A stretch of 64,000 nt of DNA from Humisphaera borealis (GTDB lineage Bacteria > Planctomycetota > Phycisphaerae > Tepidisphaerales > Tepidisphaeraceae): the NCBI RefSeq assembly GCF_015169395.1, contig NZ_CP063458.1, forward strand, positions 2,108,001-2,172,000. The letters are read 5' to 3'. Numbering within the stretch: the stretch's first letter is position 1; every line of letters begins with the position of its first letter. The notes beneath the pieces are model-generated. The model worked only from the letters and a program-made list of their open reading frames with translations. It was not told where the DNA came from and made no database searches. Made by a program: the position numbers and the translations under genes. Of the stretch, positions 1 to 64,000 are shown one piece after another.

Positions 1-140
1 GCCGCGAGATTAATGTTGGACGTCGTGGACGTCTCCCGCGTGGGCATGGTGTTCGGTGACCGATGACATCCGCCCCATGCCCACGCGGGATACGTGCTGC
101 CAGCCGAACGCAACGCGGCGGCGTGGGCATGGCACACGGC
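1..140. repeat. Palindromic repeat unit, copy A (cut by window edge)
   Basis: These 140 bases recur at 643-782 in the same orientation and without gaps; I count about 13 differences by eye. A perfect 16-bp inverted repeat lies at 34-49 and 75-90. The element's right terminal arm is GCGTGGGCATGGCAC near 121-135; its left terminal arm lies outside the window. The unit carries the GTGGGCATGG motif in alternating orientation. It precedes the orphan gene at 147-596. Confidence 0.9.
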
Positions 141-146
141 AGGAGC

Positions 147-596
147 ATGCAGTTGAGTGATGACTTTTCCATCTGGATGTCGTACTTCGGCGACAACCGC
201 CCGACGGACGAAGTCGTCGAAAGCCTGGCTCAACTCACGGCAGAGTTCAGGTACTGCATTGTTTATGGCGGAACGCGGCGATTACTTCAGGACCGCGGAA
301 TCGATCCAATGTGTTGTGTTCTTCTCGGCGTCCATCCCGGGGACGATGTAGCACTGGAGTTGATGCTTCCGGATGGAAGCGTGGTCGAATTCGAGTCGCG
401 GGATGATCCTTTGACTCGCGAGCACATCGAGCTCGTCGGATGGACGTCCGCAGTTGGCGATAAGCGGAACGTCAGAATCGCACGCGCGCATTGCACGGGC
501 GAACGGGAGAGCGAGTTCTCAAAAGTTGTATACGCGCGCTACGTCCAGTATTGGGAGGACGGCGACGCGCCGCTGCGACCGAAACCTGCACGGTAG
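147..596 (+). CDS. Orphan hypothetical protein, ~149 aa
   Basis: I do not recognise this protein. It is small, acidic and apparently soluble, rich in Asp/Glu and Val, with no signal peptide or membrane segment. The frame is open from 63, but that part lies inside the palindromic repeat, so a start there is unlikely. ATG at 147 has an AGGAG only one base upstream, which is too close; TTG at 153 would have the same AGGAG at a normal distance of 7 bases and is a serious alternative. It is a single gene lying between two near-identical repeat copies (1-140 and 630-777) and so could be cargo or a recent insertion. It has no operon partner. The call as a real gene is moderate. Confidence 0.55.
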   Translation: MQLSDDFSIWMSYFGDNRPTDEVVESLAQLTAEFRYCIVYGGTRRLLQDRGIDPMCCVLLGVHPGDDVALELMLPDGSVVEFESRDDPLTREHIELVGWTSAVGDKRNVRIARAHCTGERESEFSKVVYARYVQYWEDGDAPLRPKPAR

Positions 597-629
597 GTTT
601 CGGCGGGTGGCATGTCCGCGGTATCTCGG

Positions 630-777
630 GTGCCATGCCCACGCCGCGAGATTAATGTTGGACTTCGTGGACAACTCCCGCGTGGGCATGGTTCTCGATG
701 ACCGATGCCGTCCGCCCCATGCCCACGCGGGAATCGTTCTGCCAGCCGAATGCAACGCGGCAGCGTGGGCATGGCAC
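630..777. repeat. Palindromic repeat unit, copy B (complete, ~148 bp)
   Basis: This is the complete copy of the element at 1-140. Its ends are a 15-bp inverted repeat, GTGCCATGCCCACGC (630-644) and its complement (763-777). Inside is a second, perfect 16-bp inverted repeat (676-691 with 717-732). The same motif therefore occurs four times in alternating orientation. No reading frame fits inside, so it is MITE- or REP-like rather than a gene. Confidence 0.9.
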
Positions 778-798
778 ACGGCGAGATGTCTGAGTTCG

Positions 799-886
799 GG
801 TGGCATGGGCAACAGTACTCTGTTGCCCGTGTCGAACGTCGGACCGCGATCGCCACGGGCGAGCGGGTACGCTTACCCATGCCACC
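799..886. repeat. Nested hairpin element
   Basis: Outer arms GGTGGCATGGG (799-809) and its complement (876-886) enclose a perfect 9-bp hairpin, GGGCAACAG (807-815) with CTGTTGCCC (820-828) and a 4-base loop. It has the same outer/inner palindrome design as the neighbouring unit but a different sequence. The rest of 597-919 shows no convincing gene. Confidence 0.75.
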
Positions 887-919
887 GGGACGTCGTGGCA
901 TCGGCTTGGCCTACCCCAC

Positions 920-970
920 AAAAACGGCCGTGCGGACTGCCGAATCTGGCAATCCACACGGCCGGTTTTT
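920..970 (-). terminator. Rho-independent terminator for the alpha-2-macroglobulin gene
   Basis: CGGCCGTG (925-932) pairs with CACGGCCG (957-964). The stem is flanked by five A's (920-924) and five T's (966-970), so it can act on either strand. It lies just downstream of the minus-strand gene ending at 1000. The loop contains a smaller TGCC/GGCA hairpin. Confidence 0.7.
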
Positions 971-981
971 CTACGCGATTC

Positions 982-1002
982 GGTGGGATGAATCCCACCC
1001 TA
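982..1002. repeat. Palindrome abutting the alpha-2-macroglobulin stop codon
   Basis: GGTGGGAT (982-989) pairs with ATCCCACC (992-999) around a 2-base loop. Read on the minus strand, the element's edge supplies the TAG stop codon (1000-1002) of the upstream gene. Confidence 0.65.
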
Positions 1003-4000
1003 CCGGGGGGCTTCGACCGCCTTAGGGGCGTCGACGATGCTCAGCTTCCCTTCGTCGCTGTTGGCTTTCAGTTCCGGGGCGTACATGGCGCTGGCTTTGG
1101 TCGGCAGCGCGCTGAACTTGCCTGGGATTTCGGCCCGCAGCTTGTAGCTGACGCTGTGCTTGCCTCGGGCCAGCGTGCGGGCGAAGAACGCGACGCGCTC
1201 GTCGCGGAACTCTACGTAGGCGTTGAGGTCGTTGCCGTTGTAGCCGCTGCGGACCTCGACGGGCTCGAAACCGGCCGCCTTCATGTCTTCAAAGATCAGG
1301 TACTCGTAGTCGTTCTTGGAGTCGATCTCCATTTCGACTTCGACCAGATCGCCGCTGACCAGGACGTCGCCGTCTTTGAGTTCCTGGCGTTCGAACTTCT
1401 CGACGCGCTGGTCGAGCGCCTGGCCGCGGCCGCCTTCGACCTTGATCGTCTTCTTCACGGACACCAGCTTGTAGAACTTGCGCTGGACCTTCACTTCAAG
1501 CCCCGCCTTGGTGATCGGGTCTTCCAGGGTGAAGTTGGTGACGTAGGCGTTGTAGTAGATCGGGCCGGTGCCGGTCTTGCGGATCTCGACCTTGTGCTCG
1601 CCGTCTTTCACTTCGGGCCCGCCGAGGACGACCTTGTTGTCGAAGCTGAAGAGGTTGGTCTTGTCGATCTTCACTTCCTTGGTTTTTACGCCGTCGACGA
1701 GGACGGTGACGGTGAGGTTCGGCGAATCTTCGCCGCTGGCCTTGATGAACTCGGCGAGCGCTTCGATCGCCGTGCCGGTTTCGCGGGTGCTGCCCCAGTA
1801 GCTGGCGTGCTTGCGGTTGTTGATGATGTACTTGGCCAGCTGCGAAGGCAGATCGGCCTTGGCATCGGTGCGGCTCAGGAGCTTGAGGTACCAGGAGTGG
1901 GCCTCAATGTCGTTGCCGTACCAGCACCACCAGTAGTTGCCTTCCGGCGGCATCCGCAGGAACGCCGACTGGTTCTCGCCGTCCTTCACGACGTACTGGC
2001 TGATGTTCTGAAGGATCATGTCGAGCTTGTCTTTGTGGCCCTGCTTGTGCATCGCCAGGCCGTACATCGCCTTGCACTGGACGGCGATGAAGTTGCGGTC
2101 ACGGTAGATGAAGTCGCGCATCTCGCCGTTCTGCAGGTTCGCGTCGGCGAGCACCATGTAGACCATGGCGTCGAGGTTGTCGGCGTGCTGCTTGGCGGGG
2201 CTGACCTTGCGGTCGAAGTTCTTGATGTACTGAACTTGCGTCGCTTCGTACCGCTTGAGCCACTCGATGCCGCGTTCGAGAACGCCGGGCACGAGCGCGA
2301 CGTCGTTGTCGCGGGCGATCTGCAGGCCGTGAACGACCTGCGCCGTGGTGTGCGGCCAGGACTGTTCGCCCGACCCGCTGAACCAGCCCCACCCGCCGTC
2401 GGCGTTTTGCATGTTGGTCAGACGGTTGACGCCTTCCTTGGTCATCGCCTGCACGGTTTCGATGTCGAAGACGGGGTTGCGTTCTTTAAGCGCATTTCCC
2501 TTGGCGTCCACGCCGGCGGGGTTGTTGCGTTTCCAGTCGACGGCGCGCTTGGCGTCGTCGCCGATCTCCTGTGCGTTGAGGTTCGTCCGCTTCTGCTGGA
2601 TGTCTTTGAGGTCCAGGCCCATGTTCAGCAGCACCCGCTGGGTGATGACGGTGGGCAGGAAGCGGTTGAGCGTTTGCTCGGTGCAGCCGTAGGGGAAATC
2701 GACCAGATATGGCAGTGCATCAACCATCGCGCCGGCGAGGGTGGGCGAATACCGGATCTCGACGCGGGTCTGATCGGGCAGGCGTTCTGCGGGGATGCGG
2801 AACGTGAGTGACGAAGACTGCTCGGCCGGGCGGATGGCGCCCGAGAAGCTGTCGGTCTTGAGCATGCCGTGGATGAAGACGGGGAACTTCTGCTCGGTGG
2901 CGTCGGACTCTTCGTCGGTTGTCGCCAACATGCGAACCGTCGCCTGGCCGGGCTTGAGCACCTTCACGCGCCAATCGACGCGTTTCTCGCCATTGGGTTC
3001 GATGCGAACGGTCGTCACGTAGTGCAGCCCGTTGCCGCCCGGATTGGATTTCGACACCGAGTCTGCGACAGCGAGGCCTTCCAGCGTGCCGCCCTGGAGC
3101 ACCAGTTCGACCTTCACGTCTTTGGTGGTCTTGAGGTAGTTGTGCACGTTCGCCGACAGGACGACCTCGTCCTTCTGCACGAAGAACCGCGGCGCCTGGA
3201 GCCGGATGATGAGGTCTTTGTAGGTGGTGACCTCGGTATCGCCCTGCCCGACGCGGGTGCCTTGTGACAGGCTCCAGACTTTGGTCTTCCAGGTGGTCAG
3301 GTTTTCGGGCATGGTCAGTTCGACCTTGGCCTCGCCCTTGTCGTTGGTGTTGACGGTGGTGGCCCAGAGGGCGGTATCGGCGAAGTTGGTGCGAATGTCG
3401 GGGGCGACATCGGGGCCGGCCCCGCCGGACTTGTCGCCGGCCTGCTTGCGTTCGACGCCGTCGAGCGATCGGCGGGCCTCGCCCTTGAAGGAGGCTTTCT
3501 CCATCGGCATCGCCTGTCCCGGTGCCATAGGGGCTGCGGCGGCCATGGGGGCGGCGTCCATCACGGCACCGCGGAGCCTTGCGCCGCCTCCTCTGCCTCC
3601 GCCGAATCCGCCACCTTCGTCTTCTCGCTGCGCCAAGCTCTGAGTTTCAACACCCTCAAGCTCGGCCAGTTCCTCACCCGACTGCGGTAGGTCGGCCGAC
3701 ATGAACCCGAATCGGCCGATCAGTTGCAGCGCGATCTCGTTCCGCTTGTGCAGCGGACCGCTTGCCTTGCCCAGCGACGACTCGGTGCGCGGGTAGTGGT
3801 GCCGACGCCATTCCCAGAAGAACTTGCGGATGTCCGGCGTATTGCTGCCGCCGGAGATGTACTCGACCGATTTGTCGTACATCGACACGACCGCCGTCCC
3901 GACGACGGGCTTGCCCTCGGCATCGGTCAGCGTGAAGGTGACCTGTGCCTTCTCGCCGGGGCGGTAGCGCTCCTGGCTGGTCTTGACGGAGATGTTCGTC

Positions 4001-7000
4001 ACCCGGCTTTCCGGCGGGACGACGATTTCCTTGGTGGCGATGTAAACATTGCCGCCGCCCACGGTCACCGCTTCGACGAAGAAGTTGGGCATCTCCTTCT
4101 TGCCGATTGCGGTTTCGTACAGCGTGCTCTTGCCGTCGAGGCGCAGCACCTTGGGCTTCAGATAAACGCCGTTGCTGGCGCGGTCGAACAGCAGCACCGT
4201 GCTGTTGGCACGCTCAGTGTTGACCATCAGCTGCATCGTGTCGCCGGCGGCGTATTCCTTCTTGTTGGGCGTCAGTTCGATGTCGTTGAAGCGGAAGTCT
4301 TTGCCGTCAAAGCCGGGGCCGCGAACGACGAAGACGTAGCCGCCTTCAATCTGGTGCCCCTTGTTGTCGGTCACCTTGTAGCTGAGCCGATACTGGCCCG
4401 GCTCGGCGGCTTTGAGCTGGTGGGTGGCGCGGCCTTCGTCGTTGGTGTCGATCTGCCACGACTGCACTTCCTTCTCGACCGGCTGCTTCTTCTCGTCGTA
4501 CTTCACGCTCAGCAGCTTCAGCTCGCCCTTACCCTTGACCGGCTTGTTGTCGAGCGTCTGGGCCGAGAACTCGGCCTGGATCACCTGGTTCTCCTGGAAG
4601 AACCCGTTGTTCACCCAGGCATACACCTTGAACGGCTTGCGGGCGACGGAGACCGACCCGGTGCCGACGATCGTGCGGCGGCTTTCGTCCACCACCTCGG
4701 CGGTGATCTCGTACTTGTGGTCGGTGTAGCCGTGCAGTTCTTTCGCGGGCGCGGTGTCGATCTCGACCTTGACCGTGCCGTCCTGGCTGATCTGGATCTC
4801 GTTCTCCATCACCAGTTCCGGCTGCTGGTAGCTGCGGTTGAACCAGCGCGGCGTCGGGGCGAAGCAGCCCCATTCGCCAAAGCCCTTGTACCAGTGGTAG
4901 TCGTGGCCGAACCACCAGTAGCCGGGCTCATAGAACCAGTCCCACCGGCCGGCGGGATACCAGTCGGCCCGGTAGCTGCTCCGCATGACCTTGTACTTCA
5001 CCTTCGCGTTCGCAACCGGTGCGCCGAAGTAATAGTTGGCCTTGATGGTGGCGGTGATCTTTTCGCCGAGCATGATCGGCTCGGTGGGTGCGTCAACCTT
5101 CACCTCGAACTCGGGCTTCTTGTATTCCTCGACGCGGAAGGTGTTTCCGCCGTACGCCTGGATGTCGGGGTAATTGACGATCTGGATCGCGTAGTTGCCG
5201 AGCGTTGCACCCTTGGCAAGGGGGATCTCCCCTTCAAAGCCGCCGAACTGGTCGGTGGTGTAGGTCTTTTCGATCAGCTTTTCGCCGCGCGGGTCGAGCA
5301 CCTGGATCGCGATGTTCTTGTCGGCGTAGGCGTTCTTGCCTTCGGCGTCGTACTTGGCCTGGCCGATCCAGGTCTTGAACTTCACCGTCTGTTCCGGCCG
5401 GTAGACCGGCCGGTCGGTGACGGTGAACGCCTTGTTCATGTTGTATTCGTAGTCGTACGCCCGGCTACCGCCCCAGATGTTGGTGAAGCCGATAAACGCG
5501 TGCCGACCCTTCTCGCCGTTCGCCTGGATGAGCCAGCCGAAGCCCGGCTGCATCTTCTCCTGGCTAATGACCACCTGCCCGTCGGCGTCGGTGTTCTCGG
5601 CAAACTCGTTGATGTTGATCTCGTACTTCTTACCGTCGTTCCCCCGCCAGATCTGCTGATAGCCGAAGAAGCTGACGTTGGTCTTGGGGAGCGGGCTGCC
5701 GGTGACGGCGTCGGCGACAAAAAGATACGTGCCGCCGTCGAGCTGCTTCTTCACGATCGCCGTATCGGCCACCCACACGACAACGCGCGTCGTGTTGCCG
5801 TTTTCCATCTTCGCCGTCACGAGATACGCGCCGGCGTCTTTCACCGGCATCTTGGTGTAGATGCGGCGGTCGCGGTGGTTCTCGCGCGGCTTCAGGTCCA
5901 CGTCCCAGCGGGCGACTTCCTTCTGCACGTACTGGTTCTGGTTCTCGACGACGATTCGATAGCCGATGTCGTTGATGTTGACCTTCTCGTAGGCCAACTG
6001 CGCCGGGCGCGTCTTGATGTACGCCTTGACGTCGTCCAATACCTTGATGACATCCAGCGACTGGGCGGTGAAGGTCACCTTCTTGCCGTTGCGGAAGAGG
6101 TAGCCCAGGGTCGGCTCCGTGCCGGCGGGGTTGGTGCCTTCCTGGTCGTACTCGCCCCAGTTGTTGACGATCTGGTCCAGCCGCTGCTGCTTCCAGTTGT
6201 TGCTGCCTTTGCCGTACTTGGCGATCGACTTGATCCAGAATTCGGCGGCGCGGGTGAGCTGCTGGCGGTCTTCGAACACTTGCGCCAGCAGGTTCAGCGC
6301 GCTCTCGCCTTCGGGGGCTTTGGCCTTTTCGCCGAGGTCCTTCAGGATGCTGAGGAAGTTGAACTCGTCCGGCAGTTTGAACCGCTTGATGCCGTTGGCG
6401 AGGCGAGCGATGGTTTCGCCTTCGGTGAGCGACGACACGGCGAAGGGGCCGGTTTCGTCCTTGCGGGTGTCGTCGTCAGAATCAGCACCCGGAACGCCGG
6501 GGACACCCGTCGCCGGTCGCGGCGAAAAGCCGCGACGGCCGCTGTATCCGCCGTCGAGCATCGTCTGCACGTCGAACTGCTCGCGGAGGAAGGTCGCGAA
6601 CACCAGCCGGGCGCGGTCGGCGACCTCGGCGTTGAACTCCGACGCCTGCATCAGGCACCAGCGCCAGCGCTGACCATCGGTGGTGGCGGCTTCCCAGCTC
6701 TTGGGCAGCGTGTGGAAGACCGGTTTGCCCTCGGCATCGACCGGCGCGCCGCGGTTATTGCCGCGACCGTAGTAATACGCCGGGTAGCCTTCGTCGTAAT
6801 CGGGGAGCTTCGACAGGTCCGACGCATACTGCATCTGCCAGGACCCACCGCCAAACCGGCGGTCGTGCAGCATGTCGGCGAAGCGGAAGAAAAACTCGGC
6901 GACCTGCTTCTTGTCGTTGTCGGCCAGTGCCCTGGTCATCGCGTCCTGCATCAACTGCAGGGCGCGGATGCGGTCACGCTCGAACGAAAAGACCTGCTTG

Positions 7001-7401
7001 CCGTCGTTGCTGCGGCGATACCCGCGATAAAACTCACCTGCGACGATCGTCCCCTGGTGGTTCAGGTTCTGGTACTGCTGGGCGGCGGTCTCGAGCAGCT
7101 TCCAGTTCTCGGCGTGGGTCTTGATCGCCTTCTCGACCAGCTTGTCGATCTCGTCTTCCCGCCCGAGCCGTTGCAGGCACTGGACCGCGTTGACCAGATC
7201 GCGCGAGACCAGTGCCTTGTCGGCGCCGGCGTCGTCCAGCAGCTTCTGGTACGTCGTGAGCGCGTCTTTGAAGTTGCCCTTCTGCTGCGCGGTGTTGGCT
7301 TGCTTACGCATATCGGAGGGTGCTGGGTCGGCCGCCATGACGGCAATCGCCGCGACAAGGAACAGAACGGCCGTCAGTCCGGCCGACAGTTTGCGGACCA
7401 T
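1000..7401 (-). CDS. Alpha-2-macroglobulin family protein with thioester motif (~2133 aa)
   Basis: This is a bacterial alpha-2-macroglobulin, a periplasmic or surface protein that traps proteases through an internal thioester. The chosen start (7401) gives a clear signal peptide, MVRKLSAGLTAVLFLVAAIA. An upstream ATG at 7500 has a GAGGG ribosome site and would add 33 residues. The N-terminus is helical and TPR-like, followed by MG2-type beta domains with the conserved TDRPVYRPEQ motif. A Gly-, Ala- and Met-rich stretch (coded near 3500-3635) suggests the bait region. The thioester motif PYGCTEQT has its Cys near residue 1573 and is followed by the alpha/alpha-toroid region and a receptor-binding-like C-terminus. 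The classical motif is GCGEQ; here Thr replaces Gly, while Cys, Glu and Gln are kept. A secreted subtilase lies directly upstream on the same strand. A GTCGCGGC hairpin at 6516-6536 sits inside the coding sequence. Confidence 0.93.
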   Translation of the reverse strand: MVRKLSAGLTAVLFLVAAIAVMAADPAPSDMRKQANTAQQKGNFKDALTTYQKLLDDAGADKALVSRDLVNAVQCLQRLGREDEIDKLVEKAIKTHAENWKLLETAAQQYQNLNHQGTIVAGEFYRGYRRSNDGKQVFSFERDRIRALQLMQDAMTRALADNDKKQVAEFFFRFADMLHDRRFGGGSWQMQYASDLSKLPDYDEGYPAYYYGRGNNRGAPVDAEGKPVFHTLPKSWEAATTDGQRWRWCLMQASEFNAEVADRARLVFATFLREQFDVQTMLDGGYSGRRGFSPRPATGVPGVPGADSDDDTRKDETGPFAVSSLTEGETIARLANGIKRFKLPDEFNFLSILKDLGEKAKAPEGESALNLLAQVFEDRQQLTRAAEFWIKSIAKYGKGSNNWKQQRLDQIVNNWGEYDQEGTNPAGTEPTLGYLFRNGKKVTFTAQSLDVIKVLDDVKAYIKTRPAQLAYEKVNINDIGYRIVVENQNQYVQKEVARWDVDLKPRENHRDRRIYTKMPVKDAGAYLVTAKMENGNTTRVVVWVADTAIVKKQLDGGTYLFVADAVTGSPLPKTNVSFFGYQQIWRGNDGKKYEININEFAENTDADGQVVISQEKMQPGFGWLIQANGEKGRHAFIGFTNIWGGSRAYDYEYNMNKAFTVTDRPVYRPEQTVKFKTWIGQAKYDAEGKNAYADKNIAIQVLDPRGEKLIEKTYTTDQFGGFEGEIPLAKGATLGNYAIQIVNYPDIQAYGGNTFRVEEYKKPEFEVKVDAPTEPIMLGEKITATIKANYYFGAPVANAKVKYKVMRSSYRADWYPAGRWDWFYEPGYWWFGHDYHWYKGFGEWGCFAPTPRWFNRSYQQPELVMENEIQISQDGTVKVEIDTAPAKELHGYTDHKYEITAEVVDESRRTIVGTGSVSVARKPFKVYAWVNNGFFQENQVIQAEFSAQTLDNKPVKGKGELKLLSVKYDEKKQPVEKEVQSWQIDTNDEGRATHQLKAAEPGQYRLSYKVTDNKGHQIEGGYVFVVRGPGFDGKDFRFNDIELTPNKKEYAAGDTMQLMVNTERANSTVLLFDRASNGVYLKPKVLRLDGKSTLYETAIGKKEMPNFFVEAVTVGGGNVYIATKEIVVPPESRVTNISVKTSQERYRPGEKAQVTFTLTDAEGKPVVGTAVVSMYDKSVEYISGGSNTPDIRKFFWEWRRHHYPRTESSLGKASGPLHKRNEIALQLIGRFGFMSADLPQSGEELAELEGVETQSLAQREDEGGGFGGGRGGGARLRGAVMDAAPMAAAAPMAPGQAMPMEKASFKGEARRSLDGVERKQAGDKSGGAGPDVAPDIRTNFADTALWATTVNTNDKGEAKVELTMPENLTTWKTKVWSLSQGTRVGQGDTEVTTYKDLIIRLQAPRFFVQKDEVVLSANVHNYLKTTKDVKVELVLQGGTLEGLAVADSVSKSNPGGNGLHYVTTVRIEPNGEKRVDWRVKVLKPGQATVRMLATTDEESDATEQKFPVFIHGMLKTDSFSGAIRPAEQSSSLTFRIPAERLPDQTRVEIRYSPTLAGAMVDALPYLVDFPYGCTEQTLNRFLPTVITQRVLLNMGLDLKDIQQKRTNLNAQEIGDDAKRAVDWKRNNPAGVDAKGNALKERNPVFDIETVQAMTKEGVNRLTNMQNADGGWGWFSGSGEQSWPHTTAQVVHGLQIARDNDVALVPGVLERGIEWLKRYEATQVQYIKNFDRKVSPAKQHADNLDAMVYMVLADANLQNGEMRDFIYRDRNFIAVQCKAMYGLAMHKQGHKDKLDMILQNISQYVVKDGENQSAFLRMPPEGNYWWCWYGNDIEAHSWYLKLLSRTDAKADLPSQLAKYIINNRKHASYWGSTRETGTAIEALAEFIKASGEDSPNLTVTVLVDGVKTKEVKIDKTNLFSFDNKVVLGGPEVKDGEHKVEIRKTGTGPIYYNAYVTNFTLEDPITKAGLEVKVQRKFYKLVSVKKTIKVEGGRGQALDQRVEKFERQELKDGDVLVSGDLVEVEMEIDSKNDYEYLIFEDMKAAGFEPVEVRSGYNGNDLNAYVEFRDERVAFFARTLARGKHSVSYKLRAEIPGKFSALPTKASAMYAPELKANSDEGKLSIVDAPKAVEAPR
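6516..6536. repeat. Perfect hairpin inside the alpha-2-macroglobulin gene
   Basis: GTCGCGGC (6516-6523) and GCCGCGAC (6529-6536) enclose a 5-base loop. The segment codes for part of a low-complexity Gly/Pro/Arg linker (SGRRGFSPRPATG), so it may be a short palindromic insertion tolerated in a linker. Coincidence in GC-rich DNA is possible. Confidence 0.45.
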
Positions 7402-7652
7402 CGTATGTCGTGCGGCGCGAGCGAGCTCGGCCGCATGCCGACGATTCCAACGCGACTTTTCGAACGATGCGGTACGAGAACGCGGATCTTGGCGTGTCAT
7501 GGGAACCCTCGGAAAATCAATCAAACCAGAGCGATTACCGGCTTCGACGCCGGTCGACGTGAAAGGTTCCCGGGAAGTTTCCGGGATCGCTCGCTTGCCA
7601 GCCCCCGTACTCAAGCCCCGATTCGGAGATTCCGGCGCGGGGCGATCGGGAA

Positions 7653-10600
7653 TCAGACTTTGGTCACTTCCACAAAGTTAATCCGCGTCAGGCCCCCGGC
7701 CTGCCCTCCGATGCCCAGCCGCAGTCGGCCGTCGGTGACGGAAACGGTCAGCGAGCGCGAGCTGAACTTGTTGCTCGACAGGGATACGTAATTGAAGAGA
7801 TTGACGCCTTCCACCCAGACGTTGTTGGTGCTCGAAGCGGCAGCGTCGCCGACGCTGATGGTCACCGCATAGTTGCCTGTCGGGACGGCCAACTCCCACA
7901 CGGCACCCTGCTTGATTGATACCAGGGTATCCAGCCGTTGATCGGCATTGACATTGCGGTCGAAGACAGCATCGGCGTGAGCGATCGACCAGCCATACGT
8001 CTGGCCGTTGCGCGCGCCGTAGGTGCTCCCGGAATCGACGATGTAACCGGCCACCGTGGCGGCGGCCGCGGGCTGGAAATTGACCTTGGTCGTCGTCGTC
8101 ACCGGGGGCGGGGGCGACGTCGGCGGCGGTGAAGTCGGAGGCGGTGAAGTTGGGGGAGGCGACGTAGGTGGCGGAGAGGTCGGCGGGGATGTCGTTCCGC
8201 CGGCTACCTCGATGTAGTTGACCCGTGACAACCCACCCGTCTGCGAGCCGATCGCCATCGACAGGCGACCATCGGTCACGTTGACGGTGATCGACCGCGT
8301 CAGGAAGCGGTTCGCCGCAAGTGGCACGTAACTGAAGAGATTGACGCCCTCGATCCAGATGTTGTTGGTACTGCTGGCCGCGGCGTCGCCGACGCTCAGG
8401 GTGACCGTATAGGAGCCCGACGGTACCGCCAGTTCCCACCGGGAAGCGGCCTTGATCTGCACGTGCGTGTCGAGCCGTTGATCGGCGTTCACGCCGCGAT
8501 CGAATACCACATCGGTATGGCTGACGGTCCAGCCGTAGGTCAGACCATTCCGCGCCGCATAAAGGCTCCCCGAATCGACCAGGTAGTCCGCCACCGTCGC
8601 CGAAGCGGCCGGCTGGAAGTTGATCTTCCGCACGACTGTCACCGGTGGTGGTGGCGGCGGTGGTGGCGGAGGGGGCGGCGGAGGAGGTGGTGGTGGAGGC
8701 GGTGGGACATCGGTGTTCTGGTTGACACCGCTGACGTCCGCGGGGTTCATACCCGCGTACGCCGGATCGGTGCTCGTCGCCGCGCCGGTAACGATCGTGA
8801 AAGACTGATCGCTGTCGACGATGCCGTCGGCGACGCCGGTCACCGTCACCACCTTGGGTGTGCTCCAGTCGGACGGAGTGAACGTCAGGCTCTCCGCGCT
8901 CACCGACGCCTCTGCCGTGCTCGAACTGGAAAGCGGGATGGTGACGTTCTGATCCGGGGCGGCGTTCAGCGCGACGCTGAAGGTCGCGGTCGATCCGGAC
9001 TCGGCAGTGACCAGGCCGGAGATTGGGGTCACCGTCACGCCGGCGACTGCGAGCCGGATGTTGTCAAACGCAATGCCGTCCGTCGGAACCGCGCCGTTGT
9101 CGAACTGCTGGAAGCGAATGCGTGTGTCGCTGCCCAAGGCGATGCCGTTGGCTGTCGCGATCGCCGTCAGGTCGAAACGAAGGGACTGATACGCGTTCAC
9201 GGAGTTGACATCCGTCAGCGATACCAGGCGGAACCAGTTGTTCCCGTCAACGCTGATCGCGACACCGTCGAAATCGCCGCCGCCGGTGAACGTCGCCGGC
9301 ATCGGGTGATCGTCGTCGTCGAACTCGCGCTGGTCGAACGTGAGGATGACCGGCCCGGTGGCGGTCGTCGCGTCGACGTGCAGCGTCGCCTCGTTGCGGC
9401 CGGGCTGGCCGTCGAGGGAGGAACTCATCAACAGGTGCTTCGTGCCGCCCGCCGGTCCGTTCGAGCCGGTGACCTGAATGCGGCCGGCACCGGTGCCGCG
9501 CAGATCCCAGTTCCCACCGAGCACGCCGCTCTCGAACCCTTCGGTAAGCGGAATGCTCGCCGGTGTCGCAGGGCCGAACACGGCGGTATAGGCATCGATC
9601 AGTCCGAAGCCGGTGGCGTTATCGACACCCACCGCTCCGATATCGCGCGCCGTGTTCTGCAGCCGCGAGTAAATCTGCGCCGGGGTGAATGTCGGGTTGG
9701 CCTGCTTGACGAGCGCGGCAACTGCCGCGGCATGGGGCGCTGCGGCGCTGGTGCCGAAGAAGTTGGGGCGGCCGGTTCCGTCCACGTCGGACCCGAAGAA
9801 CGTCGTATCAACGCCGTCCACTGCAGTCAGATCGGGGGCCTGCCGAACCTCCGGGGATGCCTTGGGCGTGCCGTCGGCGTTGAAGTAGAACGTCGACAGG
9901 CCGCGCGAGCTGTAGGACTCGACCTGCGTCTGGCGGTAGTACGGGACGGCGGCGACCGCCTGGGCACCGGCGGCGGCGGCGTGCGGAATCACGGTCGTTC
10001 CGCCGCTGGCGAACTCGTTGATCGTCACCGGCCCGTTGCTGTTGGCCCCGTAATTCACCCACTTGATGCGCGACGGTGCCACGCCGCTGTCGAGCACAAC
10101 CACCACATCGACCGCACGGGCGGTCGTGCCGCTGTTGGTGAACCCCAGCAGCTCGGACGGCTCCTGGCTCAGCAGGTTGTTGCGCGTTGAACTGGCCAGC
10201 ACCGCGCCGGTACTGTCGAGCAGAAACAGATCGACATCGGCGTCCACCCCGGCGGCGGTGAAGAATGGGTCGTCCCACTGGAGATTGATGATGACCGACT
10301 GGCCGGCGTTGACTGTCAGCCGCTGTCGGGTATCGACGCCAACGCCAGGGTCAAAGTCGAAGAAAGTCCCGGTAAAAACGCTGTCCGAGCCGGTGCGGAA
10401 GACCGATTCGTAGCTTTGCGTTCCCAGGTTCCCGGCGAGGGCGAAATAAGAGACGCCCCCCGCGACGACCTGGTCGATCGCCTGGGCGATCAGGCCGTCC
10501 TGGTATTGCGGCTCTTCGAAGTAAAAGATGTCGTCGGTGATGACATCGGCATCGCCGATCAGCGGGTCGGCGAGGTCGCGAATGGTCTGGGCAAAGTTGG

Positions 10601-11339
10601 CCTGCCCCAGGAACGCCGACCCGAACGCTACCTTCGCCGCCGGGGCGATGTCGTGAACGATCTCGATCATCGCACGACCCTCGTCGGCGACGCCGGAGGT
10701 CGGGCCTTCCTGAACCACGTTCACATTCGCGGGCAGGTCGCCCGACGTCACACCCGCCGGTGCACCGCCCAGGCGGTTGTAGCTGTCGCTGAGAACACCG
10801 ACGGTGATGCCGGCGCCGTCATACCCCGGGGGCAGCGTCGCGCGGACGCGATCAGATTGCAGGACGAAGTCACCCTGGCTGTTGACCGCACCGGCCGCGG
10901 TGCCGGGAGCGTAAATCGGCACGATGCCGAGCAACCCGAACGTCGCCAGCGGTTCGGCCAGCAGCAGCGACGATTCGGGGAGGAAACCTTCCAGCAGGTG
11001 CTGCTTCGGCAACGTCGCCGAAAGCTCGAACCCCAGCGATTCCAGATGGGACAGCAGTGCGGTGGGGTTCTTGGCCGTGATCCGCACGCCCAGGCGTCCG
11101 GCCGCATCGCGCGTCACGGTGAGGCCGGAATCGGACGGCGACGGTCGGACGCTGAAGGAACTTCCGGTTCCCGCCGGCTCGGCCAGCGCCAGCAGGTTGC
11201 TGTCGATACGGGTGGCTGCCTGGAGCAGCAGCGGCGCGGCGAGTGTCGGGCCGGTTTGCCCCGACGCACTCAGGTGTGTGCGGCGCTCGAGCAGCTCGAC
11301 CCGAGACCGGTTGCGAGATTGAGACAGTGGGTACGGCAT
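7653..11339 (-). CDS. Secreted subtilisin-like (S8) protease with Calx-beta-like and carbohydrate-binding-like modules (~1228 aa)
   Basis: This is a predicted extracellular serine protease. The start at 11339 gives an N-terminus carrying LLERRTHLSAS, the LEPR-type motif seen on planctomycete secreted proteins; a longer start at 11432 is possible. Counted from 11339, the triad candidates are Asp185 (GVLSDSYN), His229 (IEIVHDIAP) and Ser531 (FGTSAAAPHA). After the protease domain come a beta-sandwich region and a Calx-beta-like segment. A run of about 22 prolines follows, then a module of about 140 residues (KINFQPAAS...), a (SPPPT)n linker, and a second copy of that module. The repeated module looks like a malectin- or CBM-type beta-sandwich. 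It lies upstream of the alpha-2-macroglobulin gene with a ~250-bp gap, so co-regulation is possible but not shown. Confidence 0.9.
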   Translation of the reverse strand: MPYPLSQSRNRSRVELLERRTHLSASGQTGPTLAAPLLLQAATRIDSNLLALAEPAGTGSSFSVRPSPSDSGLTVTRDAAGRLGVRITAKNPTALLSHLESLGFELSATLPKQHLLEGFLPESSLLLAEPLATFGLLGIVPIYAPGTAAGAVNSQGDFVLQSDRVRATLPPGYDGAGITVGVLSDSYNRLGGAPAGVTSGDLPANVNVVQEGPTSGVADEGRAMIEIVHDIAPAAKVAFGSAFLGQANFAQTIRDLADPLIGDADVITDDIFYFEEPQYQDGLIAQAIDQVVAGGVSYFALAGNLGTQSYESVFRTGSDSVFTGTFFDFDPGVGVDTRQRLTVNAGQSVIINLQWDDPFFTAAGVDADVDLFLLDSTGAVLASSTRNNLLSQEPSELLGFTNSGTTARAVDVVVVLDSGVAPSRIKWVNYGANSNGPVTINEFASGGTTVIPHAAAAGAQAVAAVPYYRQTQVESYSSRGLSTFYFNADGTPKASPEVRQAPDLTAVDGVDTTFFGSDVDGTGRPNFFGTSAAAPHAAAVAALVKQANPTFTPAQIYSRLQNTARDIGAVGVDNATGFGLIDAYTAVFGPATPASIPLTEGFESGVLGGNWDLRGTGAGRIQVTGSNGPAGGTKHLLMSSSLDGQPGRNEATLHVDATTATGPVILTFDQREFDDDDHPMPATFTGGGDFDGVAISVDGNNWFRLVSLTDVNSVNAYQSLRFDLTAIATANGIALGSDTRIRFQQFDNGAVPTDGIAFDNIRLAVAGVTVTPISGLVTAESGSTATFSVALNAAPDQNVTIPLSSSSTAEASVSAESLTFTPSDWSTPKVVTVTGVADGIVDSDQSFTIVTGAATSTDPAYAGMNPADVSGVNQNTDVPPPPPPPPPPPPPPPPPPPPPVTVVRKINFQPAASATVADYLVDSGSLYAARNGLTYGWTVSHTDVVFDRGVNADQRLDTHVQIKAASRWELAVPSGSYTVTLSVGDAAASSTNNIWIEGVNLFSYVPLAANRFLTRSITVNVTDGRLSMAIGSQTGGLSRVNYIEVAGGTTSPPTSPPPTSPPPTSPPPTSPPPTSPPPPVTTTTKVNFQPAAAATVAGYIVDSGSTYGARNGQTYGWSIAHADAVFDRNVNADQRLDTLVSIKQGAVWELAVPTGNYAVTISVGDAAASSTNNVWVEGVNLFNYVSLSSNKFSSRSLTVSVTDGRLRLGIGGQAGGLTRINFVEVTKV
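8642..8703. repeat. GGN triplet tract coding for polyproline
   Basis: A nearly uninterrupted run of GGT/GGC/GGA/GGG codons on the plus strand reads as about 22 consecutive prolines in the minus-strand subtilase. It joins the Calx-beta-like part to the first C-terminal module. A second, SPPPT-type, proline linker lies at about 8105-8185. Such tracts vary in length by slippage. Confidence 0.85.
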
Positions 11340-11579
11340 TCGATGCGCTGTGGAGACGATCAATGCCCCGGGGTTGCGCTTCACGTCGGCTTCGGCAACA
11401 CGAACCGGGAATGGTGGGTTCGTGCCGGTCAATTGATCGTGCCGGAGACTATCAGAAGCGGGCGCGCGTTCAACGAGATTTTCGCGATGCCGGAGACCTT
11501 AACTTGATCATCATTATCAGACCCCGACTTGGCCTGACGGCGTGACCCGAGATCGGCCAACCCGCGACAGACGGGCTCA

Positions 11580-12584
11580 TCAAGGATTCGCAGCGGGCTT
11601 GACGGTACGGTGCAGGTCGAGCATCGCCTTTCCCATGGCGTCGCCGATGAGGTAGTACGTCTCGGCGTTGGTGTTCCAGTGATATCCCTGCCCCGACGGG
11701 GACTGCTCCTGCGGACGCCAGAACGCCTTGGTCCCCACGAAGGCAACGTTGCCCTTGAACTCGGCATGTTCGGCGACCGCAGCTTGCGCCTTCATTAGAG
11801 ATAGCGCCCGGGGGTGCTTCTCGTCCATCCCGGTCATACCGGTCTCTGCAATGACGAACGGCAGGTTCGGCACTCCCAAGTCGCGGCGGATATCGCGGAT
11901 GAAGTGAGCCATGTTGCTTTCGTACTCGGCATTGAACTTGTCATTGATGCGGTCATTCCACCCCTGATGCCACCCGAAACCGGCCAGGACATAGCCGCGC
12001 GAAGCCGAATCGGGCACAAGGTCTTTCAACCGGGCCAGGGCATCCTTTGTCAGTGACAACGTCTCGCGGTAGTACTTGCCCACCTGGGTCGGATCCTTTG
12101 CGATCGCGGCGTCGGCCTTCTCCCCAAGTGAATACGGGATCTTCCCCGCGCTGGGTGGCCGAAAATCGACGGCCAGGCTCTTGCCGCCCCAGGCGCACTT
12201 GATCAGCAACACCGGTTCGTCGAATGCATCACCGACGATGGTTCCGAACCCGAGTTCAGGCCCGATCAGGGTCGGCTTGGCGCCGTAGCCGACGGTTAGC
12301 GGCCCCTTGCGATCGAGGTACGCCATCCAGACGTCATCTCGGGTGATCCATTTCCCTTCCTTATCGACGAGGTGTTTGAATCGGGGAGCCGTGGCCGGAT
12401 CTTTCAGGACATACTCCAGGCTTCCCTTGCCGCCGTTGCGCTTGGCATCAGCCGCGATGAACCCTTGGCCCTCCATGTTGGACTGACCGGCGAGAACGTA
12501 AACCCTGACCGGCTTGGCCGGCTCAGCGGCATGGACAGCGACCGATGCGATGGAAAGAACGGCGACCAGAAGTGAGCGGATCAT
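11580..12584 (-). CDS. SASA-family (sialate O-acetylesterase-like) carbohydrate esterase, ~334 aa
   Basis: This is a probable secreted carbohydrate esterase of the SASA/DUF303 type (SGNH fold), which removes acetyl groups from glycans. The start at 12584 yields the signal peptide MIRSLLVAVLSIASVAVHA; the longer frame from 12611 adds nine residues with no benefit. Block I, VYVLAGQSNMEGQG, carries the nucleophile Ser directly after the signal peptide. A later GFGWHQGWND segment resembles the conserved Trp-His-Gln-Gly-x-x-Asp block. A C-terminal Trp/His-containing stretch (GYHWNTNAETY) may supply the catalytic His. The gene is transcribed toward the subtilase but is separated from it by a ~240-bp gap, so it is probably its own unit. 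Confidence 0.85.
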   Translation of the reverse strand: MIRSLLVAVLSIASVAVHAAEPAKPVRVYVLAGQSNMEGQGFIAADAKRNGGKGSLEYVLKDPATAPRFKHLVDKEGKWITRDDVWMAYLDRKGPLTVGYGAKPTLIGPELGFGTIVGDAFDEPVLLIKCAWGGKSLAVDFRPPSAGKIPYSLGEKADAAIAKDPTQVGKYYRETLSLTKDALARLKDLVPDSASRGYVLAGFGWHQGWNDRINDKFNAEYESNMAHFIRDIRRDLGVPNLPFVIAETGMTGMDEKHPRALSLMKAQAAVAEHAEFKGNVAFVGTKAFWRPQEQSPSGQGYHWNTNAETYYLIGDAMGKAMLDLHRTVKPAANP

Positions 12585-13026
12585 CCCAGTGATTGTACCA
12601 GCGGCAATCACTCGACAACAGGAAACCTAGTGTCTCGAATGTCGTCCGAGGGCGGTTTCGTGCGACGGCGGAAGGACTGTCATGCTTCACACGAAAGCTT
12701 GGCTCATCTGCAAACTCTATGCTTGCCGTGCAGCAGGTCGAGTCGTATACTCTTGACAGTCGTAGAGCTTTCGCATCGGCACTGAATTGACCCAGCTTCG
12801 CAACTAACTCCCTGACCCCGAGGCTTGTGGCCTCTGGGATGTCTCGTTTTAGGCGAGCTGTGCAATAGAAGCCGATCTCAAGGACTCCAACGCAGGATGA
12901 CGCGCACCGGTTTGCGGGGCGCGAAGCGGCCACACCTGCCGTGGGTTTCTACGTCGCCCGGTCTGACGTCATGGTCTGGCGTGATGATCCGTGGGCCGCA
13001 TGCAACGAAACCCTTTAGAGGAGCAG
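12585..13026. other. Intergenic region with promoter and possible structured leader or small RNA
   Basis: No convincing coding frame is present; the open frames on both strands have atypical composition and no family features. The region holds a good sigma-70-type promoter (12723-12751). About 65 bases downstream is a hairpin in which CCCGAGGC (12817-12824) pairs with GCCTC-T-GGG around a small loop, followed by a CTCG/CGAG pairing (12843-12857). This could be a long 5' leader of the gene at 13027 or an independent small RNA. No match to a known RNA family was recognised. Confidence 0.5.
12723..12751 (+). promoter_or_regulatory. Predicted sigma-70 promoter
   Basis: TTGCCG (12723-12728) and TATACT (12746-12751) are separated by exactly 17 bases. 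It points toward the gene at 13027 and would give a leader of roughly 270 bases. Confidence 0.55.
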
Positions 13027-13938
13027 ATGAACGACTTGCTGGTGGAACGATTCTTCTCAGTCTCAGTGGAATTGACCGACGGACGCAGCACCCAGTTGAA
13101 GGTGCGTGGCGAATCGCCGGCCGAAGTGTTCAAGGACGTTCGTGCCCGCGCGGACGTGCGGCGCGTCGGGAAGGTTGTGGAGATCGACGAGGGCTCGTTC
13201 CATTCCGAGCGACCGATCTCGTCGGCATCGTCTGTCCCTTCCACCTCGACGTCTTCGGCGACTTCTTCTGGTAACGGCTCGTCGTCGCGGTCGGCGTCGA
13301 AGCCTTCGGGCGGCAATGATCGCGTAGCAACTGATCGCCCCGCAAAAGATCACGGCACAAATGATCGTGCTGGCACCGATCGCCATCAGGGCGAGGATCA
13401 CCAGTCTCCGTCCGATCCAAAGACGCCGCGCGAAGCCTTGATCGGCTTCACGATCTCCGGCCCGCGCGTCATTCGCAGCGTGAAGCCGGTGGCGTACGAG
13501 CGTCCGACGAACCACTTCCGCGCCCCGATCCCCAAGTTCAACCCGCTGCCGCCGCAGTCGAAGCCGGCGTTCAGCCCGTTCGGCCCGGTGAAGGGCCCGG
13601 TCGCGAACGATCCATCGCGCCCGTCGGTGTTCGCCAAGCCGGCCCCTGCCGCCGAAGCCCCCCAGGCCCAAGTGCCCGCGCCGTCGTCGGAGGCCCCCGC
13701 CACCGCCGGTGATAGTGCGACCGTCGTCGAGCGCGATTACCGCATCGTCAAGAGCCGTCGCCAGAGCGGCGAGCCCTACCTGCTGCAGCGCGGCACGTGG
13801 GGTCAGGTCAAAGGCAAGCGGGCGTTCATCGTCGAATGGGAAAAGGGTTTCGATTCCCGCGAGAAGGCCGAGAAGCAGCAGACCTGGCTCGAACAGATGG
13901 CACGCGAGTCTGCCGAACTGAACAACGACGAAGAGTAG
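13027..13938 (+). CDS. Hypothetical protein with low-complexity Ser/Pro middle, ~303 aa
   Basis: The function is not recognised. Residues 1-60 form a compact domain (MNDLLVERFFSVSVELTDGR...) and the last ~75 residues a second conserved-looking domain (DYRIVKSRRQSGEPYLLQRG...). They are joined by a long Ser-, Pro- and Ala-rich linker. There is no signal peptide or membrane segment, so it is probably cytoplasmic. The start at 13027 is chosen because AGAGGAG lies just upstream, although the spacing is short; GTG at 12991 and ATG at 13000 are alternatives in the same frame. The linker contains a 15-bp tandem repeat with GATC in each unit. A strong terminator follows at 13976. Composition and frame support a real gene. 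Confidence 0.8.
   Translation: MNDLLVERFFSVSVELTDGRSTQLKVRGESPAEVFKDVRARADVRRVGKVVEIDEGSFHSERPISSASSVPSTSTSSATSSGNGSSSRSASKPSGGNDRVATDRPAKDHGTNDRAGTDRHQGEDHQSPSDPKTPREALIGFTISGPRVIRSVKPVAYERPTNHFRAPIPKFNPLPPQSKPAFSPFGPVKGPVANDPSRPSVFAKPAPAAEAPQAQVPAPSSEAPATAGDSATVVERDYRIVKSRRQSGEPYLLQRGTWGQVKGKRAFIVEWEKGFDSREKAEKQQTWLEQMARESAELNNDEE
13318..13392 (+). repeat. Five 15-bp units, each starting with GATC
   Basis: GATC occurs at 13318, 13333, 13348, 13363 and 13378, exactly 15 bases apart. The units encode a degenerate pentapeptide repeat, D-[RH]-x-x-x, in the linker of the surrounding protein. Confidence 0.85.
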
Positions 13939-13975
13939 ACGAAACGCGGACGACGCGAACAGTAGATGAGACAAT

Positions 13976-14002
13976 GACCCCGGATCCGTCCGGGGTCTTT
14001 TT
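13976..14002 (+). terminator. Rho-independent terminator
   Basis: GACCCCGG (13976-13983) pairs with CCGGGGTC (13990-13997) around a 6-base loop and is followed by TTTTT. It lies 38 bases after the stop codon of the gene ending at 13938. Confidence 0.9.
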
Positions 14003-14047
14003 CGTTGATCAAAACGTCCGTCCGGTAGTCCGTTCCGGGTCCATTCC

Positions 14048-14077
14048 TTTTAGCGCCATCCCCGAAAGGGTGGGCTG
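14048..14077 (+). repeat. REP sequence, left copy
   Basis: This 30-base sequence matches the reverse complement of 14779-14808 at 29 of 30 positions. It contains an internal CCATCCCC...GGGTGG hairpin typical of REP elements. Together the two copies bracket the transposase gene at 14171-14770. Confidence 0.85.
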
Positions 14078-14170
14078 ACGCTGATTGCCGGTTACCCCTT
14101 CGAATATCCAGACGTTTGCGGCATGCGTGGGTACATTCTGTGGTCTTCCGATGGTATCCTGCGGGCGCGT

Positions 14171-14770
14171 ATGGTCCTCGCGTCACACGTCATTCTCAGT
14201 TGCTACGGATTCTGGTTGCCGAATGAAGAGCGTGGTTCCTGGTCCGATTTCGTGAGGAACTGGGAGCTCTTCTATCGGTACGGTGGTGCGACGAAGGTGG
14301 ATACGTATCGTTCCGTCGCTGACAAACCTTATGACCGGGAGCGACGTCGAGAGTCGCGGAAATCACTCACGTACCCACCTGTTGAGTTCAGCGGTGTGCA
14401 GGCCCGCGAGGTAGGTCTCGCGTTCGCGGACAAGGCGCAAAGGGCAAACTACTCGATCCATGCCTGTGCGATCATGAGGAATCACGTTCACCTGGTGATC
14501 GGTCGGCACAGGTACGATTTCCTCCAGATCGCAAACCTGCTGAAGGGTGCCGCGACCACGCGGTTGACTCAGCGGAACCTCCATCCGCTCCAGCAGTGTC
14601 GAACTCCGCGCGGCACGATTCCTTCTCCATGGGCCCATCGGTGCTGGGTGGTGTTTCTCGATTCTGAAGTCGATGTCCGGCGTGCAGTCAAATATGTAGA
14701 AGACAATCCGGAGAAGGAAGGGAAGAAGCGGCAAGTGTGGTCTTGCGTGGTTCCCTACCCTGCGCGGTGA
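14171..14770 (+). CDS. REP-associated (RAYT-like, Y1/HUH family) transposase, 199 aa
   Basis: This is a HUH-superfamily transposase-like protein of the IS200/REP-associated type. The start at 14171 (MVLASHVILSCYGFWLP) fits the family; the frame upstream to 14123 is probably not translated. The metal-binding HUH motif is NHVHLVI, with His105 and His107. The C-terminal part, VKYVEDNPEKEG, matches the conserved tail of this group. There is no tyrosine between residues 116 and 174, where the catalytic Tyr of canonical Y1 enzymes would be expected; Tyr115 or Tyr175 are the nearest. The gene sits alone between two inverted REP copies, as RAYT genes do. It may mobilise or maintain such palindromes, or be a domesticated relative. 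Confidence 0.85.
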   Translation: MVLASHVILSCYGFWLPNEERGSWSDFVRNWELFYRYGGATKVDTYRSVADKPYDRERRRESRKSLTYPPVEFSGVQAREVGLAFADKAQRANYSIHACAIMRNHVHLVIGRHRYDFLQIANLLKGAATTRLTQRNLHPLQQCRTPRGTIPSPWAHRCWVVFLDSEVDVRRAVKYVEDNPEKEGKKRQVWSCVVPYPAR

Positions 14771-14778
14771 TCGGGTGC

Positions 14779-14808
14779 CAGCCCACCCCTTCGGGGATGG
14801 CGCTAAAA
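14779..14808 (-). repeat. REP sequence, right (inverted) copy
   Basis: This is the inverted partner of 14048-14077, differing at one of 30 positions. It begins eight bases after the RAYT stop codon. It ends about 40 bases before the stop codon of the convergent U32 gene. Confidence 0.85.
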
Positions 14809-14849
14809 GTTGGGGACGTCGTGTCGCGATTCCCGGGCCCAGTGGGCGC

Positions 14850-17573
14850 TCATTCCCCGAGCGTCCCACGTGTGACACCGAGTTGCTTAAGCACTTTCAA
14901 CTGGCGCCACGCCTTTCGACCATCGTCCTGTCCCGTCAGGACCGTCGCGTAACGGTCGAGGATCTCGATGGTTTGTTCCGAGGATTCGCGGAGGACTTCG
15001 ATGCGAAAGTCGACGATGCCCAGTTCGCGCATCTTCGGCACGTATTCCGCCCCGCTTTGCGCGACCCCGTTGTAGACCGTGTTGCGGCAGCCGACGTCGG
15101 CGATCAGCGGGTTGGCGACGCCGGCGCGATCTTTGAGATCGACCCGGTGGTCGTCGCATGGCCGGCCACAGTCCTTGTAGCTGGTGCCGCTGCTGAGCGT
15201 GTGGCAGAACACGCAATGCTCCATATGAAACATCGGCATGTGCTGATGGATGACCGCCTCGAAGTGCCGCCCGGAGATGTGCCGCAGCATCGCCGACATC
15301 TGCGTCCAGTTCAGGTCGTAGCTGGGTGTCATGCGTCGGACGTTGCGCTCCAGCAGGATGCCAGCCGTCAACTCGTTGGCGACGTTTAGCGCATAGTCGG
15401 CGATCAGCGGCATGTGCGGTGCGTGGCTGGCATAGAAGCTCAGGCCCGCCAAGTTGCGGACCAGGACCAGATCGGGCTCGCAGGCGGCGACCTGCCGCAG
15501 CAAACCTTCCTCGCCGGGTTTGATGACGCGGACGGTCGCCAGGCCGATCGGTACGCCGGCCTCGCGAGCGATGGTGACGGCCTCTTTGTATTTTCGGATG
15601 TCCTCGAAGTCGGCATAGACCGTGCTGGCGCGAAGGCTGGTCCGCGTATCGCGCCACGAGACGGCGGTTCGAAGCTGATCGAGCGTGCGGACGAGAACGT
15701 GAAGATGAGGCCGCACAGCGTTGGCGGCCACTAACGAATCGTGTTCGGTGCCACAGGTCGCCGGTACTCCGGAGACCTGTGCCGAATCGCCGGCAACGCA
15801 CGGGTCTGCGGAGTACCGCCGACCCGTGGCACCAGAAATGTCATTTGCGGCCGGCGTGACGACCTTCAACTCCGTTCTCAGGTTCTCCAGCGCTTCCGGA
15901 TCGCCGATCTCCCGCCGCTCGGCCGCGTCGCGCAACGCGAGCAGCTTGGCGACGGCGTCGCGCCGCAGCTCGTTCAGCACGCTCTTGGGCACCATCGCGA
16001 GCGACCCCTTTTCCAGCCCACGAACACGTCGCAGTTCGAACGGCGAATCGCCGAGTCGGCCGAACTGCTCGCGGAAGAGGGCTTCGGTCAGGGGGAATTT
16101 CTGCGCGGCCGCGAGGGGCTGAGCCCATTCGACGGTTACGGCGTGGCTTGTCGCATCGCTGACGCGAATCGACAGTACCTGTCCGACGACCGCCGACACC
16201 TCGACGTCGATCGGCGCACGATTCGTGACGCCTTCACGGGCGAAGGAGTGTTCCAGTCTTTTGCGGACGGCCGGGTCGTCGGTCTTCCAGACGATCGCGC
16301 CGACGGCGACGGCGGACAGGTTGACGGCGGCGCGGTCGAAGCAGAGCTCGACGCGTCGTGGCGACTTCGCTGAAGGCACGCTGCGTCCCGCGGCGGGCAC
16401 ACGGCCGAGTGCCCCTACCGGAAGGTCTCGGACGGCCATCACCCGGCCGCCCTGCTCGTCCTGCTCGGGGTGGCCTTCATCGAACACGATGCCGTCGCCG
16501 GGTTTTAGCTCGGTACCGGTCGCGAAGCCGTTGGGGCCGCGCTGGCTTCCGCCGGCGGCGACTAGTTCCACGACGACGCCCCGATCTGTATGACTGACGA
16601 CTTGCCCCACCCGCACGCCTCGGCTCTTGGGGAATCGTGCGTGCACCAGCCGCTGATGGTTCACCCCGTCGAGGAACCCGTGCGAGAAGCCGCGCGAAAA
16701 GCTCTGGGCCAGCTCCAGTTCCCGCTCTTTTGAAAGCTGGAACGGCAGGTTGTCGTCGATCGCATCGATCGCCGACCGATAGGTTTGCGTGGTCGCGGCG
16801 ACGTAGTGGGCGCTCTTGAGACGGCCTTCGATCTTGAACGAGCAGACGCCGACTTTGGCTAACTCATCAATGATGTCGTAAGCGGCCAGATCCTGCGGGC
16901 TGAGCAGGTAGGCCTTGTCGCCGAGATCTCGGAACGTGCCGTCGACGATCAGATCGTAAGGCAACCGACAGGCCTGGGCGCACTGGCCGCGGTTGGCGCT
17001 GCGGCCGCCGATCGCTTCGCTGGTCAGACACTGGCCCGAATAGCTGACGCATAGCGCGCCGTGGATGAAGATTTCCACCGGCATGTCGGTGGCGGCGGTG
17101 ATCTTGCCGATGTCGCCGGCGGATAGCTCGCGGGCAAGGATCACACGCTTGACGCCCAGCGACCGCACGAACTCGACGCCAAGCGGCTCGGTCAGGGTCA
17201 TCTGGGTCGAGCCGTGAACGTGTAACCGTGGCGCGAGCCGGCCGATGAGCCTGGCCAATCCCAAGTCCTGCACGATGACGGCGTCTGCCCCCGCTTCGGC
17301 GACGGCACGAACGAACTTCACCGCTTCCGGAAGCTCGTCGGAGAAGATCAGGGTGTTGAACGTGACGTACCCGCGCACATTGTGCGAGTGGAGGTAGTCC
17401 ATCACCCTCGGCAGTTCTTCGAGCGTGAAATTGGTGGCGCGATGGCGGGCGTTGAAGTTAGACAGGCCGAAATAGACCGCATCGGCGCCGTTGGCAACCG
17501 CGGCGCGCATCGCGTCGAAGTCACCGGCCGGGGCGAGAAGTTCAGGCTTGGTTGGGACGGTTAGAACAGGCAT
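14850..17573 (-). CDS. Peptidase U32 family protein (collagenase-like / RlhA-type), 907 aa
   Basis: U32 proteins include collagenase-like proteases and RlhA, which acts in 23S rRNA hydroxylation; the exact activity here is unknown. The N-terminal TIM-barrel-like domain starts at PELLAPAGDFDAMRAAVANG. The U32 signature EIFIHGALC is at residues 167-175. Four cysteines (175, 182, 198, 202) are placed as in the iron-sulfur-like cluster of the family. A second U32-like domain occupies the C-terminal third (CVFCHTLSSGTSYKDCGRPC), as in DUF3656-containing members. Between the domains, residues 581-609 are encoded by an 87-bp palindromic repeat in frame. It lies downstream of the YyaL-like gene with another repeat between them, so the two may be co-transcribed. 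Confidence 0.92.
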   Translation of the reverse strand: MPVLTVPTKPELLAPAGDFDAMRAAVANGADAVYFGLSNFNARHRATNFTLEELPRVMDYLHSHNVRGYVTFNTLIFSDELPEAVKFVRAVAEAGADAVIVQDLGLARLIGRLAPRLHVHGSTQMTLTEPLGVEFVRSLGVKRVILARELSAGDIGKITAATDMPVEIFIHGALCVSYSGQCLTSEAIGGRSANRGQCAQACRLPYDLIVDGTFRDLGDKAYLLSPQDLAAYDIIDELAKVGVCSFKIEGRLKSAHYVAATTQTYRSAIDAIDDNLPFQLSKERELELAQSFSRGFSHGFLDGVNHQRLVHARFPKSRGVRVGQVVSHTDRGVVVELVAAGGSQRGPNGFATGTELKPGDGIVFDEGHPEQDEQGGRVMAVRDLPVGALGRVPAAGRSVPSAKSPRRVELCFDRAAVNLSAVAVGAIVWKTDDPAVRKRLEHSFAREGVTNRAPIDVEVSAVVGQVLSIRVSDATSHAVTVEWAQPLAAAQKFPLTEALFREQFGRLGDSPFELRRVRGLEKGSLAMVPKSVLNELRRDAVAKLLALRDAAERREIGDPEALENLRTELKVVTPAANDISGATGRRYSADPCVAGDSAQVSGVPATCGTEHDSLVAANAVRPHLHVLVRTLDQLRTAVSWRDTRTSLRASTVYADFEDIRKYKEAVTIAREAGVPIGLATVRVIKPGEEGLLRQVAACEPDLVLVRNLAGLSFYASHAPHMPLIADYALNVANELTAGILLERNVRRMTPSYDLNWTQMSAMLRHISGRHFEAVIHQHMPMFHMEHCVFCHTLSSGTSYKDCGRPCDDHRVDLKDRAGVANPLIADVGCRNTVYNGVAQSGAEYVPKMRELGIVDFRIEVLRESSEQTIEILDRYATVLTGQDDGRKAWRQLKVLKQLGVTRGTLGE
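15747..15833. repeat. 87-bp palindromic element inserted in frame in the U32 gene
   Basis: The 25-base outer arms (15747-15771 and 15809-15833) are complementary at 23 of 25 positions. A second inner pair, 15771-15782 with 15798-15809, matches at 10 of 12. The length is exactly 29 codons and both ends fall on codon boundaries of the minus-strand gene, so the frame is kept. The encoded peptide (GATGRRYSADPC...) is Gly-, Thr- and Cys-containing and sits in the inter-domain linker. Confidence 0.92.
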
Positions 17574-17582
17574 GTTTTTGTT

Positions 17583-17740
17583 CCCTCTCCCCCGTACTCG
17601 GGGGAGAGGGGTAGGGTGAGGGGTCGAACGTCAGGCGTCTTGATTTCGCGCCATGGGCTATTTCCTCTCAACTTGCGGGCCACGCCCATCGCCGCTCGGC
17701 CCCTCACCCCGGCCCTCTCCCCCGAGTACGGTGGAGAGGG
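17583..17740. repeat. 158-bp nested palindromic element between two minus-strand genes
   Basis: A perfect 12-bp hairpin (17583-17594 with 17599-17610) is at one end and a similar hairpin (17713-17740, one mismatch) at the other. GGGTGAGGGG (17614-17623) pairs with CCCCTCACCC (17700-17709) between them. A degenerate half-copy lies at 24324-24350. The element supplies the last ~27 codons of the upstream gene and ends 10 bases from the start codon of the U32 gene. Confidence 0.9.
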
Positions 17741-19952
17741 AGCGAGCCAGCTCCGCCGGGTCGGTGGTCGGCTGCTGGCAGGTGTAGTTCTGACAGACAT
17801 ACGCCGCCGGCTTGCCATTGATCGGCTTCATTTCCTTAATGAACGCGAGTTTCTCGCCGAGCCACGCCTGCCCGGCCCCGCCGTCGGCGGCCAGGATGAT
17901 ACGGTTGGGCAGGTAGCGCTTCTGAACTTCCGCCAATAGCGCCTTGGCCTCCGGCGATGCCGGGTCGCCTGCAATGACAATCTGCCTCGGCTTGCCCATG
18001 TCGAAATCCGCCGCGGTCAGCATATAGGGCAGCGCCAGCGGCGACTGCCGCATGCGTCCACTTGCCGAGGCGATTGTCTTCTTCGCCTTCTCGCGCATTG
18101 CGGGAGTGTCGGTCATCTGCGAAAGGCGGTGCAGGTTCATCGCGGCGACGGAATTGCCAGCCGGTTCAGCGCCGTCGCTCTCATCTTTCATGCGAAACAG
18201 CAGGTTGGGGTCGGCGTCGCCGCTGCTGAAGTAGCCGCCGGACTTGTCGTCCCAGAACAGCTTGTCCTGCGTCTGCTGGAGCGACGCCGCCCAGGCGAGC
18301 CACTGATGGTCCAGCGTCGCCTCATAGAGATCCAGCAGCCCCTGGGTCATGTAGCTGTAGTCTTCGAGCAGGCCGTCGACCTGCGTTTCGCCCTGCCGGT
18401 AGCGTCGCTTGAGGATACCAGTCTTGGCGTCGTAAAGCCGTTCGCGGATGAAGCCGGCCGATTTCACGGCGGCATCCAGGTACCGCTGCTCCTGTAGTGC
18501 TGCGCCGGCTTTGGCGAAGCCGCTGATCATCAGGCCGCTCCAGCTTGCGAGCGTCTTGTCATCCAGGTGCGGGCGAGGGCGCTTGCCGCGCTCGGCAAGC
18601 ATCTTGCTCTTGGCGGCGTTCAATATGGACTTCATCTCGCCAGGCTCGATCCCTCCCTGCTTCGCCGATTCCTCAATCGTTTGGGCGAGGAACAAGACGT
18701 TCAACTTCGGGAAGTAGTTGCGGGGATCATGCTCGACATTGCCGCCCGGCTGCATGCCGAAATGCGACAGGATCGGCTTGGCCTTGGCAGCGCCGAAGAG
18801 CGATTCAATGTCGCCGGCCGACCAGACATAGAACGCGCCTTCGGCTTTGGCCGAACCGCCGGGTCGCACGCTGTCGGCATCTTCGGCGCAGTAAAACTGT
18901 CCGTCGGGGCCGGTCAGGTCGCGGGTGACGTAGTCGAGGATACCGCGGGCGATGTCGGCGTACCTGGCGTCGCCGGTCATGCGATAGCCGTCGATGTAGA
19001 CGCCCGCCAGTTGCCCCTGGTCGTAGAGCATCTTTTCGAAGTGAGGCAGGAACCAGCGCGGGTCGGTGCTGTAGCGGTGGAACCCCCCGCCCAGGTGATC
19101 GTAGATGCCGCCGCGGGCCATGCCGTCGAGCGTGGCGAGGTACATCTTGCGGGCGGCGGTGCGATTGGCGTCCTCGGGGGCGGTGTGGGCGTAGTGGGAC
19201 AGGAACTGCAGGGTCGGCGGCTCGGGGAATTTGGGGGCGGTGCCGAAGCCGCCCCATTTTTCATCGAATGTCGTCTGCAGCCGGTTGAACGCCGCCGTGA
19301 ACACCAGCCGCGACACTGCAACGTCGCCCCCGGCGGCAGGTTCGCCGGCGGTGGCTTGGCGGAGCATGTCGGTCACGCGATCGGCCGACTCGGTCACCTT
19401 CTGCTGCTCGTCACGCCAGAGCTGCCCGATTTTGGTCAGGATCGTGGTAAAGCCGACCATCTCGCCGCGGGTCTCTGGCGGGAAGTAGGTGCCACCGAAG
19501 AATGGCTTGCGGTCGGGCGTGAGAAAGACGGTCATCGGCCATCCGCCGGAACCCGTGGTCGCCTGCACGAACGTCATATAAATGCGATCGACATCGGGGC
19601 GTTCCTCGCGGTCGAGCTTGATGGCGATGTAGTTCTCGTTGATCAGCTTCGCGATCGCTTCGTTCTCGAAGCTCTCGCGTTCCATGACATGGCACCAGTG
19701 GCAGGTGCTGTACCCAATCGAAAGCAGGATCGGTTTCTTCTCGGCTTTGGCTTTGGCAAACGCCTCCTCGCCCCAGGGGTACCAGTCGACGGGATTGTGG
19801 GCGTGCTGCAGGAGGTAAGGCGACTTTTCCTTCGCCAGGCGGTTAGTGTGCCTGGGTTGGGTGGCGGGCGTTTCCGCCGCCAGAGCGGTGACGTCTATCA
19901 CACAGACCGCCGCGATCAGGAGTGATAGGGTCATTCGGCAATTGAAGCGCAT
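17658..19952 (-). CDS. Secreted YyaL/DUF255 thioredoxin-domain protein, 764 aa
   Basis: This belongs to the conserved YyaL (spermatogenesis-associated protein 20-like) family: an N-terminal thioredoxin-like domain fused to an alpha/alpha-barrel resembling N-acyl-glucosamine epimerases and glycosidases. Its biochemical role is not established. The start at 19952 has AGGAC four bases upstream and gives a signal peptide ([20 protein letters not shown]), so unlike many members it is probably exported. The family hallmark [13 protein letters not shown] is followed by the redox motif CHWCH at residues 84-88. The barrel domain contains [15 protein letters not shown] and HFEKMLYDQ, both typical. The C-terminal ~27 residues ([15 protein letters not shown]...) are encoded by a palindromic repeat and are unlikely to belong to the ancestral protein. 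Confidence 0.93.
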
Positions 19953-20218
19953 GGGCGTCCTGTCTCGTGGGTCGATCGAGGGAAAACGGTCGTGGCGGGC
20001 GGACACGGCTATCGGACCACCGGGCATATGCTATGCCAGCCGAAATGAAAGAGGAATCGCGGGCATTGCCGACGATCCCGCGGATCGCTCGCGCCGACAA
20101 CGCCGGCCCCGCGTGCCCGCGCTGACGGTTAAGAATGGCCCCTAAGCCGTCGATACACCTGACGCGTAGTCTAAGCGGATGAAGTCGCGGCCCCGGATCT
20201 GATTGGGCGGTCGAACCT

Positions 20219-21586
20219 ATGGAAGTCACGACCGTCGAGAACCAGCCTGTCGCAGGGCTCACGCCAGAGGAGACCAGCCTGTGGCGGTTCCGCGGTGCAA
20301 TCAAGGTAGGCAGTGCGATCGTCGAGCAGGGGACATTTTCGCTGTCGACCTGGCTACTGCAGACCTTCATGGTGCGGTGGCTCGCCGACGAGGCCGACTT
20401 CGGTGGCTTCTCGATCGCATTCGCATGGTTCCTTCTCGCCGGTGCCGCGCACAACGCCCTGGTGATCGAACCGATGATGGTCTACGGCGGCAAGCGCTAC
20501 GCCGGGCAGATCCGCCAGTACTTCGGCGTGCTGGCAGGTGGCAGCGTCTGCGCTTCGGTGAGCATGGCCGTGCTGCTTGCGGGCGTGGGGCTCGGATATG
20601 CAACCTTCGGCCATCCGGGCGTCGCGGCGGCTTGCTGGTCGCTCGCCGGAGCAGCACCGTTCGTGTTCCTGCTGTGGCTCATGCGTCGAACCAGTTACGT
20701 GACCCATCGGCCCCACCGCTCGGCAATCGCCGGCGCAGGGTATCTGTTCGCGATGGTGGCTGGCTTTGTGCTCCTGCATCAGGCCGGCCGGTTCACGGTG
20801 CCGATGGCAGTACTTGTGATGGCGGTCGCGTCGCTGGGTGCTTCGATCTGGCTGCTGCGATCCGAGGCGGTTGTGTGGCCCGCCGGAGCGAACGATTCGC
20901 AGACAAGCCAATCCCTGGCGATCTCTGTTCGGAACGATCACTGGCGGTTCGGCCGGTGGATGCTGCTGAGCGGGCTGGCAGGAATGATCGCGAGCCAGTG
21001 GTTCTTCGTGGTACTGCCCTGGTTTACGGATGTCGGTGCCGGCGGCGCGCTCAGGGCGCTGTCGAACCTGTTTCAGCCGGTCGTGCAGGCGATCATCGCC
21101 TTCACCGGCGTGCTGTTACCGGTCCTGGTCCGGGCGGTCGGAACGCCGCGTTACGTGGCACTCGTCCGAAAAGCGATGCTCGTTATGGTCGGCGGGCCCC
21201 TGCTCGCGTGGCTCGCCTGCGGACTGCTGTCGAGCTGGCTGGTGCGGCTGGTGTATTCGGGACGATACCTCGACGACGCCCCGTTGCTGTGGCTGCTCGG
21301 GTTGCAGCCGGCGGCGGCGGGCTTCATTGCGGTCGTCCACGCCGAACTTTGCGTGGCCGACCGCCCGGATCGAATGTTCGCCGCCAGTGCCGCCTCGCTG
21401 GCATTCACGCTGACGGCCGGCACGGCGTTGATGTATTTCGGAGGGATGTGGGGTGTGACGGCGGCGACACTGGGTGCAATGCTGCTCAACGCGCTTGTCG
21501 CGTGGTACTTCGTGCGGACGGGCCCTCGCCTGTCGTCCGGCGCGGGACATCCGGATGACGGATCTCGCGGGGAGACTGGGATATGA
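20219..21586 (+). CDS. Polysaccharide flippase-like membrane protein, 455 aa
   Basis: This is a polytopic inner-membrane protein with about a dozen hydrophobic segments, resembling Wzx/MATE-type (MVF superfamily) polysaccharide or lipid-linked sugar exporters. A cytoplasmic N-terminus of ~30 residues precedes the first segment, and Arg/Lys lie mainly in the short loops. The overlapping frame starting at 20203 is Arg-rich and lacks membrane character, so it is a shadow. The stop overlaps the ATG of the glycosyltransferase that follows (ATGA at 21583-21586), showing translational coupling. It is the first gene of the sugar operon that runs to 28635, consistent with export of the glycan made there. 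The exact substrate cannot be told. Confidence 0.82.
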   Translation: MEVTTVENQPVAGLTPEETSLWRFRGAIKVGSAIVEQGTFSLSTWLLQTFMVRWLADEADFGGFSIAFAWFLLAGAAHNALVIEPMMVYGGKRYAGQIRQYFGVLAGGSVCASVSMAVLLAGVGLGYATFGHPGVAAACWSLAGAAPFVFLLWLMRRTSYVTHRPHRSAIAGAGYLFAMVAGFVLLHQAGRFTVPMAVLVMAVASLGASIWLLRSEAVVWPAGANDSQTSQSLAISVRNDHWRFGRWMLLSGLAGMIASQWFFVVLPWFTDVGAGGALRALSNLFQPVVQAIIAFTGVLLPVLVRAVGTPRYVALVRKAMLVMVGGPLLAWLACGLLSSWLVRLVYSGRYLDDAPLLWLLGLQPAAAGFIAVVHAELCVADRPDRMFAASAASLAFTLTAGTALMYFGGMWGVTAATLGAMLLNALVAWYFVRTGPRLSSGAGHPDDGSRGETGI

Positions 21587-22977
21587 GCCGTGAACCCATA
21601 AAAGTTCTTTTCGTCGCATTCGGTTGCGAGCCCGGCCGCGGCAGCGAACCGGGTGTCGGCTGGGGGTTCGTAGACGAGGAATCCCGCCGTAGACCGGTCT
21701 GGGTTCTGACGCACGCGCAGCAGAAGGAAGCCCTCGACAACTACATCGCGACGAAGCACAAGCACTACGCCATTCATCCCGTGTATGTCAGCCTTCCGGG
21801 GCTCGGCTGGCTCTGGAAGTCTCATTTCGGCATCAACGTCTACTACTACCTCTGGCAGCTCAAGGCCGGGCGGATCGGACGCAAGCTTCACGCAAAGATC
21901 GGGTTCGACATCGTTCAGCACGTGTCGTTTACCCGCTACTGGATGCACACCGCCGCGGCCATGGTCGGCGCGCCGTTCGTCTTCGGTCCAGTCGGGGGCG
22001 GCGACAGCTACCCGGCCGCATTCTGGTCGGAGTTGCGTTTCGGAGAGCGGCTTCGTGAGTACTACTGGAAGATCGTTCGCCTCGTCATGGAGCACGACCC
22101 GCTGCTGGTCCGCACGCTCCGAAGAGCGCGGGCGACCATCGCCAGCGGCGCCTACGCCCGCGAACAACTCGAACGACTCGGGTCCAGGAACGTCGACGTG
22201 ATGTGCGCGGTCGCCCCCACGCCACAACTGCCTCCGCCCGGCCCGGGCCCCGGACCCGGCGATGTCTTCCGGTTCGTCAGCGTCGGCCGGGTGCCCCGCT
22301 GGAAGGGCGTGCATCTGTCGCTTCAGGCGTTCGCAAAGGCGTTCGGGCCGGGGTCGGCCAACGCCGGCAACCAGAACGTTCATTACACGATCATCGGAGA
22401 AGGCTCGGACCTGTCACGCCTCAAGCAGATGGCGCAGGACCTCGGCGTTGCCGATCGCGTGACTTTCGCCGGCGACCTGCCGTACGCGGCCTGCCTGGAG
22501 CACCTCGCGACGGCCGGTGCGGTTCTCCACACGGCGTTGCGGGACTCGGCCGGCCTGGTGTTCGAGGCGCTCTCACTCGGCGTTCCGGTGGCGTGCTGCG
22601 ATATCGGTACGCCGTCGCTCCTTGTGGACGACACGAGCGGCGCGGTCATTCCCTCGTCCGGCGGACCCGACGACGTGATCGCCCGAGTTCGCGACGTAAT
22701 GCTCCGCTGGCACGGCGACTTGGACCACTACCGCACCCTCCGGGCCGGCGCCGCAGCTCGGTCGCGCATGATGAGCCGCGCCGCCCGCGGCGACATGCTG
22801 GAGAAGATCTACGAAAGGGTGGCGAAGGAGAATGGGTCGCCCTCAGGGACGAGCCACGGTAAGCCCGAAGGTGCATCGGGCACGACCCAGATCGAAGGCT
22901 CAAAGGGCATGAACGGGCGGTCTGCCAACGCCGAATCGGCAATGCGCTCGGGGACGGCAAACTCGCCCCGGCTATGA
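21583..22977 (+). CDS. Glycosyltransferase family 4 (GT-B), 464 aa
   Basis: This is a predicted cytoplasmic or membrane-associated sugar transferase. The N-terminal half begins IKVLFVAFGCEPGRGSEPGVGWGF, a form common in GT4 enzymes. The C-terminal half has the nucleotide-sugar-binding fold, with IIGEGSDLSRLKQMAQDLG, VTFAGDLP and a DSAGLVFEALSLGVPV segment whose Glu corresponds to the conserved EX7E region. A Pro/Gly string (PPPGPGPGPG) links the halves. The last ~45 residues are low-complexity and may be unstructured. The ATG overlaps the flippase stop. It probably builds the same surface glycan; donor and acceptor are unknown. Confidence 0.88.
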   Translation: MSREPIKVLFVAFGCEPGRGSEPGVGWGFVDEESRRRPVWVLTHAQQKEALDNYIATKHKHYAIHPVYVSLPGLGWLWKSHFGINVYYYLWQLKAGRIGRKLHAKIGFDIVQHVSFTRYWMHTAAAMVGAPFVFGPVGGGDSYPAAFWSELRFGERLREYYWKIVRLVMEHDPLLVRTLRRARATIASGAYAREQLERLGSRNVDVMCAVAPTPQLPPPGPGPGPGDVFRFVSVGRVPRWKGVHLSLQAFAKAFGPGSANAGNQNVHYTIIGEGSDLSRLKQMAQDLGVADRVTFAGDLPYAACLEHLATAGAVLHTALRDSAGLVFEALSLGVPVACCDIGTPSLLVDDTSGAVIPSSGGPDDVIARVRDVMLRWHGDLDHYRTLRAGAAARSRMMSRAARGDMLEKIYERVAKENGSPSGTSHGKPEGASGTTQIEGSKGMNGRSANAESAMRSGTANSPRL

Positions 22978-23010
22978 GTCGCGACACGGCAGGTTCCAGG
23001 GCACAAAGCC

Positions 23011-24321
23011 ATGACGACGATGCAAAAAGAAAACTTGATCCACACCGCCGACGCTCTGCCGTCGATGTCGCGCGCCGGTTCGAGCAGTGCCGACAAGCCG
23101 GTGTGCCGGTTCTGCGGCACCGGGCTTTCTCATACGTTCGTTGATCTGGGCACCAGCCCGCTGTGCCAGCGGCACGTGACGCCGCAGCGGTTCAACCAGG
23201 CCGAGAGCGCGTATCCGTTGCACGTCTATGTCTGCCACGAATGCTTCCTGGTTCAGCTGCCGTCCTATGTCGCCCGGGAAGAGATCTTCGACGGCGAGTA
23301 CGCCTACTTTTCCAGCTACGCGATGCTGGAGCACGGCAGGAAGTATGTCGAGCACATCATCCCGAAGTTGGGCTTGAAATCCGGCAGCCACGCGGTCGAA
23401 GTCGCGAGCAACGACGGCTATCTCCTGCAGCACTTCCTTCCGTACGGCATCAGGGTGCTGGGAATCGAACCGACGTCCAACACCGCCGAGGCGGCACGCA
23501 AGAAAGGCGTGGCGACGATCTGCAAGTTCTTCGGTGTTCAGACGGCAAAAGAGGTGCTCGCCGAGCACGGCCCGGCCGACCTGATGTCGGCCAACAACGT
23601 GCTGGCGCATGTCCCGGATATCAACGACTTTGTGGGCGGATTCAAGAAGCTGCTCGCCGCCCGCGGCGTGGCGACGCTGGAGTTCCCGTCGCTCTACAAC
23701 CTGATCGCGAACAACTACTTCGACACGATCTACCACGAACACTTTTCGTACCTGTCGTTCACGACGGTCGAGCGCATTTTCGCCCATCACGGGCTCACGC
23801 TGTTTGATGTCGAAGAAATCGGCACGCATGGCGGAAGCCTGCGCATCTTCGCGAGACACACCGAAGATGGATCGCACCCGGTCACCCCCGCTGTCGAGGC
23901 GATGAAGGCCAGGGAGAAGGCCGCCGGTCACTACTCTCTCGACTATTACCGAGGGTTTGACGAGAAGGTGAAGGAAACCAAGCGGGCGATCCTGTCGTTC
24001 CTGATCGACGCGAAGCGGGCGGGAAAGTCGATCGCGGCATACGGCGCGCCGGGCAAGGGCAATACGCTCCTGAACTACTGCGGCATCCGCACAGACTTCA
24101 TCGACTACACGGTCGATCGCAGCCCGGTGAAGCAGGGCAACTACCTCCCCGGCACGCGCATTCCGATCTGCCACCCCGACAAGATCAGCCAGACGAAGCC
24201 GGACTACCTGTTCCTGCTCGCGTGGAACTTCAAGGATGAGGTGATGAAGCAGATGGCTCACGTGCGCGAGTGGGGATGCAAGTTTGTCGTGCCGCTGCCG
24301 GAGCCCTTGGTATTGGATTGA
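23011..24321 (+). CDS. SAM-dependent sugar C-methyltransferase (NovU/TylC3-like), 436 aa
   Basis: The three-part layout matches sugar C-methyltransferases. First is an N-terminal zinc-binding domain with Cys pairs (CRFCGTG and CHECF) around a DLGTSPLCQRH core. A class I methyltransferase fold follows, with the SAM-binding region AVEVASNDGYLLQHF. Last is a C-terminal domain (SIAAYGAPGKGNTLLNYCG) of the Methyltransf_14 type. Known relatives methylate NDP-linked keto-deoxysugars. It lies between a glycosyltransferase and nucleotide-sugar genes, which supports a role in making a branched or methylated sugar. The start at 23011 follows the previous gene by 33 bases. A repeat half-copy follows the stop codon. 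Confidence 0.9.
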   Translation: MTTMQKENLIHTADALPSMSRAGSSSADKPVCRFCGTGLSHTFVDLGTSPLCQRHVTPQRFNQAESAYPLHVYVCHECFLVQLPSYVAREEIFDGEYAYFSSYAMLEHGRKYVEHIIPKLGLKSGSHAVEVASNDGYLLQHFLPYGIRVLGIEPTSNTAEAARKKGVATICKFFGVQTAKEVLAEHGPADLMSANNVLAHVPDINDFVGGFKKLLAARGVATLEFPSLYNLIANNYFDTIYHEHFSYLSFTTVERIFAHHGLTLFDVEEIGTHGGSLRIFARHTEDGSHPVTPAVEAMKAREKAAGHYSLDYYRGFDEKVKETKRAILSFLIDAKRAGKSIAAYGAPGKGNTLLNYCGIRTDFIDYTVDRSPVKQGNYLPGTRIPICHPDKISQTKPDYLFLLAWNFKDEVMKQMAHVREWGCKFVVPLPEPLVLD

Positions 24322-24323
24322 CT

Positions 24324-24350
24324 CCCTCTCCCCTGTACTTGGGGGAGCGG
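24324..24350. repeat. Degenerate copy of the CCCTCTCCCC hairpin
   Basis: CCCTCTCCCC and GGGGGAGCGG pair around a short GTACT-containing loop. The sequence closely resembles the end hairpins of the 17583-17740 element. It begins 3 bases after the methyltransferase stop codon and fills most of the 45-bp gap before the next gene. Confidence 0.75.
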
Positions 24351-24366
24351 GGATCGGAATGAACAT

Positions 24367-25491
24367 ATGTCATTGAAACCCACAACCGCCGACGCCGTGG
24401 TCGCTGCCGACCTCGATGCCATCTGCACCAACGCCGCCGACGAACTCTCGGCGATGTCGGGGCATTCCGTACTTGTGACCGGCGGTGCCGGGTTCCTGGG
24501 CTACTACCTCGTGCAGGCGATGACGCACTGGAACCGCCGACACGAAGGCCGCAAGAAGATCGACGTCACCGTCTGGGACAACTTCTCGCGAGGGGCCCCG
24601 ACCTGGCTCACGAGCCTGGCCGACAGCGGCGCGGTGACACTCTCGAAGCAGGACCTCCGCGATCCCCTGCCGCAAGGCATGGGCGACTACGCCTGGATCG
24701 TCCACGCCGCGTCGATCGCGTCGCCGATCTACTATCGCAAAGACCCCATTGGCACGATGGACGGCAACGTCAACGGGTTGCGGAACCTGCTCGACTACTT
24801 CCACAACCGGCACAAGACGGGGAAACCGGCGCTGGGCTTCCTGTTCTTCAGCAGCAGCGAGATCTACGGCGACCCCGACCCCAAGAACATCCCGACCCGC
24901 GAAGACTACCGCGGCCTGGTGAGCTGTACCGGCCCCCGCGCCTGCTACGACGAAGCCAAGCGCTACGGCGAAACGCTCTGCGCCAACTTTTTTCGCCAGC
25001 ACGGCCTACCGACGAAGTGCGCTCGCCCGTTCAACAACTACGGCCCGGGACTCAAGATCACCGACGGCCGCGTGCTACCCGACTTCTGCCGAGACGTGCT
25101 GGCCAATCGCGATATCGTAATGCTGTCGGACGGGTCGGCCACCCGCACGTTCTGCTACAGCAGCGACAGCATCACCGGGTATCTCAAGGTGCTGGTCAAA
25201 GGTCACGGCGGCGAAGGCTACAACATTGGCACCGAAGTCCCAGAAATCAGCATGGGTGATCTGGCCCGCTTGGTCGCTCGGCAGGCCGGCGAACTGTTCG
25301 GCTACAAGGGCAAGGTTGTCACGCAGGCGAGCAAGGACAAGGACTATCTCGTAGACAACCCCAACCGCCGATGCCCGATCATCGAGAAGGCACGAACACA
25401 CCTCGGCTACGACCCGAAGGTCGATCTGGAAGAAGGTCTGAGGCGGACATTGCTCTGGTACGCCGGCAATCCGACGGCGGAAGAAAAGTAG
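24367..25491 (+). CDS. NAD-dependent epimerase/dehydratase, UDP-glucuronate decarboxylase-like, 374 aa
   Basis: This is an extended short-chain dehydrogenase. The Rossmann motif GGAGFLG is at residues 39-45, after a ~30-residue N-terminal extension. The catalytic Tyr-x-x-x-Lys is Y194DEAK198, with the Ser of FFSSSEIYGD upstream. The stretch PFNNYGPGLKITDGRVLPDF and RTFCYSSDSITGY are characteristic of UDP-glucuronate decarboxylases (UXS) and dTDP-glucose 4,6-dehydratases; UXS fits best because a UDP-glucose dehydrogenase is next to it. Together they would convert UDP-glucose to UDP-xylose. The stop codon TAG (25489-25491) touches a palindromic repeat. Confidence 0.88.
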   Translation: MSLKPTTADAVVAADLDAICTNAADELSAMSGHSVLVTGGAGFLGYYLVQAMTHWNRRHEGRKKIDVTVWDNFSRGAPTWLTSLADSGAVTLSKQDLRDPLPQGMGDYAWIVHAASIASPIYYRKDPIGTMDGNVNGLRNLLDYFHNRHKTGKPALGFLFFSSSEIYGDPDPKNIPTREDYRGLVSCTGPRACYDEAKRYGETLCANFFRQHGLPTKCARPFNNYGPGLKITDGRVLPDFCRDVLANRDIVMLSDGSATRTFCYSSDSITGYLKVLVKGHGGEGYNIGTEVPEISMGDLARLVARQAGELFGYKGKVVTQASKDKDYLVDNPNRRCPIIEKARTHLGYDPKVDLEEGLRRTLLWYAGNPTAEEK

Positions 25492-25563
25492 GGTCCGCCT
25501 TGGCGGACGCGAAGTACCCGCCCATCGGTCCCCTCGAACCCGTTGCTTCCGCCAAGGCGGACC
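25492..25563. repeat. 72-bp palindromic element between the UXS-like and UGDH genes
   Basis: GGTCCGCCTTGGCGGA (25492-25507) and TCCGCCAAGGCGGACC (25548-25563) are exact inverted copies, and each arm is itself a near-palindrome. The element fills almost the whole intergenic gap. It starts on the base after the TAG stop and ends 12 bases before the next ATG. Confidence 0.9.
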
Positions 25564-25575
25564 TTACAAGTACAA

Positions 25576-26958
25576 ATGGCTTTGAACATCTCCATCATCG
25601 GCACCGGCTACGTAGGCCTCGTCACCGGCGTCTGCCTTGCGAGCAAGGGGCACCGCGTCACTTGCGTGGACATTGACGTCGCCAAGGTGGATGCCATCAA
25701 CACCGGCCGAGCGCCCATCCACGAAGAGGGCCTCCCGGACTTGCTCACCCAGTACGCCGGCAGAACGCTGACGGCGACGACCGATCTGCTGTCGGCGGTT
25801 CGCGGCAGCGATATCACCTTCATCGCCACGGGCACACCGTTCGACGGCAAAGTCATCGACCTGAAGTTCGTCAAGCAGGTGTCGGAGCAGATCGGTGCGG
25901 CGCTGGCGACTAAGCACGGCTATCACGTGGTGGTCGTCAAGAGCACGGTCGTTCCCGGCACCACAGACGACGTCGTCAAGCCGCTGCTGGAGAAGCATTC
26001 GGGCAAGCGGGCAGGCCGCGACTTCGGCGTCGGCATGAACCCCGAGTTCCTTTCCGAAGGCGTCGCGATCGAAGACTTCATGAAGCCGGACCGCATCGTC
26101 CTCGGCGGGATGGATGACCGCTCGATTGATCTGCTCGGGCAGGTCTACGCGTCGTTCGACGACAGCGTGCCGAGGCTGCGAACCAACAATCGAACCGCCG
26201 AGATGATCAAGTACGCGTCGAACGCGTATCAGGCAACCTGCATCTCGTTCGCGAACGAGATCGGCAATCTCTGCGCATCGCTCGGCGGTATTGACGCGCT
26301 CGACGTGATGGCGGGCGTTCATCTGATGAAGGAGTTGTCCCCCACGGTCAAGGATGCCGGTTCAAGCTCGCAAGACGCTGCCGCTAAGCCGCGGCGCGTC
26401 CGCGCCGGGATCACCAGCTTTCTGTCCCCCGGTTGCGGGTTCGGCGGAAGCTGTTTCCCGAAAGACGTCAAAGCGCTGATCGCTCACGGCCAGGCCAAAG
26501 GCGTTGCCATGCCGCTGCTGGAGTCGGTCATCGAGATCAACCGACATCAGCCGATCAAGGCGGTCGATCTGCTGGAGCGAAGGCTCGGGACGCTCATGGG
26601 TAAGCGTGTCGCCGTGCTGGGCCTAGCGTTCAAGCCGGGGACGGACGACATGCGGGAGTCGCCGTCGATTCCGATCGTGAAAGAACTGCTCGATCGCGGG
26701 GCTGCGGTGCAGGCGTTCGATCCGATCGCCACCGCCGAGGCCAGGAAGATCTTCAACGGCAAGCTGACCTACGCCGAGAGTCTTGAGCAGGTCATCGAGC
26801 GGGCCGACGGCATTCTGCTGGTCACCCGATGGCCGGAGTTCAAGCGGCTGCCGGAACTGCTGGCCAGGCACAACGCGACCGCAGCTTTCGTCGACGGGCG
26901 TCGCCTGATCGACAGGAACGCCATCCCCGGATACGCGGGCATTGGCCTGGGGCTGTAG
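25576..26958 (+). CDS. UDP-glucose 6-dehydrogenase, 460 aa
   Basis: This enzyme oxidises UDP-glucose to UDP-glucuronate using NAD. The start at 25576 (MALNISIIGTGYVGLVTGVC) gives the standard N-terminus with the GxGYVG dinucleotide motif; the frame upstream lies in the palindromic repeat. The catalytic Cys293 is in CGFGGSCFPKDV. The C-terminal domain begins near VAVLGLAFKPGTDDMRESPS, as in the family. A ~12-residue insertion (KDAGSSSQDAAAK) before the catalytic domain motif is slightly longer than usual. It acts directly upstream of the UXS-like enzyme in the pathway and is adjacent to it on the chromosome. Confidence 0.95.
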   Translation: MALNISIIGTGYVGLVTGVCLASKGHRVTCVDIDVAKVDAINTGRAPIHEEGLPDLLTQYAGRTLTATTDLLSAVRGSDITFIATGTPFDGKVIDLKFVKQVSEQIGAALATKHGYHVVVVKSTVVPGTTDDVVKPLLEKHSGKRAGRDFGVGMNPEFLSEGVAIEDFMKPDRIVLGGMDDRSIDLLGQVYASFDDSVPRLRTNNRTAEMIKYASNAYQATCISFANEIGNLCASLGGIDALDVMAGVHLMKELSPTVKDAGSSSQDAAAKPRRVRAGITSFLSPGCGFGGSCFPKDVKALIAHGQAKGVAMPLLESVIEINRHQPIKAVDLLERRLGTLMGKRVAVLGLAFKPGTDDMRESPSIPIVKELLDRGAAVQAFDPIATAEARKIFNGKLTYAESLEQVIERADGILLVTRWPEFKRLPELLARHNATAAFVDGRRLIDRNAIPGYAGIGLGL

Positions 26959-27132
26959 AGATCGACATCCGGGCCGAACCCGTGCAGTCTTCTGGCCTGG
27001 GCATTCTCGGACCTCCAAATCCCGAATCTGGTCGATTCACCTAGCCGCCGGCGCGTCCGATGCTGTGGACGGGCGATTGTGTTCTCGCCAACCTCGCCGT
27101 CGCAGGTCGCGGCGGATGCTTGGAGCGTCTTC

Positions 27133-27939
27133 ATGAAGGTCGTACTTTTCTGTGGAGGTCAGGGGCTTCGCCTTCGCGAGTTCTCCGACAGCATTCCCAA
27201 GCCCATGGTGCCGATCGGTTATCGACCGGTCATGTGGCACCTGATGAAGTACTACGCCCATTACGGGCACAAGGATTTCATCCTCTGCCTGGGGCACAAG
27301 GCCGACTACATCAAGAAATACTTCCTGGAGTACGAAGAATCGCTCAGCAACGACTTCGTGCTCAGCAAGGGTGGCCGCGAACTCAAGATGCTCGCCACCG
27401 ACATCGACTCCTGGAACATCACGTTCGTGGATACCGGCGTGCAGTCGAACATCGGGCAGCGGCTGATGGCCGTCAAGGAACATCTCAAGGGTGAAGAGAT
27501 GTTCCTGGCGAACTACAGCGACAATCTCACCGATGCCCCGCTTCCGGACATGATCGACCACCTCAAGAGCCAGGGCGCGGTCGCCAGCTTCCTGAGCAAT
27601 CTGCCGAGCCAGAGCTTCCATATCGTCAAGTCCAACGAAGCGGGAACGGTGAATGAGATTCTTCCCGTTCGCGATTCTGGCATCTGGCTCAACGGCGGCT
27701 TCTTCGTGCTCAAGCAGGAGATCTTCGACTACATCAATCCGGGCGATGAGCTGGTCATTGAGCCTTTCAACCGGCTGATCGAGAAAAAGCTGCTGACGAC
27801 ATACAAGTATCCCGGGTTCTGGGCCTGCATGGATACCTTCAAGGAGAAGCAGGTCTTGGAAGACGTCTGGACCAAGGGCCATGCGCCGTGGGAAGTCTGG
27901 AAGAACCCGCGCCACGTGACCACCGCCCGTGCCGGTTGA
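27133..27939 (+). CDS. Sugar-1-phosphate nucleotidyltransferase (glucose-1-phosphate cytidylyltransferase-like), 268 aa
   Basis: This activates a sugar-1-phosphate with an NTP. The start at 27133 (MKVVLFCGGQGLRLREF) is the natural N-terminus. GGQGLRLREFSDSIPKPM is the nucleotidyltransferase signature, and its RE-F-S-D form resembles glucose-1-phosphate cytidylyltransferase (RfbF). The following IGYRPVMWHLMKYYAHYG and the late NGGFFVLKQEIFDYI also match that subfamily. CDP-glucose is the usual entry to CDP-deoxysugars, which would suit the methyltransferase in this operon. There is a 174-bp gap upstream with no other gene. Nucleotide specificity is inferred from similarity only. Confidence 0.85.
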   Translation: MKVVLFCGGQGLRLREFSDSIPKPMVPIGYRPVMWHLMKYYAHYGHKDFILCLGHKADYIKKYFLEYEESLSNDFVLSKGGRELKMLATDIDSWNITFVDTGVQSNIGQRLMAVKEHLKGEEMFLANYSDNLTDAPLPDMIDHLKSQGAVASFLSNLPSQSFHIVKSNEAGTVNEILPVRDSGIWLNGGFFVLKQEIFDYINPGDELVIEPFNRLIEKKLLTTYKYPGFWACMDTFKEKQVLEDVWTKGHAPWEVWKNPRHVTTARAG

Positions 27940-27987
27940 TTCGCTCCTGCCCGGCGACACGGCCGGAACAATCGTTTGGATTGCCCC

Positions 27988-28635
27988 ATGCTGAGCCTTT
28001 TCGACGCATCACGAATCAAACGCCTGCTCTGCCTGGGGGCCCATAGCGACGACATCGAGATCGGTGCCGGGGGCACTCTACTCCGACTGCTGACCGAAAA
28101 CCCTGCAATCGAAGTGCGATGGGTCGTCTTCTGCGGGGCAAGCGACGCGCGCCGCGCCGAGGCCGCCGCGTCGGCCGATCAGTTTCTCGCTGGCTGTCGA
28201 ACGAAGACGGTGGAGATTCACAGTTTTCGCGACGGCTACCTGCCCTCTCAATGGGACCAGGTGAAGGACCAGTTCGAGCTGATTAAGAAGTCGTTTCAGC
28301 CGGACCTGATCTTCACGCAGTTTCGCGACGATCGGCACCAGGATCATCGCACCATTTCAGATCTCGCCTACAACACCTGGCGGGACCACACGGTTCTTGA
28401 GTACGAGATCCTCAAGTACGACGGCGACCTGGGCCGGCCCAACGTCTACTCGCCGATCTCTGCGGAACACTGCGACCGGAAGGTGCAGTTGCTCATGGAT
28501 TGCTTCGGGACACAGCGGTCGCGGCAGTGGTTCACGGAAGACACCTTCCGCGCGATGCTCCGGGTTCGCGGCGTTGAGTGCAATTCGCCGTCGAAGTTCG
28601 CCGAGGCGTTTCATGTCCGCAAACTGGTGATCTGA
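27988..28635 (+). CDS. PIG-L family deacetylase, 215 aa
   Basis: This is a zinc-dependent N-deacetylase of the LmbE/PIG-L type, acting on N-acetylated sugars or small-molecule glycosides. The metal-binding motif LGAHSDDIEIGAGG is near residues 17-30 (His19, Asp21, Asp22), and DRHQDHRT supplies the further His/Asp ligands. The ATG at 27988 is preferred over TTG at 27976. It is the last gene of the sugar operon, 48 bases after the nucleotidyltransferase, and probably deacetylates an amino-sugar in the same glycan. Confidence 0.92.
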   Translation: MLSLFDASRIKRLLCLGAHSDDIEIGAGGTLLRLLTENPAIEVRWVVFCGASDARRAEAAASADQFLAGCRTKTVEIHSFRDGYLPSQWDQVKDQFELIKKSFQPDLIFTQFRDDRHQDHRTISDLAYNTWRDHTVLEYEILKYDGDLGRPNVYSPISAEHCDRKVQLLMDCFGTQRSRQWFTEDTFRAMLRVRGVECNSPSKFAEAFHVRKLVI

Positions 28636-28759
28636 GGGATCGGCGCTATCGACGCTTCAGAACTGTGATGCGATTTTCCCGCCCCCGTTGAGCAATCCGA
28701 ACCCGAACGTAGAATGCCGCCGGATGTCCCGTCCGCCGGCCATTACTTTCGAGGTATCG

Positions 28760-29413
28760 ATGCCACGACTCAATCTCCCGACCGTTTTTGCGATCATGCT
28801 CCTGGGCTCGTTGTTCACCGGCTGCAAAAGCGCCAGCAACGCGTTCTGGGAGAAGATGGGTTACGAGAAGCGCGAACTGCTCGTGAGCGACGTTAAGAAA
28901 GCCCGCGACGAACAGAACAAGGCCAAGGAAGAGATCAAGACTACGATGGAGCGGTTCAAGGAAGTGACCAACTTCCAGGGCGGGGAACTCGAGACGAAGT
29001 ACAACAAGCTCAAGAGTGCCTACGACGACGCCTCCAGTCGGGCGGGCAAGGTCAGCGGCCGCATCAAGGACGTCGAAAAGACGGCCGGCGACTTGTTCAA
29101 GGAATGGGAAACGGAACTCGGCCAATACACCGACGCCCAACTCCGAGCCCAGAGCAAGCAGAAGCTTGACAGCACGCGGGCGCAGTACAGCCAGCTCGTA
29201 GGCGTCATGAAGCAGGCCGAGAGCAAGATGACGCCGGTGTTGCAGGCGTTCAACAACCAGGTGCTCTATCTCAAGCACAACCTCAACGCCGCCGCGATCT
29301 CGTCCCTTCAGGGCACGGCTGCAAGCATCGATTCGGATGTCACCAAGCTGATCGCGGAGATGGAAGCATCGATCAAGGAAGCGAACGACTTCATCAAGAC
29401 CATTGAGAAGTAA
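28760..29413 (+). CDS. DUF2959-type lipoprotein, 217 aa
   Basis: This is a predicted membrane lipoprotein. The start at 28760 has GAGG five bases upstream and gives a signal peptide ending in the lipobox LFTGC, with the Cys near residue 22. The rest is a highly charged, largely helical coiled-coil protein (KKARDEQNKAKEEIKTTMER). The overall pattern, from the ...YEKRELLV start to the C-terminal DVTKLIAEMEASIKEA region, matches the DUF2959 family, whose function is unknown. It has its own terminator and is not part of the sugar operon. Confidence 0.88.
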   Translation: MPRLNLPTVFAIMLLGSLFTGCKSASNAFWEKMGYEKRELLVSDVKKARDEQNKAKEEIKTTMERFKEVTNFQGGELETKYNKLKSAYDDASSRAGKVSGRIKDVEKTAGDLFKEWETELGQYTDAQLRAQSKQKLDSTRAQYSQLVGVMKQAESKMTPVLQAFNNQVLYLKHNLNAAAISSLQGTAASIDSDVTKLIAEMEASIKEANDFIKTIEK

Positions 29414-29437
29414 ACGTTTCTCTGCCTGCTGGCAGCC

Positions 29438-29484
29438 AAACAGAAGAAGCCGGAGCAATCGCTTGCTCCGGCTTCTTCTGTTTT
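29438..29484. terminator. Strong bidirectional terminator
   Basis: A perfect 21-bp stem (29438-29458 with 29463-29483) has a 4-base loop and A/T runs at its ends. It lies between the convergent DUF2959 and SYLF genes and can serve both. Confidence 0.95.
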
Positions 29485-29546
29485 GGTCTGAGTGCGGCTC
29501 TGTTGCCAGCGCGACAGAGACGCGTGTTTTGCAACGGCAGACGGAT

Positions 29547-30110
29547 TTAGTCCATGGATCGCTTCGAAGCCGCTTCGAAGCTGAACTTCTGCCCGCCGAG
29601 CGAAGCCTCGGCCATCGCTCCGCCGGTCGGACGGACATATACGGCGACACCGTTCTTGAAGTCGGTTGATGCCCCGGCGCCTTCCTTGAGGATAACGGCG
29701 CTGGCATTGGCAGAGCCGGTCCATTCGTTGTTCTTGAACTTCATCATGGTCTCGGCATTTTCGAAGACCATCAGCATGTCGTACGACTGGCCACCCACCT
29801 GGGCACCAACGGTGGCCTGCTCGATCTTGGCGTAGCCGACAAACTTGCCTTCCTGGTACACCTCGCCACGGCCGAAAGCGCCGCCGACCAGTGCTCCGCC
29901 TTTGCCGACTTCGGGGAAGATGGCGTAGCCGAAGCCACGGGAAATGACCCGTCGGATTTCAGGATTATTGCGCTCCATCGCCTTCAACGAAACTTCAGCT
30001 CGGTCCGAAAGCGTCTCCTTTGCGGTCTGTGTTTCCGGAGCGGTCGTGCAGCCGATAAGGCCGCCGCCGAGGGCAAGTGCAGCGGCCAATGCGAGGGTGG
30101 TCGATTTCAT
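29547..30110 (-). CDS. SYLF (YSC84-like) domain lipoprotein, 187 aa
   Basis: This is a predicted exported protein with a lipid-binding SYLF domain. The start at 30110 has a GGAGA ribosome site eight bases upstream; the longer frame to 30473 has no start support. The N-terminus MKSTTLALAAALALGGGLIGC is a lipoprotein signal peptide with the Cys at position 21. The domain shows ISRGFGYAIFPEVGKGG, GEVYQEGKFVGYAKIEQATVG and VYVRPTGGAMAEASLGGQK, all typical of the family. Bacterial members are envelope proteins of unclear function. It is a single-gene unit. Confidence 0.92.
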   Translation of the reverse strand: MKSTTLALAAALALGGGLIGCTTAPETQTAKETLSDRAEVSLKAMERNNPEIRRVISRGFGYAIFPEVGKGGALVGGAFGRGEVYQEGKFVGYAKIEQATVGAQVGGQSYDMLMVFENAETMMKFKNNEWTGSANASAVILKEGAGASTDFKNGVAVYVRPTGGAMAEASLGGQKFSFEAASKRSMD

Positions 30111-30220
30111 GATGGGTCTCCTTCTGAACTGCGCCCCGGTTCGATGTCGTCCGACGACTCGAAACAAAGACGCCAATGTCAATCGAAGGACGGTAGGACC
30201 GACATGTCGTGAAATGGCGA

Positions 30221-30385
30221 TTAAATCGAACACATCCGTGTGCCATACATCGTCGGCGACCATGGGAGAGGGCCGGTTCGACCGGCCGAAATCAGCGGTT
30301 TCAACTCGCCCTGAGAGCCGGGGCCAACGCTTTGCCCGTTCTGAGCGTAATACCAGTCGTCCGTCGATGATGCGCCTCCCGGTGC
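30221..30385 (-). pseudogene. Possible frameshifted remnant of a GYF_2-domain protein
   Basis: On the minus strand, one frame reads DDWYYAQNGQSVGPGSQGEL then KPLISAGRTGP, which fits the first two-thirds of a GYF_2 domain (W-Y-Y-x8-G-P, then L-x-x-L-x-x-x-G). The expected final part (V-x-x-D-D-x-V-W) appears in another frame as MVADDVWHTDVF just downstream. No ATG precedes it; a GGGAGG lies before an ATC. A frameshift plus lost start is the simplest reading. The rest of the 30111-30531 gap shows nothing else convincing. Confidence 0.4.
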
Positions 30386-30531
30386 GGTAACACCGTCCTT
30401 TCGGCCGGAACCGGGATAATCGTCCGTGCACGGAACTGCGACGCGCGCTGTTACCGTCGTTTGCTGTCTCCAATTGAATATCCCGGGCACAGCGGACATG
30501 ATCGCGTCGTCACCCCAGGAGGAAGACTGCC

Positions 30532-31227
30532 ATGAATCGCTACCGAACTCATCTTTTGCTTGCCAGCCTGTTGGTCCCCGCCCTGCTCATGTCGTTCAAC
30601 TCGGTGGCAGCCGACAAGCCGGCCGAATCGACCAAAGCAGCGGCCCCCAAACCGGATGCGGACGGCTTCTATTCTCTGTTTGATGGAAAGAGCCTCGACG
30701 GCTGGAAGGTCAGCGAGAAGCCCGAGACGTTCAAGGTGGAAGGCGGCAACATCGTCATCAACGGTGAGCGCTCGCACCTGTTCTACGTTGGGCCGGTCAA
30801 TAACCACGAGTTCAAGAACTTTCACTTCAAGGCCGAAGTGATGACCTTCCCCAACAGCAACTCGGGCATCTATTTCCACACCAAGGTACAGGGAGAAGGC
30901 TGGCCCGCCGCCGGTTTTGAATGCCAGGTGAACAATACGTTCGTGAAGGACCCGCGCAAGACCGCGAGCCTGTACGCCGTCAAGGATGTGAAGGAGCAGA
31001 TCGTCGAGGACGGCAAGTGGTTCCAGTACGAGATCATCGTTAAGGGCAAGAAGATCGAGATCAAGATCAATGGCAAGACGGCCAATGAGTTTGAAGTCAC
31101 CAACGACTACAAGGCTCCGCCGAAGATGGAAGGCCGTGTCCTTGGCAGCGGAACGTTCGCCCTTCAGGGTCACGATCCGGGCAGCAAGGTGATGTTCCGA
31201 AACATCGCGGTGAAGCCGCTGGAGTAA
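30532..31227 (+). CDS. DUF1080 (3-keto-disaccharide hydrolase family) secreted protein, 231 aa
   Basis: This is a secreted concanavalin-like beta-sandwich protein of the DUF1080 family, abundant in planctomycetes; characterised members act on 3-keto-glycosides. AGGAGG nine bases before the ATG supports the start. A signal peptide (MNRYRTHLLLASLLVPALL) precedes a short Lys/Ala linker. The family pattern is clear: FYSLFDGKSLDGWKV, then FKNFHFKAEVMTFPNSNSGI, YFHTK, and the C-terminal GTFALQGHDPGSKVMFRNI. It lies 133 bases before the PQQ-propeller gene on the same strand and may be co-expressed with it. Confidence 0.93.
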   Translation: MNRYRTHLLLASLLVPALLMSFNSVAADKPAESTKAAAPKPDADGFYSLFDGKSLDGWKVSEKPETFKVEGGNIVINGERSHLFYVGPVNNHEFKNFHFKAEVMTFPNSNSGIYFHTKVQGEGWPAAGFECQVNNTFVKDPRKTASLYAVKDVKEQIVEDGKWFQYEIIVKGKKIEIKINGKTANEFEVTNDYKAPPKMEGRVLGSGTFALQGHDPGSKVMFRNIAVKPLE

Positions 31228-31360
31228 TCGGACACCGTGATGATGGACGAGATTCGAATGACAGTCTCAGGACGCTGATTCGTTTCGTCGTTTGAGTTGA
31301 AGGTTCGTTCGCGTCTGGCGTTTCGCCATTCGGCAGTCCTGTGTCTTCCCCGGAGGATCG

Positions 31361-32662
31361 ATGCGCGTGTCCCGCCTGTGTGTGCTTTTTGGTGCATTGC
31401 TCGTTTCAGCCACCGTGGCTCTTGCCGGCGGATCGTGGCCACAGTTCCGCGGTCCGACACTGCAGGGCGTGGCCGACGACAAGAATCTGCCTGTCGTGCT
31501 CGACGAAAAGACCGGGGTTGTCTGGAAGACGGCCGTCCATGGGAAGGCCTGGTCGTCCCCAGTCGTTGCCGACGGCAAGGTCTGGGTATCCACGGCGACG
31601 CCGGACGGCAAGAAGCTCTCGATCATCCGCCTCGACGCAGCGACGGGTAAAGTTGAACTCGACGAAGTGCTGTTTGAGGTCGTCAACCCTCAGTTCTGCC
31701 ATGCCTTCAACAGCTACGCCTCCCCAACGCCTGTCATCGAGGGTGATCGCATCTACGTTACGTTCGGGTCGCCGGGTACCGCGTGCCTTGATGCCAAGTC
31801 CGGAAAGAAGATCTGGGAGCGCACCGACTTTGTCTGTAATCACTTTCGTGGCGCCGGTTCGTCTCCGATCCTTTGGCAGGATCGTATCCTCCTAAACTAT
31901 GACGGCAGCGACTTTCAGTTCGTCGCCGCCTTGAACAAGGTGACCGGTGCCACCATCTGGCGAACGGACCGTACCGCCGACTACAAGGACATCGACCCCA
32001 AGACCAGCAAGCCCAAGGCTGATGGCGATTTCCGCAAAGGGTTCTCCACCTGTCGTGTTGTTTCCATGGGTGGTACTGAACAATTGTTGAGCGTCGGCGG
32101 CAAGGCCGCCTACGGCTACGATCTGGCCACCGGCAAGGAACTCTGGCGGATGGATTTCGCGCCGCTGGGTATCGAAAGCCACACACCGGCTTTCACGCCG
32201 GTTGTAGGCGACGGACTGATCTACCTGGCGACCGGTCATGGCAAGGGCGAATTGCTGGCGATCAAGACGGATGGTCTGAAAGCCGGTGGAACGACCGGCG
32301 AAAGCCAGGTCGCCTGGCGGTTGAAAAAGAACGTCCCGAATCGCTCCTCGGCACTGCTCCACGACGGACTTCTTTACATCACCGACGACAGCGCCATCGC
32401 GAGCTGCCTCGACGCCAAAACCGGACAGGAATACTGGAAAGAACGCATCGGCGGCAAAGGCTTCAGCGCGTCGCCGATGTTCGCCGACGGCCGCATCTAC
32501 TTCTTCAGCGAAGGCGGTGTCGTCACCACGATCGAGCCAGGCAAAACGCTCAAGAAGCTGGGCGAAGGCGAGTTTGCCGACGGGTTCATGAACAGCCCGG
32601 CAATCGTGGACAACGCATTCATCCTCCGGACCAAGACGAGCGTCCTGAGGGTGCAGAAGTAG
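31361..32662 (+). CDS. PQQ-like beta-propeller secreted protein, 433 aa
   Basis: This is an exported eight-bladed-propeller-type protein. GGAGG four bases upstream supports the ATG at 31361. The signal peptide is MRVSRLCVLFGALLVSATVALA. Immediately after it, WPQFRGPTLQGVADD is the usual opening of planctomycete PQQ-like repeat proteins. Repeated blades carry patterns such as VVADGKVWVSTATPDGKK, DGLLYITDDSAIASCLDAKTGQ and ADGRIYFFSEGG. Whether it binds PQQ or is only structural cannot be seen. A second relative lies at 54630. Confidence 0.9.
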   Translation: MRVSRLCVLFGALLVSATVALAGGSWPQFRGPTLQGVADDKNLPVVLDEKTGVVWKTAVHGKAWSSPVVADGKVWVSTATPDGKKLSIIRLDAATGKVELDEVLFEVVNPQFCHAFNSYASPTPVIEGDRIYVTFGSPGTACLDAKSGKKIWERTDFVCNHFRGAGSSPILWQDRILLNYDGSDFQFVAALNKVTGATIWRTDRTADYKDIDPKTSKPKADGDFRKGFSTCRVVSMGGTEQLLSVGGKAAYGYDLATGKELWRMDFAPLGIESHTPAFTPVVGDGLIYLATGHGKGELLAIKTDGLKAGGTTGESQVAWRLKKNVPNRSSALLHDGLLYITDDSAIASCLDAKTGQEYWKERIGGKGFSASPMFADGRIYFFSEGGVVTTIEPGKTLKKLGEGEFADGFMNSPAIVDNAFILRTKTSVLRVQK

Positions 32663-32710
32663 TTGGGGCCAAGCCGCACCTGGCTGTCGCGGCAATCTGT
32701 TCAAGTCCTT

Positions 32711-32747
32711 CCGGTGGGGCAGGCACCGAACGTGTCTGCCCCACCGG
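32711..32747 (+). terminator. Hairpin between the PQQ-propeller and M6-protease genes
   Basis: CCGGTGGGGCAG (32711-32722) pairs exactly with CTGCCCCACCGG (32736-32747). GCAC/GTGT extends the stem toward a short loop. Only a short TTT follows, so it is either a weak terminator or another interspersed palindrome. Confidence 0.6.
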
Positions 32748-32777
32748 TCGTTTCACACAGACCTTTCGGGAGTAGGA

Positions 32778-34652
32778 ATGATGAGGTCGAACTTCGGATT
32801 CCGCGCCTTGGTGTGCATGGCGGCTGTTGCCCTGCCGGTGATGTCCGCCCTGGGGCAGGCCCCGCCGTCTACAACACCCGCCAGCAAGCCCGCAACTGTC
32901 CCGGCGGAACTCCCCGGCTTCCGCACGGTTGCGACGGCCGAGACCACAAAGATTAAGGCACCCACGTCGGGCACCGGCTCGGTGCTGGGTTATCTTGGGA
33001 TCGCTGTCAAAGGTCAGGACGGCAGGGTCGTCGTCGAGGAGGTCGATGACCATTCGCCGGCATCATCTGCCGGGATCGTCGCTGGCGATGTGCTGACCCG
33101 TATCAACAGCACCGAGATCCGGCAGCCTTCGCAGGTTGCCGAGTCGCTGCTGGCACTGGCGGCCGGCGATTCGGTCAAGCTGGGCGTGGTACGGGACGGC
33201 AAGCCGAAGGAGCTGTCGGCCACGCTCGCGCCGACGAGTCGACCGATGAAGCTCAGTGCGACCCGTGCGATCATGGGTATCACGCTCAAGGAAAGCTCGG
33301 AAAGCGACGGCGCACTGCTCGACCGGGTCACCAGCGATCTCCCCGCCGCCAAGGCAGGGTTGAAGTCCGGCGACATGATCACCCGCATCGACGACGCCGC
33401 CGTCGGGGCGATGGTCAACATCACCGAGATGCTCGCGTCCTACGCGCCGGGGGACACGATTACCGTCCGCTATCGACGCGGCAATGAGACCAGCGAAGTG
33501 AAGGTCACGCTGGTGGCCGATCCGCGCGCCGGCACGGATGTTCGCTCGTACGTACCGGCGAACATCTTCAAGAAAGATGTGTTCCGTCTGGCGGTCATCA
33601 CGATCGAGTACCCCGATACGCCACGCAGCGACAAAATTACCGCCAAGGCCTGGAACGATGCGCTGTTCAGCAGCGGCACCTACACGGACAAGAACGCCAC
33701 CGGGCAGCCGGTATTCGGCAGCATGGCGGACTATTTCCGCGAAGTTTCCTGCGGCAAGCTGAAGGTCGAAGGAAAAACGTTCGACCCGGTGAAGGTCGCG
33801 AAGAACCGCGCCGACTACGCCGCCGGTACCGGCGACAGGCGGATGCTGAACGAAGCGATCGATCTGGTGCTGAAGCGTGACGGAGCCGATTCCATGCGCG
33901 CGTTCGACGGCGTCCTGTTTCTGCACTGTGGTGGACGCGTTCAAACCAACCGCGGCAATGTCTTCTGGCCCCACCGCAGTGTGCTGCTGCACCAGAACCG
34001 GCGGTACTCCTACTTTATCTGTCCCGAAAGCAGCACGGCCAACGGCGATCGGATGAACAACATCTCCGTTTTCTGCCACGAGTTCGGCCACATGATCGGC
34101 CTGCCCGATCTCTACGCACGTCCTGAAAATCCCGGCAGCGAGGGGCTCGGCCAGTGGTGCTTGATGAGCAACCAACTGGGCAACGGCAAGCCGCAACACA
34201 TGAGCGCCTGGTGCAAGGAGCAGCTCGGCTGGCTGACCCCCACTGTGATCGATCCGACAGTGAAGCAGAAGCTGGTCCTTTCGCCGATCGAAGGAACCAC
34301 CGACCAGTGCTTCAAGATCCTCGCCCGGCCGGACGGGTCGGAGTATTTCCTGCTGGAAGTGCGGAAGAAGACGGGTTTCGACATCGATCTGCCCGGTGAC
34401 GGCTTGCTTATCTGGCGGGTTGTTCGCGGCCGGCCGATTCTGGAAGAGTCGCACGGCGTTGACGGGCCCCTGGGACCGCGAAGCTACCTTCGCTCAGTGC
34501 CCTTCCCGACAACCAGTAACCACTCGTTCACCCCCTACACGACCCCAAGCAGTAAGTCGCAGCTCGGCGGCGGGATGCCGGTGTTTATCACCGACATCGA
34601 GAAGCTCCCCGACGGACGGGTGACATTCGCCGTCGGCTACCAGAAGTATTGA
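32778..34652 (+). CDS. Secreted PDZ-domain M6-like metalloprotease, 624 aa
   Basis: This is a predicted secreted zinc protease. The signal peptide is followed by a Pro/Thr linker and two PDZ domains (GYLGIAVKGQDGRVVVEEVD..., IMGITLKESSES...). Next is an M6/immune-inhibitor-A-type catalytic domain containing CHEFGHMIGLPDLY; His434, Glu435, His438 and Asp444 form the HExxHxxGxxD zinc site. A sandwich-like C-terminus follows. PDZ domains ahead of an M6 domain suggest substrate docking. A GGAG-like site precedes the ATG; ATG at 32781 is equally possible. It is separated from neighbours by hairpins. Confidence 0.9.
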   Translation: MMRSNFGFRALVCMAAVALPVMSALGQAPPSTTPASKPATVPAELPGFRTVATAETTKIKAPTSGTGSVLGYLGIAVKGQDGRVVVEEVDDHSPASSAGIVAGDVLTRINSTEIRQPSQVAESLLALAAGDSVKLGVVRDGKPKELSATLAPTSRPMKLSATRAIMGITLKESSESDGALLDRVTSDLPAAKAGLKSGDMITRIDDAAVGAMVNITEMLASYAPGDTITVRYRRGNETSEVKVTLVADPRAGTDVRSYVPANIFKKDVFRLAVITIEYPDTPRSDKITAKAWNDALFSSGTYTDKNATGQPVFGSMADYFREVSCGKLKVEGKTFDPVKVAKNRADYAAGTGDRRMLNEAIDLVLKRDGADSMRAFDGVLFLHCGGRVQTNRGNVFWPHRSVLLHQNRRYSYFICPESSTANGDRMNNISVFCHEFGHMIGLPDLYARPENPGSEGLGQWCLMSNQLGNGKPQHMSAWCKEQLGWLTPTVIDPTVKQKLVLSPIEGTTDQCFKILARPDGSEYFLLEVRKKTGFDIDLPGDGLLIWRVVRGRPILEESHGVDGPLGPRSYLRSVPFPTTSNHSFTPYTTPSSKSQLGGGMPVFITDIEKLPDGRVTFAVGYQKY

Positions 34653-34664
34653 ACCCAACTGAGA

Positions 34665-34693
34665 CATAAGCCAATTTTTAGCAGCGGCTTATG
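34665..34693 (+). terminator. Hairpin after the M6-protease gene
   Basis: CATAAGCC (34665-34672) pairs with GGCTTATG (34686-34693). The loop is T-rich (AATTTTTAGCAGC), which is unusual for an intrinsic terminator. Its position 13 bases after the stop codon suggests a 3'-end structure. Confidence 0.45.
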
Positions 34694-34881
34694 CATTGGA
34701 TTCGGCGGTGGTGCCGGTTAGGCATGCCCCTGCGGTGCGGCAATGACGCCACCGCATACTCACCCATTTCATGCCCGCATCAGGCCATCCGCACGATTGA
34801 TCGACTGAGGGTACTTTTCGTCACCGGCCGAGTGACCGGGAAGTCAATCAGTAACGATCAAACCAGAGGAGTTTGCGGATC

Positions 34882-35472
34882 ATGAGCAGCGAAGGATCTA
34901 ACAGGCGGTATGCGTGGGGCTGGACAGTGGCGGCGGTCGTGGCGGTCAGCGGCGCTGTCATGTGGCAGGGGCAGAACCGGGCCGGAGCACGGCAGTCGGC
35001 CGCTCCCGATACCTCTACGCCCAAGGGACCTCACGTCGTCGCGTCATCGCCGATCGAAGCCGGCCGATACATCGTCAAGGTCGGCGGATGCAACGACTGC
35101 CATACGCCCGGTTTCGCGATGACCAACGGCCAGGTTCCCGAGTCGGAGTGGCTCGTGGGCGAGAAGATGGGTTTCCGCGGGCCCTGGGGTACCACGTATG
35201 CCTCAAATCTGAGGCTGTTCGTTCGGGACCTCTCGGAGAACGATTTCGTCCTGATCGTCCGCAACCGCAACACCCGCCCGCCGATGCCGTGGCCGTCGTT
35301 GCACGCCATGAGCGATCAGGACCTTCGGTCGCTGTACGCCTACCTGAAGTCTCTGGAGACCAAAGGTGAACGCGCCCCCGATTACGTTCCGCCGACCGAA
35401 GAGCCCGTGACGCCGTACCTGAGCTGGCAGCCGATCTTCCCCAAGTCCGCACGACCGGCCGACGGAAAGTAG
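34882..35472 (+). CDS. Single-heme c-type cytochrome, 196 aa
   Basis: This is a predicted periplasmic electron carrier anchored or exported by its N-terminal hydrophobic segment (YAWGWTVAAVVAVSGAVMWQ). One heme-binding motif, CNDCH, lies in RYIVKVGGCNDCHTPGF; the Met axial ligand is probably one of those in RPPMPWPSLHAMSD. The spacing GRYIVKVGGC...TPGF resembles cytochromes fused to or partnered with alcohol dehydrogenases. The start at 34882 has AGGAG 11 bases upstream; TTG at 34873 is less likely. A terminator follows at 35503. No oxidase is adjacent. Confidence 0.88.
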   Translation: MSSEGSNRRYAWGWTVAAVVAVSGAVMWQGQNRAGARQSAAPDTSTPKGPHVVASSPIEAGRYIVKVGGCNDCHTPGFAMTNGQVPESEWLVGEKMGFRGPWGTTYASNLRLFVRDLSENDFVLIVRNRNTRPPMPWPSLHAMSDQDLRSLYAYLKSLETKGERAPDYVPPTEEPVTPYLSWQPIFPKSARPADGK

Positions 35473-35502
35473 GCACGTCTGGTGACACCTCGCAGAAAAC
35501 AG

Positions 35503-35543
35503 CCCGGCCTCCCCGCCACAATTCAACAGGCAGGGAGGCCGGG
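35503..35543 (+). terminator. Intrinsic terminator after the cytochrome c gene
   Basis: CCCGGCCTCCC (35503-35513) pairs perfectly with GGGAGGCCGGG (35533-35543). The T-rich TGATTTTGTTT follows. Confidence 0.85.
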
Positions 35544-35589
35544 TGATTTTGTTTGGTGCCGATGGGTTCGGTTGTACAATCCGCAGGCT

Positions 35590-36624
35590 ATGCACTGTCG
35601 GACCGCGTTCCTGGCGTTTCTCCTGTTGATCACCTGCGCTACTGACCTGCTCGCCGCCGATCTCCCTTCGACACAGCCCGCCAAAGCCCTGACGCGCTTC
35701 CCGACGTTTGGCGTGGCGTTCGAGTTGCCGGGCGGTTGGACGGAGATCCCAAGGGAAAAGTCCGGACGGATCGGCCAGTGGATTAGCGCCGACTCGAAGC
35801 CGGACGCCATGCAGTCGCTGATCATGATTGAGACCGGTCGTTCCGGCGGCAACACGCCCGATCTGTTCGCCAAGGGACTGGCACGGAACTTCGGCGGAAT
35901 TGTCCTCGACGAACCGACAACCCTGGGGGGTGAACCGGCATTGCGAGTCCGGGCCGACAACCACGACGATGAAGTGGCCCCTACCGAGGCGGTCGTGTGC
36001 GTTCGGGCCGGCAACGTGTACCTGGTAATGGGCGGAACCAAGAAAGGCCGGAGCGTCCAGAAGGAGATTGACGCCGTCGCTGCCAGTTGGAAGTGGACGG
36101 ACCTTCAGAAGCCGGCAAGCCAGTTGGAACTTCACGCGGCGCCGTTCGCAGCATTTGACGGCTCGGTTAGGCTGAATGCACCGCGGATGATGCATCAGAA
36201 TCCTGCTGACGACCCGGACGCGCAGCTGGACCTCGCCTTGTACAACCTGGCGCGTAACACGGCCGACTTCCGGGCGACGCTGACGCTTGTATCGCTTGAG
36301 AAAGGCGAAACGCTCGAGAACGCATGTGAGCGATTCATGAAGGACGTGACTGGACGGTACAAGTTTGTGAAAGAGGGTCCGGCGTGGCAGCCGCGAAAGG
36401 CAGCGACGACGCGTTTCATGACCGGCGTGGTCGAAGCCGCCCGCCCGCAGCCGGCCGAAACGGACACTTTGCACCACCAATGGGCGCTTGTAAGTTTAGG
36501 CGAACAGAGTGCTAAGGTCGTTTTGATCCACTTTTCGCACGAAGCCGAGACCGATGAGGAGCGGCAGAAGTTCGAACAATCGGCCGAGCAGATCGTGATT
36601 TCCGTCGAGCCGGTGAAGAAATAG
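35590..36624 (+). CDS. Secreted hypothetical protein, 344 aa
   Basis: The function is not recognised. The ATG at 35590 gives a clean signal peptide (MHCRTAFLAFLLLITCATDLLAA); the frame before it runs through the preceding terminator. The mature part starts with a Thr/Pro linker and contains two similar-looking alpha/beta halves. The first is FGVAFELPGGWTEIPREKSG, a pattern seen in small envelope proteins of the PsbP/DUF1795-like type. The second ends with VVLIHFSHEAETDEE. It is a single-gene unit. Confidence 0.8.
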   Translation: MHCRTAFLAFLLLITCATDLLAADLPSTQPAKALTRFPTFGVAFELPGGWTEIPREKSGRIGQWISADSKPDAMQSLIMIETGRSGGNTPDLFAKGLARNFGGIVLDEPTTLGGEPALRVRADNHDDEVAPTEAVVCVRAGNVYLVMGGTKKGRSVQKEIDAVAASWKWTDLQKPASQLELHAAPFAAFDGSVRLNAPRMMHQNPADDPDAQLDLALYNLARNTADFRATLTLVSLEKGETLENACERFMKDVTGRYKFVKEGPAWQPRKAATTRFMTGVVEAARPQPAETDTLHHQWALVSLGEQSAKVVLIHFSHEAETDEERQKFEQSAEQIVISVEPVKK

Positions 36625-36638
36625 CCTGGCTCCGGGGT

Positions 36639-36688
36639 CTAACGCTCGAGCGTTAGGCGGGCCGGGCGAGAGGAAAGCCGGCCGGCCC
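36639..36688. repeat. Perfect 18-bp palindrome plus GC-rich hairpin
   Basis: CTAACGCTCGAGCGTTAG (36639-36656) is exactly self-complementary. It is followed by GGGCCGG (36659-36665) pairing with CCGGCCC (36682-36688). The pair lies just after a stop codon and may work as a terminator or be another interspersed palindrome. Confidence 0.7.
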
Positions 36689-36908
36689 GGGCAGGCAGGA
36701 TTACGTTCGGTCGGAAATCACGGTCCGGAATTGTGTTATCATTCTCAATTGTTCGGTTATACTGCGGCCAAGCTGGACTGGCCGTATCTTCGTTGTGATT
36801 GCTACCAAAAGAGTTACCTAGGCTGCGGGGAGGGTAGGCGGTGTGATGCCGCCGACGCCCGCATGCCGCCTCGGCCGACGCGTCTGACCATGGCGCGGGA
36901 GGGTTTTC

Positions 36909-39065
36909 ATGCCGGTTTTGTTTGACACGCTCGAGTCTCGCCAACTGTTCATTTCAGTTGCGCCATCGAGTTTTGAACAGTATTGGATCGAGCTCGTCAA
37001 TCGGGCACGGGCCAACCCTGCGCTCGAGGCCACCCGTTTGGGAATCGACCTGAACGAGGGTCTGGCTGCCAACACGATCAGCACGGCTGCCAAGCCGCCC
37101 CTGGCGCTCAACGGCTTCATCACTGACGCTTCCGGGCCGACCCCGGGCAATGCGCTTGTTGCACCCCTGCAGCACGCCCAGTGGGTTCGCGTTAACGAGC
37201 AGATTTCGCTCGTCGGCGCTCTCGGTTCGCTGCCGATCGACAGGTTGATCGCCGCCGGCTACGTGTTTACCGGCACCGCCCAAGGCAACGCTGAGAACGT
37301 CACGGCGCTGGTCAACCCAACCCAACCTCTTGATATCGCAGCGGTTGACACGATCCATGCCAACCTGTTCATCGACTCCGGCATCCTGAACCGGACGGAT
37401 CGGGTGAACCTGTTCAGCACCAGTTATCGAGAAGTCGGCGCAGGTCTGGACCAGGGCACCTGGACGCCCACCGGTCAGCCCGCACAGCAGGCAGTCGCGG
37501 CGGTCATGGACTTCGCACTTGCGACCAACAACTCGGCCGGCGACGTGTTCCTGACCGGCGTCGCTTACAACGACAACATTCTTGCCGACAACTTCTACAC
37601 GCCCAACGCCGGTAACGGCGAAGGCCTTAACAACGTCACCGTTACCGCCCGTCGCCTGAGCGATGGCGCTACCTTCACGACGGCAACGTTCCCCTCCGGC
37701 GGCTACTCGCTGCGGCTGACCCCCGGTACCTATGAGGTCACCGCCACCGGCGGCGGCTTGGGCACTGGCAATGCGGTCATCTATCCCGCCGTCGTGGTCG
37801 GTGGTCAGAACGTGAAGCGAGACTTCACCACGCAGCAAATCGTCACCGCCCCGGTTAACCCGGGCACGGTCGGACCGCCGACGCCGAACCCTGTTACGCT
37901 CAAGGGCGACATCAAGGGTAAGGTCCGGATTGATCGCGCGGGTCTGCGCAACAAGGAAGATCTCCGGTATACCGAGGCCGTCATCGGGGCGATCGTTTAC
38001 GTCGATCTGGACAATAGCGGCACACGCAACAGCAACGAACCGTTTGGCAAGGTGCTGCCCAACACCAATCTGGTCGGTAACGGCATCTACAACATCACCG
38101 GGCTGAATCCGGGTGTTTACAAGCTGCGTGTGGAAGCCCCGTCTGGCTACCGCGTAAGCATCCCCCGCTCGACTGTACAAGACGTCACCATCGTCAGTGG
38201 CAAAGTGGCCAAGCCCAAGGTGTTTGCGTTGACCGAACACACGCTTGTGAGCGGCCGCGTCTACAAGGACGCGAATTTCAACGGAAACTTCGAGTCGACT
38301 TTCGACAAGGGTCTGGCGGATTGGCGCGTCTTCATCGATCTGAACAACGACAGCATCTGGCAGCGGGAGACCGAGCCGGCGGTGAAGTCGGAATCAGACG
38401 GTTATTATGCGTTCCGCGACCTTCTCGTCGGTACCTACACGATTCGCGTCATCTCCAAGTCCAACTTCATCCAGACCGAGCCGACGAACAACGGCGCTTA
38501 TGTCGTGCAACTGCAGGGATCGGCGCTTGATGTGATCGATCGCGACTTCGGTCAACGTCAGGTCACGCAGTCGCCCCCACCGCCTCCAGGCGGCTCAACG
38601 CCGACGATTACTGACCCGGGATTCGAATCACCGTCGCTCCCGGGAACCTTCCAGTACAATCCCCCGAATCCTGGTTGGACCTTCCTTGTAGGTGGTGGAA
38701 TTTCTGGCAATGGCAGCAGCTTCACTGCCAGCAATCCGCCGGCTCCAGAGGGAACCCAAGTTGCCTTCCTGCAAGTCGCAAACGCGGTTGTAAGTCAGTC
38801 CATCACTGGATGGTCATCGGGCACCTATCGCGTATCTTTCCAAGCCGCAGCAAGAGCCGGTCTTGGCGGAACAATGGATTGTCAGGTCTTGATAGACGGC
38901 CAGGTAGTCGGGACATTTACCCCTTCAACCACGTCGTACCAAGCCTTTACAACCAGCACGTTCACGGTTGTGGCCGGGTCACATACGCTCCAGTTCAAGG
39001 GCATCAATACCCCGGGCGGCGACCAGACGGTGTTCCTGGACAGCGTGTCGATTCTGCTGGCTTGA
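36909..39065 (+). CDS. Secreted CAP-domain protein with SdrD-B-like repeats and a C-terminal carbohydrate-binding-like module, 718 aa
   Basis: This is a predicted surface or extracellular protein. GGGAGGG five bases upstream supports the ATG. The N-terminus MPVLFDTLESRQLFIS carries the LEPR-type motif instead of a standard signal peptide. A CAP/SCP-like domain follows (YWIELVNRARANPALEATRLG). Next come a carboxypeptidase-regulatory-like region, two SdrD-B/Cna-B-like repeats (VYVDLDNSGTRNSNEPFGKV; VFIDLNNDSIWQRETEPAV) and a Pro linker. The last ~150 residues form a jelly-roll module (DPGFESPSLPG...) like DUF642/CBM domains. It is probably an adhesin or matrix protein. A strong terminator follows. 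Confidence 0.88.
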   Translation: MPVLFDTLESRQLFISVAPSSFEQYWIELVNRARANPALEATRLGIDLNEGLAANTISTAAKPPLALNGFITDASGPTPGNALVAPLQHAQWVRVNEQISLVGALGSLPIDRLIAAGYVFTGTAQGNAENVTALVNPTQPLDIAAVDTIHANLFIDSGILNRTDRVNLFSTSYREVGAGLDQGTWTPTGQPAQQAVAAVMDFALATNNSAGDVFLTGVAYNDNILADNFYTPNAGNGEGLNNVTVTARRLSDGATFTTATFPSGGYSLRLTPGTYEVTATGGGLGTGNAVIYPAVVVGGQNVKRDFTTQQIVTAPVNPGTVGPPTPNPVTLKGDIKGKVRIDRAGLRNKEDLRYTEAVIGAIVYVDLDNSGTRNSNEPFGKVLPNTNLVGNGIYNITGLNPGVYKLRVEAPSGYRVSIPRSTVQDVTIVSGKVAKPKVFALTEHTLVSGRVYKDANFNGNFESTFDKGLADWRVFIDLNNDSIWQRETEPAVKSESDGYYAFRDLLVGTYTIRVISKSNFIQTEPTNNGAYVVQLQGSALDVIDRDFGQRQVTQSPPPPPGGSTPTITDPGFESPSLPGTFQYNPPNPGWTFLVGGGISGNGSSFTASNPPAPEGTQVAFLQVANAVVSQSITGWSSGTYRVSFQAAARAGLGGTMDCQVLIDGQVVGTFTPSTTSYQAFTTSTFTVVAGSHTLQFKGINTPGGDQTVFLDSVSILLA

Positions 39066-39153
39066 TCGGCCTTTGGTCTTCGCCGCGATGTTGTCTCGGC
39101 CGGGTCAAACCGTCGAACGATAAACCGGGTCGATTCCCGGATCACAGACTCAC

Positions 39154-39185
39154 ACGCCGCGGGTTTAGCGACCCGCGGCGTTTTT
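39154..39185 (+). terminator. Rho-independent terminator
   Basis: ACGCCGCGGGT (39154-39164) pairs with ACCCGCGGCGT (39171-39181) around a 6-base loop and is followed by TTTT. It ends the CAP/SdrD-like gene. Confidence 0.93.
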
Positions 39186-39270
39186 GATTCGCCGATAGCC
39201 CGCGTTTCGCCCGGGATTGTCCCACGGCGATGTAAGGCGGTGGGGCGCGGTTCGTTATCCCTGCTAAGAC

Positions 39271-39879
39271 ATGGTGCGTACTCCCTCCAAATCCGCGGCG
39301 AGCCTGGGACTCTTGTTGCTGCTGTCGGCGGTTGCCTGGTCGGCCGCATCCGATGCCAAGCGGCCGGCGACCCGACCAGCGGATCAACCCGTCAAAGATG
39401 TCGAGGGTCGGTTGTGCCACCCCCTTTCGACTGGCGGTGCCAAGGCAGCAGTAGTATTTTTCCTGAGCCATGACTGCCCGATCTCCAATGGCTACTCGCC
39501 GGAGATCAACCGAATCTGCAAAGAGTTCGGTGGCGACGGGAAAGTCGTCTTCCATATCGTCCACCCGTACGAGAAACTCTCGGCCGACGAGGCCCGCAAG
39601 CACGCCAAAGAGTTCGCCTACACCGTTCCCGTGATCGTCGACGCAGACAAGCAACTCACTCGCTCCCTGCGAGCCACGACAACACCCCAAGTGTTTGTCT
39701 TGACCCCCGACGGCGAGGTCGCCTACAGCGGGAGGATCGACAATCTCTGGAGCGGGTTTGGTAAACGCCGAACTGAGCCGACCGTTCGAGACCTCCGCGA
39801 TTCCCTCTCGGCAATTCTTGCGGGCAAGCCGGTCCCGAACCGCTCGACCGATTCCATCGGTTGCCCGATTGAGCCGTAA
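39271..39879 (+). CDS. Thioredoxin-fold redoxin, exported, 202 aa
   Basis: This is a predicted periplasmic AhpC/TSA-redoxin-type protein. The signal peptide is SLGLLLLLSAVAWSAA. The active-site region is VVFFLSHDCPISNGYSPEI, with a single Cys (one-Cys type) where the redoxin peroxidatic Cys sits. The cis-Pro segment TTTPQVFVLTPDGEVAYSGR is well kept. In planctomycetes this subfamily is typically paired with a cytochrome/copper-monooxygenase protein, and that gene starts 42 bases downstream here. The two are very likely an operon. The exact electron donor is unknown. Confidence 0.9.
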   Translation: MVRTPSKSAASLGLLLLLSAVAWSAASDAKRPATRPADQPVKDVEGRLCHPLSTGGAKAAVVFFLSHDCPISNGYSPEINRICKEFGGDGKVVFHIVHPYEKLSADEARKHAKEFAYTVPVIVDADKQLTRSLRATTTPQVFVLTPDGEVAYSGRIDNLWSGFGKRRTEPTVRDLRDSLSAILAGKPVPNRSTDSIGCPIEP

Positions 39880-39921
39880 CCAATTGGCTCTCGTAAAACT
39901 GGACGACACAGGAGCACACCC

Positions 39922-41367
39922 ATGCAACGACGTACGATTCTCGCTCTGATCCTGATATTAGGATTCGGGTCGCTACAGACTACCGTTGTCGCCGCGGCAC
40001 CAGCGGACTCGGCTGCGACTGTTCAAGTCACGTACGCCAAGCACATCGCGCCGATTCTTTTCGAGAACTGCGCCACGTGCCATCGCCCCGGCGAGGTCGC
40101 CCCCTTCTCTTTGCTGACCTACCAGGATGCCAAGCGCCGCGCCAGTCAGATTTCCGAGGTCACTGAATCGAAGTACATGCCACCTTGGCTTCCGGTCGAC
40201 GGTCATGGCGACTTCGCCGGCGCGCGCAAGTTGACGCCTGCGCAGATCAAAATGATCCGCGTCTGGGCCGATTCCGGGGCTCCTGAGGGAAATCCGGCCG
40301 ATCTGCCCCCCGCGCCAAAGTTCGCCGAAGGATGGGCTCTGGGCGAGCCTGACATGGTCGTAAAGATGACCGAGAAATACACGCTACGGGCAGAAGGCAA
40401 AGACGTCTTCAGGGTATTCGTGATTCCGATCGACCTGCCCGAAGACAAGTACGTCACCGCGGTCGACTACCGCCCGACCAACCGCAAGATTCTTCACCAC
40501 GCGTTGATGTTCACCGACACGCAGAAGCAGGCTCGCAAGCTAGACGAGCAGGACAAGGAGCCGGGCTACGGCAACGGCCGGGCCGGCGGACTCGGGTTCG
40601 TTCCCAGCGGCGGCCTTGGTGGATGGGCCCCGGGCGTTACGCCCCGCCATCTGCCCGACGGCGTCGCCCGCATCCTGCACAAAGGTGCCGATCTGGTTCT
40701 ACAGGTGCACTTCCACCCCAGTGGCAAGGTCGAGGAAGAGCAGTCTTCCATCGGTCTCTACTTCGCCAAGAAGGAGCCGCAACGGCTGGCGATCAGCCTG
40801 CCCAAGGGGATGCGCCGCCAGTCACTGGACATCGCGCCCGGCAAGAAGGACTTCACCCTGACCGACACCTTCACCCTGCCGCTCGAAGCCCAAGTTGTCG
40901 GCATCTTCCCCCACGCCCACCTGCTCTGTAAGGAAATCAAGGTCGATGCCACGCTTCCCGACGGAACGCAGAAGCCGCTCATCTGGATCAAGGACTGGGA
41001 CTGGAACTGGCAGGACGAGTTCCTTTACGACAAGACGATCAAGCTGCCGGCGGGAACGAAGATTGATCAGAAATACGTCTTCGACAACTCGGCCGACAAT
41101 GTGCGCAACCCCAACAATCCGCCCAAACGCGTGACCTGGGGCGAGCAGACCGCAGACGAGATGGCGATCACGTTCTTTATCGTCACGGCACCGAAAGACG
41201 CATTGCTGTTCCAGCTCGGCAGAGGCCGCCGGGCCGACGCCGGCGGTGCGCCGGGGGCGGATATCGCCACCAGTGCGATTCGAGACGCCCTTCGGCGTCG
41301 TGCCGAGCAGAACCTGAATCAGGCGCAGGGACAGCCCGATTCAAAGCCACAGGCTAATCCGAAGTAG
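39922..41367 (+). CDS. Cytochrome c - copper type II monooxygenase-like protein, 481 aa
   Basis: This is an exported redox enzyme of unknown substrate. AGGAG nine bases upstream supports the start, and a signal peptide follows (TILALILILGFGSLQTTVVA). A c-type heme site, CATCH, is in FENCATCHRPGEVAPFSL. The C-terminal two-thirds resemble the copper type II ascorbate-dependent monooxygenase fold, with candidate copper ligands in KILHHALMF, LQVHFHPSGK and IFPHAHLLCKE. Fusing heme c to this fold suggests electrons reach copper through the heme rather than through ascorbate. It is co-transcribed with the redoxin before it. A Gln/Asn/Pro-rich tail ends the protein. Confidence 0.88.
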   Translation: MQRRTILALILILGFGSLQTTVVAAAPADSAATVQVTYAKHIAPILFENCATCHRPGEVAPFSLLTYQDAKRRASQISEVTESKYMPPWLPVDGHGDFAGARKLTPAQIKMIRVWADSGAPEGNPADLPPAPKFAEGWALGEPDMVVKMTEKYTLRAEGKDVFRVFVIPIDLPEDKYVTAVDYRPTNRKILHHALMFTDTQKQARKLDEQDKEPGYGNGRAGGLGFVPSGGLGGWAPGVTPRHLPDGVARILHKGADLVLQVHFHPSGKVEEEQSSIGLYFAKKEPQRLAISLPKGMRRQSLDIAPGKKDFTLTDTFTLPLEAQVVGIFPHAHLLCKEIKVDATLPDGTQKPLIWIKDWDWNWQDEFLYDKTIKLPAGTKIDQKYVFDNSADNVRNPNNPPKRVTWGEQTADEMAITFFIVTAPKDALLFQLGRGRRADAGGAPGADIATSAIRDALRRRAEQNLNQAQGQPDSKPQANPK

Positions 41368-41391
41368 CATCTCCCATTCATAGTGATCGCC

Positions 41392-41472
41392 CCGATTAGC
41401 GGTCGCATCGAAGATGCACTCCCGGCAAGTCATGCCAGAGTGCACCTGCGGTGCGACCGCTAATCGGTTTTT
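41392..41472 (+). terminator. Large two-tier hairpin with T-run
   Basis: Outer arms of 16 bases (41392-41407 and 41452-41467) are exactly complementary. Inner arms TGCACTC (41415-41421) and GAGTGCA (41438-41444) form a second stem. TTTTT follows at 41468. It has the nested design of the other palindromes but also the T-run of a terminator for the monooxygenase gene. Confidence 0.85.
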
Positions 41473-41508
41473 CGGACCCGCTACTTGCCCAATCACTTCA
41501 GAAACCCG

Positions 41509-44502
41509 TCACTTCATCAGAAATGCGATCAGGTCCGCCATCGCCTGCGGGTCGATCTGGCGTTCCAGCCCCTCGGGCATCAGAGACAGTCCTGTGCTGC
41601 GGAGCTTCTCGACTTCCGTCCTTGCGATGGTTTCCTTCAGGCCACCGGCCTTAAGCAGCGTGATCGCCGCCGACGTTTCGCCGGCCAGCAGGCCGCTCAG
41701 CGACCTGCCGTCTTTCGTCTCGACAACGTATTCCACGAACAGCCCGTTGACCTCGCGGTTGGGGTCAAGGACGTTGGTCAGTACGGCATCGGCGCCGCGC
41801 GCTTTCATGGTCGCCAGGTTCGGACCGATTTCGGTGCCGATGTCGCCGACGCGATGACAGCTTGCGCAGCTCTGTGAGAAGACGGCTTTGCCCTTGTCGG
41901 CATCACCTTTGAGTTCCAGCGCCTTTCCATACGCCTTGACGACATCGGCTCGGGGCGAGAGCTTCGACTTGTCGGCGAGCGTATCGGCGAGCTTTCGCAC
42001 GTTAGCGTCTTTGCTTTGTCGCAGCCGGCCGAGGCGGCTTGCGTCCAGATCGGTCGCGGGAATTCGTCCGGCTTCGATCGCTGTCAGGAAGGCCAGTGCC
42101 CGATCGGGTCGGGCGATGATCGCGTCCATGGCGGCAAGCCGTACCGCCGGGGTGAGCCGGGGCCATGCCGATGTCAGAACCTCTCCCACCTGAACGTCGG
42201 TATATCCGCCCAGCGCTGCGACGGCCGCGACCTGCACCTCTGCCGGTTCGAGTTTTCCGATCAAAGCCGACAGCGGTTCCCGAGCCTGGGCAAATGGCCC
42301 TGACCCGACGATCTGGATATCGGCGATGCGGTCGGCAATCGGCCTCGACGCGTCGGCCGCGCCCTTGCGCGCCTGTTCGGCCAGTCCGGCCAGCAGTTCG
42401 GCCGCTCGGCCGGTGAGAATCTGCTCCGGCGTCGGGCCACTCCGCCGCAGCCGCGCCCCTTCGACAATCCCGGCGACCGACTGCCGTGCCGCCTCGGCAT
42501 TGTTGTCGATCAGCACGCTGTTGATCGCCTTAACGACGCGGGCCATTTCCTCCGGCTTCCCGATCGCCGCCGACAACCGCGCGAGCGATCGCAGCATCTG
42601 GCGGGTCTTGGGATCGTTCAAACTCCCGTGATCGCGGATGGCCTGCCAGAAGACATCACCGACATCGCCGCTGACGGCGGCCATTGCCGCCGCCTGCCGG
42701 TACGGATCGGCTGAGCCGATCTTCAGCAGGTCGGCGATCGCGCGGGCGGTCAGTTCGTTGGCCTTGGCGCCCGTCGACTTGAGCAGGCCGATACTCAAGA
42801 GGCGTTGCAGTGCCAGCTCCGGTTCGTCTCTCGTGATCCAGGCGATGTCCTGCGCCAACCGAGGGTCCTTCTCGGCAAGCCGGACCGCGTGCCGGAGGAC
42901 TTCCGGCCGGTCGGCCTGCCGGAGAAACATGTCGCCCAGCGGCGCGAACAAATGATCCGAGCCGCCAATCGAGTTCAGCGCATAGAGCGCATGGATCCGG
43001 GCTTCCGGGAGCGTCGCGCGAGACCCCTCAAACGACGACATCGCCAGGCGGTTTAGAGACGTCAGTACCGACTGATCCTGCCGTTCGTAGAGCAACCGAC
43101 TTGCGGCTTCGCGGTGCCATGCGTTGCGATGATTGAGCAGCTCGACCAACTGCTCGCTGCTGGCCGTGCTGAGCTTCGGCGTTGGCCGATGCTTGTACCC
43201 GTCGGGCACAACGCGATAGATCCTCCCGCGGTCACGGCCGCTGGTCAGATCCAGATGCTGCTTGATCGAGTCCGGCAGGCTCGCCGGGTGCTCGATGACT
43301 TCCCGGCAGACGTCGAGCACATAGAGCGTGCCGTCGGGAGCGTTGGCGAACTGCGCCGGCCGGAACCAGATGTCTTCCGACGCCAGGAACTCGCGTCCCG
43401 CGTCGGCTCGCTCGGCGCGAAACAGAACGCCGTCCGTCGGCTTGATGATCTTGCGGTGAACCAGGTTCGACCCGACATCGCCGACGAAGGCCTGTCCCCG
43501 ATACTCGGCGGGAAAAGCATCGCCACGATAGATGGTCACGCCCGTCGCACCGGTGAAGTAGCCGGCGGCCCGGCCGCCGCCCTCGACGAGGCCCTTCACC
43601 GCCCCGCTGACGCGCAGTCGCGTCCGTACGATGCGCCAAGGCTCGACCGGGCTGATTCGGAACACTTCCGCCTGCGGTCCGTCGGCGGCAATGCTCACAC
43701 GTGCCGGTGGCAGCGCCACGCTCGGGCTGGCTGCCGCGTAGCGGTCGTCATACACCACCTGCTGGATGTGGTCGGAGTTGGAGCTGACGAACTTGCGGCC
43801 GAAGTCATCGAAGCTCATTCCGTGCTGGGCCCCGCCGCTTTCGGGACGTAGATCCAGCTTTCGCGGGTCGAACGAAAAGTCGCGACCGCGAAGATCGATC
43901 GCTTCCACCGGCTTGGTATCGATTGTTTTGGGCGGAGCGATCTTCGCGCCATTGGTACCAGTCGCACCATGAATGCGGTTGTCGATCCCCCAGTGAAAGC
44001 TGTTGAGCAGGCCTTGGACATTCTGCTTGCCGAATCCGGTGAAGACGACCTTCCGCTCATCGGCGACGCCGTCACCGGTGGTGTCTTTGAGGTAAATGAT
44101 GTCCGGGGCAGACCCGACGAAACAACCGCCGTCAAAGCAGATCACCGCCGTCGGCCAGGCCAGCTTGTCGGCCAGGACGGTGCGTTTGTCGAATACGCCG
44201 TCGTCGTTGGTGTCGGTCAGGACGGCAATCCGGCCGAGCGGCTGTGGAGACTCGAAGGGATAGTCCACCATCTCGCAAACATACGCACGGCCGTCTTCGT
44301 CGAAGTCGATCGCGACCGGGCTGAACACCAGCGGCTCAGCCGCGACAAGTTCCGGTTTGAAGCCCGGAATCACCTTGATCATCGCCGCGGATTCCGCTGG
44401 CGTGCGTGGTGGAATCCGTGGCAACTCAGCGGCGAAGTCACTTTGTCCCAAAGCCGTCGGACAGATGCACAGAACGAGAAGGGCAATCGCGCGTTTCAAC
44501 AT
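41509..44502 (-). CDS. PVC-type heme-binding CxxCH protein (membrane-bound dehydrogenase family), 997 aa
   Basis: This is a large exported protein of the planctomycete/verrucomicrobial group annotated as membrane-bound dehydrogenase or PSCyt-type. The start at 44502 gives the signal peptide MLKRAIALLVLCICPTALG. Residues ~40-440 form a glucose/sorbosone-dehydrogenase-like beta-propeller (AIDFDEDGRAYVCEMVDYPF, GSAPDIIYLKDTTGDGVADE). A long HEAT-repeat-like helical region follows. A C-terminal cytochrome c domain has SCASCHRVGDIGTEIGPNL. Substrates are unknown; sugar oxidation is usually suggested. It converges on the copper-monooxygenase gene across the two-tier hairpin. Confidence 0.92.
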   Translation of the reverse strand: MLKRAIALLVLCICPTALGQSDFAAELPRIPPRTPAESAAMIKVIPGFKPELVAAEPLVFSPVAIDFDEDGRAYVCEMVDYPFESPQPLGRIAVLTDTNDDGVFDKRTVLADKLAWPTAVICFDGGCFVGSAPDIIYLKDTTGDGVADERKVVFTGFGKQNVQGLLNSFHWGIDNRIHGATGTNGAKIAPPKTIDTKPVEAIDLRGRDFSFDPRKLDLRPESGGAQHGMSFDDFGRKFVSSNSDHIQQVVYDDRYAAASPSVALPPARVSIAADGPQAEVFRISPVEPWRIVRTRLRVSGAVKGLVEGGGRAAGYFTGATGVTIYRGDAFPAEYRGQAFVGDVGSNLVHRKIIKPTDGVLFRAERADAGREFLASEDIWFRPAQFANAPDGTLYVLDVCREVIEHPASLPDSIKQHLDLTSGRDRGRIYRVVPDGYKHRPTPKLSTASSEQLVELLNHRNAWHREAASRLLYERQDQSVLTSLNRLAMSSFEGSRATLPEARIHALYALNSIGGSDHLFAPLGDMFLRQADRPEVLRHAVRLAEKDPRLAQDIAWITRDEPELALQRLLSIGLLKSTGAKANELTARAIADLLKIGSADPYRQAAAMAAVSGDVGDVFWQAIRDHGSLNDPKTRQMLRSLARLSAAIGKPEEMARVVKAINSVLIDNNAEAARQSVAGIVEGARLRRSGPTPEQILTGRAAELLAGLAEQARKGAADASRPIADRIADIQIVGSGPFAQAREPLSALIGKLEPAEVQVAAVAALGGYTDVQVGEVLTSAWPRLTPAVRLAAMDAIIARPDRALAFLTAIEAGRIPATDLDASRLGRLRQSKDANVRKLADTLADKSKLSPRADVVKAYGKALELKGDADKGKAVFSQSCASCHRVGDIGTEIGPNLATMKARGADAVLTNVLDPNREVNGLFVEYVVETKDGRSLSGLLAGETSAAITLLKAGGLKETIARTEVEKLRSTGLSLMPEGLERQIDPQAMADLIAFLMK

Positions 44503-44766
44503 GACAGGGTTCCATACTCGCCGAGTCGGACGACATCTGATTGACCGTCTGAACAACGTACGTTTGTGACGCAGCCGTTCCCCGTGCGAATCAGAGGCGA
44601 CGGACCTACCACAAGCGTGGCCATCCACGCGCGGTCATTGAGTAACGGCCTCGACGCCCGACGCGTTCCAGTCGCTAGTGGAAGTGTACTCGGTGGGAAT
44701 GCCGCCCGTGAGGGCACCCGCAAGGCCGCTGTCGAGCGGCGTCCAGCCTGCCGCGTTCAAACGAAC

Positions 44767-45249
44767 TCAGGCGGGGTTACGCGGCTTTGCGTCGGGCGTG
44801 GTGGCGGGGATCTCGGGCTTGACGGAGGGAACCGGGGTGATGCGGTGGTCGGCCGGGGTTTCCTTGATGTAGTTCACGTAGACCAGATTCCCCATCGCCA
44901 GCAGGAAGATCGCAGCCGCGACACCGCTGGCCCACCGAACATAGCGGAGGTGCGTGGGTTCGGAAGGTTTACCGGCAGACAACCGGGACAACGACGACAA
45001 GGCCGAGTCAGATTGCGCGGCCAGAACAACGCTTCGATCGAAGATCTCGTTCAACCGGTGATCCGGGATGGAGGCTTGTGCCGACGCGCTGAGGACAGTG
45101 CCGAATCGGCGAATGTCCGCCAACTCCGCGGGGCAATGGGGGCAGGTCTGCAGATGCTCGAGCACTTCCTGCCGGCGCTGGTCCGACAGTTCGCCGTCGT
45201 GCAACGGGCCCAGGAGCGGACCGAAGATGCATGGATTGGATTCCGTCAC
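44767..45249 (-). CDS. Zinc-finger anti-sigma factor, 160 aa
   Basis: This probable membrane anti-sigma factor controls the ECF sigma factor encoded upstream. The start is GTG at 45249 with GAGAGG five bases before it. The N-terminal zinc-binding anti-sigma (ZAS-like) segment is LHDGELSDQRRQEVLEHLQ followed by TCPHC, giving the H-x3-C-x2-C motif. One transmembrane helix (WASGVAAAIFLLAMGNLVYV) lies near residue 115, followed by a short Pro-rich periplasmic tail. The gene follows the sigma factor with a gap of ~85 bases, the usual order. Confidence 0.9.
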   Translation of the reverse strand: MTESNPCIFGPLLGPLHDGELSDQRRQEVLEHLQTCPHCPAELADIRRFGTVLSASAQASIPDHRLNEIFDRSVVLAAQSDSALSSLSRLSAGKPSEPTHLRYVRWASGVAAAIFLLAMGNLVYVNYIKETPADHRITPVPSVKPEIPATTPDAKPRNPA

Positions 45250-45334
45250 GACGACCTCTCGATGCGTTCAAACAATTCGGACACCAAACAACAATACCGC
45301 CTGCCTGCGACTGATCTTCAACAACCTACAACCT

Positions 45335-45895
45335 TTACGACACATAGGCCGGAAACTTCTCCCTCAGAAAACGCCGGGCTCGAAACAGCCGCGATTCGAC
45401 CGTTCCTCGGGGAATGGCCAATGCCTCGGCGATCTCTTCGTAGCTCATCTGGTGCATCTCGCGAAGCACCATGACTTCCCGGTGCTCGTGCGAAAGTGCG
45501 TCCAGCATCGTGGCGACGTCAATCTGGAAGTCGACGGTCGCAATGGAGTTCCCATTGTGCGTCGCGCCTTTTCCGCTGCCTCGGGCGGCCGAATCGGCGA
45601 TCTCGCCGGCTTCCAGGGGACTGGCCTTGCGAAGCCGCAGTGATCGCCGCGTCTTCGACGCCTGGTTGATCACAATGGTGTAAAGCCACGTCTTGAGCGA
45701 CGACCTGCCTTCGTAAGAACCGATCCCACGTAGCGCACCGACCAATGCCTGCTGGACGACGTCCTCGGCGTCGGCGGAGTTCCCGGTCAGAGAATAGGCC
45801 AGTCCGTAAAGCTCGCGCGCGTGCTTCAGTACCAGATCCTGAAGATCGGCCGGCGCACCGCTTCGCGGCTTGGTCGACTGTTCCACGTCGCTCAC
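45335..45895 (-). CDS. ECF-type RNA polymerase sigma factor, 186 aa
   Basis: This is a two-domain sigma-70-family factor lacking regions 1 and 3. Region 2 spans roughly residues 20-90 (LVLKHARELYGLAYSLTGNS, AEDVVQQALVGAL, YEGRSSLKTWLYTIVINQ). Region 4 spans roughly 125-180 (LDALSHEHREVMVLREMHQM, SYEEIAEALAIPRGTVESRL). The start is GTG at 45895. It is paired with the downstream anti-sigma gene. An AT-rich patch containing TATAAT on this strand lies ~175 bases upstream and may hold its promoter. Target genes are unknown. Confidence 0.94.
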   Translation of the reverse strand: MSDVEQSTKPRSGAPADLQDLVLKHARELYGLAYSLTGNSADAEDVVQQALVGALRGIGSYEGRSSLKTWLYTIVINQASKTRRSLRLRKASPLEAGEIADSAARGSGKGATHNGNSIATVDFQIDVATMLDALSHEHREVMVLREMHQMSYEEIAEALAIPRGTVESRLFRARRFLREKFPAYVS

Positions 45896-46269
45896 GGGCC
45901 AGGGTTCTCCACAAGATCACTCGCTGCCAACGATACGTTAGTCCCGCCAGAACGTGGAAAACTTCCCCTGCGGCCCCCCGCCCGACCCACCAAAGGGGGC
46001 AAAGGCGAACACGGGCGTCCACGGCGAGTCACGCGCGCCATATGGCAGGCACGACGGCAACGCAAGTCATTATAATATATAGCTTTAGAAATTGAAGTGC
46101 GTCGAACCGAACGGCGATGACGTCGCAAAACAGGGTCGCGTGCTACTCGTTCTGGACTTGAAAACAGATTGAGAACGGTGCCGACGGGTGGTCGAGTAGG
46201 ATTTCCGACCGCCGTTCAATCGCTCGCCGCGATCAACGCGCAGTATTGCCCCATGGGCTCGACAAGACC
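45896..46269. other. Intergenic region upstream of the sigma-factor gene
   Basis: No convincing gene is seen. The notable feature is an unusually AT-rich stretch at about 46066-46092. It contains ATTATA at 46069-46074, which reads TATAAT on the minus strand toward the sigma gene; the best -35 candidate (TTCAAT at 46091-46096, minus strand) is weak. TATAAT also reads on the plus strand at 46071. The leader would be about 170 bases. Confidence 0.4.
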
Positions 46270-47136
46270 TTATGCCGCGACGCGATTGCGAATGAATCTT
46301 GCCAGGCCGAGCAGCGCCAGCAGGCCCCCGCCGCCCAGGATCGCCGGAGGCAAAGGAACTGCGACCGGCGGCAGAACTCCGCCGCTACCGACCGAGCCCG
46401 GCACTGAGCTGAGCTGGAAATTGAATGTGAAGTACGCTTCGGCAGGAATGGATGCACCCGGCAGCGCGTCAGCCTCGGCCTCGACCTGCATCAGGTACTG
46501 CCCGGGAGAGAGCAGACCCTGGCGATCAAGGGACTTGCCGGCTCCGTCGTTGCCCGCGCTTTTCGCATCGACCGACATCGCGAACACCGGAAGTTCCAAC
46601 GTCCCGGCTGTCACCGGCGACAGTTCGACCTTGACCGACCCTGAACCCGTCGCACCAATCGTCGCCCCCATCACGAACGCCGCCGACTCGCTGTCCACCT
46701 GAAACAGCAGTTCCAGCATGCTCTGTGCATGGGCCTCTCCGGCCGCGCCGTCGACGGCCGATTTGACCTGGCCTTCGGCGAATGCCCCTTCGAGTCCGAT
46801 GCCTGACGCACCGAGCACTGACGGGACGGAGTACTGATGGGCGACCGAAGTCAGGCCGCTGCCTTCGGTATCCGAGCCGACCTGGTCGGCGAACCGTTCG
46901 AATGTCGAAGAGGACTGCGAAAGATTGAAACCACCACCCGCCAGTCCGCTGTCGCCGGCGGCGTAGATACCGGTCTGACGCGACAGGAGCGTGGTACCTG
47001 CGTCGGCGGCGGTTGCGGCCGCGAGGACCCCGCTCACCGCGGCCGCCGCCACGCGCAGGCGGGCGTATCGCCTGGGGCGGAGGGGCGGACAGGTCTCGGT
47101 TGAACGAAGCGCCGGTCGTGGTTGGGTTGGCGTCAT
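46270..47136 (-). CDS. VPLPP-CTERM-like sorted surface protein, 288 aa
   Basis: This is a predicted secreted protein with a C-terminal sorting signal. The N-terminus is an Arg-rich n-region plus a hydrophobic stretch (VAAAAVSGVLAAATAADA). The body is a Ser/Gly/Ala-rich beta protein with no enzyme motif. The C-terminus VAVPLPPAILGGGGLLALLG followed by an Arg-containing tail is a PEP-CTERM-class tripartite signal: a VPLPP motif, a hydrophobic helix and a basic tail. Such proteins are processed by exosortases; none is in this window. It lies 68 bases after the TPR gene on the same strand. Confidence 0.8.
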   Translation of the reverse strand: MTPTQPRPALRSTETCPPLRPRRYARLRVAAAAVSGVLAAATAADAGTTLLSRQTGIYAAGDSGLAGGGFNLSQSSSTFERFADQVGSDTEGSGLTSVAHQYSVPSVLGASGIGLEGAFAEGQVKSAVDGAAGEAHAQSMLELLFQVDSESAAFVMGATIGATGSGSVKVELSPVTAGTLELPVFAMSVDAKSAGNDGAGKSLDRQGLLSPGQYLMQVEAEADALPGASIPAEAYFTFNFQLSSVPGSVGSGGVLPPVAVPLPPAILGGGGLLALLGLARFIRNRVAA

Positions 47137-47204
47137 GTCACGACTTTTATCGGTCGTGACCGACGCCCAGCTTCATTATTGGACGCACGTGATGCAGGCC
47201 ACAC

Positions 47205-50069
47205 CTACTGCCCGGGCAGCGGAAGACTCGGGGTACCGGTGCCCGGCGGCAGTGCAGGGCCTTCACTGGGACCGGTCGCCGGCGCGGGCTTGGTTGCCGG
47301 TTGCGATGCCGGACGGGTCGCCGCAACCGCCGCCAGCTTCATGTCCGCTGTCGCCGCCGCCTTGACCAGTTCCTCGGTGTCGCTCGTCAGAGGTCCGACG
47401 ATCTTCTTGCGCTCATCGGCAGGCAAGTCGCGGGCCGCCCAGATCGCTGCCATCCGGCCTTCCCAGGCGCTGGATGTCGCCATTGCCGAGACCAGCCGGG
47501 CCTTCTCCGCCGTCTTTTCCGGCTCCAGCAGTTTCATCAGGGTGAACGATGCGAACGCCGCCACTTGGGGCACTCGATCGTTCTGCGCCAGGCGGATTTG
47601 TTCGAGGAACTCCGGTGCCGCCCGCTGCACGGTCGGTTCGCTGTCGAGCCCGCGCGACTGCTGCACGATTGCCGCCAGAACCTCGAGCGTCCACATCTTC
47701 TCGTTCGGCAGTCCCTTCAGACCTTCAAGAAGCTTCTTCCTCTGCGGCTCGTTGAAGATCGGCATGCCGCCACGGATCAACGACCGGCTGAACTGGCGGC
47801 GCATGCCGCTGGGACCGGGAGCGACGCGGAAGTCGGGGCGAACCATCGGATTGGTCATGACGGTGACAAAGATGTTCACGCTCGCCGCGGGGCGCTCGCG
47901 CAGCTCTTCAGTCATCTTGCCCTGGTCCATGCGGACCACCTGCGAGGTGCTGCCTCGCCGCTTGAGCACCAGCGGACCGACGATCTTGTCGTATCCCGAC
48001 ATCGGGTAGACCCGTTCTTCCCCAAGGCTCACGCGGGTATCAAACCAGAGGTCGGGCTTGATGATGCCCTCGGGCCCGACGGGCAGATCGAAGTCCGACA
48101 GGTTGCGGATCGCTACGTTGGCCAGCAGCGGCTCACCGAGTCGGTATGGCAGCTTCGTTGCGGTACCTACGGGGACATAGAACTTGTCGGGCTGAATGAT
48201 GATCTGTAGCAGTTCGAGCGGGAAAGTGGCGGCGATCTTCTTGAGTTCGGCGCCGTAGGGCTGCGGCTGGGCGGACAGCTTGCGGTCCTTGAACTCGGCG
48301 ATCAACATCGCTCCGAGCAAGCCGTTGGGAAAACGATTGATCAGGTTCTGTGCCGTGATGATGGGATCCTGAGAGGCCGGCCGCGTCGCCGGTTTTCCGG
48401 CGGCCGAGGTCCAGTTCCCCTGCCCCAGCAGCCGCGATACACCCATCGCCGCCAGGGCATCGCGGTCGCGGATGCTCCAGAGGGTTTTCATCGCCTCGGC
48501 CTGTCGGTTTTCGAGGATCTCGAACCATCCGCGCAGGCGAACCAATGCAAGGTCTTCAGCGGGAACGAGGTCCGACAGCGTGGTGATCCAGTTTCGCGAC
48601 GCGGTCGCCGAACGGTTGAAATAGACTTCGAACCATGCCAGGTCGGTGACGGCGGAGATGAAATCGGCACGAACGTCGGGGTTCGCCTTCTTGACGCGGG
48701 TGATCGTGTCGGCAAGGCGCTGGCCGGTGGGTGCCGATTCGACGCGACCGTCGGCGGCGATGTTCGCGCCCGGGCCGCGGGACGGGGCGAATGCGCCGGC
48801 GAAGTTCGGTTCCTCGACGCCTGCCGCCGCCGGCCGCGTGGTGGCGACGGAGGCCTCACTCTCGAGCTTTGACGCCAGTGCGCCCATCCGTGACTCGAGC
48901 ACCACTTTGGCGCGGTCGAGGTCCTGATCGAACGCCACCTGGAGCCCTGCCGATCGCCGGAGCGTCAGGAGCAGGAACCACGCATCGATGTTGCGGGGGT
49001 CGGCCTGCAGGACGATGCCCACGCCGTCTTCGGCGTCTTTCAGCAGACCGTTGATATAGAGCTGCGAGGCGTACTCGACAAAGAAATTGGGGTCGGGCTG
49101 CGCCAAGTAGATCGAAAGGTTCTTGGCAGATGCCATCCAGTCGAGTGCTTCGCGTGTCAGTCCCGCCGCAGCAAGTTCATGGCCGATCCCTTCCAGCACA
49201 TGAACCTGCGAAGGATTGCACCGCAGCAGCGCGAACAGGGATTTAACCCGGTACTCCGGCCCCGCGCCTGCCGAGAGCAACTGAGCGTATTCCAGCCGGC
49301 GGGCGTAGATGTTCAGCGGATCCAGCGCCAGCGCGCGATCGGTCATTTCCACCTGCAGGCGGACGGACCTTTCGCCGAGAATAACCGCCGCGAATGTGGC
49401 ACACCGACTCTTGAGTTCGTTGGAGATGCTGGGTTTGTCCAGCAGCGACGTCAGGTACTTGAGCTTCGCGTCGGTCGTCTGCATCTTCGCGACGTAGTAC
49501 TCGATGAGCTTAAGGCGGGCGGTGTCGTCGTCGCCGCGGAGGGCGAGGTAGGCCTCAAGGCTGGTTGCGGCACCGTCGAAGTCGCCCAGTTGCGAATAGG
49601 CCTCGGCCTGAAGCCGCGGGTAGCGCTGCTCCTTGGGGTCGAGTCGGCGAGCGGCCTCGAGGAAGGCGATCGATTGCTGCCAGGCCGCGGCGTCGCGGGC
49701 GGTCACGTCTGCCTGCACGATCTCGTAAGCCGCCTGCGCCATGCGCTGCGCCACCGCGATGCGCGCGTCCTCCGCTTCAGATTCCCCAACGCCCGCCTGC
49801 GGGGCGGCATCAGCGGGGATGGTTGCCGGCGTCGGCAACGGAAGTGACGGCAGCGCCGGCGCGGCGGGTGCGGGGGTTACGGGCGAGGGTTGCGTGCGGT
49901 TAGGCGGCGTCAGGGGGGCCGGCGACAGCGGCGGCGACTGGGCGAACAGCGACGCGGTCACGCCGACGCTGCTTGCGGCCAGCCCGATCGACGCCGCGAG
50001 CAGCATTCTCGCCCGCGCGGGAAGCCGAGGGGGCCGGTTCATGCCAATGTTGTTCTTCGACTGCATCAC
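47205..50069 (-). CDS. Secreted TPR-repeat protein, 954 aa
   Basis: The function is not recognised. A signal peptide (MLLAASIGLAASSVGVTASL) is followed by a Pro-rich segment and then several TPR-like helical pairs (LEAARRLDPKEQRYPRLQAE, AYSQLGDFDGAATSLEAYLA). The C-terminal half has a beta-rich region and a HEAT-like helical end. The last ~30 residues are a Pro/Thr/Ala tail. Start candidates are ATG at 50069, 50066 and 50042. It is the last of four minus-strand genes whose proteins are membrane-associated or TPR-containing, so a scaffold role in an envelope complex is possible. Confidence 0.85.
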   Translation of the reverse strand: MMQSKNNIGMNRPPRLPARARMLLAASIGLAASSVGVTASLFAQSPPLSPAPLTPPNRTQPSPVTPAPAAPALPSLPLPTPATIPADAAPQAGVGESEAEDARIAVAQRMAQAAYEIVQADVTARDAAAWQQSIAFLEAARRLDPKEQRYPRLQAEAYSQLGDFDGAATSLEAYLALRGDDDTARLKLIEYYVAKMQTTDAKLKYLTSLLDKPSISNELKSRCATFAAVILGERSVRLQVEMTDRALALDPLNIYARRLEYAQLLSAGAGPEYRVKSLFALLRCNPSQVHVLEGIGHELAAAGLTREALDWMASAKNLSIYLAQPDPNFFVEYASQLYINGLLKDAEDGVGIVLQADPRNIDAWFLLLTLRRSAGLQVAFDQDLDRAKVVLESRMGALASKLESEASVATTRPAAAGVEEPNFAGAFAPSRGPGANIAADGRVESAPTGQRLADTITRVKKANPDVRADFISAVTDLAWFEVYFNRSATASRNWITTLSDLVPAEDLALVRLRGWFEILENRQAEAMKTLWSIRDRDALAAMGVSRLLGQGNWTSAAGKPATRPASQDPIITAQNLINRFPNGLLGAMLIAEFKDRKLSAQPQPYGAELKKIAATFPLELLQIIIQPDKFYVPVGTATKLPYRLGEPLLANVAIRNLSDFDLPVGPEGIIKPDLWFDTRVSLGEERVYPMSGYDKIVGPLVLKRRGSTSQVVRMDQGKMTEELRERPAASVNIFVTVMTNPMVRPDFRVAPGPSGMRRQFSRSLIRGGMPIFNEPQRKKLLEGLKGLPNEKMWTLEVLAAIVQQSRGLDSEPTVQRAAPEFLEQIRLAQNDRVPQVAAFASFTLMKLLEPEKTAEKARLVSAMATSSAWEGRMAAIWAARDLPADERKKIVGPLTSDTEELVKAAATADMKLAAVAATRPASQPATKPAPATGPSEGPALPPGTGTPSLPLPGQ

Positions 50070-50177
50070 GTGTTAACCAGGTTTGGAGGACCGACAACTG
50101 ACGACCGTCTACGCATCTCGAAGGCTCGCCCGCGCGACATAGAGCGGTGCGACGAACGCATTACACAGCGACGACCA

Positions 50178-50558
50178 CTAGGACCGACCGGCAAGCATAA
50201 GCACCACCGCTGCAAACAATGCCAACAGCGACACCGTCGCCAGGACGACCACCACGGCCGAGTCGAGTGCGCCCCGGCGATAGCCTCGCCAGACTACACC
50301 CACGATCGCGATCAGCTCGCCCGCCGCCAGCGCTGCGACGCCGAGGCATCGCGGCACCGGCGGTCCGACGTTGTATCCCTGGCCGGACAGCCGCGACGAG
50401 AGTGCGGCCGCATCCACTGTCAGTCGAAGTCCGACACACAGGACCACGACCGCCAACGCCCCTGCCACCGCGCCAGAGAGCCAGTCGATCCGCCGAGAAC
50501 GAATTCCATGCTGCGACGGACGGTCATGCCCGATGGTGCTGGCGGTGAATCCATTCAT
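50178..50558 (-). CDS. Small membrane protein, 126 aa
   Basis: This is not recognised by family. Three hydrophobic segments are visible: SGAVAGALAVVVLCVGLRL, then CLGVAALAAGELIAIVGVVW, then AVVVVLATVSLLALFAAVVL. The protein is probably an inner-membrane component of the local gene run. The start at 50558 (MNGFTAST) is preferred over 50591, which would add 11 polar residues. Its neighbours on both sides are on the same strand, with gaps of about 110 bases. Similarity of layout to its neighbours supports a real gene. Confidence 0.65.
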   Translation of the reverse strand: MNGFTASTIGHDRPSQHGIRSRRIDWLSGAVAGALAVVVLCVGLRLTVDAAALSSRLSGQGYNVGPPVPRCLGVAALAAGELIAIVGVVWRGYRRGALDSAVVVVLATVSLLALFAAVVLMLAGRS

Positions 50559-50671
50559 GGCCCGCTGCGACTCCTTTGGAGTGTACCCCACGAACGGCGG
50601 CCCCGTCGCCCGGTCACGCGCTGCGGGTGCATGTACGACTGCGTCCGGTAATACCCGCTCGGAATCGATCC

Positions 50672-51496
50672 TCAGTCCACATCAGGAGCAGTCGACGGCC
50701 AGAGCTCGGCGAGCAATGGCCGCTGTGCGACGAGTTTCGCCGGGGCGACCAACAGTGCCGCCCGAGCCTTCAACCAGTCGGAAAAGTCTGCCCGTCCGCA
50801 CCGCTTTGCCGCAACGCTCAACAGCGCCTGGGTTCTGGCGGCGGCCGCAGACGGCATCAATTCGGCCAGCTGAACCTTGGTCATGACCTCGTTCATCATG
50901 CGGCTCCAGGCCCCGACCCGCGATTCGTAATCGAGCTGGGCCGCCATCAGCTTGAGCACCTCGTTGAGTGTCAGCCGCTGGCCGTACAGTCCGACCAGTG
51001 CGTCATAGGTTCCGCGGACGTCGTCCAGTTCGAGCATCGCGTCGGCCAGCAGCAGCCTGGTCGGCTTCGAGAGTGACGCGCCGGCCGATCCGCCCCGCTG
51101 TGCCAGCAGTTCCCGGCACAACTCGGACACGTCGCGGAATCGCTTTTGCGCGTACCGCAGGAGAGCCAGGTGATGCACGGTCTGCAGCTTGACCATCCGG
51201 AAGAGCGAGAACGCGGACAGCGCCTGCTCGATCTGCCGTTCCGCCTCCTCATAGTCGCCGGCCCCGATGAGTGCCGGGGCATCGGCGGCGAGCCGCGAGG
51301 ACTTGGCGCTATTGTAACTAAGCACCAGCCAGATGACGCCGACCGCGAGCATTGCTAACCCACTATGAACCTGCGGCGCGACCAGCGGGAGGACGATCAG
51401 TGACGTCACACCGGCACCCAGCATCAGCGCCTTGATGAGTACGCCGAGGGTTAAGTCACGGCGAAGTCGGGAGATGGCGGTGTCAGTGGAGAGCAT
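50672..51496 (-). CDS. Membrane protein with cytoplasmic helical-repeat domain, 274 aa
   Basis: The family is not recognised. Two transmembrane helices occur early (VLIKALMLGAGVTSLIVLPL and SGLAMLAVGVIWLVLSYNSA). They are followed by ~200 residues of TPR-like helices (GAGDYEEAERQIEQALSAFS, VHHLALLRYAQKRFRDVSEL). The layout matches the gene immediately upstream (51576-52487), suggesting tandem duplication followed by divergence. It lies 80 bases after that gene and is probably co-transcribed. An interaction or assembly role is likely but unproven. Confidence 0.8.
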   Translation of the reverse strand: MLSTDTAISRLRRDLTLGVLIKALMLGAGVTSLIVLPLVAPQVHSGLAMLAVGVIWLVLSYNSAKSSRLAADAPALIGAGDYEEAERQIEQALSAFSLFRMVKLQTVHHLALLRYAQKRFRDVSELCRELLAQRGGSAGASLSKPTRLLLADAMLELDDVRGTYDALVGLYGQRLTLNEVLKLMAAQLDYESRVGAWSRMMNEVMTKVQLAELMPSAAAARTQALLSVAAKRCGRADFSDWLKARAALLVAPAKLVAQRPLLAELWPSTAPDVD

Positions 51497-51575
51497 GAGT
51501 CGTTTCGTGACGAGTCGTCAGTGATCGTTTCGATCGGGTGCCATCGGGCGCCGTAGTACCGCAGGCCGATGACGG

Positions 51576-52487
51576 TCAGGCCGCTTCCGGCGGGGCATAG
51601 GTCGGGTCGTAACGTCCTTCGAGCCGCTGAACTTCGGGGTAGCGGCGGAACAATTCCACCGGTGGCGATAGCAGGGTCGCTTTCTGGAACGCCTGGCGGG
51701 CTTCGTCCTGGCGGCCGAGCAGATCGAAGGCCCGGGCCACCAGCGCCCAGGCGTCGCTTACGCGATGTCCGAGCTGTTCGGTCATGGTCGAAAGCGACTT
51801 GCCGAAACGCTGGATGGCTTCTTCGGAATGCCCCGTTTTGACGTCGCGGTAAAGTTCCAACAACGCCAGCCCGGCCGACTCGACCCCGGTCGGCGTCTGT
51901 CGGCGCAGTTCGCTGATCGCGCGGTCGGCGTCCACCAGGTGGTCCTGGCGAAGCATCGCCATTGCCCGCCCCAGCCGTAAACCGTAGTTGGAGCCGCCAT
52001 CCAGCAATCGGCTCTCCAGCAAATGGTCGTAAACGGCAATCGCGTCGTCGAATCGCTGATAGCGGGCCAGCACCGCCCCCAAAAACACCAGAGCCTGCGC
52101 TCGGGCAGCCTGGGTACGCATGGGCTGGGCCAGAATCTGATCGAGTTGTCCTGCCGACTCACTCCAGCGGCGCAGCTGTACCAGTTCACCGATACTCTCG
52201 ACGGACTGTTGCTCGGCGCGCACCCGTTTGACGACGCCGGAGGTGAACAGCATCAGCCCCACCATCAGGGCCACAACCATCATCGCCGACACGACTTCCA
52301 CCAGAAGCCCTGCCTGCCCTGCCGCTGCGGTCAGGACGCCGCTGAACAGCGTGACCAGAATCAACCCGCCGACGAAGAACCAGACGCGCGAGACCGGCCG
52401 CCGCGGTTCACTCGCTTCGAGCAGGTAGGCCACGTCCAGCGGCCCGCGAACGGGAGGGGCAATTGGCAATTGGGGAGGCTGCGTCAC
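51576..52487 (-). CDS. Membrane protein with TPR-like domain, 303 aa
   Basis: A Pro-rich N-terminus (MTQPPQLPIAPPVRGPLDV) leads into two hydrophobic segments (VWFFVGGLILVTLFSGVLTA and VVSAMMVVALMVGLMLFTSG). A TPR-like region follows (ALVFLGAVLARYQRFDDAIA, VYDHLLESRLLDGGSNYGLR). The start is GTG at 52487. Its arrangement is the same as in the next gene downstream. It is the first gene of the four-gene run that ends at 47205, and it is divergent from recJ across a 236-bp gap. Family and role are unknown. Confidence 0.8.
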   Translation of the reverse strand: MTQPPQLPIAPPVRGPLDVAYLLEASEPRRPVSRVWFFVGGLILVTLFSGVLTAAAGQAGLLVEVVSAMMVVALMVGLMLFTSGVVKRVRAEQQSVESIGELVQLRRWSESAGQLDQILAQPMRTQAARAQALVFLGAVLARYQRFDDAIAVYDHLLESRLLDGGSNYGLRLGRAMAMLRQDHLVDADRAISELRRQTPTGVESAGLALLELYRDVKTGHSEEAIQRFGKSLSTMTEQLGHRVSDAWALVARAFDLLGRQDEARQAFQKATLLSPPVELFRRYPEVQRLEGRYDPTYAPPEAA

Positions 52488-52723
52488 GCGGAGGATTCTA
52501 GGTCATTGCCACGGGCGTGCCAAACCGGTCCGCTGCGCGACCCGATCCGTCGCCCAGGTTCAATGATGCAGGTACCCCAAAACGTTGAGTCGACCTGTTT
52601 CACGCGATACGATTCGGTTGCGACGTTCGGACTCCCTCTGGAACCCCGACGATGCCGCACCCGCCACGGATCTGGCGGCCGCCGCGAACACGCGGCGGAA
52701 CTCTCACGGTCGGGAACAGCGTC

Positions 52724-54562
52724 ATGCACCGCGCAAAACAGTGGAATCTTGCACCGCGCCACCCTGCCGCCGAGGAACTGGCCTCTCGCCTGAAGGTCTC
52801 CCCGCTGATCGCCCAGATGCTGCTGACGCGCGGCATTTCCGAGCCGGCCGACGGGCAGGCCTTTCTTCGGCCGAGCCTGGCGGCGTTGCATCGGCCGGAA
52901 ACGCTTCACGGCGTCACCCAGGCCTCGGATCGAATCGCCCGGGCAATCCGCGACAAAGACAAGATCGTCATCTACGGCGACTACGACGTTGACGGTATCA
53001 CCGCCAGCGCCATCCTGTGGCACGCCATCCGCGTGCTCGGAGGCGTCGCCGAGTACTACGTGCCCCACCGAATTGAGGAAGGCTACGGCCTGAACGCGAC
53101 GGCGATCGGTCAGCTTTGCGACCGCGGGGCCAGGCTCATCATCACCGTGGACTGCGGGATCACCGCAATCGAACCGTCAAAGGTGGCCCGCGACAGGGGC
53201 GTGGACCTGATCATCACCGATCATCACGAATGGAAAGAAGAGCCCGTCGGCACCGAGCCACGGACGCAAACAGGTACGAAGGACGAGACTGACGGTACCG
53301 CCCCGTCCCTGGGTACCTCATTGCCTTCGTGCCTGCCGCATGCCCACACCCTCGTTCACCCACGGCTGCCGACCGGCGGTGCGCCTTACGGCAACCCGCA
53401 TCTTTGCGGAGCGGGCGTTGCGTTTAAGCTGGCGTGGGGCATCGGGCTGGCGATGAGCGGCGCGGCGAAGGTCAGCGAGGAGTTCAAAGCCTACCTCATC
53501 GACGCCACCGCGCTGGCCGCGCTGGGAACAATCGCAGACGTGGTGCCGCTGGTGGGCGAGAATCGGGCGCTGGCCCATTTCGGCCTCAGTGGCTTGAAGG
53601 AAAGCAACCTGACCGGCATCAAGGCGCTGATCGCCTCGGCCGGGCTGACGGGTCAGAAGCTCAGCAGCTTCGACGTGGGGTTCAAGCTGGGGCCGCGGCT
53701 GAATGCCTGCGGGCGGATGGGACATGCACAGCTCGCGGTTGAAATGCTCACCACCGCCGACGCCGCCAAGGCCGAGGAGATCGCGACCTACCTCGAGGGG
53801 CAGAACAAGGCCCGCCAGGCGGTCGAGAAGAAGATCGCCGAGCAGGCGTCGCAGCAGGCGATCGAACTAGGGTACGACGGCGACGACAGCCGCGCGGTCG
53901 TGCTGGGCGACGCCGGTTGGCACCCCGGCGTGATCGGAATCGTCGCGAGCCGAATCGTCGAGAAGTTCCACCGACCGGCGATCATGGTCGCGCTCAACGG
54001 CACCGGCGACGACGCCTACGGCCAGGGCAGCGGCCGCAGCATCGCCGGGTTTCACCTCGCCAAGGCGTTGCACGCCGTCGGCGAGCACCTGGAAGCCTAC
54101 GGCGGCCACGAGATGGCGGCGGGATTGAAGGTCAAGGCGTCGAAGTTCGAAGACTTCCGCCACGCCTTCCGTGACTACGCGTTCGACGCGATCACGCCGG
54201 CGCAGCTCATCCCGCAGTTACGGCTCGACGCCGAGGCGACGATCCCGCAGTGCACCGAGGCACTGGTGCGTGACCTCGACCGCCTCGGGCCGTTCGGCCA
54301 CGCCAACCCGCGGCCGGTCCTGTGCATCAAGGGCCTGGAGATCGCCGCGCCCGCCCGGAGGGTCGGCAAGACCGGCGACCACCTGCAACTTCAGCTTCGC
54401 AAGGACGGCCGCATCATCAAGGCGATCGGCTTCGGCTACGGGAAGCTGGAGCCCGAGCTCAAAGTCGGCGGCCGGGTCGATGTCGCCGGCGAACCCACCA
54501 CCAACGAATGGAACGGCCGGGTCACGGTGGAGATGGAGATCAAGGATCTGTCGCTGTCGTGA
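52724..54562 (+). CDS. recJ: Single-stranded-DNA exonuclease RecJ, 612 aa
   Basis: RecJ is a 5'-3' exonuclease used in recombination and mismatch repair. The start at 52724 (MHRAKQWNLAPRHPAAEELA) matches the family; the frame to 52652 adds a basic leader without support. DHH-domain motifs are present: VIYGDYDVDGITAS, IITVDCGITA and ITDHHEW. The core DHH continues with LCGAGVAFKLAW and ALGTIADVVPLVGENR. DHHA1 shows GYGGHEMAAGL-like residues (AYGGHEMAAGLKVKA), followed by the OB-like C-terminus. About 30 extra residues (from PVGTEPRTQTG) interrupt the DHH domain just after ITDHHEWKEE and are encoded by a palindrome-like stretch. No overlapping partner gene is seen. Confidence 0.94.
   Translation: MHRAKQWNLAPRHPAAEELASRLKVSPLIAQMLLTRGISEPADGQAFLRPSLAALHRPETLHGVTQASDRIARAIRDKDKIVIYGDYDVDGITASAILWHAIRVLGGVAEYYVPHRIEEGYGLNATAIGQLCDRGARLIITVDCGITAIEPSKVARDRGVDLIITDHHEWKEEPVGTEPRTQTGTKDETDGTAPSLGTSLPSCLPHAHTLVHPRLPTGGAPYGNPHLCGAGVAFKLAWGIGLAMSGAAKVSEEFKAYLIDATALAALGTIADVVPLVGENRALAHFGLSGLKESNLTGIKALIASAGLTGQKLSSFDVGFKLGPRLNACGRMGHAQLAVEMLTTADAAKAEEIATYLEGQNKARQAVEKKIAEQASQQAIELGYDGDDSRAVVLGDAGWHPGVIGIVASRIVEKFHRPAIMVALNGTGDDAYGQGSGRSIAGFHLAKALHAVGEHLEAYGGHEMAAGLKVKASKFEDFRHAFRDYAFDAITPAQLIPQLRLDAEATIPQCTEALVRDLDRLGPFGHANPRPVLCIKGLEIAAPARRVGKTGDHLQLQLRKDGRIIKAIGFGYGKLEPELKVGGRVDVAGEPTTNEWNGRVTVEMEIKDLSLS
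53249..53335. repeat. Probable degenerate palindromic insertion within recJ
   Basis: CAGGTACGAAGG (53271-53282) and CCTTCGTGCCTG (53324-53335) are inverted copies with one mismatch. GGTACC occurs twice between them (53294 and 53312). The stretch corresponds to residues that RecJ proteins normally lack, and the reading frame is preserved. The palindrome is weaker than in the U32 gene. Confidence 0.5.
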
Positions 54563-54580
54563 GGGTGTCACTTGTCATTT

Positions 54581-54623
54581 GTCACTGGTCACTTGTCCCT
54601 GCACGCAATAAATGACCAGTGAC
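54581..54623. terminator. Hairpin between convergent recJ and PQQ/EF-hand genes
   Basis: GTCACTGGTCA (54581-54591) pairs with TGACCAGTGAC (54613-54623). The left side contains several tandem GTCACTTG/GTCATTTG-like words. The structure lies exactly between two convergent stop codons and can serve both. Confidence 0.7.
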
Positions 54624-54629
54624 CAATCC

Positions 54630-56087
54630 CTACTTCGGTTCGGCAAAGCAATACAGGTGCTTTTCCGACCGCACGTACAACTGATCGCCCACCAGTGCGG
54701 GCGTCGCGCTGACGCGTTCTTCGAGCTTCCGTTCGGCGACTACTTCGGGCTTATCGGCGTTGGCTTTCAGGACAGAAATCGTCCCCTGATCCAACGATGC
54801 CAGGTAGATGTACCCCGCCGCCGCGATGGGCGAGGCGTAATACTTGTCGGCCGTTCCGATTCGCTTGCTCTCGTAGAACGCCTTTCCGGTCGCGGCGTCA
54901 TAGGACGACGCAAACCCGCCGTCGCGAATGAAGAAGACCCGGCCGTCGTAGACGATCGGCGACGGCACGTAAGGCAGCCCCTTGGACTTCTTCCAGACAA
55001 CGCCGCTCTCGGAAATGTCACCGGTGCCCGCGGGGTTGATCGCCATGAGCGAGTTTTTGCCCTGCTTCATGAATGCCACGTTGCCGTCCCACTCGGCCTT
55101 GGTGATCGCGCCGTCATGGTCTGTGTCGTTGGCATCGAAGAACCCCTCGAAAGGCGTCCCCGCGGTTTCCGCTTTTTGCAGCTTTCCGTCCTTGTTCGCA
55201 TCCATCTGACCGAGCAGATCGTCGTGCGTGGGCATTTTGAAATCGTCCTGCCCCGGCGACCAGCCGGCGAAGAAGACGTGATCACCGCCGACGACGGCAA
55301 GCGTGCAATTGGCGGCAGGCAAGCCACGCAGCACCCAGCGTTCCTTGCCAGTTGCGAGCTCATAAGCCTTCATCCGCAGGCTGCCAGGGACGATCAATAG
55401 CGCGTCCTTCCCCTTCCCATAGACGGTCGGCGTGGAGTAGGCGGTGGGAGAGCCGGCACGATCCGCCTTCCAGCGCTCTTTCCCCGTGGCGGCGTCGACG
55501 GCGACCGCGAACGGACCGTTCTTCACATCGCGAACCAGCACCACCAAGCCGTCGACCAGAATAGGCGAGGTGCCGGTGCCGAAGTCGAACGACGTTTCAG
55601 CCGTCGGCAACTCGTAGTTCCACAGCGGTTTCCCGTTCAGGTCGTACGCGAGCAGGCCGCAGGAGCCGAAGTAGGTGATGACCCGCTGTCCGTCGCTGAC
55701 GCATGTGGACGCCGCGGGAGAGCCTTCACTGTGGTGATACTTTTCGATCTGCTTCGCCGGTGCCTGCACACGCCAGAGTTCTTTACCCGTGTCGCGGGCG
55801 TAGGCCAGCGTCCAGAGCTTTCCGTCGGCAAATGCCGTGAGGAAAATGCGATCGCCCCAGACGCACGGCGATGACGCGCCCGGCGGCACTTCGACCTTCC
55901 AGCGCAGCGCGGCGTCCGAATCGATCTTGACTGGCGGATTCGCCGAAGCCGACACGCCCGAGCCATTGGGGCCGCGGAACTGCGGCCAGCTCTCCTGTGC
56001 GTTTGCAGGTGTAGCCGTGAAGAGGGTAAGCCCCCCTAGGAATGCACAGGAAGCGAAGCGGGCAGATAAAGCGAACACACCTTTCAT
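54630..56087 (-). CDS. PQQ-like beta-propeller protein with EF-hand pair, 485 aa
   Basis: This is an exported propeller protein related to the one at 31361. The start at 56087 is followed by a signal peptide (FALSARFASCAFLGGLTLFT) and the family opening WPQFRGPNGSGVSASANPP. Blades such as GDRIFLTAFADGKLWTLAYA and VDAATGKERWKAD are clear. An inserted calcium-binding segment has two EF-hand loops: DANKDGKLQKAE and DTDHDGAITKAE. EF-hand insertion in a PQQ-type propeller suggests calcium-dependent folding or binding. It is the second gene in a minus-strand pair with the large subtilase, 74 bases apart. Confidence 0.9.
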   Translation of the reverse strand: MKGVFALSARFASCAFLGGLTLFTATPANAQESWPQFRGPNGSGVSASANPPVKIDSDAALRWKVEVPPGASSPCVWGDRIFLTAFADGKLWTLAYARDTGKELWRVQAPAKQIEKYHHSEGSPAASTCVSDGQRVITYFGSCGLLAYDLNGKPLWNYELPTAETSFDFGTGTSPILVDGLVVLVRDVKNGPFAVAVDAATGKERWKADRAGSPTAYSTPTVYGKGKDALLIVPGSLRMKAYELATGKERWVLRGLPAANCTLAVVGGDHVFFAGWSPGQDDFKMPTHDDLLGQMDANKDGKLQKAETAGTPFEGFFDANDTDHDGAITKAEWDGNVAFMKQGKNSLMAINPAGTGDISESGVVWKKSKGLPYVPSPIVYDGRVFFIRDGGFASSYDAATGKAFYESKRIGTADKYYASPIAAAGYIYLASLDQGTISVLKANADKPEVVAERKLEERVSATPALVGDQLYVRSEKHLYCFAEPK

Positions 56088-56161
56088 GCGAACCACCTTT
56101 CCAGTTGAAGTTCGTGATCGTAGGCGACGCCCGGTGGGGTTGCGCTAGTATTTCAACAAGG

Positions 56162-59100
56162 CTACGTCGTGGAAAGGAACTCGATCCGGAAGTCGCCCAG
56201 CGGTGATGAAACGGCAGGTGCATGCCCCTTGGTCCACTTCGGGCCGTCCTCGACCGAAAGCGCCTCGATCGTGGTCGCGGCGATACCGAATGGGCTGCCG
56301 CCGTTGCCCATCTCGACACCATTGATCACCGCCGAGCGAATGGTCGTCGCGGCGATGGCGCTATCGACGAAAGGGCCGTTCTTGATCAGCAGCTTGCCGA
56401 TCGTCGCCGAAGTCAGGAACGGATTGCCGGATGTGGGCAGGTCGGTGATCGCCGTATCGACGCCGGCGAAGAATCGACTTCCCGTGGCGGAGCCGACCGT
56501 CGCCTTGCCGATGTCGCCGGTGGTTCGCAGTTCCGATCGGGTCAGGCTGCCCGCCGTAATGGTCGTGACGCCGCCGGCCGTTGCCGTGATCTCGGCGTCA
56601 ACGACCTCACCCTTGACCGCCATCTTGCTGAAGCTCCCTGCGGTGACATCCGCGGCGAGCGTATTGAGCTTGACCGACTTCACCGTTCCACCGAACGTCG
56701 CCGACCAGTTAGCCAGCGCGTCACTGGCGACAATGGACTTGGCGCCGCCGGCAATGTCCCACACGCCGGCTGTCAGATCGTTCTTCGCGACGAAGCTTCC
56801 AAGTTCGCCCGACAGCGTCAGGTTCGCGCCGAAATCGGACGCGGCCTTGATCGACTGTATCGACGCCGCCGTGACCGAGCTCCCGACGCGCGAGGATGCC
56901 ACAACGAGGCTGTCGAGATTGCCGCCGACGGTCACATCGCCGGCGAGCAGGACGCCCGGGGCATTGAACAGCTTCAACGGGCCGCTGATGCGAACGTCGC
57001 CGAAGGTGGTCGTTCCCTTGACGATGAGTTTCGTGTCGGACGTGGTGTTCTCAAGGGTGAGTACGAACGAATCGGGATCGGCCCCGTCGATCAGAAGCGA
57101 GCCGGTACCAGGCCCGACGAGCTTCATCGTGATCTGATTACCGTCGGCGTCGGTGTAGCTGCCGATTGCCTTGCCCCCGAAATCGACCGCTGCCGATCCC
57201 GGCGGCAGGGCTTCGAGCACGATGCTGTAACGACCACTCGCCCCCGCCGCCGCTCCGGCTCCCGTCCGGGCGATATAGTCCTGAGCGCCAGGGCCGGCAC
57301 CGTTAACCCCAATGTAATACGTCTGACCGGCTTTCAGTTCGGCAATCAGCCGGCTGGCTTTGCTGGTCACGGTGGCGTTGTCGTTGAACGAGATCTGGGT
57401 ACCCGTCGAATCGAACAGACGCAGGAAAGTGTCGGCATCATCCTCGGAGCCGGCGATCGTGCGGACGACCAGCGCGACGTCGCTCTCGGGTGTGTAGGTG
57501 TACAGATCGACATCGGCGGCGCCGACGACGACGTCGCCGTCCCGCCCGACCGATTCATTGATCGGCTGCCCGACGGTCAGCTGCGTGGGTGTATTGTTGT
57601 CGACCGAATCGTTGGTCAGAACCCGGGCCGCGTCGGGGGATTTGAGCTCCGTGACGAGCGAATAGTTTCCAACCCCGCCGCCGGCCCCGCTGGCGATCGC
57701 GAACCAATTGAAATCAGAGTTCCCCAGTCCGGTGACGGCCGCGAACACTTCCTGGCCGCTGTTCACCCGGATGACGAGCTTCGACGCCGAAGGATCGATC
57801 CCCAGCGACTTGTCATCGATACGGGTGATCTGGTTGCTCGCCGCATCGAGCGACCAGAGGCTCAGCGACGGCGTAAACCCACTGGCAGGGTTCAGCTTGA
57901 ACTCCAGCAGTCCCGCCTGCGGCGCAACAAGTCGGAACCAGTCGACATCCTTCGAGGTAGAGGTGCCGGTACCGACCGCACCACTGTCGCTGCCGACCCT
58001 TCCGCTGATCGTGGACCCGGGCGTGGCATTGGTTGCCGTCAGCGCCGTGCCGTTGGTGTCGCCGTTGTCCAGCCACATCAGCAGGTCGTACGATTTGTCG
58101 ACCGGCGTGCTGTTGGGCGTGCGGCTGGCGTAGGGATCGGACGCGTCGAACGACCGGTTGCCAAACACCGTCACCGCGACATAGTAAACCTGCCCACGAA
58201 TCGCGTTCAGCTCGATCCGGCTGTCGGTACTGCCCTGGTCGTCGTCGTTCTCTGATAGCAGGTTCAGACTCTCGTCATACACCTTCAGATAGGTATCCGC
58301 GGCATCCGAACCGTAAACGCTGACGGCGTCGATATCGACCTGCAGCTTGCCATTGTCGGGGGCGACGACACGATAGAAATCGACGTCGGTGTCCACCGGC
58401 ACCCTGCCCGATCCGCCAGGATTCGGCCGATCCGAACCGAGCAGCTCTTTCTGCCGGGTCAGCGTGACCTTTCGGCCGGAGCCGAGCGGATCGACAACCG
58501 ATTCCAGCGGATTGGTCAGGTCGACTTCGACAGCACCCTGAATGACGCCGTCAGGATCGGGATTGTTCAGCGAGATGACGACCTGATAGTCGCCGGCCGT
58601 TCCGCCGGTCGCGATACCCGAGCCGTTCACCACGTTGTACGCGACATTCGGCTGGGCACTGATACCCACGTAATACACGCCGGTGTTGAGCGGATCGAAC
58701 GGGTCAGTCTCGAGCGTCGGGTAGTTTCCGGTGGTGCCGTCGGCCTGGGCGATTTCGGTGCCGGCTGCGTTGAACAGGCGGATCGCGCCCGCAAACGCCG
58801 ACGTGCCCTGCGGCCGGGTGAGCTGGACGATCAGGTTGCCCCGCGTCTGCAGGCTGACCCGATAAAGGTCGATATCGCCGGCACCAACCTCAATGACGCC
58901 ATCACGCCCGACGCGGCCGACGTATTCGAACCGGCGGGTGGCATTGAGCTGCGGGACAATCGTCGCGCCGCTGCGTACGGCGTTGGTATCGGTCACCGTC
59001 CCCGGCTGCCCCGGCGTGGGGTTGCCGGCGGTGACAATCTCGATCACCCGCTGAACGGCTTTGAGCGCGTTCACACGTTTGAAGGTCAGGCCCGTCTCCG

Positions 59101-60295
59101 GCAGCGGCAGCAGCGCGCCGGTCTCGCTGTCGTAGCGGTTGTTGTCGGGGACATCGGCATCGGTGATGGTGTCCGATGTCTGCTTGATGATCTGCAGAAT
59201 CTGGCTCGGATCGGAGAAGTACTGCCCGCCGTACGTGAACGCGGCGTCCTGCATCAGCGCGACCAGGCCGGCAACGAACGGGGCCGCCATGCTGGTGCCG
59301 CTGACGATCTTGTGGCGTCCGTCGCCGCCGTCGCCGTTCCAGGTGCTGAAAATACTCTGCCCGGGAGCGAGCACCTGGTTCGCGAGGGTGCCTCGCTGGC
59401 TGGTGGAGGCAATCCGGTCGGGCTGGGCGGATGACTCGATCGCGAGATACTGGTCGCCCGAACCGCCGCGCGGCGAGTTAAGGTCTTCCGGTCGGCCGTT
59501 CGTCGCCCAGGCGTTGCCGACGCTGATCGTGCTGACAGCCGCGATCGACGTCACGCCCGGTGCCACGTGCTGTGCGTAGCTGTTGCCCGCCGATGCGACG
59601 ACCGTGACGCCGAGCGATTCCAGTTCGTTGACCAGTCGGCTGATCTCGGATTTCTCGAGGTTCGAGTCAATGGCGTTGACGTTTGTCGCCGTGCCGACCG
59701 ACATGTTGAGCACGCGAATGTCCAGTTCCTGCGCGTGCAACTTGACCCACTGTAAGCCACGAACCAGTGCACTCCCGCCAAGCTGTTTCTCGCCCGGATC
59801 GGCAAGCACCTTCACCGACACGATCTTGGACGCGTAGGCCACGCCGATGTCTGGGTTGCTGCTGGCAGCGATACCGGCGGTGTGAGTGCCGTGACCCTCC
59901 AGATCAAACGCGCCGGCGACAGACGCTGTCGAATAGGGCGTGCTGACCGGATCGGATACCGCGTTGTAGAAGCCGATGACGTTGGATTGCAGGTCCGGAT
60001 TGGCGGCGTAGATCCCGCTGTCGAGCACGGCGATGGTGACGCCGGCCCCATCGACATCGACGTACCGTGAATCGTTGCGCAGTTGTGTGAGTTGTGTCAG
60101 GTCGAACGACGCCACGAACAAAAGGCGACTTTCCAGGCTGTCCACAACTGGAACGACCGCGCGATTGATCGGTCCACACTTGGCATGGGCAGTTACGGCG
60201 CGAACCCGGCCAGGAGAGGTCGGCGCGAACGGATCGCGAAGGACATGGCCCAGCCGTGTCACCTTCCTTGCATAGCGGGACAGACGACCCATCAC
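56162..60295 (-). CDS. Very large secreted S8 protease with PPC domains, 1377 aa
   Basis: This is a predicted extracellular subtilase. The long, basic N-terminus carries VVDSLESRLLFVASFD, the LEPR-type motif. Triad residues are Asp92 (IAVLDSGIYAANPD), His135 (LEGHGTHTAGIAAS) and Ser335 (SGTSMAAPFVAGLVAL). The region from about residue 430 to 1070 contains repeated bacterial pre-peptidase C-terminal (PPC) domains, each with a D-x-D-x-Y/F-R-V pattern such as GDIDLYRVSLQTRG, DTDVDFYRVVAPDNG and SKDVDWFRLVAPQAG. The last ~300 residues form repeated beta-helix-like strands (GDVTVGGNLDSLVVASSRVG). No alpha-2-macroglobulin is adjacent here, unlike the other subtilase. Confidence 0.92.
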   Translation of the reverse strand: MMGRLSRYARKVTRLGHVLRDPFAPTSPGRVRAVTAHAKCGPINRAVVPVVDSLESRLLFVASFDLTQLTQLRNDSRYVDVDGAGVTIAVLDSGIYAANPDLQSNVIGFYNAVSDPVSTPYSTASVAGAFDLEGHGTHTAGIAASSNPDIGVAYASKIVSVKVLADPGEKQLGGSALVRGLQWVKLHAQELDIRVLNMSVGTATNVNAIDSNLEKSEISRLVNELESLGVTVVASAGNSYAQHVAPGVTSIAAVSTISVGNAWATNGRPEDLNSPRGGSGDQYLAIESSAQPDRIASTSQRGTLANQVLAPGQSIFSTWNGDGGDGRHKIVSGTSMAAPFVAGLVALMQDAAFTYGGQYFSDPSQILQIIKQTSDTITDADVPDNNRYDSETGALLPLPETGLTFKRVNALKAVQRVIEIVTAGNPTPGQPGTVTDTNAVRSGATIVPQLNATRRFEYVGRVGRDGVIEVGAGDIDLYRVSLQTRGNLIVQLTRPQGTSAFAGAIRLFNAAGTEIAQADGTTGNYPTLETDPFDPLNTGVYYVGISAQPNVAYNVVNGSGIATGGTAGDYQVVISLNNPDPDGVIQGAVEVDLTNPLESVVDPLGSGRKVTLTRQKELLGSDRPNPGGSGRVPVDTDVDFYRVVAPDNGKLQVDIDAVSVYGSDAADTYLKVYDESLNLLSENDDDQGSTDSRIELNAIRGQVYYVAVTVFGNRSFDASDPYASRTPNSTPVDKSYDLLMWLDNGDTNGTALTATNATPGSTISGRVGSDSGAVGTGTSTSKDVDWFRLVAPQAGLLEFKLNPASGFTPSLSLWSLDAASNQITRIDDKSLGIDPSASKLVIRVNSGQEVFAAVTGLGNSDFNWFAIASGAGGGVGNYSLVTELKSPDAARVLTNDSVDNNTPTQLTVGQPINESVGRDGDVVVGAADVDLYTYTPESDVALVVRTIAGSEDDADTFLRLFDSTGTQISFNDNATVTSKASRLIAELKAGQTYYIGVNGAGPGAQDYIARTGAGAAAGASGRYSIVLEALPPGSAAVDFGGKAIGSYTDADGNQITMKLVGPGTGSLLIDGADPDSFVLTLENTTSDTKLIVKGTTTFGDVRISGPLKLFNAPGVLLAGDVTVGGNLDSLVVASSRVGSSVTAASIQSIKAASDFGANLTLSGELGSFVAKNDLTAGVWDIAGGAKSIVASDALANWSATFGGTVKSVKLNTLAADVTAGSFSKMAVKGEVVDAEITATAGGVTTITAGSLTRSELRTTGDIGKATVGSATGSRFFAGVDTAITDLPTSGNPFLTSATIGKLLIKNGPFVDSAIAATTIRSAVINGVEMGNGGSPFGIAATTIEALSVEDGPKWTKGHAPAVSSPLGDFRIEFLSTT

Positions 60296-60529
60296 TACGA
60301 CATCTCCATACGGGCACGGTGGCCAGGAAGAACCGGTCAGTCACCCAACGACGGTGAAACGAGCTCCGGCGACGGATGGTTCAACATACAGCCCGGCAGT
60401 GCGTCTGCAAGCAAGTTCATCAAACGGACTTAAGTACGAGACAAATCGCGGAGCAGTTCCCTTAAACCCTTGCGGACAAAATTCTTACACGGCGTCAGCA
60501 AGGGAAGAGGGCGAGCGCCAAACAACGAC

Positions 60530-60563
60530 GGCGGCCGGCAGGGTAGTTACCCTGCCGGCCGCC
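60530..60563 (-). terminator. Perfect 16-bp hairpin after rpmB
   Basis: 60530-60545 and 60548-60563 are exactly complementary around a 2-base centre. It lies about 30 bases downstream of the rpmB stop codon. The T-run after it is weak, so termination may rely on the stem alone. The rest of 60296-60591 shows no gene. Confidence 0.7.
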
Positions 60564-60591
60564 GGCTTGTAGCCAATCATGAGGCAGACGC

Positions 60592-60858
60592 TCAGGCCTG
60601 CGCAGCTTCCGCAGGTTTCCAATTCCGCTTAACGGGCTTGGTCACCGAGCCGTTGCGCAACGCCTTGGTGCTGACCTTGATACGGACGACCTGTCCGTCG
60701 ATCAGGGCACGAACACGCTGGATGTTCGGACGAAACTTACGGGCGGTGATGCCCGTGGTCTTCGTGCCGACGCCGCCGAGGTATTTTGCTTTACCGCGGT
60801 GGGTCTTCTGGTTGCCGAAGGTGGTCTTCTTGCCGGTGAAGTAACAGACGCGAGGCAT
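60592..60858 (-). CDS. rpmB: 50S ribosomal protein L28, 88 aa
   Basis: L28 is a protein of the large ribosomal subunit. MPRVCYFTGKKTTFGNQKTH at the N-terminus and a basic, Arg/Lys-rich body (TARKFRPNIQRVRALIDGQV) match the family. Length is slightly longer than the usual ~78 residues because of a C-terminal Pro/Ala-rich extension (NWKPAEAAQA). Only one Cys is present, so it is the zinc-independent form. It is a single-gene transcript here, with a good promoter immediately upstream and a hairpin downstream. No Shine-Dalgarno is visible. rpmG is not adjacent. Confidence 0.96.
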   Translation of the reverse strand: MPRVCYFTGKKTTFGNQKTHRGKAKYLGGVGTKTTGITARKFRPNIQRVRALIDGQVVRIKVSTKALRNGSVTKPVKRNWKPAEAAQA

Positions 60859-60905
60859 AGGAGTTACCGTTTCAAAAGTTCAGAGGCCAAAAAGTCGAGT
60901 CGGGC

Positions 60906-60933
60906 AATATAACAGCCTGAGGCAATGTTGCAA
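60906..60933 (-). promoter_or_regulatory. Predicted promoter of rpmB
   Basis: On the minus strand TTGCAA (60928-60933) and TATATT (60906-60911) are separated by 16 bases; TG two bases before the -10 gives an extended -10. It lies about 50 bases upstream of the rpmB start. Confidence 0.7.
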
Positions 60934-61073
60934 GTGGGCCGGCTCGCAATCTCTTGGTTAGGGTGCTTTCGGGTGAGGGATTTCACCTGCGTAAACCCAG
61001 GTTACGGCCGATCCCCCTGCCACCCATAAGTCTTGCCGTACCTCGAGTTGGCGTTGCGGAATTGGCGTTGCGA

Positions 61074-62975
61074 TCAACGCTCGACCTTCACCAGCCCCGC
61101 CGCCTTCGCCGCCGGCTCGGGATCTTCGTAGGGCAGGGCCTTGAGGAACTCGACCAGATCGTCGATTTGCTGCGGCGACAGATGACTGGTCTTACCGTGG
61201 ACATCCCCCTTGTTCTGTGTCGTTAGCACGTCGCGCAGCGTAGCGGCCTTGCCGTGGTGGAGGTAGGGCGCGGTTTTATAGACGCCGAGCAGCGTTGGCG
61301 TGTCGTACGCCGGGGGCATTTTCTCGCTGGGGTCGGCCTTGCCGGTGCCGACGTCATGCGTCATCAGGTTCGGCCCCGGCCGCGAATCGGTGTAATACGG
61401 ACCGCTGTGGCAGGTCGAGCATTGGGTTTGTTTTGCCAAAAAGACCTCCCGGCCGCGCTTGGCGGCCTCGGACAGGCCGGTCTTGGCGTGCGGGCTGATC
61501 GCGGGGCTGGAGTGGATGTTCGTGTACGCGGCCAGGGCGTCAAGTTCCTTCGACAGGCCCTTGTTCGGCCCACCCAGCGCAGGCTCCATTCGACCCCGGA
61601 TCAATCCACGACCCTGCATCAGGTTACCGCGAATGGCGTGCTCGAAGTCCTGTACCTCGTCCCGATCGGCCGACCAGTGCAGCGGATGGGTCCAGGCGAG
61701 GGCGGACAGGCTGGGTGTATCGCGTAGGCCTTCTGGGTTTTGCCAGGTACGGCCGTCCGTCTCGCCGTCAGGGTGACAACTGGAGCAGGAGATCCACCGC
61801 CGCGACGCCATGGGTTGCAACGCAGAGTAGAACAGTTGCTTGCCCAGCAGGACCTCGTCCGACAGCGGATTGGCGGTTACACCGATCGTGACGTCCTTGC
61901 GATAAGTCCCCGTGTCGTAGCCGACGATATTGAAGTCCAGCGCGTTGTAAACGTAGAACGTCTTTCCGTCCGGCGATACGCGGACGGCGCGGGGGTTGTT
62001 GCCGAGGTTGATCGTCGCCTTATGGCGAATCTCGCGGTAGTCGTCGTCGATCACTTCGCACGCGTACATGTCATACGTGCCGGCGAACACGACGAAGAAC
62101 TTCTTCCCATCGGGTGTGATCGCCGTCTCCCACGGGTTGGCGGTCACGTGGGTGCTGACAAAGCTGTCCATCGGGATGCGCTTGCGGCGTTTCTCTTCGG
62201 GCTTTGTCGCCGCGTGTGTATCCAGCACCGTGACGTACGGGAAGATCGACCCTTCGCCGTGCGCCCGTTCCGTCGCCGAGCGGATGTGCGGGATGTACGC
62301 CTTGTCGCGTGTCGGGTGCAGCACGACCTGCCGCGACAGGTTATCGCTGGAGATTCCGTCCCAACGGTCGGCTACTTTGCCGGTGGCGGTGTCGAGCGAG
62401 ATCACGTTCGCCGTGTAGTACTCGGTCACATAGAGCCGAGCGTCGTCGTTCGAGATCGCCAGCCCGCGGACAGACCGGCCGGCGTCCATCGCGCGGGTCT
62501 GCTTGAAGGTCGTCACGTCGATTTCAACCACCTGGCCGGGATAGCTGAGCGTGACAAAGACGCGCTTGCCCGCGGCATCGGAGACAACACCGTAGGGCTC
62601 GTCGAACACGTCCGTTCGGCCGAGTTCCTTACCCGCATCGGCGTCGAAGAAGACGACGACGTCGTCGGCAAAAGACGCGACCGCAATCTTGTGGCTCTTG
62701 CCCAGGAACGCGACGCCTTCGGGCTTATGCCCGACCGGCATCTCGCGGAGCTTCTTCTGCGACTTGAGATCGACAATCGTGACGGTACCGCTGTCGCGAT
62801 TCGAGCAGGCCAGCAGCATGCCGTCGGCGGAGATGTCCATCAGGCTCGAAGAGCCGGCGAACGCCGATGGCGTCGCGCCGAGTGTGACGATGATCAGCAA
62901 TAGGAGTCCGGCAGCTGTCCGTGACACGGCTTTCCAAGCCGTACGAGGTGCTTGCGACGTAGGCGTTGCGTTCAT
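61074..62975 (-). CDS. Secreted YVTN beta-propeller / di-heme cytochrome c peroxidase-like protein, 633 aa
   Basis: This is a predicted periplasmic di-heme protein. The signal peptide has a 20-residue n-region and a hydrophobic core (AAGLLLLIIVTLGATPSAFA). Residues ~40-370 form a YVTN-type seven-bladed propeller (LMDISADGMLLACSNRDSGT; GVVSDAAGKRVFVTLSYPGQ). The C-terminal part resembles MauG/cytochrome-c-peroxidase, with CSSCHPDGETDGRTWQNPEG and CSTCHSGPYYTDSRPGPNLM as heme sites. The start ATG at 62975 has an AGAGG close upstream. The start codon and the first ~18 residues lie inside a palindromic repeat (62921-63078). Peroxidase activity is inferred only. Confidence 0.92.
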   Translation of the reverse strand: MNATPTSQAPRTAWKAVSRTAAGLLLLIIVTLGATPSAFAGSSSLMDISADGMLLACSNRDSGTVTIVDLKSQKKLREMPVGHKPEGVAFLGKSHKIAVASFADDVVVFFDADAGKELGRTDVFDEPYGVVSDAAGKRVFVTLSYPGQVVEIDVTTFKQTRAMDAGRSVRGLAISNDDARLYVTEYYTANVISLDTATGKVADRWDGISSDNLSRQVVLHPTRDKAYIPHIRSATERAHGEGSIFPYVTVLDTHAATKPEEKRRKRIPMDSFVSTHVTANPWETAITPDGKKFFVVFAGTYDMYACEVIDDDYREIRHKATINLGNNPRAVRVSPDGKTFYVYNALDFNIVGYDTGTYRKDVTIGVTANPLSDEVLLGKQLFYSALQPMASRRWISCSSCHPDGETDGRTWQNPEGLRDTPSLSALAWTHPLHWSADRDEVQDFEHAIRGNLMQGRGLIRGRMEPALGGPNKGLSKELDALAAYTNIHSSPAISPHAKTGLSEAAKRGREVFLAKQTQCSTCHSGPYYTDSRPGPNLMTHDVGTGKADPSEKMPPAYDTPTLLGVYKTAPYLHHGKAATLRDVLTTQNKGDVHGKTSHLSPQQIDDLVEFLKALPYEDPEPAAKAAGLVKVER

Positions 62976-63078
62976 CCTCTGTGACTCCCTCTTGTTCCTC
63001 GTTCACTCTGAGAAGGCGGCTGAGGATTTACAGCCATCGACTCCGGCGCACCTTGCACGGCTTGGGAAGCCGTGTCAC
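62921..63078. repeat. 158-bp palindromic element covering a gene start
   Basis: The 31-base arms 62921-62951 and 63048-63078 are inverted copies at 28 of 31 positions, and each arm contains a near-palindrome (ACGGCTTTCCAAGCCGT type). The left arm encodes APRTAWKAVSR in the signal peptide of the peroxidase-like protein; the start codon and ribosome site lie between the arms. Confidence 0.9.
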
Positions 63079-63118
63079 GGACGCCCGTTCGGCGCAATCC
63101 ACGCCGCCCCGATTCGGG

Positions 63119-63150
63119 AAAAGGCCCGCCCTCGTTTCCGAGAGCGGGCC
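63119..63150 (-). terminator. Rho-independent terminator
   Basis: On the minus strand a 12-bp stem (63123-63134 with 63139-63150, one mismatch) has a GAAA tetraloop and is followed by TTTT (63119-63122). It ends the gene at 63227-63787. Confidence 0.93.
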
Positions 63151-63226
63151 CAATGACATTCGTCGCACAGACCACGCCGGCAGCGTCTGCTTCGCGATCC
63201 TTCGTGCTACTTCGTGGACAGCATCC

Positions 63227-63787
63227 TTAGTTCAGGATCTTGGCGGTCTCACCGGCGAGCTTCTTGACTTCGCCTTCCGGAAGCTTCGCGGCGGCGTAGG
63301 CCTGGTTGACCGCGATGCGGCTCTTGTTCCACATCATCACGGTGACGGCGGCGTCCTTCGAGATCTGGTACTTCTCGGGGCCGGCAACGCCGTCGAACAC
63401 CGTCAGCGGCACGTTCTTGATGCCCTTGTCCTTGGCGACCGCGAGCAGCTTCTTGGCGCCTTCATCGGCGTTGTCGGTCAGCAGCACGACGAACGCGCAC
63501 ATCTTCTTGTCGCCGTTCTCGCCAACCTTGGTGTCGATCTCCTTGATCAGGGTCGCGACTTCCTCGGTGATCTCACGGGTGAAGATGCATGCCACCGGCT
63601 TGGCGCCGTACTGGCAACGGTAGCACAGGCTCTTGCCGGCGCTGGGACCGGTGATGTCCTTGACGTTGAAAGCCGTGGTCGGCGTGCCGAGCGGCAGGCC
63701 CGACTTGACCTCGGCGGTCTTCTCGGCGGCGAACGCGAAACCAGCCATGGCGATCATGGCGAACATGGGGACGATGAAGCGCTTCAT
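63227..63787 (-). CDS. Exported thioredoxin-like small protein, 186 aa
   Basis: This is a predicted secreted protein of unassigned function. GGAGG six bases upstream supports the ATG at 63787, which is followed by a signal peptide (MKRFIVPMFAMIAMAGFAFA). A CxxC pair occurs early in SLCYRCQYGAKPVACIFT, in the position of a thioredoxin active site. The strands VLLTDNADEGAKKLLAVAKD and NVPLTVFDGVAGPEKYQIS fit a thioredoxin-like fold. Small proteins of this type recur in planctomycetes without known roles. It is a single-gene unit with a strong terminator. Confidence 0.85.
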   Translation of the reverse strand: MKRFIVPMFAMIAMAGFAFAAEKTAEVKSGLPLGTPTTAFNVKDITGPSAGKSLCYRCQYGAKPVACIFTREITEEVATLIKEIDTKVGENGDKKMCAFVVLLTDNADEGAKKLLAVAKDKGIKNVPLTVFDGVAGPEKYQISKDAAVTVMMWNKSRIAVNQAYAAAKLPEGEVKKLAGETAKILN

Positions 63788-63943
63788 GCGGACCTCCGGA
63801 CGTGTCTGAGGAGGAGCGGATCGCCCGGCGGCAAACGCCGCCACAAGAGGCCTACCGCTCCACGCGGTCAAAATGTGCTGTCGTGTCATCTGCGACCTGA
63901 ACAACTGGATTTCAGATCGCGAAAGATCAGATCATGGACCAGT

Positions 63944-64000
63944 CTACTTCTTCAGCGAGACGACCACCGGTGCGGCAACGGCAATCCGCTGCCCCGACTC
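63944..64000 (-). CDS. 3' end of an unidentified minus-strand gene (window edge)
   Basis: The last 18 codons (ending ...VAAPVVVSLKK) and a TAG stop are visible. The gene continues beyond the window. The reading frame is chosen because it is open to the edge and the sequence has coding-like composition; the product cannot be identified. Confidence 0.4.
   Translation of the reverse strand, partial: ESGQRIAVAAPVVVSLKK

Follow-up and report, generated by a model that had tools for sequence, protein, structure and literature searches.

A planctomycete gene pair encoding a redoxin and a cytochrome c-like protein with a predicted PHM/DBH-type copper monooxygenase core

Most discussion of the copper monooxygenases PHM and DBH treats them as animal enzymes supplied with electrons by ascorbate; the former finishes peptide hormones, and the latter makes noradrenaline. 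How electrons cross between the distant coppers of these enzymes is still debated. PHM has several disulfides, and the extra N-terminal domain of DBH is a DOMON domain. In cellobiose dehydrogenase and LPMO, a cytochrome domain feeds single electrons to a copper monooxygenase, but the heme is of the b type, the folds are different, and the partners are separate proteins. Some bacterial proteins are labelled 'ascorbate-dependent monooxygenase' in public databases, and the copper-enzyme family described here is therefore probably represented in them, with no function tested. Titles and abstract starts among the literature matches listed, which lay outside preprints and most subscription papers, contained nothing on such proteins. 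PHM is described as widespread in eukaryotes (PMC8812541).

Two adjacent genes of Humisphaera borealis encode a redoxin and a protein in which a CxxCH module is fused to a domain resembling these enzymes. With a probability of about 0.7, we read the pair as a two-gene unit for a periplasmic PHM/DBH-type copper monooxygenase whose electrons arrive through its own c-type heme and not from free ascorbate. The predicted fold and all six CuH and CuM ligands of rat PHM (PDB: 1PHM, 1SDW) are in register with the fusion protein, which differs from PHM in its additional N-terminal CxxCH module and redoxin partner, in the loss of the equivalents of R240 and N316, and in having one cysteine (C336) in its core. 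The predicted catalytic fold is as in DBH (PDB: 4ZEL, Z 21.7), with the CxxCH module as the extra N-terminal domain. The arrangement is alike in idea to that of cellobiose dehydrogenase and LPMO.

The window, the 64,000-nucleotide stretch of DNA that was analysed, contains the two open reading frames exactly where the initial annotation had placed them, separated by the 42 bases it gave. The features of the locus, with stop codons counted in for both genes, are as follows.

39154–39181, plus strand: terminator-like stem-loop (12 base pairs) lying after the preceding gene and ahead of the pair (terminator-like site scan)
39271–39879, plus strand: redoxin (AhpC/TSA-Redoxin), 202 residues, with a signal-peptide-like start judged by eye (open reading frame, Pfam, alignment)
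39475–39477, plus strand: codon of redoxin C69
39862–39864, plus strand: codon of redoxin C198
39910–39914, plus strand: AGGAG, likely ribosome binding site of the second gene (sequence)
39922–41367, plus strand: cytochrome c-like module and PHM/DBH-type copper monooxygenase, 481 residues (profile, model, fold match)
40027–40296, plus strand: cytochrome c-like module, residues about 36–125 (alignment, weak Pfam Cytochrome_CBB3 match)
40069–40083, plus strand: CxxCH, C50-C53-H54 (motif)
40177–40179, plus strand: candidate axial M86 in MPPW (alignment)
40342–41211, plus strand: PHM/DBH-type core, residues about 141–430 (AlphaFold model, Foldseek, VIA)
40495–40500, plus strand: H192 and H193, equivalents of PHM CuH ligands H107 and H108 (alignment)
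40708–40710, plus strand: H263, equivalent of PHM CuH ligand H172 (alignment)
40912–40920, plus strand: H331 and H333, equivalents of PHM CuM ligands H242 and H244 (alignment)
41161–41163, plus strand: M414, equivalent of PHM CuM ligand M314 (alignment)
41392–41467, plus strand: long hairpin with a T run behind it, likely the terminator at the end of the unit (folding energy)

The downstream hairpin has a folding energy of -56.5 kcal/mol (z -8.26), a stability equalled in none of 200 shuffles. The upstream stem is weak evidence by itself, because the 2 terminator-like sites found are not above the mean of 2.3 in shuffles. A search for a sigma-70-like promoter at the pair found none. Both proteins start with a signal-peptide-like stretch, as judged by eye, and the fusion protein is apparently exported. 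The neighbouring genes are unrelated to the pair: upstream is an SdrD/carboxypeptidase-regulatory-like protein, and downstream, on the opposite strand (41512–44628), a DUF7133 protein that ends in a cytochrome c domain. Further along the minus strand (44770–45895), a zf-HC2 (anti-sigma-like) protein lies beside an open reading frame that by eye resembles an ECF sigma factor.

As a single sequence, the fusion protein hit none of the Pfam copper-monooxygenase models at E 10 and no copper-monooxygenase family in NCBIfam at E 1, and its three PDB matches, each with E 0.56 or worse, included no copper monooxygenase. At E≤10, a profile of the fusion protein and seven relatives (set A1, eight sequences) picked up 15 PDB sequences; PHM accounts for 12 of these, with a best E of 1e-7. 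Of the eight A1 members, six matched Pfam PF03712 with E-values up to 10 and a best value of 6.2e-9, and one matched PF01082 (0.0085); the fusion protein does not reach the curated cut-off of either family. The PF03712 search of the H. borealis genome was silent, as were those of all 14 control genomes, and is thus uninformative. The AlphaFold model of the fusion protein, computed from eight sequences, is of moderate confidence (mean pLDDT 71.2, pTM 0.68) and is predicted to contain the double jelly-roll catalytic core of the PHM/DBH superfamily. When this model was used in Foldseek, rows 1–31 were all PHM or DBH (best E 4.8e-13). VIA-align superimposed it onto DBH (4zel) with Z 21.7 and 3.4 Å over 288 aligned residues, and onto PHM (5wja) with Z 21.4 and 2.7 Å over 264; the next family was PNGase F, with Z 7.9.

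In the alignment of A1 with PHM, histidine or methionine faces histidine or methionine in six columns only, and these are the six copper ligands of PHM. Counting columns from the first, set to 107, gives H107, H108, H172, H242, H244, and M314, in agreement with the mutant names H107A, H108A, H172A, and M314I in PDB entry titles. By this register, the fusion protein would possess both the three-histidine CuH and the two-histidine/methionine CuM ligand sets of the superfamily. As far as sequence register and fold match can indicate, the histidines would thus lie together, as the initial annotation required. The pattern HHHHHM is present in 99/99 rows spanning all six positions of a 116-row alignment, which includes fragments and, through overlapping loci, some genes twice; after contained fragments were dropped, it is intact in 95/95 complete rows among 108. 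The initial annotation had picked candidate ligands from the motifs LHHAL, HFHP, and PHAH, all of which are present in the protein, as is CxxCH. Its choice agrees with the PHM ligands for H192, H193, H263, H331, and H333, but not for H265, which is histidine in only 28 of 102 covering rows and leaves H263 as the invariant ligand of HFHP. The sixth ligand, M414 in DEM, was absent from its list. The profile E-value, the ligand register, and the Foldseek and VIA-align matches of the predicted model together indicate that the resemblance is not due to chance. The proposed joining of a CxxCH domain to a fold like that of the copper type II monooxygenases is supported. Membership of the fusion protein in the PHM/DBH superfamily by predicted fold and ligands, though not as PHM proper, is well supported.

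The residues C50, C53, and H54, and M86 together with the Pro-Pro-Trp that follows it, are invariant in a first set of 37 rows. CxxCH and M86, the putative heme-binding motif and distal methionine of a c-type cytochrome, are kept in 105/105 covering rows of the wide alignment and in 101/101 without contained fragments. The Pfam model Cytochrome_CBB3 matches all eight A1 members weakly (best E 7e-5), and the fusion protein scores 14.5 bits against a cut-off of 27. Predicted alone, the heme module forms four helices with a mean pLDDT of 71.2 and low confidence around the motif, and this model matched no PDB fold, and hence no solved cytochrome fold, at E≤0.001. Because the Pfam match is weak and no PDB fold was matched, the assignment of heme c is supported by the motif rather than by the fold. 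Such an architecture would most naturally mean that the heme delivers electrons to the copper.

The redoxin passes the Pfam cut-offs of PF00578 (34.9 versus 26) and PF08534 (30.9 versus 26.6). It is not simply a one-Cys protein, as had been stated, since it has two conserved cysteines, C69 (24/24 rows) and C198 (23/24, with one gap). Both are also conserved in its three best solved relatives (PDB: 2YWI, 3U5R, 2CVB), which align with 142–174 query residues and have the same CP active site and C-terminal GC. Those structures entered the PDB as stand-alone proteins whose function is unknown or only probable, whereas the redoxin here is tied to a copper enzyme. C69 lies in the sequence CPIS, and the position of the second cysteine of the CxxC of thioredoxin and ResA is cysteine in 2/24 rows. 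The motif PxxxTxxC, which we take to be that of peroxiredoxins, is not kept, with proline at -7 in 0/24 rows and threonine or serine at -3 in 11/24. Pro139, presumably at the place of the thioredoxin cis-Pro, is invariant (24/24). The best NCBIfam matches are StoA (31.4 bits) and ResA (15.1 bits), far under the cut-offs of 210 and 170, and most fused relatives that were scanned hit a ResA, StoA, or DsbE model. In relatives with the redoxin at the N-terminus of the copper enzyme, the second redoxin cysteine is near the heme module in sequence: the GC near the redoxin end precedes the heme cysteine by 24–37 residues, mostly 27–28, in 62 of 65 rows, among which some genes are counted twice. This near-fixed spacing may favour contact between thiol and heme; a short linker alone could explain it.

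The occurrence of the redoxin was followed through 104 distinct relatives, picked via the copper enzyme and not via the redoxin. The set comprises near-full-length same-phylum matches, named loci, and acidobacterial loci; split and short matches and a few of the weakest same-phylum ones were left out. A redoxin was scored as adjacent if encoded on the same strand within the stretch, usually 1.5 kb on each side, and as absent if none was found with at least 800 bases on each side; genes at contig edges were left unjudged. The redoxin is fused in 61 relatives (60 N-terminally and one C-terminally), adjacent in 15, absent in 15, and unjudged in 13. The 90 same-phylum rows comprise 60 N-terminal fusions, one C-terminal fusion, 13 adjacent, nine absent, and seven unjudged cases. 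A quick tree, in which 33 of the 101 inner branches are open, requires at least five changes between fused and adjacent states and at least seven between linked and unlinked ones. Chance adjacency should be rare, because the H. borealis genome of 7.19 Mb has two strong redoxin matches, the one in the pair included, and two weak ones. With a fused or adjacent redoxin in 76 of the 91 judged genes, the partnership across genomes that had been anticipated holds, and the redoxin is a true standing partner of the copper enzyme. It is not needed everywhere, since 15 of the 91, including the paralog in the same genome, have none nearby.

No other gene accompanies the pair as widely. When 20 loci, two of them from H. 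borealis, were compared with 20 control stretches, wide recurrence was limited to the pair itself (20/20 loci versus 0/20 controls). The next of the 25 neighbour groups listed, at 12 and 4 loci, are by their coordinates shadows of the same gene in overlapping frames. An ABC-ATPase-like group, named by eye, occurs at 4 loci and in 3 controls, and the remaining groups occur at 3 loci each, many of them common to the near relatives L106–L108.

In the mechanism that we propose, heme c would take up electrons one by one from the respiratory pool of the periplasm and hand them to CuH. O2 would bind at CuM, and a C–H bond of the substrate, probably a small exported or environmental molecule, would be hydroxylated as in PHM and DBH. 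The redoxin, with C69 and C198, may serve as a dedicated thiol module, which in fused relatives lies near the heme along the chain. The least certain step is its function, which would most likely be to protect or reduce the enzyme or to handle a by-product; protection, peroxide handling, maturation, and electron supply are all possible.

A fusion protein that shares the PHM fold and six copper ligands could be a true peptidylglycine alpha-hydroxylating enzyme, a PHM orthologue amidating exported peptides, and peptide hydroxylation had been suggested as an activity to assay. We take R240, N316, and Y318 of PHM to be the residues that hold the peptide carboxylate; their columns contain F329, I416, and F418 in the fusion protein. 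Arginine occupies the R240 column in 0/102 covering rows and asparagine the N316 column in 0/101, and the Y318 column has tyrosine in 47/101 and phenylalanine in 30/101. Since the family does not keep the peptidyl-glycine pocket, a peptidyl-glycine is an improbable substrate, and with no recurrent lyase partner seen among the neighbours of the 20 loci, a PHM orthologue is very unlikely. Nothing in the analysis points to alkanes, whose hydroxylation had also been suggested, and a scan of 20 proteins from acidobacterial neighbourhoods gave no steady clue to the substrate. That the protein is related by fold only and lacks copper chemistry, as a PNGase F-like or structural jelly roll, is hardly credible: the double jelly roll is common to PNGase F (Z 7.9), but the gap in Z to PHM and DBH is wide, and the ligand sets are complete in 95/95 rows.

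Other readings of the pair turn on the redoxin. It could be a maturation factor, resembling CcmG/ResA or TlpA/Sco, that keeps CxxCH reduced for heme attachment or loads copper. The StoA, ResA, and DsbE matches, although far below cut-offs for the redoxin itself, and the closeness of its C-terminal cysteine to the heme motif in the fusions speak for such a role. Maturation factors of these types use CxxC, however, which the redoxin lacks, and 15 of the 91 judged relatives have no redoxin nearby, yet belong to the alignment in which heme and copper ligands are always kept; we hold maturation to be a less likely candidate. The score above the AhpC/TSA cut-off, together with the linkage in 76/91 judged genes, would also suit a copper enzyme that either consumes or produces H2O2, with the redoxin clearing leaked or supplied peroxide. 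The missing PxxxTxxC motif and the invariant Pro139, which would stand at the cis-Pro position of thioredoxin, count against this, and we consider it rather unlikely. An unlikely variant is a thiol-driven, ascorbate-free copper hydroxylase with a chain of three electron centres on one enzyme, in which the C69/C198 dithiol, recharged by the inner-membrane thiol system, would pass electrons to the adjacent heme c and this in turn, one at a time, to CuH and CuM. Reduction through the enzyme's own heme, with the redoxin as a protecting or reducing module, is the reading we prefer.

Among 149 genomes of the same phylum, that of H. borealis included, 61 have a match at E 0.001; by our reading of the table, 57 of these reach the copper module, and four (G017, G035, G101, and G130) match in the cytochrome part only. 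The spread is patchy, with a match in one of the eight other genomes listed for the same class. In 60 genomes from the phylum of the acidobacterial relative L012, 14 have a match; by our reading, 12 of these reach the copper module, two of which are the seeds G149 and G152. A paralog in H. borealis itself (L002; 2395613–2396812, minus strand) is a cytochrome c-PHM protein 47% identical to the fusion protein, has C-terminal EF-hand matches, and has no redoxin within about 9 kb. The arrangement of copper enzyme, cytochrome, and redoxin is that of a large family and no local oddity. In such a bacterial family, the built-in heme would allow each electron to be followed spectroscopically and would offer a new test system; the family bears on the origin of the animal PHM and DBH, and would give the exported metabolism of planctomycetes and acidobacteria a further, common O2-dependent activity.

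By our own count, more than ten copies of the copper enzyme, some in tandem, are present in each of the acidobacterial genomes G152 and G161. In G161, the tandem cytochrome c-PHM paralogs occupy five frames at L156:7219–15530 and two at L159:5586–8404; in G152, there are two frames and a fragment at L158:394–3896. Across the stretches L156–L159, no copper-enzyme frame contains a redoxin. One gene beside the five-gene array (L156:16286–17986) encodes a protein with an N-terminal redoxin, the remaining ~400 residues of which have no Pfam match at E 0.001. The expansion in these two genomes would be in keeping with a role, catabolic or secondary, that involves varied substrates. One further gene pair comes from a metagenome-assembled genome titled Bordetella parapertussis (L009); it lies very close on the tree to the pair of a Bryobacterales metagenome-assembled genome (L010), and its title is probably a mislabel.
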